Virus record (IMG/VR): IMGVR_UViG_3300013137_000025
Location: 1-55,769 of that record
From: a virus
Length of the DNA stretch: 55,769 nucleotides
Strand: one strand, 5' to 3'
Shown here: positions 1 through 55,769 of the stretch, piece by piece
Layout of the letters: each line of letters opens with the position of its first letter
How positions within the stretch are numbered: the first letter of the stretch is position 1
The notes under the pieces: generated by a model
The model's database searches: none
Told to the model about the DNA's origin: nothing
The model's input: only the letters and a program-made list of their open reading frames with translations
Program-made: the position numbers and the translations under genes

Positions 1-157
1 CCCAGGACAGGTTCGCCCCGTACAGGGTCGCCCCGGACAGGTCCGCCCCGGACAGGTCCGCCCCGGACAGGTCCGCCCAAGACAGGTCCGCACGCACTCC
101 TCCGTGTTCGTTATTCAGCCACAGGGCATGCAGCCGAAGCACTTTATTGAGGTCCAT
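1..157 (-). CDS. Pentapeptide-repeat protein, N-terminal part (cut by window edge)
   Basis: Reading leftward from ATG at 157 gives MDLNKVLRLHALWLNNE and then successive A(D/N)LSx units (ADLSW, ADLSG, ADLSG, ADLSG, ATLYG, ANLSW). This is the five-residue periodicity of pentapeptide repeats, which fold into a right-handed quadrilateral beta helix. The short helical N-terminus before the repeats is usual for phage and bacterial members. In known cases such proteins can mimic DNA or bind gyrase; nothing here assigns a role. The gene runs off the left edge, so the C-terminus is unknown. A weak SD (AAGG) lies 3 nt before the ATG. A stronger SD upstream serves an out-of-frame start at 182. Confidence 0.8.
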   Translation of the reverse strand, partial: MDLNKVLRLHALWLNNEHGGVRADLSWADLSGADLSGADLSGATLYGANLSW

Positions 158-182
158 GAGCCTTAAGGTCCGAATTGTCCAT
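144..182 (-). other. Short leader-like reading frame upstream of the pentapeptide gene
   Basis: A perfect AAGGAG (191-196) stands 8 nt before ATG at 182. That ATG opens only 12 codons (MDNSDLKAHGPQ) before TAA at 144-146, overlapping the first codons of the pentapeptide gene in another frame. It could be a leader that couples translation to the downstream start at 157, or a fortuitous ATG. The AAGGAG overlaps the end of the 15-bp palindrome at 196-210. Confidence 0.3.
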
Positions 183-195
183 GACGTGAACTCCT

Positions 196-210
196 TTCTG
201 AAATTCAGAA
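196..210 (-). promoter_or_regulatory. 15-bp palindrome, copy 1
   Basis: TTCTGAAATTCAGAA, a perfect 7+1+7 palindrome. It lies 7 nt downstream of the stop of the 218-406 gene and just upstream of the pentapeptide-protein gene. One of ten copies, all within 1-4260. Confidence 0.8.
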
Positions 211-217
211 ACTTCTG

Positions 218-406
218 TCAATCCCTGGCGTGTATGAGGTCCTGGAAGTCATTGTGTCTTGCAAGCTCTCCCAACTCGACCTCCAGCTCCCGGAACTTGG
301 CCTTGTAGTAGGCCAGATCGCTGGTGAGGTCTGCAACCCTGAGTTCGAGGTCACAGACCTCCCTTGCACGCTGCATCAGCAGGCGCTCCAAGTGGGTTTC
401 ATTCAT
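218..406 (-). CDS. Small coiled-coil protein, function unknown
   Basis: 62 residues starting MNETHLERLLMQ. I chose ATG 406 because a GGAG sits 8 nt upstream and the ATG overlaps the stop of the preceding gene (ATGAATGA), the usual sign of translational coupling. A longer frame to 502 would overlap that gene by 100 bp. Residues about 5-50 show a heptad pattern of Leu/Ile/Val with many charged residues, so a coiled coil, probably oligomeric and cytoplasmic. No family recognised. Confidence 0.65.
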   Translation of the reverse strand: MNETHLERLLMQRAREVCDLELRVADLTSDLAYYKAKFRELEVELGELARHNDFQDLIHARD

Positions 407-770
407 ATGCGGACTCCACGAATTTCCAGACTTCGGGGATGAATTGTAGGACCCGTCCCAGCACCACGTCTGGATACAAGTTGTGATACGTTTCTCCTTC
501 ATGGGTGAGGGACCACCGCAGGCCGTCGTATTCCAGGTCGAATACGATCGAAGTGGCCACCTTCACAGGACGTTTTTCCGTCCTGGCGACCCCTGTCGCC
601 CGTTGACACGCCTCTTTGTTGGCCAGTGGGCCAAGCAGGGTCAGATAGGACTCCTCTATCGACCATCCACCGGTGGGATGCTTGGCCACCCAGCCCCATG
701 ACATGCAGTCCGACTTGGGGTGGTACTCTATGTCGAATTCCACAGATACATCGAAGTGTCTCTTGATCAC
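399..770 (-). CDS. Hypothetical phage protein, 123 aa
   Basis: Starts with GTG at 770 (MIKRHFDVSVEFDIEY) and ends at TGA 399, overlapping the next gene by 8 nt. The sequence is soluble, mixed alpha/beta in look, with tryptophans near both ends and no membrane segment or cysteine pattern. The SD is weak. It sits in a leftward series of very small genes separated by the 15-bp palindrome, although no palindrome precedes this one; it follows the 787-1014 gene after 16 bp. Function not recognised. Confidence 0.6.
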   Translation of the reverse strand: MIKRHFDVSVEFDIEYHPKSDCMSWGWVAKHPTGGWSIEESYLTLLGPLANKEACQRATGVARTEKRPVKVATSIVFDLEYDGLRWSLTHEGETYHNLYPDVVLGRVLQFIPEVWKFVESAYE

Positions 771-786
771 TGTAGCCGTCCGTTTT

Positions 787-1014
787 CTAAAGGTTGGAAT
801 TGTCCCCTCTGGCCTCTTCTAGGACACAGTCCACCAGATCGTCCGAATCCATCAATCCCCAATGCTCATGGCTTCCATCCGGCCGGTCGATGTTGACTGC
901 CACGTATCGGTATACGGGCAGAGCATTGAACTCATGGTCATCCGCCCTGGAGATAGTCACCTTATTTCCATTGGAGAAGGTGATTTCGATCCCGGTTTCG
1001 GTATTCTTGAACAT
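787..1014 (-). CDS. Hypothetical small protein, 75 aa
   Basis: Starts MFKNTETGIEITFSNGNKVT, with AAGGAGAG 7 nt before the ATG. Composition is beta-rich and acidic towards the C-terminus (DSDDLVDCVLEEARGD). The terminal codons GDNSNL lie in a copy-like segment (GACAATTC) of the second repeat family. No signal peptide or membrane helix. Its closest upstream neighbour is a 26-codon reading frame at 1027-1107. Function unknown. Confidence 0.65.
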   Translation of the reverse strand: MFKNTETGIEITFSNGNKVTISRADDHEFNALPVYRYVAVNIDRPDGSHEHWGLMDSDDLVDCVLEEARGDNSNL

Positions 1015-1026
1015 ACTGTCTCTCCT

Positions 1027-1107
1027 TCAAGAGTTAAGCCATCCCCAGATGGCCATGGTGATTTTCCACGCCTCTCTCCCGGATACCCAAAACAGGCACC
1101 CGATCAT
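1027..1107 (-). CDS. Possible 26-aa hydrophobic micropeptide
   Basis: ATG 1107 to TGA 1027 encodes MIGCLFWVSGREAWKITMAI plus a short Trp-rich tail. It fills the space between the palindrome at 1129-1143 and the 787-1014 gene, whose SD follows its stop directly. The hydrophobic N-terminus could insert in a membrane. The SD is poor (GGAG only 2 nt from the ATG), so this may be leader RNA rather than a gene. Confidence 0.3.
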   Translation of the reverse strand: MIGCLFWVSGREAWKITMAIWGWLNS

Positions 1108-1128
1108 GACTCCAGGGTATTGCCTTCT

Positions 1129-1143
1129 TTCTGAATTTCAGAA
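1129..1143 (-). promoter_or_regulatory. 15-bp palindrome, copy 2
   Basis: TTCTGAATTTCAGAA on the plus strand. The TGA stop of the 1138-1398 gene is formed inside it (TTC TGA), so the element follows one gene with no gap and precedes the next start (1107) by 21 bp. Confidence 0.8.
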
Positions 1144-1398
1144 ACTGTCTTCGGGGATGACTTTCCCGAAGTAGAAATCGAGGAGACACCAGTCCTCGGT
1201 CTCGTCCACGGGGACCAGAGTGTCTCTCGACCCCCGGAATTGGGCGTCCCGGAATGCCTTCCAGGACCGAGACCGGGCCCGCTGGACGTCATTCCAGGCA
1301 TTGGGTACCCGGTTGATCCCATGCCTGACCTTCGGCTGGAACATCTCATCCCCCTCCAGGCTCCGATACCACTGTCTGGTTCCCCTCGGCCTACGCAT
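1138..1398 (-). CDS. Hypothetical Arg-rich protein, 86 aa
   Basis: ATG 1398 is preceded by AAGGAG at 8-nt spacing; two GTG codons just upstream (1401, 1404) are alternatives. The N-terminal half is strongly basic (MRRPRGTRQWYRS) and the C-terminus acidic (VDETEDWCLLDF). The last codon pair TTC TGA lies within the downstream palindrome. It could bind nucleic acid on charge alone, but no motif supports this. Confidence 0.6.
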   Translation of the reverse strand: MRRPRGTRQWYRSLEGDEMFQPKVRHGINRVPNAWNDVQRARSRSWKAFRDAQFRGSRDTLVPVDETEDWCLLDFYFGKVIPEDSF

Positions 1399-1414
1399 CA
1401 CCACATCTCCTTGA

Positions 1415-1429
1415 TTCTGAATTTCAGAA
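1415..1429 (-). promoter_or_regulatory. 15-bp palindrome, copy 3
   Basis: TTCTGAATTTCAGAA on the plus strand, 16 bp upstream of the ATG at 1398, with the AAGGAG SD between them. This is the standard order palindrome, SD, start seen in this arm. Confidence 0.8.
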
Positions 1430-1446
1430 AATCTCTCCGGGAGAGA

Positions 1447-1638
1447 TTACGACACGTATGCCAAACCCAACTGCCTGGCGATCTGTCGCTTAGCTCCCCT
1501 CGTCAAAGATGTGTTGCGAAGCTGAGCACGAAGCTCCGACTCCCGAATTGCCCCGTAGTTAACAGGGACCGGCTTCCCGAAGACCCTGAACATTGGGTTC
1601 GGGATGCCCCTGGGTGAAGACCCCCAATCAATTCTCAT
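1447..1638 (-). CDS. Hypothetical basic protein, 63 aa
   Basis: ATG 1638 overlaps the end of the upstream membrane-protein gene by 11 nt and has GGAGG 6 nt upstream inside that gene, so the two are coupled. The C-terminal half is Arg-rich (RGAKRQIARQLG) and helical, as in small DNA-binding proteins, but no defined domain is seen. It contains an in-gene copy of the CCGAATTGYC repeat (1543-1552). Confidence 0.6.
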   Translation of the reverse strand: MRIDWGSSPRGIPNPMFRVFGKPVPVNYGAIRESELRAQLRNTSLTRGAKRQIARQLGLAYVS

Positions 1639-1840
1639 CGTCGTCCTCCATCAACCGAGGGAGTTCGATGATCAGAAACATGCCGCCCAGGATAGCCCCG
1701 ATCATGGACCCGAGGATCCACAATGGCCGGAGCATGGGATTCCAGGGCCAGATACCCAGGGCCCCCTCGAAGGCGGCTCCCAGGAACAGGGAGATCAATG
1801 CCCCGATCCCCACGGCTCGGGTGAGTCCAGAGAGTTTCAT
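1628..1840 (-). CDS. Small two-helix membrane protein, 70 aa
   Basis: MKLSGLTRAVGIGALISLFL starts a first hydrophobic helix (about residues 8-28). A second (about 42-62, LWILGSMIGAILGGMFLIIE) follows a short loop, and the C-terminus is acidic (LMEDDDEN). The palindrome copy at 1854-1868 ends 13 bp upstream of the ATG, with AAGG between. It is an integral inner-membrane protein by prediction; holin, superinfection-exclusion and unrelated roles are all possible and nothing here decides. Confidence 0.65.
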   Translation of the reverse strand: MKLSGLTRAVGIGALISLFLGAAFEGALGIWPWNPMLRPLWILGSMIGAILGGMFLIIELPRLMEDDDEN

Positions 1841-1853
1841 GTATCAACCTTCT

Positions 1854-1868
1854 TTCTGAATTTCAGAA
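1854..1868 (-). promoter_or_regulatory. 15-bp palindrome, copy 4
   Basis: TTCTGAATTTCAGAA on the plus strand. As with copy 2, the stop codon TGA of the preceding gene (1863-2189) is part of the element, and the next ATG (1840) follows after 13 bp. Confidence 0.8.
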
Positions 1869-2189
1869 ATTCCTCACCAGTCCCATGCATCCTATCGGCC
1901 GACCCTTCTCGTCCCGAATTAACTCTCCGGGAGAGAACACATCCCCCCGGTTGGGGACCGCCAGTCTCACCTGGGTGGACACCACCCACCCCACCCCCTC
2001 CTTGGGCTCGGGAAGGAATTCCACCTCCCCCACCCTCTGGGTGAAGATGTCCACCGTCGTCCCAGTCGGAAACTCGACTAAGATGTTCTCCGTCTCCACC
2101 CGAGCCTCGACTCCCGAGGGAACCAACACCATCCGGCCCCGCTGGGAGTGAACCACAATCTCATGCTTCGTCAGGTTCACGAATTCCAT
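1863..2189 (-). CDS. Conserved phage hypothetical (NLTxH family), 108 aa
   Basis: Begins MEFVNLTKHEIVVHSQRG, continues with a PSG..ARVE segment, then GEVEFLPEP and VVSTQVRLAVPNRGDVFSPG, and ends with a GRPIGCMG box. This order (N-terminal NLTPH, PSG, LPEP, VS...R.D...P, G...G) is a pattern I recognise from a small protein common in phages and prophages; its function is unknown. The SD AGGAGG is strong. It is the first gene after a 200-bp spacer holding an inverted repeat (2228-2244), so it may head a transcription unit. Confidence 0.75.
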   Translation of the reverse strand: MEFVNLTKHEIVVHSQRGRMVLVPSGVEARVETENILVEFPTGTTVDIFTQRVGEVEFLPEPKEGVGWVVSTQVRLAVPNRGDVFSPGELIRDEKGRPIGCMGLVRNF

Positions 2190-2395
2190 AAGTCCTCCTA
2201 TTTCAAATCCCGACCATCCCGATCAAGATTCCAAGGTTTGGAATAACTACCCATCACCCACGATACCCAGAGGGTTAGGGTAATAATTATTCGAGAACTT
2301 CGGAGATTCGGGGAATTAGTTTAATCCCCTGATGAATACCCCAAGGTAACGCAGGGAGGGCCCAAACTTCGAGCCCCCCCATTCTGACTGCTCGG
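2190..2395. other. Non-coding spacer with inverted repeats
   Basis: No plausible gene. It holds a perfect inverted repeat ATTCCAA-GGT-TTGGAAT (2228-2244), an AT-rich stretch (about 2281-2292) and a G4/C4 imperfect stem around 2314-2335. At its right edge a hairpin TTCTGAC-TGCTCG-GTCAGAA (2382-2401) overlaps the stop of the 2396-2581 gene. The first repeat, 39 bp upstream of the ATG at 2189, looks like an operator. The G/C stems near the right end may terminate the upstream gene. Confidence 0.45.
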
Positions 2396-2581
2396 TCAGA
2401 AGTTGACCAGGACACCCACGGCGTTCGGGTGGGCCTGGCGGTACTTCGCCCGGCTCGCCGCCCTCTTGGCCAACTTGGCCACCCGAGCCTTCTGCTCCTC
2501 TACCCGAGCCCTCTGCCTCGCCTCGAAGTCCGCCAACATCATGCTACGCAGCTGGGACAGCTTCCCATTGGCGTCCATCAT
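2396..2581 (-). CDS. Small basic helical protein, 61 aa
   Basis: MMDANGKLSQLRSMMLADFE leads into a long Arg/Lys/Ala-rich amphipathic helix (about residues 20-48) and ends NAVGVLVNF. SD GGAGGG lies 4-7 nt before the tandem ATGs. The helix suggests a nucleic-acid-binding or oligomerising mini-protein. The stop TGA lies in a TTCTGA context and in a hairpin resembling the 15-bp palindrome with its halves moved apart. Confidence 0.6.
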   Translation of the reverse strand: MMDANGKLSQLRSMMLADFEARQRARVEEQKARVAKLAKRAASRAKYRQAHPNAVGVLVNF

Positions 2582-2596
2582 TCAACCCTCCACTTA

Positions 2597-2611
2597 TTCT
2601 GAAATTCAGAA
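2597..2611 (-). promoter_or_regulatory. 15-bp palindrome, copy 5
   Basis: TTCTGAAATTCAGAA, 15 bp upstream of the ATG at 2581, with the GGAGGG SD between. Confidence 0.8.
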
Positions 2612-2654
2612 TCTTGGCGTTCCCAAGTCCTTGAATTCCAGAGGTTTCCGACTT

Positions 2655-2692
2655 CCCCCCGGAGGGGGATTCACCCAGGAACCACCTGGGAT
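2655..2692. terminator. Double hairpin after the 2704-2937 gene
   Basis: Leftward from the stop at 2704 the sequence can form CCCAGG/CCTGGG (about 2675-2692) and then CCCCC/GGGGG (about 2655-2670) stems. There is no clear U-tract, so termination is inferred from position and stem strength only. Confidence 0.4.
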
Positions 2693-2703
2693 CATCAGGC
2701 CGG

Positions 2704-2937
2704 TTAGAGGATCGAGGAATCAGGGAGGTTCGGCACCCCGAGAGCATACAGGGTATTCTGGCTCCTGGCGATCATGCAACCAGGAGTCTGATCACCGAAT
2801 TCCATGGCGACCAGGGGACTGGTGATTGCCCGGTGACCATCCGGGAGCCGGGGGTGGTCGTAAACGATCCCCTCCAGGCAGATCCCATGGTCCGGAAAGT
2901 TGATCGTGGACCACTTTTCCATCAATGCGATGACCAT
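2704..2937 (-). CDS. Hypothetical protein, 77 aa
   Basis: MVIALMEKWSTINFPDHGIC opens a soluble protein of mixed composition with two cysteines (CLEG, PGCM). The palindrome copy at 2950-2964 precedes the ATG by 12 bp. It is the first gene after the repeat-rich island 2965-3444. No domain recognised. The upstream region can also be read in longer overlapping frames, but those run through repeats and are not gene-like. Confidence 0.55.
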   Translation of the reverse strand: MVIALMEKWSTINFPDHGICLEGIVYDHPRLPDGHRAITSPLVAMEFGDQTPGCMIARSQNTLYALGVPNLPDSSIL

Positions 2938-2949
2938 GGTAAGCCCTCT

Positions 2950-2964
2950 TTCTGAATTTCAGAA
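2950..2964 (-). promoter_or_regulatory. 15-bp palindrome, copy 6
   Basis: TTCTGAATTTCAGAA on the plus strand, 12 bp upstream of the ATG at 2937. Confidence 0.8.
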
Positions 2965-3444
2965 TTACGGTCCAAGTGTATATTTCGGCTCCCCGACTAT
3001 CGGGGGTCCGTGGAGCAAGTGAATATTGATGCCCGAAAACCGGGGGGTTTATCGGACGAGTGGATAGGAAATGCACAGATGACGTATAATTGGGGGTTTT
3101 TGCCCCCAACCGAAGTGTATATTCCCCTTTCCTCCCGAATCGTCCTTCCTGAACCCCTTGGAACCTGGACTGGGACCACCGAAAAAGTGGATATTTCGAT
3201 GTTCCACAGTCGTTTCTGCATATTGCCCGATCTTGAACCCCCGAATTGTCGACCTTCGACGGCCCGAAGTGAATATCGATGCCCCAAAACACGGGGTTCT
3301 ATCGGGCACCTGGATAGGAAATGCAATCCAGGAATATCTGGGGGCAATTCGCTCTGAATAAGCGAATCGAATTACCCCCGTGAAACATCACAGGAGATGC
3401 ACTAAGTTAGCCTCATCTCCTGATCCGGGGATTCCGAATTGTCC
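2965..3444. repeat. Non-coding island of diverged repeats and hairpins
   Basis: No convincing gene in 480 bp. A 60-bp unit occurs twice (3016-3075 and 3266-3325, about 80% alike by eye, both ending TGGATAGGAAATGCA). Its core AAGTGDATAT recurs at about 2974, 3017, 3113, 3185 and 3267. Each lies near G/C-rich stems, for example CCCCGA/TCGGGG (about 2991-3005), TTGGGGG/CCCCCAA (about 3090-3109) and ATTCGCT/AGCGAAT (about 3348-3368). A strong stem AGGAGATG/CATCTCCT (3392-3421) follows the 3445-3612 gene and may terminate it. Frames through the repeats shift relative to each other, arguing against coding. Confidence 0.6.
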
Positions 3445-3612
3445 CTACTTTTCGAGAGAAACGAACACCCGAGCGCTGGAGACACCTTTCTCTTCCCGCC
3501 GAGAGGCGGCGAACTGCTCCGCCTCTTCCGACGACCGGAAATAGAATACCTGGTCATTGGTCCAATAGAAACTGATGACCACGACAAAGTCGAATTCGAA
3601 TTCGAACGTCAT
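3445..3612 (-). CDS. Small hypothetical protein, 55 aa
   Basis: ATG 3612 (MTFEFEFDFVVVISFYW) has GGAGGG 5 nt upstream; a longer frame to 3657 would read through the palindrome and is rejected. The N-terminal third is beta-like with alternating Phe/Glu/Val, then a helical acidic and basic part (SSEEAEQFAASRREEK). The same GGAGGG-5 nt-ATG layout is found in the next gene, 3690-3869. Function unknown. Confidence 0.65.
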   Translation of the reverse strand: MTFEFEFDFVVVISFYWTNDQVFYFRSSEEAEQFAASRREEKGVSSARVFVSLEK

Positions 3613-3629
3613 TCTCACCCTCCACTTCT

Positions 3630-3644
3630 TTCTGAATTTCAGAA
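3630..3644 (-). promoter_or_regulatory. 15-bp palindrome, copy 7
   Basis: TTCTGAATTTCAGAA on the plus strand, 17 bp upstream of the ATG at 3612, with GGAGGG between. Confidence 0.8.
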
Positions 3645-3689
3645 TCTCCTGATCCACGGAATTATGGACCAGGGGAGCCCGAATTGCCC

Positions 3690-3869
3690 CTACCTGACCA
3701 CCACAGGACGGACATAGTCGTCATGGTCGACGACCAGCAGGCCGGGGGAGTAGACCGAGATCATCCGCAGGATCTTGTACCCGTCCTTGGGGAGGAACAT
3801 CGTCCCCAAGGGACCGGTGAATACATGAACGTCCAACCCCTTCTCGACCTTATCAAACTCGAAGATCAT
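3690..3869 (-). CDS. Small hypothetical protein, 59 aa
   Basis: ATG 3869 (MIFEFDKVEKGLDVHVFTG) has GGAGGG at 5 nt; a GTG at 3875 is an alternative start. The pattern of alternating hydrophobics with GLLVVDHDDYVRPVVV at the C-terminus suggests a small beta protein. After the stop TAG the sequence GGGCAATTCGG is a copy of the second repeat family. Two tandem palindromes lie upstream. Confidence 0.6.
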   Translation of the reverse strand: MIFEFDKVEKGLDVHVFTGPLGTMFLPKDGYKILRMISVYSPGLLVVDHDDYVRPVVVR

Positions 3870-3886
3870 TGTCACCCTCCTCTTCT

Positions 3887-3901
3887 TTCTGAATTTCAGA
3901 A
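3887..3901 (-). promoter_or_regulatory. 15-bp palindrome, copy 8
   Basis: TTCTGAATTTCAGAA on the plus strand, 17 bp upstream of ATG 3869. Copy 9 follows 21 bp further upstream, the only tandem pair. Confidence 0.8.
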
Positions 3902-3922
3902 TTATCTGGGCTCTCCAGAAGT

Positions 3923-3937
3923 TTCTGAATTTCAGAA
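3923..3937 (-). promoter_or_regulatory. 15-bp palindrome, copy 9
   Basis: TTCTGAATTTCAGAA on the plus strand, ending exactly where the doubtful 3938-4147 frame ends. Confidence 0.8.
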
Positions 3938-4147
3938 TTACCAGGCATTCCGAATTAGGCAGAGGTATCCCCCCCCGGTCCAGCCAGGGTGGACCCTATT
4001 CGGAATTACCCAAGGGGATTCGGATTCCGAATTATCCAGGTGATTATCCACCCGAATTACCCGGCATGTGAGCCCCCTATCGCCCCAGGTCACTTGGCGG
4101 TTCCAGGTCTTTACCTGGGGCAAGTCCGCCCGGTCGACATCGACCAC
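3938..4147 (-). CDS. Doubtful small reading frame, 69 aa
   Basis: GTG-started frame (MVDVDRADLPQVKTWNRQVT) without a good SD. The stop abuts palindrome copy 9, as real genes in this arm do. However, the frame runs over four CCGAATTA/CGGAATTA repeats (3950, 3999, 4027, 4052), which makes the tail look repeat-derived. It may be a decayed gene or non-coding. Confidence 0.3.
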   Translation of the reverse strand: MVDVDRADLPQVKTWNRQVTWGDRGLTCRVIRVDNHLDNSESESPWVIPNRVHPGWTGGGYLCLIRNAW

Positions 4148-4227
4148 AGACCGTATTCAGGATCCAATCCGGATCCGCATACGCATATCCATATCCACGT
4201 ATTCCGCATATTCGCATAAATGCAGAC
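4148..4227. repeat. Short GCATA/CATATCC microsatellite-like tract
   Basis: Between about 4160 and 4220 the hexamer-like units CGCATA, TCCATA and CCGCATA recur several times. No gene is visible. Confidence 0.4.
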
Positions 4228-4263
4228 GCCTCGGATATCTCTGAAATTCAGAATATCCGAGGC
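4228..4263. terminator. Long hairpin with palindrome copy 10 at its tip
   Basis: GCCTCGGATAT...ATATCCGAGGC flanks the palindrome core (4239-4253, first base changed: CTCTGAAATTCAGAA). The whole 36 bp folds as one near-perfect stem with a single extra C. It lies 24 bp downstream of the stop of the helix-turn-helix gene, so a terminator or processing site is likely. There is no long U-tract. Confidence 0.6.
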
Positions 4264-4286
4264 GCCTGGCACGACTTTTGCCGCAG

Positions 4287-5321
<1,035 letters not shown>

Positions 5322-5354
5322 TGTCAACCTTCCTTGCTTTGGCCGGGTTCGCGC

Positions 5355-5369
5355 GCGGCAGTTTGCCGC
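5355..5369. promoter_or_regulatory. Inverted repeat in leader of the helix-turn-helix gene (candidate operator)
   Basis: GCGGCA-GTT-TGCCGC, a perfect 6-bp dyad 34 bp upstream of GTG 5321 and downstream of the promoter. The half-site GCGGCA is the core of the direct repeats at 5438-5502. Confidence 0.5.
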
Positions 5370-5403
5370 TTGCCCCCCGACCTCCCTTACAACGTGTCCA
5401 CTA

Positions 5404-5432
5404 AAGATAAGCATTCGCCAGCCCCTTGTCAA
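5404..5432 (-). promoter_or_regulatory. Sigma70-type promoter for the helix-turn-helix gene
   Basis: Leftward: TTGACA (5427-5432), 17-bp spacer, TATCTT (5404-5409). Transcription would start near 5397, giving a leader of about 75 nt carrying the inverted repeat and the SD. Confidence 0.65.
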
Positions 5433-5437
5433 GCCTC

Positions 5438-5502
5438 CCGGCGGCAGCCGGCGGCAACCCCAGCCGGCGGCAGCCGGCGGCAACCAGCGGCAGCCGGCGG
5501 CA
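5438..5502. repeat. Phased 9-bp direct repeats (iteron-like array)
   Basis: CCGGCGGCA starts at 5438, 5448, 5464, 5474 and 5494, plus one variant (CCAGCGGCA) at 5484. Spacings are 10, 16, 10, 10 and 10 bp, so most copies are one helical turn apart on the same strand. The array lies directly upstream of the -35 box of the helix-turn-helix gene, in the divergent region between leftward and rightward operons. Confidence 0.6.
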
Positions 5503-5982
5503 GCGTTACCGAATTGCCGAATCCCCCAGCCCCCGTTCTTTCCGAATTCCGGAAAGACGAGAAACTTGGACCCCAGCCCTTGACAGATCCAGGTGGATGT
5601 AAAATCCAGATTTGGAAAAACGCTGTACGCTACCTCATCCTTTTGAAGTCGAAATCCGTACACCCCCTCCCCGAATTCTCGAATCCCCCAATCATGGTTT
5701 CCCCCCGGAATATCTGTTCCCCAATTCTCTTTCCCCGAATGTCTAATTCTCTATTCCTCTGGGGTTTCTAAATCTCTGAATTGCTGTGGGGTTATCTGGG
5801 TTATCTCTCCCTGGATTCTCTGGTTCCTTTTGGACGACATAGTTGTCCTTGGGTTCTATATTCCTCTTTGGATGGCCTCTGAATCGTCTTTACCTGTGTG
5901 GAGGGGTGACTGCTTCTGAACGCGAAGTTCTCTTTTTCGCGGGGATGATTTGATTATTGGTTCTCCTTTTTGGGAGGAGAAA
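5503..5982. other. Divergent intergenic region with CCCCGAAT/TCT tracts
   Basis: No gene supported. From about 5660 to 5830 short units such as CCCCGAATTCTC, CCCCAATTCTCT and CCCCGAATGTCT recur in a pyrimidine-rich strand, making a locally AT-richer zone beside the GC-rich iterons. A hairpin CGCGAA/TTCGCG (5921-5941) with an internal T-run precedes the first rightward gene. A promoter for the rightward operon must lie here, but I cannot pick a convincing -35/-10 pair. Confidence 0.4.
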
Positions 5983-6477
5983 TTGGAAATTGGTAAACCG
6001 AGGGGGAATGTATTATGGATAGACATCGGTTACATGTGGTTTGGAGTTCACATTCCGGCCGGAGGGAGGGGAATGGATGGGGATTGTGATGTGAAGGTAT
6101 GGATTGATTGGGAGTGGATGAGGATAGAGGTGTCGGGGGATGGGGATCGGCGGGTGGTGGTGTTTAGTGAGGCGTTTATGGAGAGGCTGAGGGGATGTGC
6201 GCAGCGCACCACGATGGTGGTATTGTCGAAGGTGTTGAAGTCATTGGGGGCTATGGGGATGATGGTGGATGATGTGGTGCAGTTGGATGAGTTATCGCGG
6301 TGGTATGGATTGGAGAGGGGGGAGGATGGGGAGTGGGATTGGGGGAAGGTGGCATGGGGGGATGATCGGGATTTGACGGTGTGGTGGTTTATGGATGGGG
6401 GGTTGGGGATGGCGGGGGTGGGCAAGGTATTGGGGTTATTGGACCGGGTAGTGAGGGAGATGGAGAAGGGGTTGTGA
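5983..6477 (+). CDS. Hypothetical Trp/Asp-rich protein, about 164 aa
   Basis: TTG 5983 is preferred (GGAGG 5 nt upstream; protein MEIGKPRGNVLWIDIGYMWF); an upstream TTG at 5950 lacks an SD. The coding strand is strikingly G-rich (runs of GGGG and GATG). The protein is acidic with many Trp and Met (VKVWIDWEWMRIEV; DLTVWWFMDGGLGMAG). It is the first gene of the rightward operon, and its stop overlaps the GTG of the PP-loop enzyme gene. No family recognised. Confidence 0.6.
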   Translation: MEIGKPRGNVLWIDIGYMWFGVHIPAGGRGMDGDCDVKVWIDWEWMRIEVSGDGDRRVVVFSEAFMERLRGCAQRTTMVVLSKVLKSLGAMGMMVDDVVQLDELSRWYGLERGEDGEWDWGKVAWGDDRDLTVWWFMDGGLGMAGVGKVLGLLDRVVREMEKGL

Positions 6478-7328
6478 GGGTGATTGTGGGGTTGAGTGGT
6501 GGAAAGGCGTCGGCGTGGTGTGCTGGGTGGGCGTTAAGGAACTTCCCCAAGGAAGGGGTAGTTTTCTATTTCAATGATACCAAGTGGGAGCACCGGGATC
6601 TGTATAGATTTATTGATGATCTGTCAAGATATTTTGATCATCCTATTACAGTGGATTCGGATGGAAGGAGTCCTGAGGATTTGTTTCGTGAATACAGAGT
6701 ATTGGCTAGTAGTAGGATGCCGTTTTGCACCAGGATTCTGAAGGCCCAGAGGCTTCAGGTATTTTATGAGGATGGGGATGTGTTAGTTTTCGGTATAGAT
6801 TCCAGGGAACCGGAGAGGGCGAAAAATCTGGAGAGAATTTATTCGATGGTGGCTATTAAAACCGGGAAGAAATGTCAGTTGAGGTTTCCCCTTATAGAGG
6901 AGCGGGTTACAAGGGATCAGGTGGATGAATTTATCAAGAGCACGGGCATCTTGGAGCCACAGATGTATCGATTGGGGTTCTTGCATAACAACTGCTCGGG
7001 TGGGTGTGTTAGGGCGGGGAAGAGACAATGGAAGATGCTGTATGAGAAGCTCCCCGAGGTATATGCTGAGAGGGAGAGGGTGGAGAGGGAGCTTGGTGAG
7101 TTGTTGGGGAAGAAGGTGTCTTTCTTAAGGGGAGAGACCTTAGAGGAGTTCAGGGGGAAGATTGAGAGAAAGTCCTTATCATCCTATTACTACGACGATA
7201 CGTGTAGTGGTAGGGAGTATTGGAAGCTGGTGAGCAGGTATGAGGCTGATAAGAAAAAGAAGGCGGCCCCTCGTCCAACCCGTGGGAAGAAGGGGTTTGT
7301 GCGTAGAAGATTTGGGATTGGGAAATAA
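6474..7328 (+). CDS. PP-loop ATP-pyrophosphatase, phage PAPS-reductase-like family
   Basis: GTG 6474 overlaps the previous stop (GTGA) and has GGAGAAGGGG upstream. The 284-aa protein starts VRVIVGLSGGKASAW, where SGGKAS (8-13) is the ATP-binding PP-loop of the PAPS reductase/adenine nucleotide alpha-hydrolase superfamily. FYFNDTKWEH (31-40), MPFCTRILK (82-90) and HNNCSGGCVRAGKRQWKML (about 168-186) are motifs typical of phage members, with Cys pairs that could bind metal. Relatives either reduce PAPS or modify nucleic acids (DndC-type sulfur transfer); no DndD/E-like partners lie nearby. A nucleotide- or nucleic-acid-modifying role is the most that can be inferred. Confidence 0.85.
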   Translation: MRVIVGLSGGKASAWCAGWALRNFPKEGVVFYFNDTKWEHRDLYRFIDDLSRYFDHPITVDSDGRSPEDLFREYRVLASSRMPFCTRILKAQRLQVFYEDGDVLVFGIDSREPERAKNLERIYSMVAIKTGKKCQLRFPLIEERVTRDQVDEFIKSTGILEPQMYRLGFLHNNCSGGCVRAGKRQWKMLYEKLPEVYAERERVERELGELLGKKVSFLRGETLEEFRGKIERKSLSSYYYDDTCSGREYWKLVSRYEADKKKKAAPRPTRGKKGFVRRRFGIGK

Positions 7329-7339
7329 GGAGAGAGATA

Positions 7340-7666
7340 ATGCGCATAGGCGAGGTCGTGATGGCGTTGTTGGGGGGAGGGAAGAAGGCTGGGCCTCTGG
7401 AGGAAGTGGAGTCACCGCCCCCTGCTCCGGCCGTGGACGAGTTGACCTTGGTAATCCATCTGAGGAATGGCCTAAAGAGGACCTATACAGCACAGATAGG
7501 GAAAACTGACCAGAAGATTGAGGCGGATTTAAATGTTCATTATCCCCAGTTGTGGGAGGAGTTGGAGGGGAATGGGAAGTCGGTATTGTTTCAATACAAC
7601 GAAGGGGAGGATTGGTTTTTGAGGGAGGAGATTGTCCTCGTCACCCTGAATTTGAAGAGGGGGTGA
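7340..7666 (+). CDS. Hypothetical protein, 108 aa
   Basis: ATG 7340 after AAGGAGAG. The N-terminus (MRIGEVVMALLGGGKKAG) is followed by a Pro-rich spacer (PPPAPA, about 26-31), then a small alpha/beta domain (LTLVIHLRNGLKRTYTAQIG...VLVTLNLKRG). It follows the PP-loop gene by 11 bp in the same operon. Function unknown. Confidence 0.65.
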   Translation: MRIGEVVMALLGGGKKAGPLEEVESPPPAPAVDELTLVIHLRNGLKRTYTAQIGKTDQKIEADLNVHYPQLWEELEGNGKSVLFQYNEGEDWFLREEIVLVTLNLKRG

Positions 7667-7670
7667 TGGA

Positions 7671-8090
7671 ATGAGTGATACGAAGAGGTATGTTCTTGTT
7701 TATGCTGGGTTGGATAAAAAGGGCAATGCCGACAACAGGTATTTTGTTGGCCAGAATCTCTACCTTGGCATAGCCAATATAACGGATAGCCTGGAGTTGG
7801 CCACTATCATGTCTCTTGAGGAAGCGGAGAAGGTCTGGGGTTTGATGGCGGCAAAGAAGGATTGGCAGATTTGGTCTATAAGGGACAGCATTGTTCTTTA
7901 CGAGGAGTCGGATAGGCACTTGCTTATGGAGAAGCGCAAGAGGCTATCGGAGGAGTTGATGTCGATAGATCTCCAGCTTAATAAGAACTCAGACGGGCAT
8001 GGGGAGCGCCCACAGATATCTCCTGAGAATATGAGAAAGATGATAAATACTACCAGTGTTACGACGGACCAGGCTGGGTCTGTGGAGTGA
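7671..8090 (+). CDS. Hypothetical protein, 139 aa
   Basis: MSDTKRYVLVYAGLDKKGN opens a probable alpha/beta domain (residues 1-85). A helical segment rich in Lys/Arg/Glu (about 88-110, DRHLLMEKRKRLSEELMSID) and a polar tail follow. Start follows the previous stop by 4 bp with GGGGGTG as SD. No motif recognised. Confidence 0.65.
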   Translation: MSDTKRYVLVYAGLDKKGNADNRYFVGQNLYLGIANITDSLELATIMSLEEAEKVWGLMAAKKDWQIWSIRDSIVLYEESDRHLLMEKRKRLSEELMSIDLQLNKNSDGHGERPQISPENMRKMINTTSVTTDQAGSVE

Positions 8091-8289
8091 GGAAATTCGG
8101 GATGGACCTGATAGTGGGACGCCACGAACGCGCCTGTTCGAATCGTCTAAGGTGAAACCTGTGCACAGCGGACGCCGTGTACTACGGTCGGGAGATCGGG
8201 GAGGAGCATGACCTCCGGCGGGTGTTTCAGGTCCATCCCATTGGATCATATGGGAACTTTCACTCTCCAAGGGCTGGAAAGGAGTGGCG
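8091..8289. other. Intergenic stretch in the rightward operon
   Basis: 199 bp without a supported gene, the largest gap in an otherwise packed operon. It holds a small hairpin CGAAC/GTTCG (about 8128-8143), a 17-codon frame from ATG 8102 and GC-rich text without periodicity. It could be a decayed small gene or carry an internal promoter. Confidence 0.35.
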
Positions 8290-8703
8290 ATGAACCTATT
8301 CACTGCGGAATATTGGGCCAAACATTTTGAACGAATGGAATACGAAGATGGCATTTATCCCAGTGAATCGGACGCCATGATGATTGATGATGTAGCAATC
8401 TTGTATGTGGATCACCTTGGGATGATCCAAATGGAGGGGGCGCGGAGGGGGTCGTTTATCGTTCCCCTAAAGGGTTACCGTAAGGTGAGGGACCTGGAGG
8501 TAGCGATTTCCTTCCGGCCCTGTAAAGAGGGGTTTTGTGGCTCGATTTGGACTGTCGATACCCAAGGAATCGGGTTCTCCTTCCTTGTGCTAAGGGCCGG
8601 CAAGCCTTATGTTTATGGGGTGGCATTGGAGGGCAAGTATCTGGGCCCCATGAACGAAGACGAGGAGGAGGCTCTTGATGCACTCAATGAACGTAGAGGC
8701 TGA
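8290..8703 (+). CDS. Hypothetical phage protein, paralogue of the 10343-10954 product
   Basis: ATG 8290 has AAGGAG 5 nt upstream. The 137-aa protein (MNLFTAEYWAKHFERMEYED) shares an order of motifs with the product of 10343-10954: T-A-x-x-W-A near the N-terminus, a DDV-I(L/I)Y box followed by MIQMEGA or LLELEGA, an I-W segment and a GFSF box. Members of this family in other phages have the pattern ASEWAEKLNGRE...IVFGYSDDL.EF.GA; function unknown. Its 3' end overlaps the next gene. Confidence 0.7.
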   Translation: MNLFTAEYWAKHFERMEYEDGIYPSESDAMMIDDVAILYVDHLGMIQMEGARRGSFIVPLKGYRKVRDLEVAISFRPCKEGFCGSIWTVDTQGIGFSFLVLRAGKPYVYGVALEGKYLGPMNEDEEEALDALNERRG

Positions 8704-9079
8704 CGCTTCGAGTGATGGATGTCCCAGTGATGAAACAGGGGTTCTCTTGGATTTTCAGGATTCGTCTATCATGTTTGATGGAGAGCTTCTGGATGCTCTG
8801 GAGGCTGCTCCTGCTTGGGTCGCTGCGACGGTGGTTGGGGGAATCTCTGATCATTACGCAAGGATGCATATAGCTCGTGCCCAGGTTGATAGGATTCAGT
8901 CGATATTATGGAGGTTTGCTCACAAGTATCCGCATGAAATCCAGATACTGCTGGACTGGATGCGAAGAGGGTATGAGTATTCTGGAGATCCTTTTAGTGA
9001 TCTGAAGTTTCTTACTTCGTTTGCCCGATGGGTAGAAACAGAGGACATTATATTCAGGATTTTCAGCAAGGAGGACTGA
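8678..9079 (+). CDS. Hypothetical protein, 133 aa
   Basis: ATG 8678 has GGAGGAGG 6 nt upstream and overlaps the previous gene by 26 nt; ATG 8687 is an alternative. The N-terminus is acidic and disordered (VEADASSDGCPSDETG), followed by a helical domain with several Trp and Phe (RIQSILWRFAHKYP, EIQILLDWMRRG). No homologue recognised. Confidence 0.65.
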   Translation: MHSMNVEADASSDGCPSDETGVLLDFQDSSIMFDGELLDALEAAPAWVAATVVGGISDHYARMHIARAQVDRIQSILWRFAHKYPHEIQILLDWMRRGYEYSGDPFSDLKFLTSFARWVETEDIIFRIFSKED

Positions 9080-9083
9080 TTCC

Positions 9084-9581
9084 ATGAACACCCAAGACGA
9101 CGGGGGAATCCCTCACATAGATGTCCCGATTATCAATCGATACGAAGGGATGGTGATAGCCTACCTCAAGTCGGAGAATGGGGGTTGCTGCTATGTGGGG
9201 CTGCATCCTGAGATCCTCCAGGTATTGGACCGGGTGGGGAGCTATAGGGTGGCAGAGATATTCTGTTTGAAGGTGTTGGACGGCCTGTGTAAACACGGGG
9301 TTAAGTATATGGACGAGGTGAAATTCGAGTGGCCGGATGACATGGTGAACAATGTCGGGAAGGTGGGGGATCTTTCGGATTGGTTTCTTCCCAAGGCCCC
9401 TCGCACCTTCAACTACGAGCAGGAGGTTAAGAAGGCTATCTCCGAACTGTCTTATCTCGACACGATCATGGCTCAGTGGATGGTGTCCGGAATTGACTTG
9501 GAGGTGGACAGCAAGGTTAAGCATGGGATTGATGTCCTTCTGGCTCTCGATGTATTCTTTTCCAGAATCTCCCACCACTAA
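9084..9581 (+). CDS. Hypothetical protein, 165 aa
   Basis: MNTQDDGGIPHIDVPIINRY, with AAGGAGG 9 nt before the ATG. Mixed alpha/beta, soluble, with Cys at GGCCYVG and IFCLKVLDGLC. The C-terminal third is helical (YEQEVKKAISELSYLDTIMA). It sits 4 bp after the previous gene. Function unknown. Confidence 0.65.
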   Translation: MNTQDDGGIPHIDVPIINRYEGMVIAYLKSENGGCCYVGLHPEILQVLDRVGSYRVAEIFCLKVLDGLCKHGVKYMDEVKFEWPDDMVNNVGKVGDLSDWFLPKAPRTFNYEQEVKKAISELSYLDTIMAQWMVSGIDLEVDSKVKHGIDVLLALDVFFSRISHH

Positions 9582-9596
9582 CAAGAATTGAACGTC

Positions 9597-10253
9597 ATGG
9601 GCTGCGATATTCATGTCAATTACGAAGTCAAGATGGGGTCAGGTGGTTGGGAGAGAATCAATTGGGAGGATGAATTCATTCGGAAGATGAGGATTGACGA
9701 GGACGGAACCCAGTGGCCCGAGTGGGATTTTAATAAGATGGGGGAGAGCGTGTATTATATTTCGAGGAACTACTTCCTATTTTCCATCCTCGCAGATGTC
9801 CGTAATTACTGTGACATGGTGCCCATTTCTTCCCCACGCGGGCTTCCCAAAGACGTTTCCCAGGACACTCTTACCAAAAGCAAGGAGTTTGGGTGTGATG
9901 GCCATAGCCACTCCTGGTTGTCGCTTGAGGAGCTTCTTGCCTACGACTGGGATCGGACCGTGTTGCTTGACGGGGTCGTAAACGAAGAAGAATACCGGCA
10001 GTGGAAAGAGAAGGGGGCCCCCGAGTCCTACTGCGCCGGGGTGAGCGGAGGGAGGGTGTGCTTCGTCACCCAAGAAGAGATGGAGGATCTGGTGACAGGG
10101 GTAGTGGTCCCAGATCCCTATCTCTCCTACTACACATCCGTCGAGTGGGAGCACTCCTATCGCCAGTGTGTTGGCGAGAAGTTCTTTATCACCCTGAATC
10201 ACTTGTCCAATATACCGGGTTCCGTTCGGTTGGTCTTCTGGTTTGATTGCTGA
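9597..10253 (+). CDS. MGCDIH-family conserved phage protein, 218 aa
   Basis: The start at ATG 9597 gives MGCDIHVNYEVKMGSGGWER, the hallmark N-terminus of a conserved protein widespread in phages and some bacteria. Other family features are present: YYISRNYFLFSILADVRN (about 44-61), GLPKDVSQD and the GHSHSWLSLEELLAYDW box (about 101-117). No biochemical function is known for the family. The SD is weak; a TTG nine bases upstream is less likely because MGCDIH is the conserved start. Confidence 0.8.
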   Translation: MGCDIHVNYEVKMGSGGWERINWEDEFIRKMRIDEDGTQWPEWDFNKMGESVYYISRNYFLFSILADVRNYCDMVPISSPRGLPKDVSQDTLTKSKEFGCDGHSHSWLSLEELLAYDWDRTVLLDGVVNEEEYRQWKEKGAPESYCAGVSGGRVCFVTQEEMEDLVTGVVVPDPYLSYYTSVEWEHSYRQCVGEKFFITLNHLSNIPGSVRLVFWFDC

Positions 10254-10342
10254 TAGGGCCTCCAGCGTATTATGTATATCTATAGCGGACACCGAGCGAG
10301 AAACCGCATGTATCCATACCTTTTGGCATGGAGAATAGGGCG

Positions 10343-10954
10343 ATGACAGCAAGTGAATGGGCAGCGAAGTTACATGGCCGGGAGTTCAAATTGTTCGGAG
10401 GATTCCTATCAGAAGATGAGTGTGCCCAAGCCGCTAAAGATGACGTGGTCATTATCTATGGTTATTCGGATGATCTGTTGGAACTGGAAGGAGCCGTGGA
10501 CGAGGAGTATGCCGCCTGGGGCGGGCTGAACGGCAGGGTGATTAGAGGGGTTCGCATCGACGCTATCTGGAGCCCCAAGTCCGTTGATGCCTCGTGGCTC
10601 ATCATCGCCCCTGGATTCTCCTTCGATATCATCGAAGGGAATGGAAGCCTGTTTTGCCGTGGATCCGTGGTTCCTGGAAAATTGTTTCGGTATCCCGATA
10701 ATCAAGAACCAGAATCCAGGGAGTGGAGAATTGTCTTCAATGGAGATGATGATTGTCCGTGTTACATGTTTATGTTTGTAGAAACCAGTAAAATGCCTGG
10801 CGATACCATGGAACGAAACGGAATGTTGATGACACCCCACGCATCAGATGTCACCACCCTTCGTCAGAGATTTGGCGACATGGAGAAGGCATTCAACAAA
10901 CCGGTCTTGGACGAGCGCGTAGTAAACCCCGTTTCCGCAGGAAACTACCCATGA
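10343..10954 (+). CDS. Conserved phage hypothetical (ASEWAxKLxGRE family)
   Basis: ATG 10343 gives MTASEWAAKLHGREFKLFGG, then DDVVIIYGYSDDLLELEGAV (about 35-54), a region with W and SW, and GFSFDIIEGNGSLFCRG. This order matches a small protein family common in phages with unknown function. An in-frame ATG at 10328 is an alternative start. Residues beyond about 120 (to 203) form an extra C-terminal part with no match I recognise. It is a diverged paralogue of the 8290-8703 product. Its stop overlaps the next ATG by 4 nt. Confidence 0.7.
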   Translation: MTASEWAAKLHGREFKLFGGFLSEDECAQAAKDDVVIIYGYSDDLLELEGAVDEEYAAWGGLNGRVIRGVRIDAIWSPKSVDASWLIIAPGFSFDIIEGNGSLFCRGSVVPGKLFRYPDNQEPESREWRIVFNGDDDCPCYMFMFVETSKMPGDTMERNGMLMTPHASDVTTLRQRFGDMEKAFNKPVLDERVVNPVSAGNYP

Positions 10955-11295
10955 AGGTCATCATAGCCGGAGGAAGAGACTTCGAGGGCGGCAAGAAACA
11001 CCGCAAGTGGCTCAAGGAACAACTGCAAGATTTGCAGGCCACCTACGTGCTGTCCGGGTGCGCCCGTGGTGCCGACGCCTTCGGGGAGGAGGTCGCACAG
11101 GAACTGAACATCCCTGTCGAGATCCACCCGGCCGCGTGGGCAGTACACGGACGGTCAGCAGGCCTCTTTCGCAACGAAGCCATGGCCCAACTTGCGGATG
11201 CCTGTATTCTGTTTCCCGGTGGTCGAGGAACCCAGGACATGGAATCCAGAGCCATCAAACACGAACTCGTCATCAGGAAGTGGGAGGAAAAGTGA
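10951..11295 (+). CDS. DUF2493 / YspA-like SLOG-fold protein
   Basis: MKVIIAGGRDFEGGKKHRKW is the typical DUF2493 N-terminus. LSGCARGADAFGEEVAQELN (about 34-53) is the nucleotide-binding GGA/ARGAD loop, and RNEAMAQLADACILFPGG (about 74-91) completes the Rossmann-like SLOG domain shared with DprA and LOG proteins. The 114 aa fit a stand-alone domain. SLOG proteins bind nucleotides or nucleotide-derived signals, and in some defence systems they sense such ligands. The role here is unknown. It overlaps both neighbours by 4 nt. Confidence 0.85.
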   Translation: MKVIIAGGRDFEGGKKHRKWLKEQLQDLQATYVLSGCARGADAFGEEVAQELNIPVEIHPAAWAVHGRSAGLFRNEAMAQLADACILFPGGRGTQDMESRAIKHELVIRKWEEK

Positions 11296-11519
11296 TCAAG
11301 ATTCTCATCCCAGAAGGAGACCTGTGCCGCTCCAAGGAAACAGGAGAAGCCTGCACCTGTCTGCGCCACAAGAAGCACCCTCCCCACAAGGGAGGAGGCC
11401 CCACCCTCGTGGAATCCTATGCCTGTGACCTATTCCGAATTAGAGTTCCCTGTAAGGTGGACGTCGATGGGTTCCTGTGTATCTCCAAGAACCCGTATTG
11501 CTTTCGTTTCCAGCCATGA
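11292..11519 (+). CDS. Cys-rich small protein, 75 aa
   Basis: GTG 11292 overlaps the previous stop (GTGA), the usual coupling in this operon. Cysteines fall in four groups: DLC, ACTC, YAC and then PC, LC and YC (residues about 11, 20-22, 47, 54, 62, 69). This suggests one or two metal sites. The middle is basic (RHKKHPPHKGGG). No named zinc-finger family fits exactly. The stop overlaps the next ATG. Confidence 0.65.
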   Translation: MIKILIPEGDLCRSKETGEACTCLRHKKHPPHKGGGPTLVESYACDLFRIRVPCKVDVDGFLCISKNPYCFRFQP

Positions 11520-11815
11520 CCCAACCTGGCAATAAAAATGTCCACGTCGTAGAGTCTTGCTGCGCGTCCTGCAACGCCACAGGGATCATCCAAGATCACC
11601 GGGGAGACTGGGTGCTATGTCCCGCCTGCCAGGGCAGTGGGTCCGTCCTCGTGTTCGTAGAACCCTTCACAGGCCGTCGAGAGGTTACTGGCGTCGAGAA
11701 AGTGAAAGTCCTATACGGACAATTCCAAGCGGAGACAGGGGAATGGCTGGGGAAGGAAGTGGACTACCAGGAGTTCCTGTCGGGGAAGGCGATCAGATGC
11801 TCCCAGACCAGGTAA
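11516..11815 (+). CDS. DnaJ-type zinc-binding (CxxCxGxG-like) small protein, 99 aa
   Basis: ATG 11516 overlaps the previous TGA. Residues about 15-45 contain CCASCNATG and CPACQGSG, two CxxCxxxG knuckles like half of the DnaJ cysteine-rich domain, which bind zinc and contact proteins or nucleic acid. The rest (FVEPFTGRREVTGVEKVKV...) is a beta-rich tail. No J-domain is present, so this is not a DnaJ. It may be a small adaptor. Confidence 0.7.
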   Translation: MTQPGNKNVHVVESCCASCNATGIIQDHRGDWVLCPACQGSGSVLVFVEPFTGRREVTGVEKVKVLYGQFQAETGEWLGKEVDYQEFLSGKAIRCSQTR

Positions 11816-12018
11816 CCTGTTCCACATGCCAACACTACCAGCCAAAAAAACGCGGGGACCTGTGCAAGAAGAAGAAGGGGTCCCTGTTGCAGAATATCGG
11901 ATTCGGAATGTTTGCCGAAATCACCTACAGCGGTCTGGGGTTGTCGGAGGTTGACGAGGATGACCAAGGACAGGTGGTCGTCCTGAAAAACTGCCCCCTC
12001 TACCAACGAAAGGCCTGA
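11797..12018 (+). CDS. Cys-rich small protein, 73 aa
   Basis: ATG 11797, in the end of the preceding gene, with GGAAGG 8 nt upstream. The protein MLPDQVTCSTCQHYQPKKRG has a CxxC knuckle (8-11), Cys at about 23 and Cys about 67 (LKNCPLY), enough for one zinc site. The basic stretch (KKRGDLCKKKKG) would suit nucleic-acid contact. It is one of four consecutive or near-consecutive Cys-rich genes. Confidence 0.65.
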   Translation: MLPDQVTCSTCQHYQPKKRGDLCKKKKGSLLQNIGFGMFAEITYSGLGLSEVDEDDQGQVVVLKNCPLYQRKA

Positions 12019-12020
12019 AC

Positions 12021-12290
12021 ATGAAGATCGAAGTCGTTCCCGAGAAAATCACCGTGAAACTGGGCGATACGTCTGTTAAGCTCACCCGCGATGAATGCTG
12101 GGACCTATACCATGCCCTCGAAAAGGAACTTGGAATCCAGATACTCCCCACTTATCCGAACAACCCGTGGTGGATAGAGATTCAAAACCCACCCCTCAAC
12201 CCATACATTATCTGGTCCTCTGATAACACGGGCTCTGTTGATCTTGATTCGCATATCAAGGTCAACTCCATCAAGTCCGATGCCCCATGA
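12021..12290 (+). CDS. Hypothetical protein, 89 aa
   Basis: MKIEVVPEKITVKLGDTSVK begins a small alpha/beta domain with one amphipathic helix (DECWDLYHALEKELG, about 24-38) and a Trp/Pro-rich C-terminal half. Start follows the previous stop by 2 bp, and the stop overlaps the thyX ATG by 4 nt. No family recognised. Confidence 0.65.
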   Translation: MKIEVVPEKITVKLGDTSVKLTRDECWDLYHALEKELGIQILPTYPNNPWWIEIQNPPLNPYIIWSSDNTGSVDLDSHIKVNSIKSDAP

Positions 12291-12886
12291 AGGAAGTAGA
12301 GGTGCTGACTCCATCAGCTATCCTTATGTGGGTTACTCCAGACCCAGAGTGGACCATTGAGCGGGCCGCCAGGGTGTGCTACGATTCCCTTGACAAGATC
12401 GGGGAACGTCCTCAAGTAAATGAAAAGATGCTGCGTAGACTCAGAGCCTCAGGGCACTTGTCTTGCTTCGAACAAGCATCAGCATCTTTCGAGATCATTT
12501 GCTCAAGGGCGTGCCACGTCCAGATCATCAGACATCGGACCATGTCTTACTTGGCCCAATCTCAGCGTTACGTGAAACTGGGAGGGTTCCTGCCCGTGTG
12601 CGTGGTAGACCCCATCACAGATGACGAGAGATCTTTCTATGAGCACTGCTACTATGAGTATCAACGTCGGATCGAGGTCGGGCAGAAGCCCGAGAGGGCC
12701 AGGGAGGTCCTGCCCAACTCCACGGCAACCAGAATGATCATGACGGGAAACTTCACTAACTGGAGGAGATTCTTGTCAGCCAGACTGGACCCCCATGCCC
12801 AAAGCGAAGTCCGGCTTGTTGCTGGACAAATAGCGTCTTCCTTGAAAAAGATCGCCCCCATAGTCTTCGAGGACGTGAATCCATGA
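12287..12886 (+). CDS. thyX: Flavin-dependent thymidylate synthase ThyX
   Basis: The 199-aa protein carries the ThyX signature RHR-TMSYLAQSQRY at residues 82-95 (RHRxxSxxxxSxRY). CSRACHVQIIRH lies before it and NFTNWRRFLSARLDPHAQSEVR (about 151-172) forms the FAD/dUMP-binding C-terminal part. ThyX methylates dUMP to dTMP using methylene-tetrahydrofolate and NADPH with FAD, as a homotetramer. It gives the phage a thymidylate supply independent of ThyA, fitting the dNMP kinase at 18090-18815. Length is slightly below bacterial ThyX. It sits between small genes with 4-nt overlaps. Confidence 0.95.
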   Translation: MKEVEVLTPSAILMWVTPDPEWTIERAARVCYDSLDKIGERPQVNEKMLRRLRASGHLSCFEQASASFEIICSRACHVQIIRHRTMSYLAQSQRYVKLGGFLPVCVVDPITDDERSFYEHCYYEYQRRIEVGQKPERAREVLPNSTATRMIMTGNFTNWRRFLSARLDPHAQSEVRLVAGQIASSLKKIAPIVFEDVNP

Positions 12887-13077
12887 GCCACTGCGACGAG
12901 TGCCGTTACCTACAGTACATTCGCCAGTTGTCCGGTAACTACTACATCTGCGCCGTGCCCCTGCCTGAGTGGGTCGTGAGCCACTGGGATGCCCATCCTA
13001 ACGATCTCGACATCGTCATAGATCCCGATAACGGGGAAAACTGCGAGGCCTTCGAACCACTCAATTGGGACAACTGA
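12883..13077 (+). CDS. Cys-containing small protein, 64 aa
   Basis: MSHCDECRYLQYIRQLSGNY has a CxxC pair (4, 7) and later Cys at about 24 and 54 (ENCEAF), a pattern for one zinc ion in a compact fold. It is the last gene of the rightward operon and overlaps the thyX stop. A hairpin at 13090-13121 follows. Function unknown. Confidence 0.65.
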   Translation: MSHCDECRYLQYIRQLSGNYYICAVPLPEWVVSHWDAHPNDLDIVIDPDNGENCEAFEPLNWDN

Positions 13078-13089
13078 ACCAAAAGAAAT

Positions 13090-13121
13090 GGGCGCCAATC
13101 CAATTCTCCGGACGAGCGCCC
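13090..13121. terminator. Hairpin between convergent operons
   Basis: GGGCGC (13090-13095) pairs with GCGCCC (13116-13121), with a 20-nt loop. It lies between the rightward stop at 13077 and the leftward stop at 13143, so it could end both transcripts. The loop is long and flanking T/A tracts are short. Confidence 0.5.
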
Positions 13122-13142
13122 AATCTGTTTCTGCCCACCCGT

Positions 13143-13415
13143 TCACCTCTCCATCATCTCGTCCACCAATTCCCCCACCCGGCGCTTGTTCCTTTGAGCA
13201 ATAGCTTCATCGGTTTCAAGGACAGCCAATCTTTGGTCTATCTGGATGACTTGTTTCTGTAAGGCGAGAAAATTCCTTCCAGTGACCACCTGTTGACTGG
13301 TGATGAAGACAAGACACACTATGATTCCGATAATCGCAACCAGAGTTACTCCTATTAGCGTGCTGACGGTGACCATCTCTCTCGAACTCAGATGTCCCTC
13401 ACTCACCTCTGCCAC
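13143..13415 (-). CDS. Membrane-anchored coiled-coil protein, 90 aa
   Basis: An N-terminal hydrophilic stretch (MAEVSEGHLSSREMV) is followed by one transmembrane helix (about 15-41, VSTLIGVTLVAIIGIIVCLV) and a heptad-patterned helix to the end (FLALQKQVIQIDQRLAVLE...). This could be an inner-membrane spanin subunit or another phage membrane protein; no partner overlaps it, so spanin is only one option. ATG overlaps the previous gene's 3' end. Confidence 0.65.
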   Translation of the reverse strand: MAEVSEGHLSSREMVTVSTLIGVTLVAIIGIIVCLVFITSQQVVTGRNFLALQKQVIQIDQRLAVLETDEAIAQRNKRRVGELVDEMMER

Positions 13416-13764
13416 CTTCTCGTTTTACTTTCATGGCTTCATGCATCTTTGCCATCCTATCTCTCAGAACCTTTTTCTCTCCTTCTGTTAGCACCTTCTT
13501 GTTTTTGTCGCTTTTTAACGACATCAGTAATTTGCCACCACGGTAAGGAAACAGTGGACACTTATTAGACAAACAGGTCTTTTTTGGGTTTTCGTCCCAC
13601 CCCAAACACTCGACACAGAACAGCTTGATCGCCAAAGATCTACAATAATTATCGATTGTAACCGTTCCACCATCAGCGGATCTGATAACGTGTTTCATCA
13701 CCTCCTTTTCATCAACCTCCTCCTCCACTTTTTCCTCCACCTCAGGATCAGGATCGTTTTCCAT
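13399..13764 (-). CDS. Zinc-finger-like protein with acidic N-terminus, 121 aa
   Basis: The first 25 residues are acidic (EVEEKVEEEVDEKEV). Residues about 41-75 hold four Cys with the spacing YC...FCVECLGWDENPKKTCLSNKCPLFPYR, a pattern I know from small phage zinc-binding proteins. The C-terminus is a basic helix (GEKKVLRDRMAKMHEAMKVK). It could bind nucleic acid; no specific role is evident. Confidence 0.65.
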   Translation of the reverse strand: MENDPDPEVEEKVEEEVDEKEVMKHVIRSADGGTVTIDNYCRSLAIKLFCVECLGWDENPKKTCLSNKCPLFPYRGGKLLMSLKSDKNKKVLTEGEKKVLRDRMAKMHEAMKVKREGGRGE

Positions 13765-13784
13765 GGTGGTCTCCCATAGAGATT

Positions 13785-13813
13785 GGGGCCTCAGGATGAT
13801 TGCCCGAGGCCCC
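13785..13813. terminator. GGGGCCTC/GAGGCCCC hairpin
   Basis: A perfect 8-bp GC-rich stem (13785-13792 with 13806-13813) lies downstream of the 13828-14184 gene and upstream of the 13399-13764 gene. It is likely an attenuator or terminator; no U-tract follows. Confidence 0.5.
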
Positions 13814-13827
13814 CATGGCTCTTTCGC

Positions 13828-14184
13828 TCACCCCTGGCTTGCCGCTGCAAGACGCTGCTCCTTGGCGGCCCTGCGACCCTCGCTGATCCGCTTCCCACGA
13901 GCCTTGTCCTTCTCAGCCGAGACCCTCCACTCCTCCTCGGTAACCACCTTGAAGGAGATCAACGAATCCCGGCCCTTCACCTTGCGAGTCTTGACATAGA
14001 GCCCGCAATCCTTGCCGGCCTCGACCAGGGCAAGCTTGAACAACTTGGGATCCTCATCGTTCCCAAGGCTCAGAACACCATGGTTGTCGACCCCGACCGC
14101 AGCATCAAGGAATCGACGGGCCTCAGCGACAATGGGCTCGGGGGGACGGATGGGACCACGGGTGGTAGTGATCAAGGTGGCCAT
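13828..14184 (-). CDS. Small basic protein, 118 aa
   Basis: ATG 14184 (MATLITTTRGPIRPPEPIVA) is preceded by AGAGGAGAGAAA; a longer frame to 14280 would include the promoter at 14241-14268 and is rejected. The C-terminal 35 residues are a Lys/Arg/Ala helix (SAEKDKARGKRISEGRRAAK), as in small DNA- or RNA-binding proteins. It has its own sigma70-like promoter and a strong hairpin after it, so it is probably well expressed. Confidence 0.7.
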   Translation of the reverse strand: MATLITTTRGPIRPPEPIVAEARRFLDAAVGVDNHGVLSLGNDEDPKLFKLALVEAGKDCGLYVKTRKVKGRDSLISFKVVTEEEWRVSAEKDKARGKRISEGRRAAKEQRLAAASQG

Positions 14185-14240
14185 TTTCTCTCTCCTCTTG
14201 GAAGTTTTCCGTGGCAGTCGTTCACTGCTCACTGTCCAAT

Positions 14241-14268
14241 AATATAACGCTTCCAAGCGGGATGTCAA
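14241..14268 (-). promoter_or_regulatory. Sigma70-type promoter
   Basis: Leftward: TTGACA (14263-14268), 16-bp spacer, TATATT (14241-14246). The start point near 14234 gives a leader of about 50 nt before ATG 14184. A close consensus match. Confidence 0.7.
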
Positions 14269-14276
14269 TAGCTGTT

Positions 14277-14498
14277 TCAATCCGTCTCACCCCATGGACC
14301 CAAAAAAAGAACGCCTCCCTGGGCACTCAGGACATAATCGGGATCGTCTTCCACGCTGATCACCAGATCGTCCCCATCATCAATTTCCCCAAGGGCGTTC
14401 TGCCTGGCCTCCTCTATACTGGACGCAGAGGATATCACCAAGAGACTCCGCTCACTTGAATCAATGCCATACCACACGCATACCACCGACCCGGCCAT
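14277..14498 (-). CDS. Hypothetical acidic protein, 73 aa
   Basis: MAGSVVCVWYGIDSSERSLL opens a small alpha/beta protein with an acidic middle (EIDDGDDLVISVEDDPDYVL). Its ATG overlaps the recA stop (TAATG), so its translation is coupled to RecA. No family recognised. Confidence 0.6.
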   Translation of the reverse strand: MAGSVVCVWYGIDSSERSLLVISSASSIEEARQNALGEIDDGDDLVISVEDDPDYVLSAQGGVLFLGPWGETD

Positions 14499-15556
14499 TA
14501 TTCTTCACCCTCGATCCCTTCTATAACCTCGTTGTCTATGTGAATCTTATCTATCTTACCGACACACAATAGAATATCGTTCTTGAGTTCCTCCAAAATA
14601 TTCGGGTTTTCTGTCAGGTGCCTCTTGGCATCAGCCACTCCGTGGGCGTTCCAGGTGTCAGATTTGATCCACCCACCCTTCTTAGAAAGCAATCCACACT
14701 TAACGCCAAGGTCGATTATGTCACCCAGCTTATCGAACCCCACAGCATCATTGTCCGCAAACAATAGATCGACTTCGGCTTGACGGAAGGGGGCAGCCAG
14801 TTTGTTCTTGACAATCTTAATCCTGGTTTTCCTACCGACTACCGACTCCCCGTCCTTAATCTGCCCTATAGACCTGACATCCAATCTCATGGACGCCCAA
14901 AACGGTAAGGCCCGCCCCCCTGGAGTGGTCTCGGGATTCCCTCCATAAGGTCCTATATTTACCTTCGTCCTAAGTTGGTTGATAAACAGGACCGTGGTTC
15001 CGTGCTTGTTGGCCGGGCCAGCGATCTTGCGCATCGCCTGGGACATGAGGCGGGCCTGCAAGCCCATGTGGGAATCCCCCATCTCCCCCTCAACCTCAGC
15101 CCGTGGCACCAGCCCAGCCACGCTGTCGACCACGATAAGCCCCATCCCTCCACCCTTGCAAAGCTCTTCGACGATTTCTAAGGCCTGCTCTCCTCCATCG
15201 GGCTGGCTGATTAGGAGCCGGCCAATGTCCACGCCAATCTTGGGCGCCAACTCCACGTTGAGAGCGTGTTCGGCGTCGATAAAAGCGACCTCCAAGCCCT
15301 GGCGCTGGGCCTCGGCAACGACATAGAGGGCAAGGAGTGTTTTCCCAGAAGATTCCGGACCAGAAATCTCCACAATCCTCCCACGGGGGAAACCCGATAT
15401 TCCAGTTGCCAAATCGATTGACATAATTCCACATGGTATCACCTCCACCTTGACCTTGGGCGCATCGGACAGGCGCATGATAGCCCCTGCCCCAAACTGT
15501 TTCTCGATCTTAGCCAGAGAAGCTTTGACCTTCTCAGCATCACTCATCTCAACCAT
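14498..15556 (-). CDS. recA: RecA recombinase
   Basis: ATG 15556 (MVEMSDAEKVKASLAKIEKQ) has AGAGGA 6 nt upstream and overlaps the preceding stop by 8 nt. Its 352 aa match bacterial RecA length. Walker A GPESSGKT is at 66-73; FIDAEHAL, Walker B LIVVDSVAG, the L1/L2 regions (GDSHMGLQARLMSQAMRK; NPETTPGGRAL) and the FINQLR segment are present. The C-terminal KNDILLCVG domain ends in an acidic tail (EVIEGIEGEE). RecA forms ATP-dependent filaments on single-stranded DNA for strand exchange. Here it probably serves phage recombination and replication. It is closer to bacterial RecA than to UvsX. Confidence 0.95.
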   Translation of the reverse strand: MVEMSDAEKVKASLAKIEKQFGAGAIMRLSDAPKVKVEVIPCGIMSIDLATGISGFPRGRIVEISGPESSGKTLLALYVVAEAQRQGLEVAFIDAEHALNVELAPKIGVDIGRLLISQPDGGEQALEIVEELCKGGGMGLIVVDSVAGLVPRAEVEGEMGDSHMGLQARLMSQAMRKIAGPANKHGTTVLFINQLRTKVNIGPYGGNPETTPGGRALPFWASMRLDVRSIGQIKDGESVVGRKTRIKIVKNKLAAPFRQAEVDLLFADNDAVGFDKLGDIIDLGVKCGLLSKKGGWIKSDTWNAHGVADAKRHLTENPNILEELKNDILLCVGKIDKIHIDNEVIEGIEGEE

Positions 15557-16202
15557 CAGATTCCTCTCTTCCATAGGGCGGCAATTCAAAAATGGTTATC
15601 GTGCCGCCACAAAAAGGATTGATCTCACAGGCCGCAATGATTGCCATGTCCATAGTTGTTCTGGTGTCGATCCTGGGAACCCCGATAGCAGGACTCAAGG
15701 ATCTATTATGCGCCATGATAGCCGAAAGAGCCCCCAGGGCACATTCTCTCCCGGAGCCAATGGCAGCCCCTTTCTCTCCCCTGCGCTCCATCACGAAATA
15801 GGCCCCGTCCACCTCGAACAACCTGGACCTGGTAGCAATAAGAATGGTTCCCCCTTGGTTTTCCGTTTCGTCATCCTGCCTCTCCATCCGGCCATTCTCT
15901 TTAAGAAGCGATTTGAAAGGCTGGATGATATCCTGTATAATGATCTTGACCACCTCGTCGTCATCAATGGTCGGTTCCCCATCCCCGGTTAACGCTTCCA
16001 TATCAGGATAGTCAATACCATACCTGAGTATCTGGCCGGAGGCAGCATTCCCTGAATACCCGACAAGCATACCGGTGCCCGTGTCCCACACCTTATACTG
16101 CCCCGGCATGGCGTCGTCCTTCACACCATTGTCTGAAATGAGACCATCGGCACCCAGAAACATGGTTCCGTCTTTCCCGACCAACCCCACCACACAGGTC
16201 AT
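15549..16202 (-). CDS. Proteasome-beta/HslV-like Ntn hydrolase, 217 aa
   Basis: MTCVVGLVGKDGTMFLGADG matches the start of proteasome beta-type subunits: after Met removal, Thr is the N-terminal nucleophile. A conserved Asp (GAD, Thr+17) and a Lys (GQYKVWD, Thr+35) sit where Asp17 and Lys33 act in HslV. GAAIGSGRECALGALSAIMA (about 149-168) corresponds to the conserved GSG-x-x-x-A-x-x-A segment. No HslU, Mpa or other ATPase partner lies nearby. It might process phage or host proteins or belong to phage-specific self-assembling Ntn hydrolases. It overlaps recA and the preceding membrane-protein gene. Confidence 0.8.
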   Translation of the reverse strand: MTCVVGLVGKDGTMFLGADGLISDNGVKDDAMPGQYKVWDTGTGMLVGYSGNAASGQILRYGIDYPDMEALTGDGEPTIDDDEVVKIIIQDIIQPFKSLLKENGRMERQDDETENQGGTILIATRSRLFEVDGAYFVMERRGEKGAAIGSGRECALGALSAIMAHNRSLSPAIGVPRIDTRTTMDMAIIAACEINPFCGGTITIFELPPYGREESDG

Positions 16203-16513
16203 ACCGAATCCTTTCGCCCAAAGACAGTCTTAGCCATCCGTGTCCACATGCTTTCGTAGGAGTCTCCACCCATGGCGGCTCCGGCTTGCCATGCAAGAAT
16301 CGCTCCCACAGATACAGGAATCCAAGTTTTCCTGTCTAAAAACGTGACACCGATTAGCACGAGGGGCGGGTAGAACGACGCCCACTTGACAAGGTGATAC
16401 GTCCACCATCCAACATTCGATTTTCTCTGGATGAGAGAATCTCTCCAGCCATCCAGAAACGACATGAGGATTAATCCAGTTCCAAGGACCGCCGTCCACA
16501 TGGGGCTATTCAT
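16199..16513 (-). CDS. Multi-pass small membrane protein, 104 aa
   Basis: Hydrophobic helices at about 6-21 (WTAVLGTGLILMSFL), 40-60 (HLVKWASFYPPLVLIGVTFL) and 65-83 (WIPVSVGAILAWQAGAAMG), with basic linkers (RDSLIQRKSN). It is integral to the inner membrane by prediction. ATG overlaps the RNA ligase stop, and its TGA overlaps the ATG of the Ntn hydrolase. Function unknown; the tight coupling to ligase and protease genes may be positional only. Confidence 0.65.
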   Translation of the reverse strand: MNSPMWTAVLGTGLILMSFLDGWRDSLIQRKSNVGWWTYHLVKWASFYPPLVLIGVTFLDRKTWIPVSVGAILAWQAGAAMGGDSYESMWTRMAKTVFGRKDSV

Positions 16514-17420
16514 CGACGATAACTCCCTGTGCGAGGGTGGTCTTATACCACTGCGGGAACCCTCTTACGCAACCCCGCTCAATCTGGGGCCACGCCCAGC
16601 GGAACAGGGCCTCTTTGATGGCCTCCTTCTCCTCCTCCTTAACATCTCTCTGGATTTCCTTGATCAAAGGACCAATGTCCTCCGGAGCACCTTCCAATTG
16701 CCCAGAATCTCTCTTATGTTCGATTGCCTTTCTCCATCGATTTTCATTCGCGTAGGTTTCAATCAGGATGCTCACCACGTCGTTCCTGTTAGGGTTATCT
16801 CTTTTCCATGTTTCGGCATGGGTTTCCTTAAACTCCTCCCTGACGAGCTTACCCATCAGGACCTTTCCTGTCTTCTCGTCAAATCTGTGGTAGTTTTTTA
16901 TCACCACCCCCTCTACCTTGATGTTCCCAAACCTGGAAGTCCTCTCGATAAACTCCTGCAATATATCGGGTTCCTCAAGAAACCCATTGAAGAAGACGGG
17001 GGCGAAATCCAACCCAAGCCTAACAGCCTCCTCCGTTACCTGGCCGGGAGCAAGCCAGTCCTGGGTTCCATATCCCACCTCGATGTCAAAAAGGGCTATG
17101 TGACCACTGGGCACTCGGTCGTAGGTCAATACGTTATGTCTCGGAGTCCGCAGGTATTCTCCTCGATACACCCACCCAGGCCTCATGGACCCGGCTATGC
17201 CCTTGATCGACTCAACCGCCTTGGTGAACATCTTTTCCGGTGCGTCTACATAGATCTCTGCACCCTTGGAGCGAATGGACAAAGCTCCCTCTTTATCTAC
17301 ACTGAACGAGATCTGAGATCCGTCAACCTTCTCGCTTATAACTACCGGATCGTTGAACAATTCTGCTATGGCTCGATGCCCGAGGTTGTGTATTTTGGGG
17401 TAAGATGCTATTTGCTCCAT
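16506..17420 (-). CDS. RNA ligase, Rnl2/DRB0094-like
   Basis: The 304-aa protein has nucleotidyltransferase motif I at EKVDGSQISF (Lys31 as the adenylated residue). Motif III-like WVYRGEYLRTPRHNVLTYD, SGHIALFDIEV (IIIa) and motif IV VEGVVIKNY follow, then a motif V Lys segment (GKLVREEF). It seals RNA 3'-OH/5'-PO4 ends using ATP. Phage RNA ligases often repair host-cleaved tRNA. No polynucleotide kinase or tRNA gene is seen in the window. ATG 17420 lies 37 bp from the inverted repeat at 17457-17489. Confidence 0.85.
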   Translation of the reverse strand: MEQIASYPKIHNLGHRAIAELFNDPVVISEKVDGSQISFSVDKEGALSIRSKGAEIYVDAPEKMFTKAVESIKGIAGSMRPGWVYRGEYLRTPRHNVLTYDRVPSGHIALFDIEVGYGTQDWLAPGQVTEEAVRLGLDFAPVFFNGFLEEPDILQEFIERTSRFGNIKVEGVVIKNYHRFDEKTGKVLMGKLVREEFKETHAETWKRDNPNRNDVVSILIETYANENRWRKAIEHKRDSGQLEGAPEDIGPLIKEIQRDVKEEEKEAIKEALFRWAWPQIERGCVRGFPQWYKTTLAQGVIVDE

Positions 17421-17456
17421 GTCTCCCTCTCTCCTGTTGTCCTCATTCGCCCATCA

Positions 17457-17489
17457 CTCTTAACGATAATTCCTTGTTGTCGTTAAGAG
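17457..17489. promoter_or_regulatory. Perfect inverted repeat in a divergent promoter region
   Basis: CTCTTAACGA (17457-17466) and TCGTTAAGAG (17480-17489) with a 13-bp spacer, between the leftward RNA ligase gene and the only rightward gene of this block. The position fits an operator controlling both; a hairpin role is also possible. Confidence 0.55.
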
Positions 17490-17546
17490 CAACAACGCCT
17501 TAGTATTAGAGGTGTTGTAGTCCCCACAATCAAAGGAATTGGAAAC

Positions 17547-18086
17547 ATGGCGGAAGAGGAAGCAGAGACACAGACAGAAGCAATGCAAGAAGTAGAAACA
17601 AAAATGGCAGCCATTGAAAGATCGTCCGAATTCATGCAGGGGTATGTGTTTGGTCTGACGGACAATCTCACCAGACCAGCAGATTATCATGCCCACATGA
17701 TCACCATAAGAAATACCATGACCAAAATCGTCATGGACAATGAGTCCTTAAGAAACGAGCTTGCCTCCTGCAAGAAGCTGATTGACGAACTGGCCATGAG
17801 CGAAAGTGGCCTATGGTTAATGATTAACAAGCGGGAGAAAGAAGACATGGCTCCCATCGCAATAAAAATCACCTCAGACACCTTGATCCCTGCCGCCAAG
17901 GTGTTTGCGGCCATGACCACTTATTGGGAGGGTGTTATTGCGGATATCGTAGAAATATGCGGCGATATAGTCTTGACTTCAAAAGACGGAGACGTAACTC
18001 CTGTGCCCACCTCCTTGATAGGAGCTAAGATACTAACATCCCTGTCTCGGCGCATTGCTGATATGGAGGCCCAGAAAGAGGCTTGA
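17547..18086 (+). CDS. Lone rightward gene, coiled-coil protein of 179 aa
   Basis: AAAGGAATTGGAAAC precedes ATG. An acidic helical N-terminus (MAEEEAETQTEAMQEVETKM) and a heptad region (about 50-85, TIRNTMTKIVMDNESLRNEL) are followed by a more globular part (IAIKITSDTLIPAAKVFAAM). It is the only rightward gene between 13143 and the right edge and ends 3 bp from the convergent dNMP kinase gene. A separately regulated accessory protein is plausible. No family recognised. Confidence 0.7.
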   Translation: MAEEEAETQTEAMQEVETKMAAIERSSEFMQGYVFGLTDNLTRPADYHAHMITIRNTMTKIVMDNESLRNELASCKKLIDELAMSESGLWLMINKREKEDMAPIAIKITSDTLIPAAKVFAAMTTYWEGVIADIVEICGDIVLTSKDGDVTPVPTSLIGAKILTSLSRRIADMEAQKEA

Positions 18087-18089
18087 TGG

Positions 18090-18815
18090 CTATGCCAGCC
18101 TTCTCCCATCCTCATCCAACCACCGGTCTACAACAGACAGCCCAATAACGAAGAATAACTCGTTATAATCGTTGTCTATAACTTCGTCCCACTCTTGGTA
18201 GTCATCTAAATCAGTTTCCGATGGATGGCTATCATCCCGGCCGGTGGGTTCAAAAGGCTCACTGGAATTTATCCTGATTAAACGCCCATCATCTTGGGCT
18301 TTTACCCAGTAAGCCTCGTTTTTGAATCTAACATCTGCAACGATGATTCTTCTATCTATCATGGACGAGGAAGTTGTATTGCTCAATCTCTGAACCCTCT
18401 CGGCAGTTTTTTCGACCCAATAATTCATTCCGAAATGACATCTTCGGTATTCTGTCCCCCACCACTGTAACATCAGAGGGTCTTTCTTAACAGCCGCGTG
18501 GTTAATGTATGTTAGGAAGACGGCATCTCCAGACACACACCTACCAAAGACTCCCTTCCGGTCATTCTGAGTAGCTTCTGCATGCTTGAACCATTCCCCT
18601 ACCTTGCGGCACAACATGGGGGACGTGTAATGCAGTAGGTCTATGGTTACCCAGTCCCCGCTCCAATGGCTCGTGTGGGTTATGGTGTGAGCAAGCTGGA
18701 TCTCTTCGTATAGAGCATCCGCAAAGTGAACTACCGTGAAGTTGAAGTCGTCAGCAACAGCCTTGGCCAAACTGTCTTTGCCCCGGCGTGGTTTCCCACT
18801 GATTCCTATCAGCAC
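18090..18815 (-). CDS. Deoxynucleoside monophosphate kinase
   Basis: GTG 18815 after GGAGGGG. MLIGISGKPRRGKDSLAKAV has the P-loop GKPRRGKDS (7-15). IIVADVRFKNEAYWVKAQDDGRLIRI (about 161-186) and the HPSETDLDD box (about 200-208) are typical of phage dNMP kinases (T4 gp1-like/DUF-type P-loop kinases). It would phosphorylate dNMPs to dNDPs for phage DNA synthesis, complementing ThyX. The 241-aa length fits the family. Confidence 0.8.
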   Translation of the reverse strand: MLIGISGKPRRGKDSLAKAVADDFNFTVVHFADALYEEIQLAHTITHTSHWSGDWVTIDLLHYTSPMLCRKVGEWFKHAEATQNDRKGVFGRCVSGDAVFLTYINHAAVKKDPLMLQWWGTEYRRCHFGMNYWVEKTAERVQRLSNTTSSSMIDRRIIVADVRFKNEAYWVKAQDDGRLIRINSSEPFEPTGRDDSHPSETDLDDYQEWDEVIDNDYNELFFVIGLSVVDRWLDEDGRRLA

Positions 18816-18978
18816 GAACCCCTCCTTTTTGCGTTTTTCTTAACAGTTGTTCCTTAGAGCTACAGACAGCAACCGACCCCACCTGGGATTTCCAGATAGG
18901 GCCGGAAGGAATGGCTGCTGCTCCGCTACACACTGCTTAGGATTAAGCATAGTTCGACTCATGGATCTCTGGCAACTC

Positions 18979-21900
18979 TTAATACGGGTTCATGGCTCTT
19001 ATTTTCACTGTCATCATCCCCGTATACTGAGGATTGAAGGACATTTCGGTAACATATCCAACCTCTTTGTGCTCCGAATCCCTCGGCAGCATCTCAGTAT
19101 CCTGAACCGTTACCACACTTCCAGGAAGAATCCACGGAACCATGTTGCACTGGATTTCGTAATTCCTCTTGGGATATTTCTCTTCCTCAACATCCCTTCG
19201 GACCGCCCACCTGGCATCGTCCTCGGAGAAGAAGGGGTTGTCCATCTTCACCGAAGAGTCTCTCTTGGAGTATTTCTTGATTGATGCCATATCGGTATAA
19301 GAATGACTGGTTGTCTTGTCGGAAACCAGAGATAGTCCAGGGGCGTTGATTCTTACAACGTCGCCTTGCTTGAATTTTGGTTCATAGCTTTCGTCACTAT
19401 TGAATTTGAAATTGGCATACACCCCTGTTCCCAGGGGGCCATCTCCACCAATCTGCATGAACTGTCCGTTTACGGGAACAAAGTCTGTTCCGACATCTGT
19501 TTCTGCACTGTTATCATCGTTTGGATCGGCCTTGTTTCCTTTGGGGAAATCGATGGTTGCTTTGTCTCCCACAACAAACAAGGTGCCAGTATATTCGCTT
19601 GGATAATTTTCAGACAGTCCAGCTTCTCCCTGTCTCAGATAGTAGACATTCCCATGCCTGAGAAGGGCAACAGTCTCTCCCGCTATGTGTGTCGACCTGG
19701 CTCCCCTCTCATGCATTGTTGTTCGTTGAACAAGAAGGCTATGAGCTTTCACTTCTACAATTCTACAGTATTCGTAGTTTATTCCTTCTGTGAAATTCCC
19801 TATGCATAGCTCCATTCCCTCTGAAAGCACTGCTCCGTTGGTCATTTCCCCAGATAGGTCCACCTCCGTATTATCGGTGTGAACCAGAGGAATCTCGTTT
19901 GTCGAATCATCTATATCTGAAGCTAACTTGCAATCCAATTCTAATCCAAGAGAACTAAACCTCAGGATATATCCAACCCTACCTTCTCCCCAAACCGTGT
20001 CAATGGTCTCCCTCTCTTCTGCTATGTCGTCTTGATTTTCTCCCTCAAGGCGTATGGCTGCTCCGTAGGTTACGGTGGCATCCATGTCCAGCGTGATGGA
20101 GGAGGAACTGGTGGTAACCGGATACATTACAGTAGACTCAATGGAACCATCTGTTGTCTCAAAAGTAAACACAGACCGCTTTTTCACGTATACTGTCTCA
20201 TCTCCATCCTTGTAGGCTGATGTGGCGGTTCGCCCTCCGCGAGAGCATGTAAGTTTTATCTTTCGGCTCGACATCAAGCCTCGAACCACCTCTATCTCGT
20301 GTCGGAATCCATCTTCTCCATACTTAGAATCCGGGCTGATTTCAAATGTTATCTCCACGGGTGGAAACACTGCCACGGATGAAGATCTACTACTTGCATT
20401 TATTATTTCCGAGAACCCCATATCAACATCTATAGATGCCACTCGATCGTTTTCTATATTACCAAAGGTATATTCCGACAAAGAATGTCTTGGCTTGGTT
20501 TTGAAGAAGAAATTCCCATCTGGGTAAAATCCATATATTGCATCGACCTTTTCAGCTAGGCATCCAATAGCTTCCCAAACAGACATCTCTCCAAAATCGG
20601 CAAGCTCTACTACGGCCGGGACCGTGTAGCTCCACTGCATCAGGGCAAAGCGTCCCTCAGCGAACTCTGGAATAGTGTAATTCTGAACAGGAGAAGATAT
20701 CCAGAACAATTGCATGCTTTTTTCTGCTACCGCTACATTGGATATCGAATAGGGTTCTTGCCTAAGAAAACCGAACTGCTCGACTGTGTCTCTTTCTGTT
20801 GTTATGGTGTAGGTGGGAGCCGCTCCAATCGTAACCTTCAAGCGCTGCATCATACCAGACTCAGCAGAAAAGTAGGTGAGCATATCTTCGTATGCAGACG
20901 TGTCTTCGTTATACATAGAAATCACCGACAGTCCATACAGACAAGAAGAAGAGATTTCAGCTATCAAACTCTCAGGAATAGATGTGCTCTCAGGAGTTGC
21001 GGAAAAGGGCAACGAAGTTACTATATACTTCACTCCAGTTTCAGCCATGTCATAAACATTACAATATATTACAAACGGCCTTCCGCTTATCACTTTGATT
21101 TCCGTGGGAAGCGAGTAGTAGGTAGCATACAAGGTGCTGGGAACTATTTCTGGGGACTCATCTACTTGTCCAAAATGATGAACCACGTCTGATCCCCATA
21201 CCTTTTTCCATATTTTATGCGACATTTTGTTGGAGTTACCAGAATGCAAGGTTCCTATCCAAATTGAATTATAAGTAGTGTCAATTGCTCCGCATACAGG
21301 GAAACCTTTCTCAACTTCAGATAATGCATCCCATGTCGTCCCCATGGATAGTTGGTATTCAGTTGCTATGTCTCCGTTTAATTCTACAACATAATATTTG
21401 AAATCGTAGTGTCCACTGTCCGCATCACAGACAATGTCTTTTTGTTCTGTTCCACCGTCAAACGCATACTTCGCATAGATCAGGGTTCCATAGGTCATCC
21501 AATCTGGATGGAACAACAAAAATCCTTCTTGACCATGGGTGAATCTTGATGGACCGAGTCCGTAAGCTGTAACATAGTCAGCACTTAGCCATGAGGTCGA
21601 AACAAATCCCCTCGTTACCAAACTCGATGTGGTAAAAGCGTCCCAGCCATATGTTTCTGGATCGCTTAGCCAAGCATGTTTTATATCATCTCCGTATGCA
21701 GTCTCTCCATCATCTGTTTCGTTTTTGAATACACCCTGTATTCTGTGTATTGCTCCTGGAGCCGTGGTAAAATTCTCGTTTACTACACATTGATCAAATA
21801 CAATGGGCCACGCCGGCCTTACTTTATCTGAATCGTCGAAAAGTCCCTGGAAGGCCCCTCCAGTAGCCGCTCTTTGCTTAGACGTAAAGAATTCACCAAA

Positions 21901-23391
21901 CAACACATCGGTTATAGGATCGTCAAACAAACTGAACACAGGTTGATCGCCATCATATCTAAACTTGAATATCTGCATTGTTACGCCTACCGTGCCCTTA
22001 CCAGGATTGGTCAGGGCTACTCCCCAGATCGGCCAAGTGCTATCATTGGGATTGACCCACAGCCGTCTGATATTGTATCCGCTGGGAAGAGCTTCTGTGG
22101 CACTTGTCAACCGGTAATACTCTCCGGTGGCTTGGTTGTATCTAAACAATTCATTGCCAACCCCAACATATACTCTGGTGATAGCCCACCTGAGACCGCT
22201 CTCGCTTTCAAACCCGTTAATCGGCTTGTCCAAAACAATCTCGTCATCACTGTAGCTTACCACCCCATAATGTCCAAAGTTCGTTTCAGAGCCACCGTCC
22301 CCACTATACATCTGCCTTGGTATAGACAAAACGTCGCCCTCAAAAATACCTAAGGAAGCCACAGAAGCCGATGCAGTTACCGTGGCCGATCCTGATACAA
22401 CGGACAGGGTTCCCACGGTAAGCTCGTGAACACAGATGACCCTGCACATTTTCACGCTTTCTCCATCCCATATAGAAGCAGCATCATACCCCCCGGCCAA
22501 GGCCCTTGAGTAATACTGTGTCGGAGGTCGGCCGGAGTAGGAAATGCCCCACCCCGTGGTGTCAGTCTTGGGAACAGGGTAATCCACAATAGTGTCAATG
22601 TCATATTCATCCGGGACGCCCCCATCAGAGTCTCTATATACTTGTTTGATCAACTCCTTCACCAAGAAGGTGACCGGTCGATTGATATGCCAATCCATCC
22701 CGTCCTTAACCTTCTTGGCTTCTTCTTCAGTGAGGGGATAATCAAGAGAGGTAACAGTCAGTTCCGTGGAGTGGGAATCCTGATGATTTGTACAGCTATC
22801 AATCAACATGACACCCAAGGTGATGGTCTGAGGAACCAAATCCTTGGTGGTCGTGAAGTTGGCTTTCAGGGCAATTCTTTTCCTATACAAAGAGTTCATC
22901 AATCGGTTCTGGGAATACTCAAATTCTGCCCGAGTAACCTGATCTCCAAGCCAATTCCAGTCTTCGTCGAACGAGGCATACAGAGATGGAGGGAATGGCT
23001 TTGACCAGAATCCATCCGAGTTGTCCAAGGTGATCGAGGAAACCTTCTGCCGGACCTCGCCATGAAGTCTCTCGCCGGTATAGGTGAGCGCCCCCACTTT
23101 GAGAAGCTGGTTTCTTCCCCCTATGTTGGTTCGGTCGCTGAAGTCTACCCAATTGTTATTGGCGTCTTGGATGAAGAACTTCAGTTCATAGGAGGAAATC
23201 TTGGATTCAATGGCCTGTGTCAGGCTCTTGTTCGGCAGCATGTCTTTACCCCTGATTACCACTCCATCCACAGTTAAGCTCCTGCTCGTGTACCCTCCGG
23301 CACCAAACAGGAGCTTCCCAGCACGATACCCCAACTGGACATAATCCCCGAACTTCTCTATCCCGAATCGAAACCACCCGAACTTAGGCAC
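18979..23391 (-). CDS. Large tail-tip/central fibre-like protein, 1470 aa
   Basis: GTG 23391 gives MPKFGWFRFGIEKFGDYVQL. The protein is beta-rich throughout, with no transmembrane segment. Residues about 60-330 (SYELKFFIQDANNNWVDFSD...) resemble the N-terminal receptor-platform part of siphophage tail-tip proteins. The middle has many short beta repeats, and the C-terminal part (about 1230-1470) carries LVSDKTTSHSYTDM-type segments ending with VTEMSFNPQYTGMMTVKIRA, as in hub proteins that are linear in arrangement. It lies at the downstream end of the virion module, so it is probably part of the tail tip. Family not identified with certainty. Confidence 0.6.
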   Translation of the reverse strand: MPKFGWFRFGIEKFGDYVQLGYRAGKLLFGAGGYTSRSLTVDGVVIRGKDMLPNKSLTQAIESKISSYELKFFIQDANNNWVDFSDRTNIGGRNQLLKVGALTYTGERLHGEVRQKVSSITLDNSDGFWSKPFPPSLYASFDEDWNWLGDQVTRAEFEYSQNRLMNSLYRKRIALKANFTTTKDLVPQTITLGVMLIDSCTNHQDSHSTELTVTSLDYPLTEEEAKKVKDGMDWHINRPVTFLVKELIKQVYRDSDGGVPDEYDIDTIVDYPVPKTDTTGWGISYSGRPPTQYYSRALAGGYDAASIWDGESVKMCRVICVHELTVGTLSVVSGSATVTASASVASLGIFEGDVLSIPRQMYSGDGGSETNFGHYGVVSYSDDEIVLDKPINGFESESGLRWAITRVYVGVGNELFRYNQATGEYYRLTSATEALPSGYNIRRLWVNPNDSTWPIWGVALTNPGKGTVGVTMQIFKFRYDGDQPVFSLFDDPITDVLFGEFFTSKQRAATGGAFQGLFDDSDKVRPAWPIVFDQCVVNENFTTAPGAIHRIQGVFKNETDDGETAYGDDIKHAWLSDPETYGWDAFTTSSLVTRGFVSTSWLSADYVTAYGLGPSRFTHGQEGFLLFHPDWMTYGTLIYAKYAFDGGTEQKDIVCDADSGHYDFKYYVVELNGDIATEYQLSMGTTWDALSEVEKGFPVCGAIDTTYNSIWIGTLHSGNSNKMSHKIWKKVWGSDVVHHFGQVDESPEIVPSTLYATYYSLPTEIKVISGRPFVIYCNVYDMAETGVKYIVTSLPFSATPESTSIPESLIAEISSSCLYGLSVISMYNEDTSAYEDMLTYFSAESGMMQRLKVTIGAAPTYTITTERDTVEQFGFLRQEPYSISNVAVAEKSMQLFWISSPVQNYTIPEFAEGRFALMQWSYTVPAVVELADFGEMSVWEAIGCLAEKVDAIYGFYPDGNFFFKTKPRHSLSEYTFGNIENDRVASIDVDMGFSEIINASSRSSSVAVFPPVEITFEISPDSKYGEDGFRHEIEVVRGLMSSRKIKLTCSRGGRTATSAYKDGDETVYVKKRSVFTFETTDGSIESTVMYPVTTSSSSITLDMDATVTYGAAIRLEGENQDDIAEERETIDTVWGEGRVGYILRFSSLGLELDCKLASDIDDSTNEIPLVHTDNTEVDLSGEMTNGAVLSEGMELCIGNFTEGINYEYCRIVEVKAHSLLVQRTTMHERGARSTHIAGETVALLRHGNVYYLRQGEAGLSENYPSEYTGTLFVVGDKATIDFPKGNKADPNDDNSAETDVGTDFVPVNGQFMQIGGDGPLGTGVYANFKFNSDESYEPKFKQGDVVRINAPGLSLVSDKTTSHSYTDMASIKKYSKRDSSVKMDNPFFSEDDARWAVRRDVEEEKYPKRNYEIQCNMVPWILPGSVVTVQDTEMLPRDSEHKEVGYVTEMSFNPQYTGMMTVKIRAMNPY

Positions 23392-23394
23392 ACT

Positions 23395-23664
23395 TCACTC
23401 TACCTTGGGTTCTTGGGTTGTCAGGGTTCTCTCTTCCATGATCACTTTGGCGGCCTCGTTCATCAAGGTCTTCCCGACATCAAGCCCACCAGATACCCTG
23501 TCCATGGAAGATCGGACCTTAACCAATTCGCGATTAAGGGAGTCAATCATCCCGACAATCTGGGCCTCTCTTTTCGCGAGTTCATCGACATCAAATGACG
23601 AAGCTATCTTCTCCCAACGGGAGTAAATGTTGTTCACAAGATCTCTTTTGCTTTCATCGGACAT
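23395..23664 (-). CDS. Small coiled-coil protein, 89 aa
   Basis: MSDESKRDLVNNIYSRWEKI opens an almost entirely helical protein with a strong heptad stretch (about 23-62, DELAKREAQIVGMIDSLNRE). It overlaps the stop of the upstream 23654-23935 gene by 11 nt and lies between fibre and tail-tip genes. It might be an assembly chaperone for either; that is inference from position. Confidence 0.6.
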   Translation of the reverse strand: MSDESKRDLVNNIYSRWEKIASSFDVDELAKREAQIVGMIDSLNRELVKVRSSMDRVSGGLDVGKTLMNEAAKVIMEERTLTTQEPKVE

Positions 23665-23935
23665 CCCTTATCACCTCGCTCTGTTTAAGTTGTTGAGCCG
23701 ACATCTTTACCTTAGATGCCAGTTCAAGGTATTTGGACGAGACCTCGTTGACTTGCTCGTTGGTCAGAGAGATCGAGCCCAGCATCGCACTAACCACGTC
23801 ATCATATACATTTACCGACCCGGCCTTGATGAGCATCATATCACAGAATGCCATGGCACTGACAGCGTCTTTCATTAGGTCTGAAAGAATCAGCTTGGCC
23901 GTAGCCCAGTCTATATAGGAGTCTAACTCTGCCAT
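23654..23935 (-). CDS. Small helical protein, 93 aa
   Basis: MAELDSYIDWATAKLILSDL begins a mostly helical protein with hydrophobic and Met-rich patches (MKDAVSAMAFCDMMLIKAG) and a C-terminal amphipathic helix (VNEVSSKYLELASKVKMSAQ). It is paired with the coiled-coil gene 23395-23664 by overlap. The two may form a complex. Function unknown. Confidence 0.6.
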   Translation of the reverse strand: MAELDSYIDWATAKLILSDLMKDAVSAMAFCDMMLIKAGSVNVYDDVVSAMLGSISLTNEQVNEVSSKYLELASKVKMSAQQLKQSEVIRDVR

Positions 23936-23958
23936 GGTTTATGATAGTTCTTTATACT

Positions 23959-26205
23959 CTACGGAGCCAACTGTTCACAGTTTTCAAGTTTTCTTTCCAG
24001 TTCCTCCACTCTTTTAAGCAAGTCCTGGATGAGGATCGTGTTGGCCATGGTCATGTCTGAACTTTGGAACATCGTGGTGTCGCCTTCCACCCCATGCAGG
24101 ATGGTGCTGACGGGAGCGAAGTCCTGCGCTATAGGTCCTACATGGTTCCCCTCTCCATCCTCCTCCGTCTTCCAATCCCAGCGGGCGATGTCGAACTCCT
24201 CATAGGCCTCCCGCAGCGCCAGCACGACGGAGTCGAAGAGGGGGAGGATGTTCTTCTTCTTTGCCCTATCGCTACTCGTCGTGAAGGTAGCGCTTCCTGC
24301 GTTCAGCTTGGAGTAGGCCCCCGCCGCGTCATACACAGAGAAGTCGTAGGTGGAATCCATGTCCCCGGTGCTAAAGGCACCATTGGCGTGGAAGTAGAAG
24401 GCATATTGGGCGCCTCCCTTTGTAGTCAGGACTTGTGCCGTTGCCCCATCCTCCTCCGTCCCATCCACCAGCCAGTGGATGCCACCTACTAGCACAGAGT
24501 CTGTTCCCAGGAAATACTGCTCCCCATGGAGGAGGGAACCATTTGCGTAGCTGTCGCTGTTTCCCCACCTCTGTACCAAAGAACTGCTGGTCAGCTTATG
24601 GCTCTCCAGCTCCGCACCCGCTATCTCGGCCAAGTTCACCGGCCAATACAGGCAGCTAGGGGTCGCGGTAGTGGCGTAGCCATAGTTGCGCACCATAGCG
24701 CGCCCCGTTGGCGCTACCGTGAAGAGGTCCCCGTTCGGTTTCACCAAACTCCGTAGGGAATCATTTGTGACAATCGCCGTCCCTGCCCTTCCCGCCATGA
24801 CCAACTGCCCCGTGCTAGTACCTACGAAGCTAGGCGTACTAGCCTCCCTCATAACGAAGGCCGCAGTGGACCCTGTCCCCATGGTGAGGACGCAAGCCGC
24901 CCCGGCTATGGGGGAATCCATGAAGATCACGGGGCTGTTGTCCTGGATCTCAATCTCCCCTACTGCATCGTAGTCACTTCTATGACTCCCTACTGCTATC
25001 CGTGGGAAGCTGGGCACACCATACGTAGATTCTGCGCTGCGGTAGACAGTTATGATGGTGTCCTGCGGGGCATACGAGTCTGCGAGCATCAGCAAGGACA
25101 ACTTCTCCCCCGCGCCTGCCCACTCATACATATGCTCGTTGCTTGTTCCCCCCGTATCATAGAACCTCATTGATGGCCTTGCTCCATACATCTCCATAGA
25201 TTTCCGGGTGCGATCAAATCTAACTAAGGTGTCTCTACCTGTTTTCTCGTCATCGTCAAGATGGGTTGCTATATACATATTTCCAGCGTTAGAGTTAATT
25301 CCCCAAATCCTCTCCCCGGTCCCTTCACTTGTGTCATTCAGAAGAATGGATGGATGAGTATCACTAACTCGTATGTCACCACCAGATACTTCAAGTTTGT
25401 CAGAGGGCGACCCTGTGCTCCCGATCATAACATTGCCGGATCGAATGGCAGTATAAGAATGTCCAGATCCTGTGCTTGGAACCACTGTTAGGACGGTGTC
25501 AGAGATTGTTCCAGCACTGTTCATATCTGCAAGATACAGCTTCCCGCCATTCATCCCTAAGTCGTATCTTGCGTTGTTGTCGTGTATGGGAGGATCCTCA
25601 TACCACATGAGAAATGGGGATGCCCCAACAACAGCCAAGTATTCTCCGGCCACGACTCCATCATCCGCTATAATCTCACCTGGAGTTCTAAGGACACGTT
25701 CAGTGAAATAAAACGCAGTGTCTGTTATGGCCCCTAAGTCATTTCTTCCATGAACACCAAAGGTTCCATAACCTCCTCCCCCGCTTGTAAAGGCTGAGAT
25801 AGTCCACATCTTCTCGTTGGCAGGAGCATTGGTATCGATTAGGTAGATCAGAGGGTCGGTGTTCGATGTTACGATATCAGAGCTTGCTATAAAAGTTCCG
25901 TCCTCTGCCACCGTAAAAGCGTCTTGCCATCCCGAATTGTAAAATTGAAGTGAAAGAGAACTATCGGAATCGAGTTGCCCGAATCTCCAATATTCTGTGT
26001 CATCTATCAAAAACCTAATCTGAGATGTCTCGGCAATATCAAGTTTTGCGTAATTTTTGATTACCATAACTTTTCCAGAATCCACAGTGACACTGTCACC
26101 TCTGGTAATCGAAGAACTAACAGCCCAAAGAGTGTAATTTTCATTATTGGAAAATATCCATAATGTCGTTATTATAGATAATAATGCAATGGCTATTTTC
26201 TTCAT
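23959..26205 (-). CDS. Tail-fibre-like protein with signal peptide and S74 self-cleaving chaperone
   Basis: 748 aa. Residues 1-28 (MKKIAIALLSIITTLWIFSN) look like a secretion signal or membrane anchor: two Lys, then a 15-residue hydrophobic core. The body has repeated beta units with a common pattern (D.SPVIFMDS, HPSILLNDTSEGTGERIWGI, RPSMRFYDTGG). From residue 645, SDRAKKKNILPL and HVGPIAQDF mark a peptidase S74 intramolecular chaperone, which folds the trimeric fibre and cuts itself off at the Ser (SD) of that motif. The C-terminus is a coiled coil (LLKRVEELERKLEN). A signal peptide on a phage fibre is odd. Confidence 0.8.
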   Translation of the reverse strand: MKKIAIALLSIITTLWIFSNNENYTLWAVSSSITRGDSVTVDSGKVMVIKNYAKLDIAETSQIRFLIDDTEYWRFGQLDSDSSLSLQFYNSGWQDAFTVAEDGTFIASSDIVTSNTDPLIYLIDTNAPANEKMWTISAFTSGGGGYGTFGVHGRNDLGAITDTAFYFTERVLRTPGEIIADDGVVAGEYLAVVGASPFLMWYEDPPIHDNNARYDLGMNGGKLYLADMNSAGTISDTVLTVVPSTGSGHSYTAIRSGNVMIGSTGSPSDKLEVSGGDIRVSDTHPSILLNDTSEGTGERIWGINSNAGNMYIATHLDDDEKTGRDTLVRFDRTRKSMEMYGARPSMRFYDTGGTSNEHMYEWAGAGEKLSLLMLADSYAPQDTIITVYRSAESTYGVPSFPRIAVGSHRSDYDAVGEIEIQDNSPVIFMDSPIAGAACVLTMGTGSTAAFVMREASTPSFVGTSTGQLVMAGRAGTAIVTNDSLRSLVKPNGDLFTVAPTGRAMVRNYGYATTATPSCLYWPVNLAEIAGAELESHKLTSSSLVQRWGNSDSYANGSLLHGEQYFLGTDSVLVGGIHWLVDGTEEDGATAQVLTTKGGAQYAFYFHANGAFSTGDMDSTYDFSVYDAAGAYSKLNAGSATFTTSSDRAKKKNILPLFDSVVLALREAYEEFDIARWDWKTEEDGEGNHVGPIAQDFAPVSTILHGVEGDTTMFQSSDMTMANTILIQDLLKRVEELERKLENCEQLAP

Positions 26206-26222
26206 TGGATTCCCCTTTTGGA

Positions 26223-29081
26223 TTACATTATTTGGTCAGCTATTGACCAAGGTATAATTTGTCCAGGTAATATAAACTGTATCTTTCCATCAGAAGCATG
26301 GACAGTCCCAACATACCCAACAACCTGAACACGATATCCGGCATTCGGAAGACTGAAACTGTAAGAGCCTGAAGACGAAGATAGGAACACTGGTGCTCCG
26401 GCCGAAACGCTACTTGTGTCTACGTCTGTTTTTTCGTAGGACACAAACACTTCTCCCTCAGCGCCTTCGGAGATAGCATCTGGAGCATATGCCATAGCAT
26501 ATTTTGTGGATCCATTAGTATTTCCGGCTATTGCTTTTGTGGCTATTTGCAATCCTCCGGAGGTTGTCCCTGAAAGCCATACGAGAGATCCGGCAGAAAT
26601 CCCTCCAGTTCCACCAACAACAGTTTTGCTCAGATTTCCATTTATTGTTCCTGATACCACTAGATCTCCAGCAATAGACCAATTCCCATTACTGCCAATC
26701 ATGTTAGTTTTGTTGTTTTGATCTATGATTCTGTAATGACTACTGTTTAGCCTTATTTTTAAGGCGCTAATGAAATCGTTGCTTGGGGATGCGCTGACAA
26801 CAAATAACGACCCATCTTGCTCGTCAGATGTTGGTACGGTTGCTGACAGTGGGGTAAAATTGACCTGTTCGGATAACCATAATCGCCCCCATTTTTGGGT
26901 GGAATATCCAAGATGTTGCGTAGAACCACTGCCTGGGACCAGATGTACATTAGCTCCCCCTATACTCATTGCTTTGTATGCACCTGATGCCGAATTTATA
27001 CCAACATAAAAATCCGTTGCACTGCTGAGATACATCTTAGGGGTGCTTCCAGAAGTGCTAGCCCCAACTCTAAATGTAAGACTATCTACCCCAAGAACCC
27101 CACCTAATGTGCCAACAATTTCATCTGAACCACCTGACAGATGTGTTGAATTGTGATCATCGGTTGCATATCCAGACATAGAAAACCCAATAAGATCATT
27201 ACCATTGAGATCGAGATCTTTTTGCATTGTGTAACTTGATCCGGTTCCATATAGAATGTCTGCTATGTGAACTCCGTCCACTTTATCGGCATCGAGATAG
27301 GTAACTTTTGTAACATTGGCCGCATAAAGACCCGTTATGGAAAATGGTGGCACCCCACTAACCCATGCCACAAAATTAGCATTAGATCCAGTGGTTGATG
27401 TAAATTGAGGACTTCCAGTAAATGAGGGAGATCCTATATACAGTCCACCAGAAATGATTGACGATGAAATGGTCTTATTTGTAAGAACCTGTGAACCAGA
27501 TGTGGTCACAATACTTGCATATGAAGATCCGTTTGTTGTCAATTGCCAACCTAATGATGAGTATTTTATTGCCGGAGAAGTGGAAACAGAACCTGTATAA
27601 GCTATGAACTTGTAATCAGACGGAAGTGGGCTTGCATATCCGATAGCAAAATAAGGCTCTTCTGAATATACATAATCACCAGACACCGCTTTCATCGCAG
27701 TATTCAAAGAGAGCGTATTGACAATCGGACTTGTGAGTGTTTTGTTGGTGAGCGTTTGCGTGCTGCTGGTGGTTGCTATATCGTAAAACGTTGAACCGTC
27801 ATTGGAAAGCTGCCAATCTCCTCCATCAAAAAACAAATTTGCCCAAGAATATCCAGAGCTATAAGCTCTAGCAACTCTAATGCCGCCTGTTGTACTCGAA
27901 CCTTCGTTGTGTCCGATACTAACATAATCATCCTCTACATTCATATCACCGGCGATGCTACCGAATTCTGCCGATCCGGTAACTGTTAAATCATCACCAA
28001 TATAGGCGTCTCCAGACAAAAACAAATCCTTCCATCTACAATCAGTAAATCCCAAAGAAATGGTTCCTGCTGTTGCGGGAGATACATTGTGTGAAAATTC
28101 GAATTTTCTGTCTGCTACCGCTGTATGTGGGTTTATTTTAACATAATGATCAGAGTTCCCAAATCTAAGTTCTATACTTACATCTTCATCGTCGTAATCA
28201 GAGTCAAGAGTAAAGGCTGTATTCATGGTTCCAGATGCATCGAGTGTTCCGCCCTCATGATCGTGGTCAGCTCTAGCCACTTGAGGAGAAACACCGTATA
28301 ATCCATCATACCCAGCAAACACACTGTCACCAGTATACAATGGAGGAACATCATCATGCCCATCATACAACATGCTTTTAGTTACAACATTATTTTGATT
28401 ATATCCTATGAAATCGAACCAGCTTCCTCCCGTATGCTGGAATTTCCATTTTACATCTGACTCATCCCACATGATTTTTGAAGAATCATTACCATCACCT
28501 CGATAGGCTTCAAATGTTACATCTTCTGGAGTCTCTGCATCCGCGTTTACACGAAGCGTATTACCATCAACTGTCAAAGTATCAACAGAAAGAGTTCCGC
28601 CAATAGTCACGTCATCGAATTCAGATGCTCCAGTTACAGATAGACCTCCTCCAATATCAACATCGCCTTCAACGTCAATATCTCTAACCCACAATTTGCT
28701 CCATTTATAGGTTGAATTCCCAAGATTGCTAGTGCCAGTAAAATCATAATTCACTATAAACCTATCTTCAGAAGCGTCCCATTGTATGGTCGCCCCACCA
28801 TACTGAGCTACGCCACGACTAAATACCAAAAATGAATCTTCTCCATCATTCGTCGTGTTATCGTCATTAATAGTCCAATTACCCTTACATCCAGATCCAG
28901 GAGTGGCCCCAAGTGTTTGGTATATCTTGGCTATCTGGTCATAGGCATGGGTCTCCCAGTAGGACGCATTGCAATTGGTCCCCAGAGGATCCGTTGCACT
29001 GGACGCATCTGTAATATCGGCAAGATTCGCAGGACCAGAATCACCTGATGACAGAGCATACCACTCAAGATAGGTGGCCAC
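26223..29081 (-). CDS. Long tail-fibre protein, 952 aa
   Basis: GTG 29081 with GAGGAGG upstream, overlapping the previous stop. The sequence is rich in Gly/Ser/Thr and beta strands, with two TLTNKTL-type fibre repeats (about residues 440 and 534) and several GxLxVxGxSEFDDVTIGG modules (about 125-190 and 320-360). It has no S74 domain. The C-terminal part (about 830-952) is a compact beta domain (NGSTKYAMAYAPDAISEGAE) that may be the tip. Its N-terminus (MATYLEWYALSSGDSGPANL) may attach to the tail tip. Confidence 0.75.
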   Translation of the reverse strand: MATYLEWYALSSGDSGPANLADITDASSATDPLGTNCNASYWETHAYDQIAKIYQTLGATPGSGCKGNWTINDDNTTNDGEDSFLVFSRGVAQYGGATIQWDASEDRFIVNYDFTGTSNLGNSTYKWSKLWVRDIDVEGDVDIGGGLSVTGASEFDDVTIGGTLSVDTLTVDGNTLRVNADAETPEDVTFEAYRGDGNDSSKIMWDESDVKWKFQHTGGSWFDFIGYNQNNVVTKSMLYDGHDDVPPLYTGDSVFAGYDGLYGVSPQVARADHDHEGGTLDASGTMNTAFTLDSDYDDEDVSIELRFGNSDHYVKINPHTAVADRKFEFSHNVSPATAGTISLGFTDCRWKDLFLSGDAYIGDDLTVTGSAEFGSIAGDMNVEDDYVSIGHNEGSSTTGGIRVARAYSSGYSWANLFFDGGDWQLSNDGSTFYDIATTSSTQTLTNKTLTSPIVNTLSLNTAMKAVSGDYVYSEEPYFAIGYASPLPSDYKFIAYTGSVSTSPAIKYSSLGWQLTTNGSSYASIVTTSGSQVLTNKTISSSIISGGLYIGSPSFTGSPQFTSTTGSNANFVAWVSGVPPFSITGLYAANVTKVTYLDADKVDGVHIADILYGTGSSYTMQKDLDLNGNDLIGFSMSGYATDDHNSTHLSGGSDEIVGTLGGVLGVDSLTFRVGASTSGSTPKMYLSSATDFYVGINSASGAYKAMSIGGANVHLVPGSGSTQHLGYSTQKWGRLWLSEQVNFTPLSATVPTSDEQDGSLFVVSASPSNDFISALKIRLNSSHYRIIDQNNKTNMIGSNGNWSIAGDLVVSGTINGNLSKTVVGGTGGISAGSLVWLSGTTSGGLQIATKAIAGNTNGSTKYAMAYAPDAISEGAEGEVFVSYEKTDVDTSSVSAGAPVFLSSSSGSYSFSLPNAGYRVQVVGYVGTVHASDGKIQFILPGQIIPWSIADQIM

Positions 29082-30544
29082 TACGCCTCCTCAAACTCAA
29101 GGGTGAAAGTTGCCCTGTTGAGGCTCCAATGCCTAGATGCATTCTTAGTTATCCGAATCACTCCGACCATTACACTCGGAATTCCCTCAATCTTGGGCCG
29201 GAGAGCAATCATGTAACCTCGTTTTACCCAAGCTTCAAGTGTCCTCATGTCCTGATAGATAGCTACGTCAACATCCCGGAATTCCGCAGACAGGATGAAC
29301 TTGGGCCTCTCATAGACATCTGTCGTGATCTGTTTCAACGACCCATTGGCAAGCCTGTTCCTCTTCCATATTTCAACCGGCTGAACTTGTATCGTTTCAG
29401 GGTCAGGAAAATCGTCAATCATGTAATAGCCATTGGCTTCTTGGGAGGTTCCATGGGCATGTTCGATTACCACGTCGTCAACATCAAAAGCCGTGTTCTG
29501 GCCCTGCGTTAGCATTAGCCTAACTATCCATCGGTTTCCTCTATTATATGCTTGCTTTGATGTATCTTCGGCAGAAGAGAAGCTCCACTCGTTGTCGGTG
29601 TCCGTATTTGGATAAGCCGACACCAGCGCCTCCCGCTCAGTCCATCCGCTGGTTAGTGTCGTAGCTCCAAGCACCTGCCCCACTAAGAGCCCGTCGGTGT
29701 CAAAGCTTCCCAACTCAGCTGCCCCTAAAACAGTGTCAGCATCTCCTCTGGTGATATAGTCGCCAGTAGCATCAGCTATCCCTGCTTGGATGTAGGCACG
29801 CTGGTTTACAATGGGGAATCTATCAAAGCACTGCCCAAGTCTATAGCTGCACGAAAATCTCCACCTCCTGACACCTGGTATAAAGCTGTTTACATCGCCA
29901 ACTCTTTGTAGGTCTTGAGAAGAATTGCCAGCAGTGGAATTGTTGCAATACAGACGAACACCTCGCATGGATTCATAGGAATAATCATCAAGTCCCTGTA
30001 TTGCAGCATTAGCTGTTAACCATAACAAAGAATCTCTTTCATTATACCTTTTTATAGGACACACACCGAAGGTTTTATTGGATCCAAACGCAACGCTTCT
30101 AGCGCTCCATCCAAGCGGAACCGTCCTAATAAGAATCTGGTCCCCCACAGCATAGGTCGCTGTTGGGACCGTCATGTGAGTATTAGAGGCGTATTTCGTA
30201 AAAGCCGATATAGTATAACCTGAGATGGTTCTTATAGAAACCTTTTCAATTGTTCCATCATATGTCTCATCGGTTGAAGGTCCCAGTATCAATTCGCTTC
30301 CAAACAAAGCATCGGCCGGATTTGGCGTTCCTCCAGAAGTTGTGGGAAGCCATCCATGAAGATAAAACGGACTTAGCATGTAATCAGAACAAATGGATGA
30401 GTCTAAGGTTATGGCTGTATCCCAACTCGCCCCTGCTGCTATCCCATCGTATTGAACCCCGAACTTGGCGAACCGATCATAATTCTCGAATGAATCATAG
30501 AACGCAACAACACCAAGCTCCCAATTGTCTACCGAAGAACTCAT
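29081..30544 (-). CDS. Tail-tip-associated structural protein, 487 aa
   Basis: MSSSVDNWELGVVAFYDSFE leads a beta-rich protein without signal or membrane helix; Cys residues are scattered. The C-terminal 90 residues (RPKFILSAEFRDVDVAIYQD...WSLNRATFTLEFEEA) resemble the beta-sandwich end of distal-tail or fibre-adaptor proteins. It is translationally coupled to the 952-aa fibre, so it may be its adaptor. Family not recognised. Confidence 0.6.
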   Translation of the reverse strand: MSSSVDNWELGVVAFYDSFENYDRFAKFGVQYDGIAAGASWDTAITLDSSICSDYMLSPFYLHGWLPTTSGGTPNPADALFGSELILGPSTDETYDGTIEKVSIRTISGYTISAFTKYASNTHMTVPTATYAVGDQILIRTVPLGWSARSVAFGSNKTFGVCPIKRYNERDSLLWLTANAAIQGLDDYSYESMRGVRLYCNNSTAGNSSQDLQRVGDVNSFIPGVRRWRFSCSYRLGQCFDRFPIVNQRAYIQAGIADATGDYITRGDADTVLGAAELGSFDTDGLLVGQVLGATTLTSGWTEREALVSAYPNTDTDNEWSFSSAEDTSKQAYNRGNRWIVRLMLTQGQNTAFDVDDVVIEHAHGTSQEANGYYMIDDFPDPETIQVQPVEIWKRNRLANGSLKQITTDVYERPKFILSAEFRDVDVAIYQDMRTLEAWVKRGYMIALRPKIEGIPSVMVGVIRITKNASRHWSLNRATFTLEFEEA

Positions 30545-30560
30545 CCTTTGCCCTCGTTCC

Positions 30561-30920
30561 TCACTTCTCGGCCATCTTGGGTGTTATGGTCCCGAAAATC
30601 TTGGAGTGAGTCGCCTCGATCTTCGACTCAATGTTATACCTGGCAACATCCACTCCGGCCCTAGTTAGTTCCTTGACGCCATTTTGCATGACCCAAGTGA
30701 ACTTCTCCTTACCCTTCCCTTCCCCCTTGAACACAACCTCGGCCGACCGCACAAACCCATCGAGGGTCTGGCTGATCTTCTGTTCCTCCACTATAGATAG
30801 TTCGATTCCTATCTTTTTGAACCACCGGATCAAGGCGGGAATAGCAATTGCGGTAATAACAAGAGATATAATCGGAACAAGTAGTCCTGTTACCAGTTCG
30901 GAAAGGATTTCTTGCCACAT
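30561..30920 (-). CDS. Holin, LLH-family-like
   Basis: 119 aa: one N-terminal transmembrane helix (about 9-31, LVTGLLVPIISLVITAIAIP), a basic turn (RWFKKIG) and then a helical cytoplasmic part. The pattern QTLDGFVRSAEVVFKGEGKG-KEKFTWV is characteristic of the LLH holin family (I-x-x-A-E...G-x-G-K-x-K). Holins open the inner membrane at the end of infection. No endolysin is evident beside it, which is unusual but seen in mosaic phages. Confidence 0.8.
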   Translation of the reverse strand: MWQEILSELVTGLLVPIISLVITAIAIPALIRWFKKIGIELSIVEEQKISQTLDGFVRSAEVVFKGEGKGKEKFTWVMQNGVKELTRAGVDVARYNIESKIEATHSKIFGTITPKMAEK

Positions 30921-31251
30921 GGTATTATTCTCCTATTCTCCCAACGGCCACTTCTTCCTTCGTGTCTGCCAAAAAAGTTTCTGTAGCACCTCTACATTAC
31001 GCACCATTCCCCAATCTGCCCCACTTGCCCAGGCGAGCCATCGTCCACTCCTGGTTTACCGAACCTGACTAAACCACAAGTTCGGAAGGCTACCTTTCTT
31101 CGGCCATTTTTGACGCTTCAACGAGATTAGCCGCAAGCGGTCTTACAATCTCTCCACGCCCGTTTTTTACTTGGTCGGTGAACCCGCCCCCGCCCAAGAT
31201 ACTTAATACTTGCCTTTTGATGTTTAGGTAGGTTTGTGGCGATAAAGTCAG
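30921..31251. other. Spacer containing a possible orphan or read-through extension
   Basis: 331 bp with no gene having a normal start. It contains the in-frame extension 31090-31251, described separately. The remainder (30921-31089) is leader-like and without strong hairpins. Confidence 0.4.
31090..31251 (-). pseudogene. 53-codon in-frame extension after the stop of the signal-peptide protein
   Basis: The codons straight after the TAA of the 31252-31779 gene stay open in the same frame for 53 codons to TAG at 31090. They encode a protein-like sequence (SPQTYLNIKRQVLSILGGGG, FTDQVKNGRGEIVRPLAANL, VEASKMAEER). No ATG/GTG with an SD starts it. It may be a C-terminal domain lost by a nonsense mutation, a read-through product, or chance. 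Confidence 0.4.
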
Positions 31252-31779
31252 TTATTCGGAAACTGTTCCCACCTCCTCTGCCGCCATCGCGGCCCTGAAA
31301 CTGCGGTAGCACTGCGCGACTGCCGCCACGTCGGCCCGATGCACCGTGTAGCGCCCCTCTCCCCTGCTGATGGCTCCCGATCCGGCCTCGGCGAGCGTAG
31401 CGCGCCACAGGCGCCGCGTGGCCGCGTCCCAGGCATCGTAGCCCACTATCACCATGTCCACGTAGAGAGGATCCCTGGAGGCTCCTGGGGAGCCTGGAGA
31501 CGCGACCTCGATGTCGAGCCCGGCGAGGGATGAGTCAGCGTCCACAGCGGCCTGGAACGCCATCGCCAGGGACTGAGACGCGAGGCTGTCGGCGCGGGCC
31601 ATGGCTGCTGCGGCTGCGGCCCGCTCCGCTGCGACCTCCACGGCAAGCTCGGCCTGGGCCTGGGCCAGCGCCACGGCGGCCGAGTCCTGTTCTGCCGCTA
31701 CCTCCGGGACCAGAAATGCCTGGGCCTGGGCCAGCAGAGGCGTTGCGAGTATCAGTACGACTACGATGAGCCTTGTCAT
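31252..31779 (-). CDS. Exported Ala-rich coiled-coil protein, 175 aa
   Basis: MTRLIVVVLILATPLLAQAQ is a textbook signal peptide with an A-x-A site near residues 18-20. Residues about 27-75 are an Ala/Glu/Gln heptad helix (AEQDSAAVALAQAQAELAVE). Residues 85-165 form a small domain with DMVIVGYDAWDAATRRLWRA and one Cys. It is therefore periplasmic or extracellular. The gene is GC-rich compared with the fibre genes to its left. A periplasmic lysis or spanin-like role is one possibility; a host-derived cargo gene is another. See the extension at 31090-31251. Confidence 0.7.
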   Translation of the reverse strand: MTRLIVVVLILATPLLAQAQAFLVPEVAAEQDSAAVALAQAQAELAVEVAAERAAAAAAMARADSLASQSLAMAFQAAVDADSSLAGLDIEVASPGSPGASRDPLYVDMVIVGYDAWDAATRRLWRATLAEAGSGAISRGEGRYTVHRADVAAVAQCYRSFRAAMAAEEVGTVSE

Positions 31780-31793
31780 GTCTCTCCCCCGCG

Positions 31794-34700
31794 TTACGGG
31801 TTGCCTGCCTCTGTAGCGCCACTGCCGATGTCCTCAAGCGCGCCGTAGATCGTGCCGGTAATGCTGACGCCCGCCGCGCCGCTGGTAAGGTGGATGTTGC
31901 CGGTCACGTCACCCCCAACCACTCGGCTGGAGTCGCCAGCTGCGGTCAGAACCAGGGGCGTGCCGCCGGACGAAAACACCGGGCTGATGAGGCTGGCGCG
32001 TCCCGCCTCAATGCTGACACCCCGGTCGTCGGCGTCCGCGATCCGCAGATTGCTGGCGACGAAGAACCTCCCGGTCACGACCAGCCCGTCGTCGTCAGAG
32101 TCCCGCACCACCACATCCTCAGCCGTGCCGTGGGCGCCCTTCCACCTGATCGCGGGCTTGCCGCCACCAGCGCTGCCTGGCGCGGTGTAGGCGGTCAGCC
32201 CGGAGATGGTCACCGAGTCGCCCGTTACGGTCACCGCTGCGGTGTCCGTGCTGGAGGCGTTGCCGATCACCGTCCCTGGCCCGCTCCCCCGCAGCGTCAT
32301 GCCCACAGGCACGCTCGTAACGGGGTTCGGCAGGTAGCCCCGCGCGATCTCGACCACCCGCCGCCCGACGTTGCTCGCCGCGTCGATGGCGTCCTGCACG
32401 GTCCAGAAGTCTCCGCGCCCGGCAGAGTCCACCACGGCCGCCTCGCCAATCGTCGGCTGCTCGTAGTCGTAACGCGCCATGGCCAGGTCCACCAGGCGCG
32501 GGTCCGGGATCACCGACTTGAGCCCGGTCGAGCCACCGAACACGTAGCCGCCGCCCAGGCTATCGACCCCGGCGATGCGCCAGAAGTCGCCATCAGCCAG
32601 CGTGCCGCAGGACGCGCACGTATCCGTCTTGACCACGGCGCCCCACTTGTCGCGGATCTCAATGCTGTTCGGGTGGACGAGCATCACGTCGCCCGTCGTC
32701 TGGTTCACCTTGACGCGAGTGGTGTTGGCGGTCAGGAGCGTGTCGACGTATGGGCTCTGGATGAATCTTTGCATCCTGTCGTATTCATCACCCATTTGCT
32801 CGGCCGTCATCACGTATGGCAGGATCTTGAGGTTTGTCATTTCGCCAGCAAACGACAACTGCCATGAGCCACCCCACAGAGAGCCTATTGTAACAGGGGC
32901 TGCGGTGTTTTCCATTGCAGTGTATGACAGGTAGTCTCCGCTGGTGTCATCAACCCGACGTCCGTCAATGTAGATGGCAAACCCAGAGCTTGCAGCGTTG
33001 CCGCTATACGTGGCAACTACGTGCTTTAGCATCCCTCCGTAAGGATAGAATGTGTTCCATCGCCTACCAATGCGCGCCCCAGTGCTATTGTCCCATGCGT
33101 AGAACGACAACAGCCCGGAGCCATCGAGGTAAAACTCCCACTCCAGCATGTTAGGAGCGACGAGCTTGTCCACGATCACGCGGTTTGCTTCAAGCCCCGA
33201 CGACGGCTTTAGCCAAACCGAGATCGAGAAGGGGCGATCCACAGAGGCATTACCAAACGACAGACTGTCGTGGTCACTGACATAGATCCTGTCGCTCGTC
33301 CCGTTAAATGTCCAGTAATGTGACCCCGGCGCACTTGCGCTCGCCGTAAACGTCGGCAAGTCGCTGCTGTCTGCCCGCGTCTTTACAAGCCCGCGTCCAC
33401 TCACATCTGCCGTGCCGCCTCCAGCCCACGCCGCCATCACGTTCCCGTGCATGACCGGGGAGACGTAGCGGTTGTTGATCTCCTGCCTGCTCCCGTTCGT
33501 ATTGTCCCCCACCTTCAGGTCGCGGATCGTCAACCCGCCCATGCCACCGTACATGATGCGTGGCGCATCTTGGCCTGATCCAGACATGCCTGGCAGAAGT
33601 GCCAAGGCATGTCTCTCGGTCGGCACTCCACGAGTCGCCAGTTCCTGGTCCCAGGTCCACGAGTCGCCAGTAATGGCCAAGGCGCTTTCGCGCCAGGATA
33701 GTGTCGTGGTAGCGTAGACTCCGCCACGGTTAGCGCCAGAGGCACCCTCCCAAGTGATTGCCCCCACAGCCAAGACCGATGCGTCAGATGACACAGAAAC
33801 TGAGGTACCGAAATAGTCGCCATCTGCGGCATCAGCGGCCTCTATTACTGATCCGCGCTGCACCCAAGCGGACCCGCTCCAGTCGTAGATGTAGACTCCA
33901 CCTCGATCTTCGCCAGAAACACCTTCCCAAACGATTGCCCCCACAGCCAGGACCGAGGCGTCAGATGATAGGGAGACTGAGCGGCCGAACTGGTCGTCGT
34001 CTGCGGCATCATCAGCCTCTAGTACATCTCCGCGCTGTACCCAGGCGGACCCATTCCAGTCGTAGATGTAGACTCCACCTCGACCTGTGCCAGGGGCATC
34101 TTCCCAACCGTTTGCACCTACAGCCATGACTAAGGCGTCAGATGACACAGAAACCGACATACCGAACTGGTCGCCATCTGCGGCATCACCAGCCTCTATT
34201 ACTGCTCCGCGCTGTACCCAGGCGGAATCACTCCAGTCGTAGATGTAGACTCCGCCACGGTTAGCGCCAGGGGCATCTTCCCAACCGCATGCACCTACAG
34301 CCAGGACCGAGGCATCGGATGACAGGGAAATAGAGATACCGAAATAGTCGCCATCTGCGGCATCACCAGCCTCTATTACTGATCCGCGCTGCACCCAGGC
34401 GGAATCACTCCAGTCGTAGATGTAGACTCCACCTCGATCTTCGCCAGGGGCATCTTCCCAACCGCATGCACCTACAGCCAAGACCGAGGCGTCAGATGAC
34501 AGGGAAATGGAGGCGCCGAAATTGTCATCGTCTGCGGCATCATCAGCCTCTAGTACATCTCCGCGCTGTACCCAGGCGGACCCATTCCAGTCGTAGATGT
34601 AGACTCCACCTCGACCTGTGCCAGGGGAACCCTCCCAGCCTTGTGCCCCTACAGCTAAAACCGAGGCGTCAGATGACACAGAAACCGACATACAGAACTG

Positions 34701-35738
34701 GTCATTGTCTGCGGCATCAGCAGCTTCAAGTACTGTTGATGCAAGCGCCACAACCTGGTGGTCGTGCAACCCGCGCATGGCCATCGCACCGGTCGTGTTA
34801 CTGCGAGCAACGCGGGCTCCCGTAGCATCAAAGCCAAGCCACGTCAGACCGCCAGTCGTCGGCGTCACCGTGTATTGCAGCCGCCTGCCCAGCGCATCGA
34901 CGTGAAACGGCCACGGCGAGCGCATCGCTGCGACGGCGTTGACGGTGTTGTTGACGAGGGCGGGAGAGGAGGACATGAGCGTCCATCCAGCCGAAGAATT
35001 GCGAGCAGCCAAGGCCCCGTTGTAACGATAATGTCCGGCAGTAGTCCAGGCATTCACGGCATCAAAAAGCTCGTCGATGGCTAAGAAGCCCATGTTCGAC
35101 AAGCCGCCGGTAGTTATTACGCCATCATTCCATGCCACATCCGTTAAGCCAGCTACGCCAGAAATGATATTGTTAGAGCCAAACACGTACGACCTCACCG
35201 GCGTCACGCTCGGGTTCAGCGCATCGAGCCACCGCAGCGTATCGCCCGCCGTGCTGACGCCGAGGATGGCGAGATCGGGCACCCGCGTGCCGTCGGTGCG
35301 CCAGAGCGAGGTGTTCGTCTCGGCCGCTCGGAATGCGTCGTAGCTCCAGACCTGCGCCGGGTCGTGCAGGTTGACGGCGACCAGGCGCTTGACGCTGCTG
35401 GCGATGGTGGTATCGGTGAAGCGGAGACGCGCACCACTAACTCCAAGTCCACTATTCCCAAGCGCAACAAGGCTGCTAATCGCGGTTAAAGAATCAAGAT
35501 CTGTTCTTCCGGAGATTCTCGCCTTGGCTGTTGTTGTGGACGAGTCGGCGGGATTGCCAACTATAAGCTTCGTAGTGATGGCATTCCCGGTGATGAGGGA
35601 ATCGCCCTCGGTGGTCTTAAACCCGTAGGGAGCTATTACTGTTCTGGCCGTCAGTATGGACGTATCGGTGGCCAGCAACAATCCTCCCATGACTACAATT
35701 GCCCACCACCATCCAATCTTCTTAGCACGATCGATCAT
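31794..35738 (-). CDS. Large adhesin: membrane/secretion signal, FG-GAP propeller, LamG-like and beta-helix domains
   Basis: 1314 aa. Residues 1-25 (IGWWWAIVVMGGLLLATDTS) are a signal or anchor. About 330-683 hold six FG-GAP_2-type repeats of 59 residues (ISLSSDASVLAVGA, RGGVYIYDWSDSAWVQRG), a beta-propeller candidate. About 809-989 is a concanavalin/LamG-like sandwich (WTFNGTSDRIYVSDHDSLSF, PFSISVWLK). About 1100-1300 is a parallel beta helix (VTISGLTAYT, DGLVVTGRFFVASNLRIADA). The two flanking parts are more GC-rich than the repeats, suggesting mosaic origin. As the largest fibre-region protein, receptor binding is likely; the signal sequence is unexplained. Confidence 0.75.
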   Translation of the reverse strand: MIDRAKKIGWWWAIVVMGGLLLATDTSILTARTVIAPYGFKTTEGDSLITGNAITTKLIVGNPADSSTTTAKARISGRTDLDSLTAISSLVALGNSGLGVSGARLRFTDTTIASSVKRLVAVNLHDPAQVWSYDAFRAAETNTSLWRTDGTRVPDLAILGVSTAGDTLRWLDALNPSVTPVRSYVFGSNNIISGVAGLTDVAWNDGVITTGGLSNMGFLAIDELFDAVNAWTTAGHYRYNGALAARNSSAGWTLMSSSPALVNNTVNAVAAMRSPWPFHVDALGRRLQYTVTPTTGGLTWLGFDATGARVARSNTTGAMAMRGLHDHQVVALASTVLEAADAADNDQFCMSVSVSSDASVLAVGAQGWEGSPGTGRGGVYIYDWNGSAWVQRGDVLEADDAADDDNFGASISLSSDASVLAVGACGWEDAPGEDRGGVYIYDWSDSAWVQRGSVIEAGDAADGDYFGISISLSSDASVLAVGACGWEDAPGANRGGVYIYDWSDSAWVQRGAVIEAGDAADGDQFGMSVSVSSDALVMAVGANGWEDAPGTGRGGVYIYDWNGSAWVQRGDVLEADDAADDDQFGRSVSLSSDASVLAVGAIVWEGVSGEDRGGVYIYDWSGSAWVQRGSVIEAADAADGDYFGTSVSVSSDASVLAVGAITWEGASGANRGGVYATTTLSWRESALAITGDSWTWDQELATRGVPTERHALALLPGMSGSGQDAPRIMYGGMGGLTIRDLKVGDNTNGSRQEINNRYVSPVMHGNVMAAWAGGGTADVSGRGLVKTRADSSDLPTFTASASAPGSHYWTFNGTSDRIYVSDHDSLSFGNASVDRPFSISVWLKPSSGLEANRVIVDKLVAPNMLEWEFYLDGSGLLSFYAWDNSTGARIGRRWNTFYPYGGMLKHVVATYSGNAASSGFAIYIDGRRVDDTSGDYLSYTAMENTAAPVTIGSLWGGSWQLSFAGEMTNLKILPYVMTAEQMGDEYDRMQRFIQSPYVDTLLTANTTRVKVNQTTGDVMLVHPNSIEIRDKWGAVVKTDTCASCGTLADGDFWRIAGVDSLGGGYVFGGSTGLKSVIPDPRLVDLAMARYDYEQPTIGEAAVVDSAGRGDFWTVQDAIDAASNVGRRVVEIARGYLPNPVTSVPVGMTLRGSGPGTVIGNASSTDTAAVTVTGDSVTISGLTAYTAPGSAGGGKPAIRWKGAHGTAEDVVVRDSDDDGLVVTGRFFVASNLRIADADDRGVSIEAGRASLISPVFSSGGTPLVLTAAGDSSRVVGGDVTGNIHLTSGAAGVSITGTIYGALEDIGSGATEAGNP
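33690..34745. repeat. Six 177-bp tandem repeats (FG-GAP blades)
   Basis: The anchor CCGCGCTG recurs at 33853, 34030, 34207, 34384 and 34561, exactly 177 bp apart, with long identical stretches between copies at the DNA level. Each encodes one 59-residue blade. Near-identity at silent positions implies recent duplication or gene conversion. Confidence 0.85.
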
Positions 35739-35746
35739 TGTCCCCG

Positions 35747-36076
35747 TTACCTCTCGAAGGTTTGGAAACCGGCGAACTCATTCCCGTCTTGTTCGTCAGA
35801 AGGATCTGATCCCCACTTCCAACGAGGAACCTGATTGGTGACATCGGGCCAAATTCTGATATCGCCCCACCTCCCAGGCGCATCCCAAGTAACGCTCCCC
35901 CAAGGACCTGATCCTCCGGCCCCCAATCCGAAATAGGTTGATCCATCATTGGATGCTTGAATCTCGCCAGTTGCTGAATCATACTTGATTCTTGGATTAG
36001 AAGCTCCTGATCCAATATCAAGAATCACATGGATATCTTCATCCAAGCCATTTCCGGCAGCAAAGCTATAGGCCAT
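35747..36076 (-). CDS. Small fibre-linked protein, 109 aa
   Basis: MAYSFAAGNGLDEDIHVILD leads a Gly/Asp/Trp-rich beta protein containing IKYDSATGEIQASNDGSTYF, a motif recalling the strand-turn units of phage fibre modules (compare WDESDVKWKFQHTGGSWFDF in the 952-aa fibre). ATG overlaps the previous stop (TAATG). It is probably a fibre or adhesin accessory; exact role unknown. Confidence 0.6.
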   Translation of the reverse strand: MAYSFAAGNGLDEDIHVILDIGSGASNPRIKYDSATGEIQASNDGSTYFGLGAGGSGPWGSVTWDAPGRWGDIRIWPDVTNQVPRWKWGSDPSDEQDGNEFAGFQTFER

Positions 36077-38388
36077 TACCTAACCTCACCAGGGTAATAG
36101 TTCCCAGCCCTAATAACCCATGTGTAATTTCCCTCGGCTGGCTTATCGGCGTCGTTCACCTTGTATCTTGCCACGCCATCCTCGTAGGTATCTGGAACCC
36201 CTGAATTAGACATATCAGAGAAGTATGGAATCGAATCATCTGTTTCGCTTTCAACATGGACATCGACACTTCCGTCGTCATCAAGTCCAAATCCATGTAA
36301 TCCATATCGAATGGAATCAGGCAAAACATCAATTGCGTAGGCGTGCCTATCGGATCTTTGGGTTAAGGTGGCTATGGTTCCTGGTATATACTCCGGGAAA
36401 CCCGCTCCAGCTTCCGTGGCATCAAGGTGTGTTGGAAGAAACGTCGTGAAAGAGTCATAATAAGTTACGGCCATTTCACGATGCTGATAAGTTTCACTTG
36501 GATCTTCTCTAATCAATAATACAATTGATGCATCACCTCCAACGCCGTAAGAGCATTTATTTATGGTGCATCCAGTTTCAGATGATGCTGATACATAGAC
36601 AGCTTGGTCGCTTCCATCCATCACCTCCACTCTGGCGTTAGTTATCGAGGAGGGTATGGTTCTTCCTAAGTCATCCGTTGCAAGAGCCCCGCTTCCAAAC
36701 GTCAGAACCGTCTCTCCGGTTATGGTTAAAGTTTTCCAGTAGGTTTCGAAATCTTCAGCAGCGCCAGTGTATATCAGGAGGTCGACCTTACCGTCGGCGT
36801 CCCCGCCATAGGTTCTCTTGTATATTGTGAATCCAAATTGATCAATACTTGTTGGATCTATGTAAGATTGTCTATCTAACCTATTTAGAAATATGATTTT
36901 AGGATTAGTCAAAGATGCAGGAAGAGCGATCTCTTTATGATGATCAGTAAGATCGCTCCAAGCCACCTCTGTTCCCGTGATACTTGTTACATCAAGGCCT
37001 CTGACAAAATAAGTGATTCCATTAGCGCCGTTCTTTGTCGCCGGACTAGAATCAATCCTGTGGCTAAAGCGCCTATATTCATCCTCCGAACTCGGGTCTC
37101 CCACGGAGGTGGTAATGGTGTCGTGGTCGATTACCACCGTGTCATCATTAGTATATATCAACCGGAAATTAAAATGAATCCAGTCACTCCCAGGATCGCT
37201 TGGTATATACCAAGTAAACTCGGCTCCGTCCCAAGTATCAAAATAGGTATTAAACGGATCGATCAAAATGGGTGGGGCAGGAAGCATGTTTATGGAGATG
37301 GCGCTTGCCTGATGCCATTCTCCATCTGCTGTTCCATCATTGGCTCGCACGCGTATCAACACAGAGTCGTTAGCGTAGGCACTTGTTAGATCTGACGCAG
37401 AATTCCAAACAAATATACTCGTGCCTTCGGATAACCCGGACACTCCACTATGATCCGGATCGGTGTCAAGCGCACAACAGTCAAGCCATTCCTCTCCATC
37501 GTCAACACTATACTGCATATCCACAGAGAATTCTGTAACACTCTCGCAGTAAGTTGTTATTGTGTATACTATGTCTATAGGCGATCCATAAACAGAATCA
37601 GAAAGAGGGGCTGTGATATTGCATATTGGAAGCATGTCAACTTGAAACGGAGAAGACTCTTCCCATTCTCCGTATCCAAATCCACTATTAGCCCTAATCT
37701 TAATTTTGATCCCAACCTGACTATAATCTTCACCCAAATCAGCAACACTATCCCACACAAAAACCTGTCCACCTAAACCTAAATAAACAACCCCCGTATG
37801 ATCTGGATCAGAGGCGTCAGCAGTACACGAACTCCATGACTCGCCTCCATCCTCGCTATATTCAACCTCAACACTGAACAAAACATTTGTTTTCAAACAA
37901 GATATGACATACGATATGTCTACCGGCTCTCCAACAACTCCCCCATTAGGAGCAGATATGGAGATAGAAGGAAGTAAGTTTACAAAAAATGAATCACTTT
38001 CAATCCAATCATCATAATTTGCTCCGTCATATGATCGCAATCTCAAAACTACACTTCCATCATAGCCCTTTCCAACATCTTCTTCTGCGTCCCACATAAA
38101 CACGTGACCTGTCCCGTCATCATCAGCAGATAGCCCAATAAGTCCTTCGTGGGAGGAGCTACTAGAGTCTCCTGAACAAGTATAGAAATCTTCTCCGCTA
38201 TTTATACTGTATTCCATTTCGATAGAAACATCAGACAATCCAACATCTGACTCAAGTACATACAACACCGGAACAGGAGTTCCAAGTGTAACCCCTTCAG
38301 TTGGACTAGTAAACGAGGTGCTCTTCACATTGCTCTTATATACTTCTCTGGTTCTTGATTCGGATTGTCCCTGATAGGATATCAGCAT
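36076..38388 (-). CDS. Virion protein with three Ig-like repeats, 770 aa
   Basis: Residues about 25-370 contain three repeats of roughly 115 aa. Each has a strand pattern ending (V/I)FVWDS or FMWDAEEDVG followed by (V/I)(L/K)IR(V/L)R(A/S)NDG, and inside the repeats a conserved EYS.DGGE.W segment: an Ig- or fibronectin-like fold. About 370-770 form another beta-rich part with strand units such as FTIYKRTYGGDADGKVDLLI. It lies directly downstream of the tape measure, where distal-tail and tip proteins normally sit, though Ig repeats also suggest surface binding of glycans. Confidence 0.65.
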   Translation of the reverse strand: MLISYQGQSESRTREVYKSNVKSTSFTSPTEGVTLGTPVPVLYVLESDVGLSDVSIEMEYSINSGEDFYTCSGDSSSSSHEGLIGLSADDDGTGHVFMWDAEEDVGKGYDGSVVLRLRSYDGANYDDWIESDSFFVNLLPSISISAPNGGVVGEPVDISYVISCLKTNVLFSVEVEYSEDGGESWSSCTADASDPDHTGVVYLGLGGQVFVWDSVADLGEDYSQVGIKIKIRANSGFGYGEWEESSPFQVDMLPICNITAPLSDSVYGSPIDIVYTITTYCESVTEFSVDMQYSVDDGEEWLDCCALDTDPDHSGVSGLSEGTSIFVWNSASDLTSAYANDSVLIRVRANDGTADGEWHQASAISINMLPAPPILIDPFNTYFDTWDGAEFTWYIPSDPGSDWIHFNFRLIYTNDDTVVIDHDTITTSVGDPSSEDEYRRFSHRIDSSPATKNGANGITYFVRGLDVTSITGTEVAWSDLTDHHKEIALPASLTNPKIIFLNRLDRQSYIDPTSIDQFGFTIYKRTYGGDADGKVDLLIYTGAAEDFETYWKTLTITGETVLTFGSGALATDDLGRTIPSSITNARVEVMDGSDQAVYVSASSETGCTINKCSYGVGGDASIVLLIREDPSETYQHREMAVTYYDSFTTFLPTHLDATEAGAGFPEYIPGTIATLTQRSDRHAYAIDVLPDSIRYGLHGFGLDDDGSVDVHVESETDDSIPYFSDMSNSGVPDTYEDGVARYKVNDADKPAEGNYTWVIRAGNYYPGEVR

Positions 38389-38392
38389 GCCA

Positions 38393-41300
38393 TCACGCCG
38401 TCCCGTTGTAAGCCATCTCTTTTGCTACACTCTGGGCCACGCTCTTGGCCAAGGCCTCTGGACCATCTTGGCTCACGTAAACATCTCCCCCATTCGATAT
38501 ACTTATGGTAGGAGCTATGGTATATTGAGTTGGGCCACGGTTAATAGTAGTTCCAAAACTCCTCGATCTGCGAGCTTCTCGTTTCTTTTCGTCATCCCCA
38601 CCGAATCCATTAATCATCTGAGCAATTCCACCGATAATACCAGGTGCCGCCAGCGCAACTCCAACGGGACCACCCGCTGCCATCCCGGCCTGTATACTGG
38701 TTGCTATCTGCCCGGCCCCACTGATGAATCCATTCATGACTCGAAGTTCTTTGTCAAGGTTCATCCCCATCTTCCTCGCAGCTTTACTTATATTGCCAAA
38801 CTGTGATGTCCACGCTTGGCCAACCTCATTCATTCTGGTAATCCATTCAGTCTTATCCATGACATCATCAACTCTAAGCTGACGAGCCTCGGCTTTTTTA
38901 CCTCTCCCGGCTTTTTTGTTGATTGAGTCGAGTAGTGTTTGACCCTGTTTGTTCAACTGCCCTTCTTCACCACTTTGGAAGTCAGGATTAGCTCTTATTC
39001 TCGCCTCAAGATCCCCCCTTCTCTGATCTATGTTTCGCGAACTGATACTTGTTCTCATCTCAAGTGGCATCGATGATCCAAGCTCTTGACTCCACTCTGT
39101 CATTGTTGCCAGACTCTCTCTGGACTTCTCTATTACATTTCCAAGGTAGCCGATAATCATTTGGTTAAACTTTTCTTTGAACTCAAGAGTTAGTGTTGCT
39201 ATTTTTTCGTCCGAAAAATCTTCACTACTTCCAAGTTCAGCAGCTTTTATCTGTGTTTGTATATATTCGTCGCGACGTGCATTAAGACTGTCAACTGTTG
39301 CGACACCAACTCCAGAGTTTTTTGCAATTCCAATTTGCTCCTGCAATTTCAACTCGCTACTACTCAGTGCATTATTGGCCATTTCGTTATTCATTGGACT
39401 GACAATGGCTTGGTTGAGCTGTTCGTATCTTTGTAAAGTAAGGGCTATAGCCTCTTTGCTGTATTTGGATATTATTTCAAACCTTTCTGTTTCTGCTTTT
39501 GCAAGCTCTTCGGTGTGCTCCTTTTCTGCAATTGCTATGATTTCCCCGTTGCCGTTTGCGTTTTTCTTTGCTTCCGCCAGTTGCTGTTCGGCAAGAAGGA
39601 CAGCCATTTTGTATGACTCTTGCCCATATGTATCCAACTGACTTCCAAGCGTTTGATATATATTCCCCATCTCTGAAGCCGTAGCAGTGGATATGCTGCT
39701 TATTGTCTTAGATATGTCCCTTGCACTTTGACTGAAGTTAAATTCACTCGCAGCGATACCTTCTGGGGCATTTGGCGTAACAGCGGCCCCTGCCTGCGTG
39801 GCAAGGGTAGAAGTGGTAGCCGGGGCCGAGGCGACGGGGGCAGGGGCTGCGGGAGCCACAGGAGAAGAACTCGCTGCTATAGTTTCCGGAGCAGCTGGCG
39901 ACCCTGTCTCTGCGGCAGCCGGGGTCGGGGCGACGGAGGCAGCCGCCACGGTAGCCACAGGAGAAGAACTCGCTGCCACAGCTTCCGTATCAGCTGTCGG
40001 ATTATATGCATTCCGTATTGATTCTAACCTCTCATTCAGTCTTTCTGTCACCTGATCCAGAAGCGTGTGGGCATTAGGAAGGGTCCCAGCTTCCTCGAAC
40101 ATTTTAAGCAAAGTCATTTGTTGATACTCATCCGGATCCTTGCCTGTCAGCATGTCCCACGAAGCGCCACCATTCCGACCGAACATCGCTTCTATCTTCT
40201 TGACCCTCTGTTTGTCAGTATCATGTGCATCCATATCTATACCGGCAACGGATTTGTCATTAAGAAGCCGCAGGATTGCGTCAATATGTCTCCCGCCTTG
40301 GGTAGGACTGTTCCACCCAAAGTGTTCGTTGTTTAGTAAATAGTCTTGACTTACCCCACCCTCATTAGCAGCCATACTTAAAACTTGCTGGGCCTTGCGG
40401 TTTTCCGTATCAAACACAAGCCTTCCCCCAGCGTTTCCTAAAAACTCATTGGTATCCGGGTCTCTCTTGAACATCTCCCCTAAGTATGCAGTCCTTATTT
40501 CATCATCTCTCTTAATCCTGTCCTGAGTACTTTTATACTCAGCTATAAGAGTCTGATTCTCTGGAGAAGAAGATTTCACCCACAACTCGCGCCAATTCAC
40601 GGACTGGAGAGCTTGATTTAGAGCTTGATATGTCTCTGCGGCGGCCGGGGTCGAGGCGACGGAGGCAGCCGCCACGGGAGCCACAGGAGGAGAACTCGCT
40701 GCCAGAGTTTTCGGAGCAGCTGGCGACCCTGTCTCTGCGGCAGCCGGGGTCGGGGCGACGGAGGCAGCCGCCACGGGAGCCACAGGAGGAGAACTCGCTG
40801 CTATAGTTTTCGGAGCAGCTGACGACCCTGTCCCTACGGTGGCCGCAGATGGCAGCTTAAATGCCGCCTGTATTGATGCTCGAACTCTATCCGCCTCTCT
40901 CTGGGCCGAGGCTTGCTTGAGGAACAGTTCGATAAGGCGGTTTGTCAGGTCGATTTCTTTCTGGAGCAGGCTTAGTTTCTTTTGTCCGGCCTCTATTCGG
41001 AGTCTGTCTGATACAGACTCAATCTGTGCCTGTCGCTGCTCTTCGTTAGTGCGAAGCTGCGTCAGCATCAAAATGGTTCTATCAACCATTTCCACTTCTC
41101 TCAACCTACGCAATTCTGTTTCCGTTATACCCTCTCTACCCTCCTGTCTACTAACACTTGCAAGATGTCGTTCAAGGTCTCCAACGGTGACGCGATTCAT
41201 ATCATCTATCAATTTCCCGTCTTGTCCTCTCAATACGTTTCTAAGCTCTTGAAATTCATTTTCAATAACATCTTTTCTTGCGTCTGCCACTCTCTGTATT

Positions 41301-44300
41301 GCGGATATGTTTTCATTTATAAGCCGCTCTACGTTTATTGTTTCCACGCGGTTTTTGCTCACGGAACGCAGACTATTATTAAGCAATCTGTCTGCCTCAG
41401 CTTGAATTTGCTGAACCTTGGCACTGAGAATACGACCGTCCTGCTTTGCGTCAATTGCCTCTATCCCGAGGCGGTCCTGAGTGTGATATATATCTATGGC
41501 TTCATTATGTGCGTCACCTATTCCTGTTCCTTCGAAGTTTACTCCTGCCTGAGTCATTGAGGCTTTAATTGCAGCCATTCTCTTTTTGTGCTGTTCCATT
41601 GCATTGGCATATTCGCCATTAAATATTTCGATTCCCTCCTCTGCTATTCTATCAAAAATACCAGAAACATCACCAAGTCCCAACAAGTTCCCTCTTGTTA
41701 CCATGGCTGCATCAGATAACTCAAGAAGACTCTTGTTAAGAGCTTTGGCTTCAACCTCAGACAGAACGCTCTCCACAGTGACGGCTCTTTTCAATAAATC
41801 ACGAGCAAGCTCCGGGTTTTCTGCAATTGCTTTTTCTGTTATCTCTCTGTTCATTTCTCTGGCTTTTTTAAATAGCGGTCTCAATTCTTCGACCCACCTA
41901 TTTGCAATTATACTAATATCACTAATATTGTCACCGGCAGCTTCTATCAATCTTTTGTTACGATTTTGAATTTCGTCATATTCTCTTTGCAAAGAAGACA
42001 GGGAGTCTCCATACGTCGCCCTCATAGCTGCGTTTGAAATGGTGTGTCGACTATCAAACCTGTTACTACTTCTAGTAGCTTGGTTTCTCTTTTCAATAAC
42101 TGATTGCGAAGTGAGAGCAGTCAAAGGACTTCCATTAATTCCAGCGTTGCTTGCCTGCTCTAAAAGAAGTCTATCGGTTTTTCCCATTGCTTCCAATATA
42201 AGCAATTCGCCTAACTTAGCTGCGCCACCTATTGCACCTACAGCCCCCTTGAACAGCAGGGAGTTTGTTATCATCTCTCCAAAAGCCTTGTTCGCCCTCT
42301 CGACAGCCACGGCCATCTTGTCTACACTTCCGGCCGCTGTGTTAGACATGCGAGCAGCGTCACCTTGGAAAACGGTTGCCTCCTTGATAATTCCCTGAGT
42401 AATCAACATGACTTTTTGCTGCTCGGACATAGCCTCTGTGTTCAGCCCATAAAGAGCAGCCTGCTCTTTCAGGATGTTGGATATATTCTTTGTTATACCT
42501 GCGTTGTCCACCATTCTTGAAATCATGTTTTTAATACCATCCGTAGCACCGACAATAGCCTCGCCATATTCAAGGGTTCCTTGACGATTGAACGCAGCAG
42601 CATCTCTTAAAGCATTCAGTGTTTTGATGGATTGATCAAGACCAATTCCAGTAGACATCAAATTACGCAAAGCCTTCGTGGCATCGGTTAGCTTGAAGAT
42701 GCCATCCGAGGTGAGATTCGACACAGCTACATGCGTCTGTTCGGTGGATACATTGAACTTATGGCCCATACTTATGGTGCCCTGAATAGCCTCTTCGTAT
42801 TCAATGTAACTATTCATGGAATTCCTAATAGCATTTACCAATGGCCTGGTAGCAAAAGCAGCCAATAGGGCAAAGTTCCTGAATCTCGATATCGCAAGCC
42901 ATGCACCCTTGGCGGCATGAACAAGACGGAGCATGGCTTCGCTCTGTTCACCAAATACGCTATTGTATTTATCCGCAGCCTTAACGAGATCTTTCTCTTC
43001 TTCAGAAAGCGACTTATGAGTTCTGTGTCTGTCAATTACAACCTTCATAAGTCTTTTTTCTGCCATCGTAAGTTCGTCAAGAGATCTTACTTTTTGAGCT
43101 AAGGTTGATATGAGTTTCTTTTCACTCTCATTAAGTTCTACGTTCTGGCCAATCTGCTTTATTACAAGGTTTGTTTGCCTATTAATAGCATCTTTATCAC
43201 TTTTCTCTTTTGTTTTCCTCGCTGCTGAGTGTATTTTTTCTAAACGATTCTGATACTCTATATCAAGCGCCATCCTCCTTTCGGCAGCTTGCTGAAAAGT
43301 AATAAGCTCCTTGTCCCTAGCAGACGAGATTTCGTCAAGTCTGGCTTTATGGTACCTTTTCAATGCACCAACAGCTCTTGCTGTAACTTGGCCACTCCCC
43401 TCCGCAAGCGGAATAGCCTTCTCTGCTTCGGCCAAGGTTCTCTGTGTGTCTTCGACGTTATCAATAAGAGTTTGGTTGACTTTCTTGGCCTCAGCAACCC
43501 TCTGATTACTATGCTGCTTCTGGATAGCTGCGAGGCGATTGTTGGCCGCCGTCTCAACATTAGCCAGATCCGCCCCACCGCGCTTCGCAAGCTCAACCTG
43601 CTTATCGTGAAGCACCTGGGATGCCTTGATAGCATTCTGAACATTCTCGGACCGGGACTTCTCATCCGTAGACAAAGAGACAGCCTTTACCGCCTCTCGA
43701 TATCTCTCCCTCGCTACCTTGATCTCATCAACCAGTTCCTTGTTATCCCTCCTCGCAGCCTCCATCCTCCGGCGAGCCCCAGTTTCCTCAAGGGTGAGCA
43801 TCCGGCTTTGATGGGCTCGTTCGACAAGCTCTATTTGCCTCGCTGCTTGCTCCTGGGAGATCTTGCCATCCTTTGCAAGCGCCTCAAACATAGCCTTCCG
43901 TCTGTTGGCATAATCTTCAGAGGCCTGCCACCCAGCCAAAACAGCTTCGTCGCTACCATCTCTATGCCGAATCTCCTGGCTGGCAACGGTCAGCGTGCCT
44001 TTGGAGATATCACTCTCACGCCGGAGATTGTCTAATCTATTTCTATGTATACGATTATCAGATTGCTTTTGGGCAGCCTCAAATCTCGACAAAAATAGAA
44101 GCCGTTCGTTCTCAACTCTCTTTGCAAGCTCCTCATTTAGCGACTTCTGTGCTGCTGGTGTTATTTGCCCTCCTGTCTTAGCTTTTGTATAAACCCTCTT
44201 CATTAGTTTTTCATATTCGGTGAGACTTTCAAGTGTTGCCTTTCTGTCTTCGTCAGTTAATGTTCGAAGAGAAACGGCTGACGATTTCTTGAAAGAAGCG

Positions 44301-44740
44301 TAGGTAGCACCAGCCCTTTTTTCAAGCTCTATACGCTCTTTTTTACGTAACGCAAGCCGCTCGGCAATGTTCTTCTTCTGCTGCGCTTCTATTTTCCCGA
44401 CAGACCTCTCTGATGCATTTATTCCAGCGGTTAATGTTTTTATTTCTGATGACAATCCTTTAATTTCGTCTGCACTCTCTTTGGTGAGTCCCTGAGTAAG
44501 ACCAAATTCTTTCTTTAGCTCTTTTGCAGCCGCCGTTGCTTTAGTGATAGCTGCTGATAATTGGTCTCCATAAGTAGATATAGCTTCTACCTCACTATCT
44601 AATCCAGTTTCTTTTTCAAGTTTTCCGACTGTTACAATAAGCTCATCATACTTTTTCTTAAGCTCTGTCAAGGTTGCCAGCGCAGCCTGAGCCTCAAGAA
44701 CAAATCTCAAACTTGTGGTCGGATTAATTCCTTCTGCCAT
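38393..44740 (-). CDS. Tail tape measure protein, 2115 aa
   Basis: Very long, mostly helical and coiled-coil (residues 1-620, then 800-1300). Hydrophobic segments lie around 630-650 (AWLAISRFRNFALLAAFATR) and near the C-terminus (about 2020-2050, MAAGGPVGVALAAPGIIGGI). It directly follows the tail-assembly chaperone pair, as tape measure genes do. At the usual ~0.15 nm per residue this implies a tail near 300 nm. Two Pro/Ala-rich linkers (about 1297-1371 and 1583-1658) built of a 33-residue repeat flank a ~200-residue globular insert. The protein sets tail length and is ejected early in infection. Confidence 0.93.
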   Translation of the reverse strand: MAEGINPTTSLRFVLEAQAALATLTELKKKYDELIVTVGKLEKETGLDSEVEAISTYGDQLSAAITKATAAAKELKKEFGLTQGLTKESADEIKGLSSEIKTLTAGINASERSVGKIEAQQKKNIAERLALRKKERIELEKRAGATYASFKKSSAVSLRTLTDEDRKATLESLTEYEKLMKRVYTKAKTGGQITPAAQKSLNEELAKRVENERLLFLSRFEAAQKQSDNRIHRNRLDNLRRESDISKGTLTVASQEIRHRDGSDEAVLAGWQASEDYANRRKAMFEALAKDGKISQEQAARQIELVERAHQSRMLTLEETGARRRMEAARRDNKELVDEIKVARERYREAVKAVSLSTDEKSRSENVQNAIKASQVLHDKQVELAKRGGADLANVETAANNRLAAIQKQHSNQRVAEAKKVNQTLIDNVEDTQRTLAEAEKAIPLAEGSGQVTARAVGALKRYHKARLDEISSARDKELITFQQAAERRMALDIEYQNRLEKIHSAARKTKEKSDKDAINRQTNLVIKQIGQNVELNESEKKLISTLAQKVRSLDELTMAEKRLMKVVIDRHRTHKSLSEEEKDLVKAADKYNSVFGEQSEAMLRLVHAAKGAWLAISRFRNFALLAAFATRPLVNAIRNSMNSYIEYEEAIQGTISMGHKFNVSTEQTHVAVSNLTSDGIFKLTDATKALRNLMSTGIGLDQSIKTLNALRDAAAFNRQGTLEYGEAIVGATDGIKNMISRMVDNAGITKNISNILKEQAALYGLNTEAMSEQQKVMLITQGIIKEATVFQGDAARMSNTAAGSVDKMAVAVERANKAFGEMITNSLLFKGAVGAIGGAAKLGELLILEAMGKTDRLLLEQASNAGINGSPLTALTSQSVIEKRNQATRSSNRFDSRHTISNAAMRATYGDSLSSLQREYDEIQNRNKRLIEAAGDNISDISIIANRWVEELRPLFKKAREMNREITEKAIAENPELARDLLKRAVTVESVLSEVEAKALNKSLLELSDAAMVTRGNLLGLGDVSGIFDRIAEEGIEIFNGEYANAMEQHKKRMAAIKASMTQAGVNFEGTGIGDAHNEAIDIYHTQDRLGIEAIDAKQDGRILSAKVQQIQAEADRLLNNSLRSVSKNRVETINVERLINENISAIQRVADARKDVIENEFQELRNVLRGQDGKLIDDMNRVTVGDLERHLASVSRQEGREGITETELRRLREVEMVDRTILMLTQLRTNEEQRQAQIESVSDRLRIEAGQKKLSLLQKEIDLTNRLIELFLKQASAQREADRVRASIQAAFKLPSAATVGTGSSAAPKTIAASSPPVAPVAAASVAPTPAAAETGSPAAPKTLAASSPPVAPVAAASVASTPAAAETYQALNQALQSVNWRELWVKSSSPENQTLIAEYKSTQDRIKRDDEIRTAYLGEMFKRDPDTNEFLGNAGGRLVFDTENRKAQQVLSMAANEGGVSQDYLLNNEHFGWNSPTQGGRHIDAILRLLNDKSVAGIDMDAHDTDKQRVKKIEAMFGRNGGASWDMLTGKDPDEYQQMTLLKMFEEAGTLPNAHTLLDQVTERLNERLESIRNAYNPTADTEAVAASSSPVATVAAASVAPTPAAAETGSPAAPETIAASSSPVAPAAPAPVASAPATTSTLATQAGAAVTPNAPEGIAASEFNFSQSARDISKTISSISTATASEMGNIYQTLGSQLDTYGQESYKMAVLLAEQQLAEAKKNANGNGEIIAIAEKEHTEELAKAETERFEIISKYSKEAIALTLQRYEQLNQAIVSPMNNEMANNALSSSELKLQEQIGIAKNSGVGVATVDSLNARRDEYIQTQIKAAELGSSEDFSDEKIATLTLEFKEKFNQMIIGYLGNVIEKSRESLATMTEWSQELGSSMPLEMRTSISSRNIDQRRGDLEARIRANPDFQSGEEGQLNKQGQTLLDSINKKAGRGKKAEARQLRVDDVMDKTEWITRMNEVGQAWTSQFGNISKAARKMGMNLDKELRVMNGFISGAGQIATSIQAGMAAGGPVGVALAAPGIIGGIAQMINGFGGDDEKKREARRSRSFGTTINRGPTQYTIAPTISISNGGDVYVSQDGPEALAKSVAQSVAKEMAYNGTA
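39819..40017. repeat. 99-bp direct repeats in tape measure, distal pair
   Basis: Two copies starting at about 39819 and 39918, related to the pair at 40632-40830. They encode 33-residue Ala/Pro/Ser units (AASSPPVAPVAAASVAPTPA-like). Confidence 0.75.
40632..40830. repeat. 99-bp direct repeats in tape measure, proximal pair
   Basis: Two near-identical copies beginning at 40632 and 40731. They lie on the other side of the ~200-residue insert from the distal pair. Confidence 0.8.
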
Positions 44741-44745
44741 TCCAT

Positions 44746-45291
44746 TTACCTCTTCGAGTGCTCTTCTGCCTTGCGCTGAGCTTCTTCCATGGCGTTGCGC
44801 TCATACATATTTTTGGTGCCCCTAACAATCGCGAACGCCTCAAGAAGATCTGTTAATTCGATGTCGAACCCCAGGACTTGACTTCTAATCTCTGGATCAT
44901 TAATGTTTACGTGATATTGGGTAACCTCTGATTCCGCCTCGATCAGTTTTTCGGCAACCTCATCAACGAATGCCTCGATACACACCGGCTTGAAAGTAGT
45001 TGTCATGATTTGATAAGCGGAATATTCAGGAAGGGCAAGTTGTAGGTTCCACAATTCCATCAACAATCCATCTTCATCAAGTTCCCTATGCTCTACTACA
45101 GGATGTTTCGTGGCATCAAGCTGTTGACGTCCATTGTCGTCGAACCGGGGGATTGGAATCACGGGATCCCCCATGGTCTCCATGAGTTCTGGGTATCTGT
45201 AGCATACCCGTTTCTCAAACAACTTCTTCTTGTAGCATACAGCACAGGAGAAGTCCTTCATACGTGATGCCCGTTCGGTTTTCCACATCAC
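44746..45291 (-). CDS. Tail assembly chaperone, frameshifted part (gpT-like)
   Basis: The frame stays open upstream into the slippery run at 45314-45321 and is -1 relative to the preceding gene, so it is probably made as a fusion with it, like lambda gpGT. It can also be read from ATG codons at 45291/45288. A Cys cluster (FSCAVCYKKKLFEKRVCYRY) near the N-terminus may bind zinc. The C-terminal half is helical (EFELTDLLEAF-like; NAMEEAQRKAEEHSKR). It precedes the tape measure gene by 5 bp and would chaperone its folding. Confidence 0.75.
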   Translation of the reverse strand: MMWKTERASRMKDFSCAVCYKKKLFEKRVCYRYPELMETMGDPVIPIPRFDDNGRQQLDATKHPVVEHRELDEDGLLMELWNLQLALPEYSAYQIMTTTFKPVCIEAFVDEVAEKLIEAESEVTQYHVNINDPEIRSQVLGFDIELTDLLEAFAIVRGTKNMYERNAMEEAQRKAEEHSKR

Positions 45292-45308
45292 GTACCAGGT
45301 TAACAGCT

Positions 45309-45325
45309 CTAGCTTTTTTTTAGCC
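45309..45325 (-). other. Programmed -1 ribosomal frameshift site
   Basis: On the coding strand CTA AAA AAA AGC TAG contains eight consecutive A (45314-45321), including the heptamer A AAA AAA, two codons before the stop. Slipping back one base gives AAA AAG CTA GAG CTG TTA and continues without a stop into the downstream frame (start offset 449 bases, equal to -1). No pseudoknot was evaluated. Confidence 0.8.
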
Positions 45326-45740
45326 CCGCAGTGAGTGTGACGGGGTCATTCACGGCATTCGCCAGTTCCATGAGAACTGAGTTGGGAAGATCTCTGGCAA
45401 CCTCGACCAGCAGTTCTGGGGTATCGATCACATCGATGAACCCCCTCTCATTAGCTCTCTCGAAAATGGCCGGGTGGGTCTCGTAGAAGTCGTCACTGAA
45501 GGAGTAATTCTCGATCTTCTTGCAGTAGTCCAGAAACGACTCCCTATCCGCCTTGTCCATAGCCAGAGGATCCATGTCTCCAGATCGATTGTCCCTCATG
45601 GCTCTGGAATACTTGATGCTTGACTTGTTTGCCCGTTCGTGATTGCGAGGAACCAGGTAGAAAACCGTCTGAAGCTCAGAGGCTTCCGCCCGATCCATCT
45701 CGCAGATGTACGGCTTAGGCTTGCTGCCAATCCCCTTCAT
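45309..45740 (-). CDS. Tail assembly chaperone (gpG-like), 143 aa
   Basis: ATG 45740 after GGAGAGAGAAA. MKGIGSKPKPYICEMDRAEA begins a helical soluble protein whose end (NDPVTLTAGLKKS) is encoded over GGGCTAAAAAAAAGCTAG. Position between the tail-tube and tape measure genes, and a -1 frameshift site at its end, identify it as the short chaperone of the pair. In lambda the frameshifted product is made at a few percent and the ratio matters for tail assembly. Confidence 0.75.
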   Translation of the reverse strand: MKGIGSKPKPYICEMDRAEASELQTVFYLVPRNHERANKSSIKYSRAMRDNRSGDMDPLAMDKADRESFLDYCKKIENYSFSDDFYETHPAIFERANERGFIDVIDTPELLVEVARDLPNSVLMELANAVNDPVTLTAGLKKS

Positions 45741-45772
45741 TTTCTCTCTCCTTGCGTGAAGTTTATGTTGTG

Positions 45773-47104
45773 TTACGTGGGCCTTGTTCCGGCGTAGGTG
45801 AGACCAGTATGTTCATACCACTGCATCTTAAGGGCTTTCTGGACTACAGTGTTGCCTTCACGGATATCAGCCCCAGTGAAGTTGATGGTCAACATGGTTT
45901 CGTCGGCATTCTCATCAGGAACCCCCTTCAGGAGTGCCCCGATCCCAATATGAACATCACCTTCATTATGACTCGCGTCGTCTATGTCAACCATAGACCC
46001 CATAGTAGCTGTCGACACACCTGTTCCTGGGGCAACATTCCATGCATTGTCTGTTTGTGGGAACCAGAACAAATTGATCGGAAGCGGGATCACTGCTTCG
46101 GAGTCGTAGGAAAGCAAGTCCGCAAGATAGGTTCCCCCAACTGTCCCACTACCGTAAGGAATGCTAATGCTACCCTCGACCGTGTAACCACCCACAACAA
46201 ATCGACGCGGGGTTCGGCTGTTATACCGAACAGGAATCATATTAGCCGTTACCGTCAACTCGAAGTTGGTGGCTTCAACAGCGTAGTGAGCACTGACAGT
46301 ATCACTGGGAGTAGCCATGTATCCTATGGTAACAAAAGCATCCTGCCACATGAGCGGGTTTATCTCGGGATATTTTACCGAGATCGCCGTTCCTACGGAA
46401 TCAGTGATTCCTGTTGCTGGTCCAGAAGATCCGAACTCATTATGAAAATCATGAGTAGAATACTGCCTGCCCATGATATCAAAAGTGCACTTGAGAGGTT
46501 CGTTCTCTGAACCAGACAATACCATCCTGGTTACCACCCCATCAGAAATCACTTCTCCCAATGGGAAATCCTGAGTCTTGAATGCCGAAATGAAGTAGTA
46601 AGGAGTTGCGTCATCTTCGGCGTCCTGAAACTGGAATACCATGTTCTTCGTTGTGGCCCCGTCCTCAAACCCCCGCTGAAACAGTGCAGCCAAAAACGGA
46701 AGTGCTGTATGTCTCTCGAAGTCAAACTCGAACGAGGTAGTAGGGGCTATGATGCCCTTCAGGAAGTTGTACCCCGTACCAGCCGTGGGAACTGGGGTTC
46801 CAATGGCTTTGTTATATTCGTTGATTTCCTGCCCCATCTCAAACACAGGACGATTAGTGACAGGGACTCCAAACATCTCAGAGGTCCTCTTCCAATAATT
46901 GGTTCCATCCATCGCATACGGAAGAGGAATTCCAAGTGTTCCAGTGCCATCAGCACCAGTGCAGAACAAATCGCACCCATAGGTGGTCAAAACCCCTGCA
47001 TTGGTGACACTCGCAGCGGTGGCACTTGTATCAAACAAGTCGAGATCAAGACCCTCTCTTACAGCCACTCCATACATTTGGTTCCAAGGGACAACGACGC
47101 CCAT
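45773..47104 (-). CDS. Tail tube protein, paralogue 2, 443 aa
   Basis: MGVVVPWNQMYGVAVREGLD and the block FGVPVTNRPVFEMGQEINEY-NKAIGTPVPTAGTGYNFLKG are shared with the product of 47132-48505, as are SRTPRRFVVGGYTVEGSISI and NADETMLTINFTGADIREGN. The proteins are beta-rich, with DIMGRQYSTHDFHNEFG as a further shared box. Two consecutive homologous genes upstream of the chaperones fit major tail-tube proteins, one perhaps a minor form or an alternative tube subunit. Sheath proteins would be larger and lie before the tube; none is seen. Confidence 0.75.
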   Translation of the reverse strand: MGVVVPWNQMYGVAVREGLDLDLFDTSATAASVTNAGVLTTYGCDLFCTGADGTGTLGIPLPYAMDGTNYWKRTSEMFGVPVTNRPVFEMGQEINEYNKAIGTPVPTAGTGYNFLKGIIAPTTSFEFDFERHTALPFLAALFQRGFEDGATTKNMVFQFQDAEDDATPYYFISAFKTQDFPLGEVISDGVVTRMVLSGSENEPLKCTFDIMGRQYSTHDFHNEFGSSGPATGITDSVGTAISVKYPEINPLMWQDAFVTIGYMATPSDTVSAHYAVEATNFELTVTANMIPVRYNSRTPRRFVVGGYTVEGSISIPYGSGTVGGTYLADLLSYDSEAVIPLPINLFWFPQTDNAWNVAPGTGVSTATMGSMVDIDDASHNEGDVHIGIGALLKGVPDENADETMLTINFTGADIREGNTVVQKALKMQWYEHTGLTYAGTRPT

Positions 47105-47131
47105 GATCCACGCTCCTGTTCTTTTAGGTTA

Positions 47132-48505
47132 TTACCTTGTGAAGTAGTCGTGAGCAACCGTGTCTAGCCAAGACAAGCGGAAAGCTTTGGCTGTCACCGT
47201 GTTGCCAGATCGAATGTCCGCTCCGGTGAAGTTGAGCGTGATCATGGTCTCATCAGCATTCTCGTCAGGGGCAGCCTTGGGCAACGCCCCAACTCCAATG
47301 TGCAAATCTCCAACAGCGTGATCTTCATCGCTTACACTTCCATACTGCATATTCCTCAAGTAGCCCATGTCCGTTGTGTCAATACTCGTTCCAGGTACCG
47401 TAGTCCCAACGGCTGTCAGAAGAGTCGAGCTACTGAGCCAGAATATATCAATCGGAATGGGCCTGATTACACTTGTGTTTTCCATAATCAACTCAGCCAA
47501 ATAAGTCCCCCCAACCGTGGTTGATCCATAGGGGAACGAAATACTTCCCTCTACAGTATACCCGGACACCACAAACCGTCTGGGCATTCTGCTATTGTTT
47601 CTAATCGGAACAAGATTAGCTGTAACCGTAATCTCAAAACTCGAAGCTTCGACAACAAGGTGACTTTGTATCGTGCTTTCGAGTGTGGCACCATCAAGAT
47701 AGTTACCAATGCACACTATGCAATCCTGAAACATCAAGGGGTTTATCTCGTTATATTCAATACCAATGTGATCATCTGCTGTCACAATTCCAAGAGCCGG
47801 GGCAGTCCCGGCTGTCCCAAATTCATTCGCAAAATCATGAGTGGAATACTGTCGGCCCAACAGATCAAAGGTACACTTGATGGGCTCATTTTCGGTTCCA
47901 GACAACACCATTCTGGTTACAATGGCGTCCGAAATGAGTTCGCCATAAGGAAAATCTTGAGTCTTGGCAACCGACAGGAACTCACTTGGAGTCGGAGCAG
48001 CGGCACTGGTGGGACACTGGAATAGATACTCCTGACCATCATACGCTACGAGTCCACCAACGTCGAACTTGGTAATTGATGCCCCTCTTTGGAATGTAGC
48101 AAACAAGAAAGGCATCGCGGTATACTTCTCGAAGTCAAACTCGAACGAGGTCGTCGGGCCAATACTCCCCTTCAGGAAGTTATAACCTGTTCCTGCTGTA
48201 GGTACGGGAGTGCCAATGGCCTTGCTATACTCATTAACTTCCTGTCCCATCTCAAACACAGGACGGTTAGTAACAGGAACTCCAAACACCTCGTCAGCAT
48301 GAGCCCAGCTTGTCCCTGTCGGTATCCCATAAGATCCAGCAGGAGTATCGGGGTCTCCAGGACAAAACAACCATCTACCTTGAGTACTAACAACTCCAGC
48401 ATTAGTGACAGTCGCCATGTCTGTCCCTGCGAGGTGCTCACTCAGGTCTACATTCCGGCGCAACGCAACCGCATACAGTTGATTCCAAGGGACTACGGTT
48501 CCCAT
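47132..48505 (-). CDS. Tail tube protein, paralogue 1, 457 aa
   Basis: MGTVVPWNQLYAVALRRNVD, with the same domain order as its neighbour 45773-47104. FGVPVTNRPVFEMGQEVNEY, KGSIGPTTSFEFDFEKYTAM, DLLGRQYSTHDFANEFGTAG, MPRRFVVSGYTVEGSISFPY and NADETMITLNFTGADIRSGN are near-identical between the two. Variable parts lie between these boxes (for example about 38-60, 140-160 and 345-385), as expected for surface loops. It lies directly after the tail-terminator-like gene in the leftward order. Confidence 0.75.
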   Translation of the reverse strand: MGTVVPWNQLYAVALRRNVDLSEHLAGTDMATVTNAGVVSTQGRWLFCPGDPDTPAGSYGIPTGTSWAHADEVFGVPVTNRPVFEMGQEVNEYSKAIGTPVPTAGTGYNFLKGSIGPTTSFEFDFEKYTAMPFLFATFQRGASITKFDVGGLVAYDGQEYLFQCPTSAAAPTPSEFLSVAKTQDFPYGELISDAIVTRMVLSGTENEPIKCTFDLLGRQYSTHDFANEFGTAGTAPALGIVTADDHIGIEYNEINPLMFQDCIVCIGNYLDGATLESTIQSHLVVEASSFEITVTANLVPIRNNSRMPRRFVVSGYTVEGSISFPYGSTTVGGTYLAELIMENTSVIRPIPIDIFWLSSSTLLTAVGTTVPGTSIDTTDMGYLRNMQYGSVSDEDHAVGDLHIGVGALPKAAPDENADETMITLNFTGADIRSGNTVTAKAFRLSWLDTVAHDYFTR

Positions 48506-48526
48506 AACGTCTGTTCCTTTCCGGTC

Positions 48527-49459
48527 TTAGCCGCCCTGTGCGTGATGGCTCTTTATGGTGATGGTTACCGTTGTCCGGTAGATGGGTTTCCCCCCCATCC
48601 GGTAAACATCAAATACGGTTTGTTCCAATGCGCTGAAGTAAGAGGTTCCCATCCAGTTCCCCTCTTCTTGGAGCGCATCTTTTACTGGTTCAAGAAGATC
48701 CAAATGAAAATCCATGGCCGTATCTTTTGCCGAACCCACCTGTGATTCGATATCAAGTTCCAAAATGTTGGTAACCACATCTATACCACGGATATCATGC
48801 GACTGAACTTCGTCCGTAGGTCTGATCAATATCCGTGGCCATACAGCATTGGGACCCCATTCCTCTGAGTCAATTACCCTTATGTTCGATAATGTTGTAG
48901 CTTTCTTTGTATATAGTTTGTTTTTTATGGCAGAAACAACATCCGTGGTTGGAGGATTGTCAACCATATCGGTAATTGGTTGATTGCCCATAGCAGGGAG
49001 CGACTCCCTGCTTATATAAGTTACCGGGAGAGAAACATTATATAAACCAGATCCATCTATAGGTTTCCCATTATTGTATTGTATTCCTCCAAATTCCATA
49101 GAGAGAGCGTGTTTCGCACCATCTGAATCCACGAGAAACTGATTCCCCCTTATAATATCAAGGCAACTCTCTATTATTGTCTTGGCCTGGTCAAACCCTA
49201 CCCTTCCTCTTGCATCGAAAGTCAGGGCATGGATATCTATAGTCCTTCCAACTACAGCCCTCCGGCTACTTCTGTAAGAAAGAACTTCTTCGCTCACCGG
49301 AACGATGGTGATACACGGGAAAATCGGCTGAACAGGTAAGATCCCTCGCTTAACCTGTCTAACACCAACAATGTCTCCACTTGCACGAGATGCGTCAAGC
49401 ATATCGCGAACAATCACTACAACATTTTTCATTGTTGTGCAGTGGTCTGTTGCACTCAT
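48527..49459 (-). CDS. Tail-terminator/completion-like protein with two tandem domains, 310 aa
   Basis: Two halves look alike: residues about 6-155 (VVVIVRDMLDASRASGDIVG... SLPVTYISRE) and about 180-305 (VVSAIKNKLYTKKATTLSNI... YRTTVTITIKS). Each has an N-terminal helix, a WPRI or FPCI strand and a long alpha/beta end, the layout of gpU/DUF3168-type tail terminators, normally a single domain of 100-150 aa. It lies between the gpG/HK97gp10-like gene and the tail-tube genes. A head-tail joining role is an alternative. Confidence 0.6.
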   Translation of the reverse strand: MSATDHCTTMKNVVVIVRDMLDASRASGDIVGVRQVKRGILPVQPIFPCITIVPVSEEVLSYRSSRRAVVGRTIDIHALTFDARGRVGFDQAKTIIESCLDIIRGNQFLVDSDGAKHALSMEFGGIQYNNGKPIDGSGLYNVSLPVTYISRESLPAMGNQPITDMVDNPPTTDVVSAIKNKLYTKKATTLSNIRVIDSEEWGPNAVWPRILIRPTDEVQSHDIRGIDVVTNILELDIESQVGSAKDTAMDFHLDLLEPVKDALQEEGNWMGTSYFSALEQTVFDVYRMGGKPIYRTTVTITIKSHHAQGG

Positions 49460-49460
49460 G

Positions 49461-50126
49461 CTATTTCACCGTTCCAGCTGTCCTGATCTTAAACCAAGAT
49501 TTTCTCCTGCTATACTTATTTGCTGTACGCTTAGTGCTTGCCGATGCACTACTCATTCCGCCAACAACCCTCCTGCGAAGAGAGGCTGTATGCCTTGCAG
49601 CGGCAGACATGTTTATCATCGCTGATGTCATTACGATATCCATTATCAAATTCTTTTGATTATTGGTAAGAAAGAAGAATTCTCTTCCAGGGATCTTGAT
49701 GACGTTCCCATCACCAGTGTTTATACCTATCACGTCGCCAGTTGGTCTATTATGCATAATCCACTTCTTCATAGTCAAAGCGTCACTTCGTCCAGGTGTG
49801 ATTACATATGAGTTTTTATGAATTCGTATATTAAGGTTCTTTGTCGCGCTATCGAATAGCTTTCTTGTCCTTATAAGTCTCGGATCAGACGAAGGATAGC
49901 CTCCCATCTCACGATCTAAACGAGTAGTTTCAGCAAGTGGATCCCATGGCAATCCAAACGAATCAACTTTCTGATGGAAATTATATGCTATGGACTCCCT
50001 TACTATGCTCAATATTTGTTGACCAACCTTGTGCCCAGTTGGTCTTCCAAGTTGCTTTTTGAATTCCGTAAGAGCAGCCCCGATACCATCTGAAACACTT
50101 ACCTTCATTCCACGTTGAGACGCCAT
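49461..50126 (-). CDS. Phage virion morphogenesis (HK97 gp10/Mu gpG-like) protein
   Basis: ATG 50126 overlaps the previous stop (TAATG). The 221 aa contain AYNFHQKVDSFGLPWDPLAE and LIRTRKLFDSATKNLNIRIH, the W-x-P-L...T...L...G/S-x-L-x-x-S pattern of the virion morphogenesis/tail-completion family. The GREFFFLTNNQKNLIMDIVM box follows and the C-terminus is basic (RRRVVGGMSSASASTKRTAN). It joins the head to the tail or completes the tail. Confidence 0.75.
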   Translation of the reverse strand: MASQRGMKVSVSDGIGAALTEFKKQLGRPTGHKVGQQILSIVRESIAYNFHQKVDSFGLPWDPLAETTRLDREMGGYPSSDPRLIRTRKLFDSATKNLNIRIHKNSYVITPGRSDALTMKKWIMHNRPTGDVIGINTGDGNVIKIPGREFFFLTNNQKNLIMDIVMTSAMINMSAAARHTASLRRRVVGGMSSASASTKRTANKYSRRKSWFKIRTAGTVK

Positions 50127-50941
50127 TACCACGAAGGTCCATAAATAAAGTCTACATAAGTCCCTGCGGACGAGTCATCATATGATGTCCTTGCATTATC
50201 AGCATACTGGCTAATATCAATTCCATAAGAATCGATCTTATACTCGATCCCTTCCGGAGAGATGTCTCTGGTTGAGAAGGTTCCGAGCCGAAGTCCATCA
50301 TCGGCATACGGGCGCTGCATTCTTCGCAGTAGATCCATAGCCGCTGTATACATTCTCCTGCCTTCTGCTGCCATCTCCTCGGATACCCCCTCGAAAACCG
50401 ACATGATAGCTACTGCGGTAGATAGCTTGGCCGAGAGGGCCACTACCAGAGGATCGAATCGATACGTAGCGACATACAGCACGTCGTCTGCCACAGCAGC
50501 GCCAGACCAATTAGCGAGAGGGATATCAATCTGGGTGCAAGAAAAATTGGCTTTAGTATTTCCAGATCCCTTATCTCCAGACACTGTCCCATAAACGTTA
50601 TATCTTGAGGTATCAATGAATGTTATGGTCCACAATTCCGTAACAGCAGAAGTCGTTGGATTGATGTCAGACAAAGCAATATCACCAGAGTTTCTTACGG
50701 TTTCCCCTGTGGTTTCATCGGTATACGGATAGAGTTCCTGTGGAGGTCCGTTCCATACTCCATCCGAATTCAGAAAATCAGCTGTGCCATTGGGATAGGT
50801 ATTTCTAAGAGCTGAAATGATAATGGGGTCTTCTTTTTGGATGAACTGTATAATCCTCGAATTACTCCGCACCTGAGTAGTGATATACTCAGAAAGATTC
50901 CGAACATCCAGAGGGGTACACAGGTTCTCCCTGAGAGCCAT
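50126..50941 (-). CDS. Head-tail connector/adaptor-like protein, 271 aa
   Basis: ATG 50941 (MALRENLCTPLDVRNLSEYI) has GAAGGCGAAGGA just upstream; a longer frame to 51064 crosses strong hairpins and is rejected. The N-terminal helical portion (VRNLSEYITTQVRSNSRIIQ; SALRNTYPNG) resembles head-completion adaptors of the gp6/gp15 kind, followed by a beta domain (LWTITFIDTSRYNVYGTVSG). A C-terminal helix/strand end (MAAEGRRMYTAAMDLLRRMQ) follows. Position between head and tail-completion genes supports this. Confidence 0.6.
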   Translation of the reverse strand: MALRENLCTPLDVRNLSEYITTQVRSNSRIIQFIQKEDPIIISALRNTYPNGTADFLNSDGVWNGPPQELYPYTDETTGETVRNSGDIALSDINPTTSAVTELWTITFIDTSRYNVYGTVSGDKGSGNTKANFSCTQIDIPLANWSGAAVADDVLYVATYRFDPLVVALSAKLSTAVAIMSVFEGVSEEMAAEGRRMYTAAMDLLRRMQRPYADDGLRLGTFSTRDISPEGIEYKIDSYGIDISQYADNARTSYDDSSAGTYVDFIYGPSW

Positions 50942-51027
50942 TCCTTCGCCTTCTTTTCTGTCGTTACTACAGAGCAACCGATTCGGCGTGATGCCGAGTG
51001 CGGTTAAATCAGGAAGGATTTTTTGGC

Positions 51028-51079
51028 ACCAGGTATCAAGTACCTGGTAATTGGAGGGTGGCACCTTTCGATGCCACCC
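51028..51079. terminator. Tandem perfect hairpins before the connector gene
   Basis: ACCAGGTA-TCAAG-TACCTGGT (51028-51048) and GGGTGGCA-(8)-TGCCACCC (51056-51079) lie between the beta-helix protein stop (51105) and the connector ATG (50941). They may attenuate transcription or protect the highly expressed capsid mRNA. Leftward, the first-named hairpin is followed by A rather than U, so simple intrinsic termination is doubtful. Confidence 0.5.
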
Positions 51080-51104
51080 CTTTGCTACTCATCCTAACTA
51101 CCTA

Positions 51105-52040
51105 TCAAGTGGCCAGAGTACCCAGAAGCGGCCAAGGAGCATTCAGATGGTCGCCGCAAGTGATCTTGCAGTTTATGCCCAGTGCCGTGTTGGCATCAAT
51201 AACCCCAGCGCCAGCCTCTGTAGCGTTGGCGTCGGAGATCATCATGCAATCAACGATCTGGACATCGTCACTGTCGTCGTCGATGCACTCCCCCACAGCG
51301 CGAAGCACGCACCCACGGATCATGCTGCCCATGAGGGTGCCATTGGCGATCGTGATGCACTCTGTCGCCGTGATGTGGCAATTCTCGATGAGCAGATCAT
51401 GAGTAGCCGCAGTTCCCTCGATGCTGATGCCAACAGCAAAGATGTTAGACATCGAACCAGCACCCACGGTAATCAGGCAATCCTGGATGCGAACACCAGC
51501 GCAGTTGGTAATCTCAAGAACCTTACCAGTAGACCCGCCTGCCGCCGCTGTAAAGGTACAACCGATGAACGAAATACCATGGCATCCAGCCGGGATAGCA
51601 AATATATCATTCGTGGCATGTTCTTGCTGGAACCCGCAATTGAAGAACCGGCATCCAGTTGCACTTCCGGCCGTGGGTCGCGTTGCAGCGATGGTGTGGT
51701 ATCCGATGATCCGAGGGAAGGGATACAAGTCGGAGCCCACCCCGATTACATCGCACTTCTCGGGAAGGATCGTCAGGTCCTCATCGATCTCCTGATCCCC
51801 GCACACGAAGATCCGGTTCCGTCGCGCCCACCACCTGTTGGCGCTAAGAGCGATGCTTGTGTTGCTGGCTGTAATTGCCTCTTCCAGCGTGGCAAAGGCT
51901 TCGTCCCATGCCGTGCCATCACCAGAAGCAGAAGCGTTTCCGTCTACAAAATAATCCTGGGCACCGTAAGGATTGGGGAATACGACAACATCTGCCGTAA
52001 CTCGCGTTGTTTCTATTCCAGCGGGAAAATTGGTCGCCAC
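51105..52040 (-). CDS. Parallel beta-helix head or surface protein, 311 aa
   Basis: GTG 52040 with AAAAGGAGG upstream. From residue about 95 the sequence has short repeating coils (CRFFNCGFQQEHATNDIFAI, CHGISFIGCTFTAA, NCAGVRIQDCLITV, DLLIENCHITATECITIANG, VQIVDCMMISDANA) with a Cys or small residue every 20-30 aa, typical of pectate-lyase-type beta helices. The N-terminal part has AQDYFVDGNASASGDGTAWD. The gene lies within the head genes, so the product may be a capsid-surface or whisker protein rather than a tail fibre. Confidence 0.65.
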   Translation of the reverse strand: MATNFPAGIETTRVTADVVVFPNPYGAQDYFVDGNASASGDGTAWDEAFATLEEAITASNTSIALSANRWWARRNRIFVCGDQEIDEDLTILPEKCDVIGVGSDLYPFPRIIGYHTIAATRPTAGSATGCRFFNCGFQQEHATNDIFAIPAGCHGISFIGCTFTAAAGGSTGKVLEITNCAGVRIQDCLITVGAGSMSNIFAVGISIEGTAATHDLLIENCHITATECITIANGTLMGSMIRGCVLRAVGECIDDDSDDVQIVDCMMISDANATEAGAGVIDANTALGINCKITCGDHLNAPWPLLGTLAT

Positions 52041-52054
52041 GTTCGGGCCTCCTT

Positions 52055-52369
52055 TTATTTGGCCATGCTCAGGACTTGCAATACGGTGTTAAGCGCAGTA
52101 ACTGCTGACACAACAATCAGCACGCCTTTTCCGATGCCTGTCCATTGATTGATTTTCTGTTCTATCTGCGCCATCCTGGCATCGTTCTTTGCCTCACAGG
52201 TCGCCTGCCTTGCGTCAAGCGTATTCAGTTGTTTAGTATATCCCTCTATCCTGCCAAGAAGCTGATGCAGGGAGCCGTGTATGGCAATTAGGAGGCTGTG
52301 GTCGCTGCTGCTCTGTTTACCGATCATATCTGCAATGGACTGCAACTCCCCTTCTTCGTTATCCATCAT
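52055..52369 (-). CDS. XhlA-like membrane protein, 104 aa
   Basis: ATG 52369 overlaps the previous stop. A coiled-coil N-terminal part (SIADMIGKQSSSDHSLLIAI... LDARQATCEAKNDARMAQIE) is followed by one C-terminal transmembrane helix (about 82-100, GIGKGVLIVVSAVTALNTVL). This layout is that of hemolysin XhlA-type phage proteins, which localise lysis or assist holins. Its position among head genes is unusual for a lysis gene. Confidence 0.6.
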   Translation of the reverse strand: MMDNEEGELQSIADMIGKQSSSDHSLLIAIHGSLHQLLGRIEGYTKQLNTLDARQATCEAKNDARMAQIEQKINQWTGIGKGVLIVVSAVTALNTVLQVLSMAK

Positions 52370-52637
52370 ATTGCACCCCAAAGGTGGCCCCCACTCCAGC
52401 CAGTGCCGACACGTAAACTCCCAGTGTTGCGTCTATGCCTCCCGGAAACGTCAACTGCACAGTATTGGTGTTTGCCTTAGCTATCGCGGATGCGATCTTA
52501 GCAGGAGTTCCGCTCCCATCAGCAGAATTGACAACCGTGATACTTGCATCAGCAGCAGCAGGCGTCACGTAGACACTAAACACCTTATGATGCCCAGCCC
52601 TGATTACCCCTGTCCCAATAGGATGCGATACCTGCAT
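52359..52637 (-). CDS. Small beta-rich structural protein, 92 aa
   Basis: ATG 52637 is preceded by GGGAGG at 9 nt; TTG 52646 is an alternative. MQVSHPIGTGVIRAGHHKVF leads a beta-sandwich-like protein (SVYVTPAAADASITVVNSAD) with no signal or membrane helix. It directly follows the major capsid gene after about 120 bp, so it may be a minor head or decoration protein. Confidence 0.6.
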   Translation of the reverse strand: MQVSHPIGTGVIRAGHHKVFSVYVTPAAADASITVVNSADGSGTPAKIASAIAKANTNTVQLTFPGGIDATLGVYVSALAGVGATFGVQYDG

Positions 52638-52758
52638 GCGAGCCAACCTCCCGTTACAACTGGGGCTCCCTCAAAGGATGATTAGTCCCGGAGAGAGGGG
52701 AGAGGGGGCCCCATGGGTTTTTGGTCGAGTATCCCCTCTGCCTTACTCAACCATACAA

Positions 52759-53922
52759 TTACCCAGCGTAGGCGTTGTAGATTACGAACCGGTAATCTTC
52801 GCACCCGACACCCAGCATCATGGAACTCCACCACGAACCAATGATGTCACGGCGAGGATCGCCCATGTCATCGTGAACCGTGCGCGGCTGCCAGACCCAC
52901 TGGAGGATCGTCTGGCGAGCGGGATCACCGTAATACCAAGCGGTTGTCGAGGGGAAGAATGGAGTCGTCACAACCTTGACCGAATTCTGGTAAATATTCC
53001 TATCTCTCTCTGCCGAACCGAGATCATACTCCTGAGCCACGAAGAACTGAATCAGGTCGTCGCGCATCAGGTCGTGACCGAACACCACCTTCGGGCGCGC
53101 AACGACATACTCACCCTTCTCGTCCTTCATGCCGGAGAGCAGCTTGCGCATCGCCTTGACGGTGCTGATGCTGGGCAACGAGGCGGTATACGAGTTGTCG
53201 TTCGCGTAGGTGTCCCACGAGGCGTGGGTGTCGGCATACATAGCCCGGCGAGTGCCGTTGATGACCAGGGCCTGGGAAGTCCCTGCAATATCGACCTCGG
53301 ACCATGCCGTGTCAGCAAGGCGGTAGGAAACGAACGTGGAAACCAGATTCCCGAGGTACTCACCATTCGCACGAGCGCGCTCGACCAACTTTCCGGTCTG
53401 GTCAAACAGGACCATCTCACGGGTCATCGAAACGCCCTTGCCGAACTTGAAGTTCGGGATGGTGATATACTTCTCGCCAATCTGGATCTCGCTGTAAGGG
53501 GCACCCTCTTCCGTGAACGACCCACGGTCACCAGAGGTGGTACCAGCGTAGGTCTCGACCGGACGTGTCGACTCGCGCTGGGTCACAAGCTGGAGGATGT
53601 CGTCGGTCGCAAGTTCGTACTCGCGCATAAAAGTAGCGTTGATCAGCGAGGTGGTAATGGTAGGGAAGGAACTGGAAACCATGGCCTCGCGCAGTTCCGA
53701 CACGCTGGACATTCGCACGTCCAGATTCGGGTTCTGCTCAAGCACCAGAGCCTGGAAGCTCTCCTGGATAGAAATATCCTCGGGCTTCACAGTTCCGTCG
53801 GCTACCCACTTGCGAACATCCTCAGCCACAGCGCGCTGAGCCGTCCGGATATCAGAATACGTGTTCTTGTGGGCTTCCAGCAGTGCCTTAACCGGACGCC
53901 CAACGCGACCCAGTGTGATCAT
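52759..53922 (-). CDS. Major capsid protein, HK97 fold expected, 387 aa
   Basis: MITLGRVGRPVKALLEAHKN begins a protein with a helical N-terminus, an extended loop-like stretch (RESTRPVETYAGTTSGDRGS; YSEIQIGEKYITIPNFKFGK) and a P-domain-like long helix (LVERARANGEYLGNLVSTFV). The C-terminal A-domain part includes KVVFGHDLMRDDLIQFFVAQ and RRDIIGSWWSSMMLGVGCED. Size, and position between the decoration-type gene and connector genes, fit the major head subunit. There is no separate N-terminal delta domain; the scaffold is encoded with the protease. Confidence 0.85.
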   Translation of the reverse strand: MITLGRVGRPVKALLEAHKNTYSDIRTAQRAVAEDVRKWVADGTVKPEDISIQESFQALVLEQNPNLDVRMSSVSELREAMVSSSFPTITTSLINATFMREYELATDDILQLVTQRESTRPVETYAGTTSGDRGSFTEEGAPYSEIQIGEKYITIPNFKFGKGVSMTREMVLFDQTGKLVERARANGEYLGNLVSTFVSYRLADTAWSEVDIAGTSQALVINGTRRAMYADTHASWDTYANDNSYTASLPSISTVKAMRKLLSGMKDEKGEYVVARPKVVFGHDLMRDDLIQFFVAQEYDLGSAERDRNIYQNSVKVVTTPFFPSTTAWYYGDPARQTILQWVWQPRTVHDDMGDPRRDIIGSWWSSMMLGVGCEDYRFVIYNAYAG

Positions 53923-53940
53923 TCCATTCTTCTCCGTATG

Positions 53941-54363
53941 TTAGGCGCTGACTGCGAACAGCTTAGCCAATGCCGGGACGTTGATGTAGACTCTGATCGA
54001 TGTCGAGGCAGAAGCATAATCCTTCGCAGCCCAAGCGATGGTATTGGCGCTGCCATCAGCAACAACAGTGTTCTTGGCTGTATACTTCAAAGCATCAAAG
54101 GCATTGTAGGTAGCAGACGTGGCTGCGCACTGGAGCATACCAACCAGCGCCAGGACAACCTGCTGGGGAACACGCTTGTCGGCATCATACTGATTCAGCA
54201 TGAACCCGGCAAATGTCGCATCCTCAGTATCCGCGTCCATCAACACCGCCACTCCACTCTCGAAGCTAACAAAGTCACCGCGCTCCAGGTCAACCGTGGA
54301 ACCGGGAACGGTCCACACGTCAGCCGGATTCGAGGGCTCCATCAGGACGACAGACTGTGCCAT
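53941..54363 (-). CDS. Capsid decoration-type protein, 140 aa
   Basis: MAQSVVLMEPSNPADVWTVP opens an all-beta small protein (GDFVSFESGVAVLMDADTED, VVLALVGMLQCAATSATYNA) with Ala/Val-rich strands. It lies between the protease/scaffold and major capsid genes, the usual place for decoration or cement proteins (lambda gpD-like in order). A head protein is likely; exact family not recognised. Confidence 0.65.
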   Translation of the reverse strand: MAQSVVLMEPSNPADVWTVPGSTVDLERGDFVSFESGVAVLMDADTEDATFAGFMLNQYDADKRVPQQVVLALVGMLQCAATSATYNAFDALKYTAKNTVVADGSANTIAWAAKDYASASTSIRVYINVPALAKLFAVSA

Positions 54364-54391
54364 CTCTTTCTACTCCTCTTGTTTGGTTTGG

Positions 54392-54835
54392 TTATCGACC
54401 CAGGGCGTTCTGGAAAATCTTCTTGCGCTCGTCCTCAGCAATCTCTTTCTGGGACTCGCTTGTGGTTGCGTCGGTCGCGCCCATATCACGAACCGTGACA
54501 ATCTTCAGGCCCTTGCGTTCAGCGACAAGCGCCTCAATGGTGGCCCACTTCTCCTCACCAACATCGATCAGATTCTGCACAAAGGCATCCGTGCGAATCG
54601 AAGCATCGGTGATGTTCGCAGCAACATACTCCCGGACCTTCGCAGCGAAGGCGTCGGCCGCAGCCTTCGCCTCGAACTCGGCAACCTTCGCCTCAAGCTC
54701 GGAAATCTTCTCGGCATCCTTGGCCTTCTCGGCCGCAGCAGCCTCCTCAGCAGCCTCCTCAGCAGCCTTGCGACCCTCTGCAACCAAGGCCTCGGCCAGG
54801 TCGGGATGATCGCGCTTGAGCGTCTCCAGATCCAT
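54392..54835 (-). CDS. Internal-start scaffold protein, 147 aa (nested in the protease gene)
   Basis: In-frame ATG 54835 (MDLETLKRDHPDLAEALVAE) with AAGGAG 8 nt upstream inside the protease gene. The product is the coiled-coil C-terminal third alone. Scaffold made from an internal start is established for lambda Nu3 and common in related modules; here it rests on the SD and sequence composition. Confidence 0.6.
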   Translation of the reverse strand: MDLETLKRDHPDLAEALVAEGRKAAEEAAEEAAAAEKAKDAEKISELEAKVAEFEAKAAADAFAAKVREYVAANITDASIRTDAFVQNLIDVGEEKWATIEALVAERKGLKIVTVRDMGATDATTSESQKEIAEDERKKIFQNALGR

Positions 54836-55735
54836 CTTCTTGTTCTCCTTTTCAGGTTCAACCGCTTGTGCGCTTTCCTTAGTCCTTCCCCAGCGTCCAC
54901 CGGCCGCAGGGATCATGACCACATCGACAGAATGCAGAGCAACCACCTCTTTCACAATTCGGCCGGTACGGCCTTCCATCTCACCCTCTTCCACTTTGGC
55001 GAATCCGTCAATCGAAACACCAAAAAGATGAAGGGCATTATTTTTTACTACATAATCAATTCGCTCCTTCAGAGCATCACCATCAGGATACTGGAAAATG
55101 TGAGCCGTACCAACAACAGCCTCAGTATCTACCAACTTCCCGGATTCGATAACAAGATTCCAATCACGAGGATCCCGCTGGTGATCTCCATGATTAAAAT
55201 ATCCGCAAACCTTGTTACTGGCAAGCCTGGCTATATCATCAACAGATTCCTGGGTATAATAATTACCATTCAGAGACCATCCCTTTTTGATAATCTGGAC
55301 AGGGACGGTATACCCTCCGGCCTCAGAAACCTTGAATTCCTCGGCCATCACAAACCCGACACCGTCTTCCTTTATGCGAAGCCCGGTAGACGTATCTACA
55401 GCAACGCTCTCTTTGGTTGTTTTGGTTTTCTCTGGATCGATACAGGCATCAGCCTTGCGCTTAGCCTTGTTTACCGCATTAGCGTGAAGCGGAAGGTTCT
55501 CATCATATTCATCGTCAGACTCTTTCCTATACCAGTAGATTTCATCATTGAAGGCCTGGATGTAATCTTCTCGTTTCCCAATTGGAAGAGCTTTTACATT
55601 ATCCGGAAGTCGAGGATCCTCGGTGCCCATATACATTTCTTTAACGGCAACCTCAACTTCCTCTCGTGTCCAAGAATGAGTTTCTCTGGCCGGGATGAAA
55701 GGCCTCCCAGAAGGATCAAAACAAACCTCAGCCAT
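54392..55735 (-). CDS. Prohead protease with ChaB-like N-terminus and fused scaffold, 447 aa
   Basis: Residues about 20-110 (THSWTREEVEVAVKEMYMGT... DYIQAFNDEIYWYRKESDDE) have a ChaB-like helical pattern. About 125-290 is the prohead protease: VCGYFNHGDHQRDPRDWN supplies the His, LHLFGVSIDGF the Ser, and VVALHSVDVVMIPAAGGRWG is the conserved end. From about 300 to 447 it is Ala/Glu-rich coiled coil (KISELEAKVAEFEAKAAADA), a scaffold. An internal start (Met301, position 54835) has AAGGAG 8 nt upstream, so a separate 147-aa scaffold is likely, as in lambda C/Nu3. Confidence 0.8.
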   Translation of the reverse strand: MAEVCFDPSGRPFIPARETHSWTREEVEVAVKEMYMGTEDPRLPDNVKALPIGKREDYIQAFNDEIYWYRKESDDEYDENLPLHANAVNKAKRKADACIDPEKTKTTKESVAVDTSTGLRIKEDGVGFVMAEEFKVSEAGGYTVPVQIIKKGWSLNGNYYTQESVDDIARLASNKVCGYFNHGDHQRDPRDWNLVIESGKLVDTEAVVGTAHIFQYPDGDALKERIDYVVKNNALHLFGVSIDGFAKVEEGEMEGRTGRIVKEVVALHSVDVVMIPAAGGRWGRTKESAQAVEPEKENKKMDLETLKRDHPDLAEALVAEGRKAAEEAAEEAAAAEKAKDAEKISELEAKVAEFEAKAAADAFAAKVREYVAANITDASIRTDAFVQNLIDVGEEKWATIEALVAERKGLKIVTVRDMGATDATTSESQKEIAEDERKKIFQNALGR

Positions 55736-55769
55736 GGTGACGCCAGACTCTTCTATAAATACAGAAGCA

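Follow-up and report, generated by a model that had tools for sequence, protein, structure and literature searches.

Direct and inverted GCGGCA repeats flank the promoter of a predicted DNA-binding gene in a phage contig and suggest an autoregulated switch

Several plasmid regulators act on short repeats placed at their own promoters. ArdK, a helix-turn-helix (HTH) repressor of the KorA family from plasmid R388, binds as a dimer to TTGACA arms that are repeated directly with a 4-bp spacer (a 10-bp period) beside the -35 box; inverted repeats, in this case synthetic ones, also support repression by ArdK, with an optimal spacer of 3 bp (PMC9723621). KfrA of RA3 regulates its own gene; it has an N-terminal HTH and a helical tail, and the operator at its promoter comprises five 9-bp repeats (PMC7783346). 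StbA of R388 has 9-bp direct repeats (stbDR) around the promoter of its own operon, and a motor-like protein, StbB, is unneeded for stability (PMC3098194). The oriS/repE region of mini-F is laid out in the order iterons, promoter, inverted repeat and gene (PMC13028717).

The window analyzed here is the whole of a linear virus record of 55.8 kb, IMGVR_UViG_3300013137_000025. A leftward gene block occupies 0-5.3 kb on the minus strand, a rightward block spans approximately 6-13 kb on the plus strand, and the remainder, from about 13 to 55.7 kb, carries mostly leftward genes, including those for head and tail. The contig is linear and lacks end repeats and is, therefore, probably incomplete, so that replication genes may sit beyond its ends. 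Some 630 bp of intergenic DNA separate the leftward gene 4287-5321 from the rightward operon and hold a direct-repeat array, a promoter and an inverted repeat. The first gene of the rightward block displays a G skew of +0.76 over 500 bp (6001-6500), and up to +0.9 per 100 bp, which far exceeds that of the rest of the window. Its transcript would be very G-rich and could favour R-loops.

The array (5438-5502, plus strand) was delineated by TRF and by repeat listing, and comprises six 9-bp units of CCGGCGGCA that start at positions 5438, 5448, 5464, 5474, 5484 and 5494, with start-to-start spacings of 10, 16, 10, 10 and 10 bp. Five units are exact, and the one at 5484, CCAGCGGCA, carries a single mismatch that falls outside the GCGGCA core. 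The TRF scores are 85 for a period of 10 and 102 for a period of 26. A 9-mer present five times within 5401-5540 was obtained in none of 5000 dinucleotide shuffles (maximum, 4), and a count of at least five over 5322-5950 in 7 of 2000, because the CCG-rich local composition helps; shuffling does not model slippage, and the improbability that it assigns to the array ignores that process. Among all 6-mers of the 55.8-kb window, only GCGGCA, with four phased copies at 5467, is found in at least three copies at an exact 10-bp period. The phased motif also has an inverted pair less than 250 bp away, at 5355, with a 3-bp spacer.

Between the array and the gene lies a sigma-70-like promoter (5404-5432, minus strand, the same strand as gene 4287-5321), in which a TTGACA box (5432-5427) and a TATCTT box (5409-5404) are separated by 17 bp and match the consensus at 10 of 12 positions. 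The array ends 5 bp from the -35 box, and transcription is expected to start near 5397. The inverted pair forms a perfect repeat, GCGGCA-gtt-TGCCGC (5355-5369), in the gene's leader, roughly at positions +28 to +42 and thus between the promoter and the start codon. It is a candidate operator, and can also form an mRNA hairpin. An inverted repeat of any sequence with 6-bp arms and a spacer of 0-8 bp is unremarkable alone in this leader (p 0.17 by dinucleotide shuffling), whereas one built from the array core GCGGCA arises in 0.18% of the shuffles (p 0.0018). The combination of array and inverted repeat exceeds chance, and the identity of the array core with the inverted-repeat arm argues for function. 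The sites, their geometry and the consensus promoter are established; they bear out the preliminary description of this DNA, which had reported six repeats on one strand, mostly 10 bp apart, upstream of a good promoter, and an inverted repeat with the same core in the leader of the gene. The interval given there, 5355-5502, takes in both the inverted repeat and the array.

A serious rival to the transcriptional switch that is favoured below is a neutral tandem expansion, in which the array would be a minisatellite grown in a GC-rich, slippage-prone area and the inverted repeat a coincidence or an mRNA hairpin. The adjacent gene is filled with GCC-type repeats, and perfect four-copy 10-bp arrays of CCAGCGGCAC and CCGGCGGCAA are present in two unrelated viral contigs, one of them within an ORF. 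These two arrays, whose units nearly equal that of the phage array, lie at 1234-1276 of L010 and at 3433-3473 of L009, both viral contigs, and neither record contains a match to the regulator. With GCC repeats nearby and similar arrays in unrelated contigs, the birth of the array by slippage is clearly possible; the folding of the leader (z -1.9) is also in line with a hairpin. Against neutrality, however, stand the shared core of the array and the inverted repeat, the placement of the array between divergent operons and against the -35 box, and the lone mismatch, which spares GCGGCA. We regard a purely neutral origin as possible but rather unlikely.

Gene 4287-5321 (minus strand) encodes a protein of 344 amino acids, and starts near 5321 with a GTG codon preceded by an SD-like GGAAGG. 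Its frame stays open upstream as far as 5663. The GC content by codon position has a coding pattern below 5321 (0.65/0.43/0.74) and a non-coding one above it (0.58/0.58/0.61; 0.40/0.55/0.51), which places the array outside the coding sequence; an upstream start that would make the array coding was rejected on these grounds. The predicted protein consists of a helical N-terminal domain with an HTH (residues 1-86), an Ala/Pro-rich linker (approximately 125-206), a helical C-terminal part with heptad-like segments (approximately 207-302), and a tail of Ala/Val/Pro repeats. Ala/Pro-coding tandem repeats of GCC type occupy 4287-4414 and 4703-4916 of the gene, one of them with an 18-bp unit in 6.4 copies.

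No family was named for the protein by Pfam, PHROG or NCBIfam, and a PDB sequence search with it returned nothing. The best sequence-based indication of an HTH was Pfam HTH_26, a match (E-value 0.057) that falls short of the cut-off of that family. The structure of the N-terminal domain (86 residues; 5064-5321, minus strand) was, by contrast with these sequence matches, modelled with fair confidence (pLDDT 86.7). A VIA-align comparison of this model placed ParB or Noc DNA-binding domains in nine of the ten best rows, with Z values of 4.0-5.2 and deviations of about 3.1-4.1 Å over 57-77 residues, and KorB at ranks 13 and 16. The match to Spo0J (1vz0; Z 5.2, 3.8 Å over 76 residues) is below the level that shows kinship, and Foldseek matches of the domain all have E-values above 1. 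The absence of other families from these fold lists is no proof against them. The weak resemblance to ParB, Noc and KorB could, for a small helical domain, reflect just a common arrangement, but the predicted fold fits both the HTH call and the binding of a palindrome. Support for the preliminary description of the product as an HTH protein comes from predicted structure with weak fold matches, and from no sequence family. A Foldseek match to a primase (5vaz, E 1.6) was discarded as not above chance. A longer model of 124 residues was too poor and was set aside for the better 86-residue one; ParB and KorB were already among the weak VIA rows of the longer model.

The anatomy of the locus, with a DNA-binding-type protein and the GCGGCA core present as direct and as inverted repeats on either side of a promoter, supports a regulatory reading. 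The explanation that we favour, and to which we give about an even chance of being correct, is an autoregulated transcription switch in which the product of gene 4287-5321 is a dimeric HTH protein with GCGGCA as its half-site. That both kinds of site are bound by this protein is our inference. Binding to the inverted pair, just 3' of its own promoter, would block or road-block transcription, and cooperative binding to the phased 10-bp array that adjoins the -35 box would tighten repression of the leftward operon. An effect of the protein on the rightward operon, on the far side of the divergent region (5503-5949), is possible as well.

Autoregulation is preferred because of the spacing precedent of ArdK, and because the arrays of KfrA and StbA lie at promoters of regulators that are not initiators. 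As in ArdK, the arms are 6 bp long, the direct repeats have a 4-bp spacer and sit beside the -35 box, and the inverted repeat has a 3-bp spacer, with binding predicted in the phage case. ArdK, however, is a protein of 102 amino acids that acts naturally on two-arm direct repeats, whereas the phage locus combines six units and a natural inverted repeat with a protein of 344 residues, and no sequence similarity between the two proteins was recognised. The likeness to KfrA lies in short repeats at the gene's own promoter, the N-terminal HTH, here predicted, and the helical C-terminal part. The KfrA repeats differ in that they overlap the promoter and two of them are reversed, and the phage protein differs in its Ala/Pro-rich linker and in the lack of a match to the KfrA model. 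With StbA the locus shares 9-bp direct repeats at the promoter of a putative DNA-binding gene; the stbDR repeats have an 11-bp period (9 + 2), form two sets of five and are followed by stbB and stbC, and no inverted operator is described in the passages on them (PMC3098194). The KorA and StbA family models, like that of KfrA, gave no match to the protein. An autoregulated HTH gene with short direct repeats at its promoter is equally typical of non-initiator plasmid regulators such as ArdK, KfrA and StbA.

This last point bears on the proposal, made in the preliminary description, that the locus is an origin with an autoregulated initiator. The protein would then initiate replication on the direct repeats, as on iterons, and repress its own gene through the inverted repeat. 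The strongest point for an origin is the order repeats, promoter, inverted repeat and gene, which resembles that of mini-F oriS/repE (PMC13028717). The inverted repeat of array half-sites between promoter and gene (5355-5369) is likewise a trait of iteron replicons of the Rep_3/RepE type, and the array sits at a divergence point. The iteron units of such replicons are about 17-22 bp, far longer than the 9-10 bp of the units in the phage locus, which are also 84% GC. No Rep-family match, that is, to a Rep winged-helix initiator domain, was found for the protein in Pfam, PHROG or NCBIfam, and the only DnaA-like box (TTWTNCACA) in the window is at 45279, about 40 kb away; in both respects the locus departs from that of mini-F RepE. 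The AT-richer tract described beside the array is real but modest. The stretch from the array to the rightward operon is AT-richer than the array, with a GC content of 38-56% over 5550-5950 (38% in 5600-5649 and 44-54% farther right), and the array itself has the highest GC of any stretch of the intergenic region. The GC skew had been put forward as a check for a replication start at 5.4-5.9 kb. It is negative on the leftward genes through to the right end and positive only on the rightward block (6-12 kb), and it reverses at about 5.9 kb, where the coding strand changes; the skew follows gene strand and was rejected as evidence of an origin. The regulatory half of the earlier proposal is thus supported by the anatomy, with the core in both types of site around the promoter, whereas the origin half is not supported, with neither a Rep domain nor a nearby DnaA box. 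We consider an iteron origin very unlikely.

A further rival is a role in partition, in which the array would be centromere-like and a ParB-, StbA- or KfrA-like adaptor would serve to segregate a plasmid-like phage genome, or to tether it, while repressing its own gene. The DNA-binding domains of ParB, Noc and KorB give the best structural matches to residues 1-86, weak as these are, the protein has a long linker and a helical C-terminal part, and precedents are provided by KfrA and by StbA with its 9-bp repeats. Unlike ParB, Noc and KorB, however, the phage protein has no N-terminal CTPase domain, since its HTH-like domain fills residues 1-86, and it was matched neither by the ParB model nor by that of the CTPase domain. 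No partner, whether ParA, ParM or TubZ, was recognised either among the proteins scanned, which represent part of the genes of the contig. The contig is linear and gives no sign of a plasmid-prophage state. A partition system is, accordingly, judged quite improbable.

A wider form of the autoregulated switch draws on the same resemblance. A phage protein with a ParB-like fold but without the CTPase would read one 6-bp half-site in two ways, as an inverted pair for autorepression and as a phased array for assembly, and would control the divergent early operons and possibly the replication or maintenance of the phage genome, with the C-terminal part joined through the long Ala/Pro-rich linker. 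We hold this extension to be unlikely. Recognition of one half-site as both direct and inverted repeats is known for few prokaryotic regulators, and for ArdK, the known example, the inverted ones were synthetic. A locus that carries both topologies naturally, at the same spacings and beside an orphan phage gene, would offer a direct test of how a dimer chooses between them, and would add a first regulator to a phage group for which hardly any relatives are known.

The scarcity of relatives is apparent from the searches. Scans of viral and genome contigs with the N- and C-terminal parts of the protein yielded no homologues; these scans rely on short exact peptide matches and may miss distant ones. 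None was found by tblastn in phages and plasmids, nor in five individual records in which one was sought. DNA similarity of 5322-5560 to phages and plasmids was limited to chance matches, and the first rightward gene, used as a query, retrieved no relatives. One related phage, IMGVR_UViG_3300035698_019600, was found through its capsid (72% identity). It has mainly structural genes in common with the contig; neither the regulator nor an CCGGCGGCA array was found in it, and no part of 3000-9000 was matched at the DNA level.

Other repeats are concentrated in the left end of the window. A 15-bp palindrome, TTCTGAAWTTCAGAA, occurs in ten copies between 197 and 4253, all in the left 4.3 kb, of which the copy at 4239-4253 has one end change. 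With up to two mismatches allowed, 21 occurrences were counted on both strands against 0.5 expected. Eight copies lie approximately 12-21 nt 5' of an ATG in a leftward frame, beside the ribosome-binding site. The set is a candidate stoperator-like or leader-element regulon, and is possibly more striking than the GCGGCA array; one extended 20-base form of the palindrome had no exact match in viral contigs. Just 3' of gene 4287-5321, a long near-perfect hairpin (4223-4268) with one copy of the palindrome at its centre may be a terminator or an operator. The first 6 kb contain 13 copies of the heptamer CCGAATT (170-5677), as against nine in the remaining 49.8 kb, and the left end of the contig (1-91) consists of a 15-bp tandem repeat, CCCCGGACAGGTCCG, in six copies.
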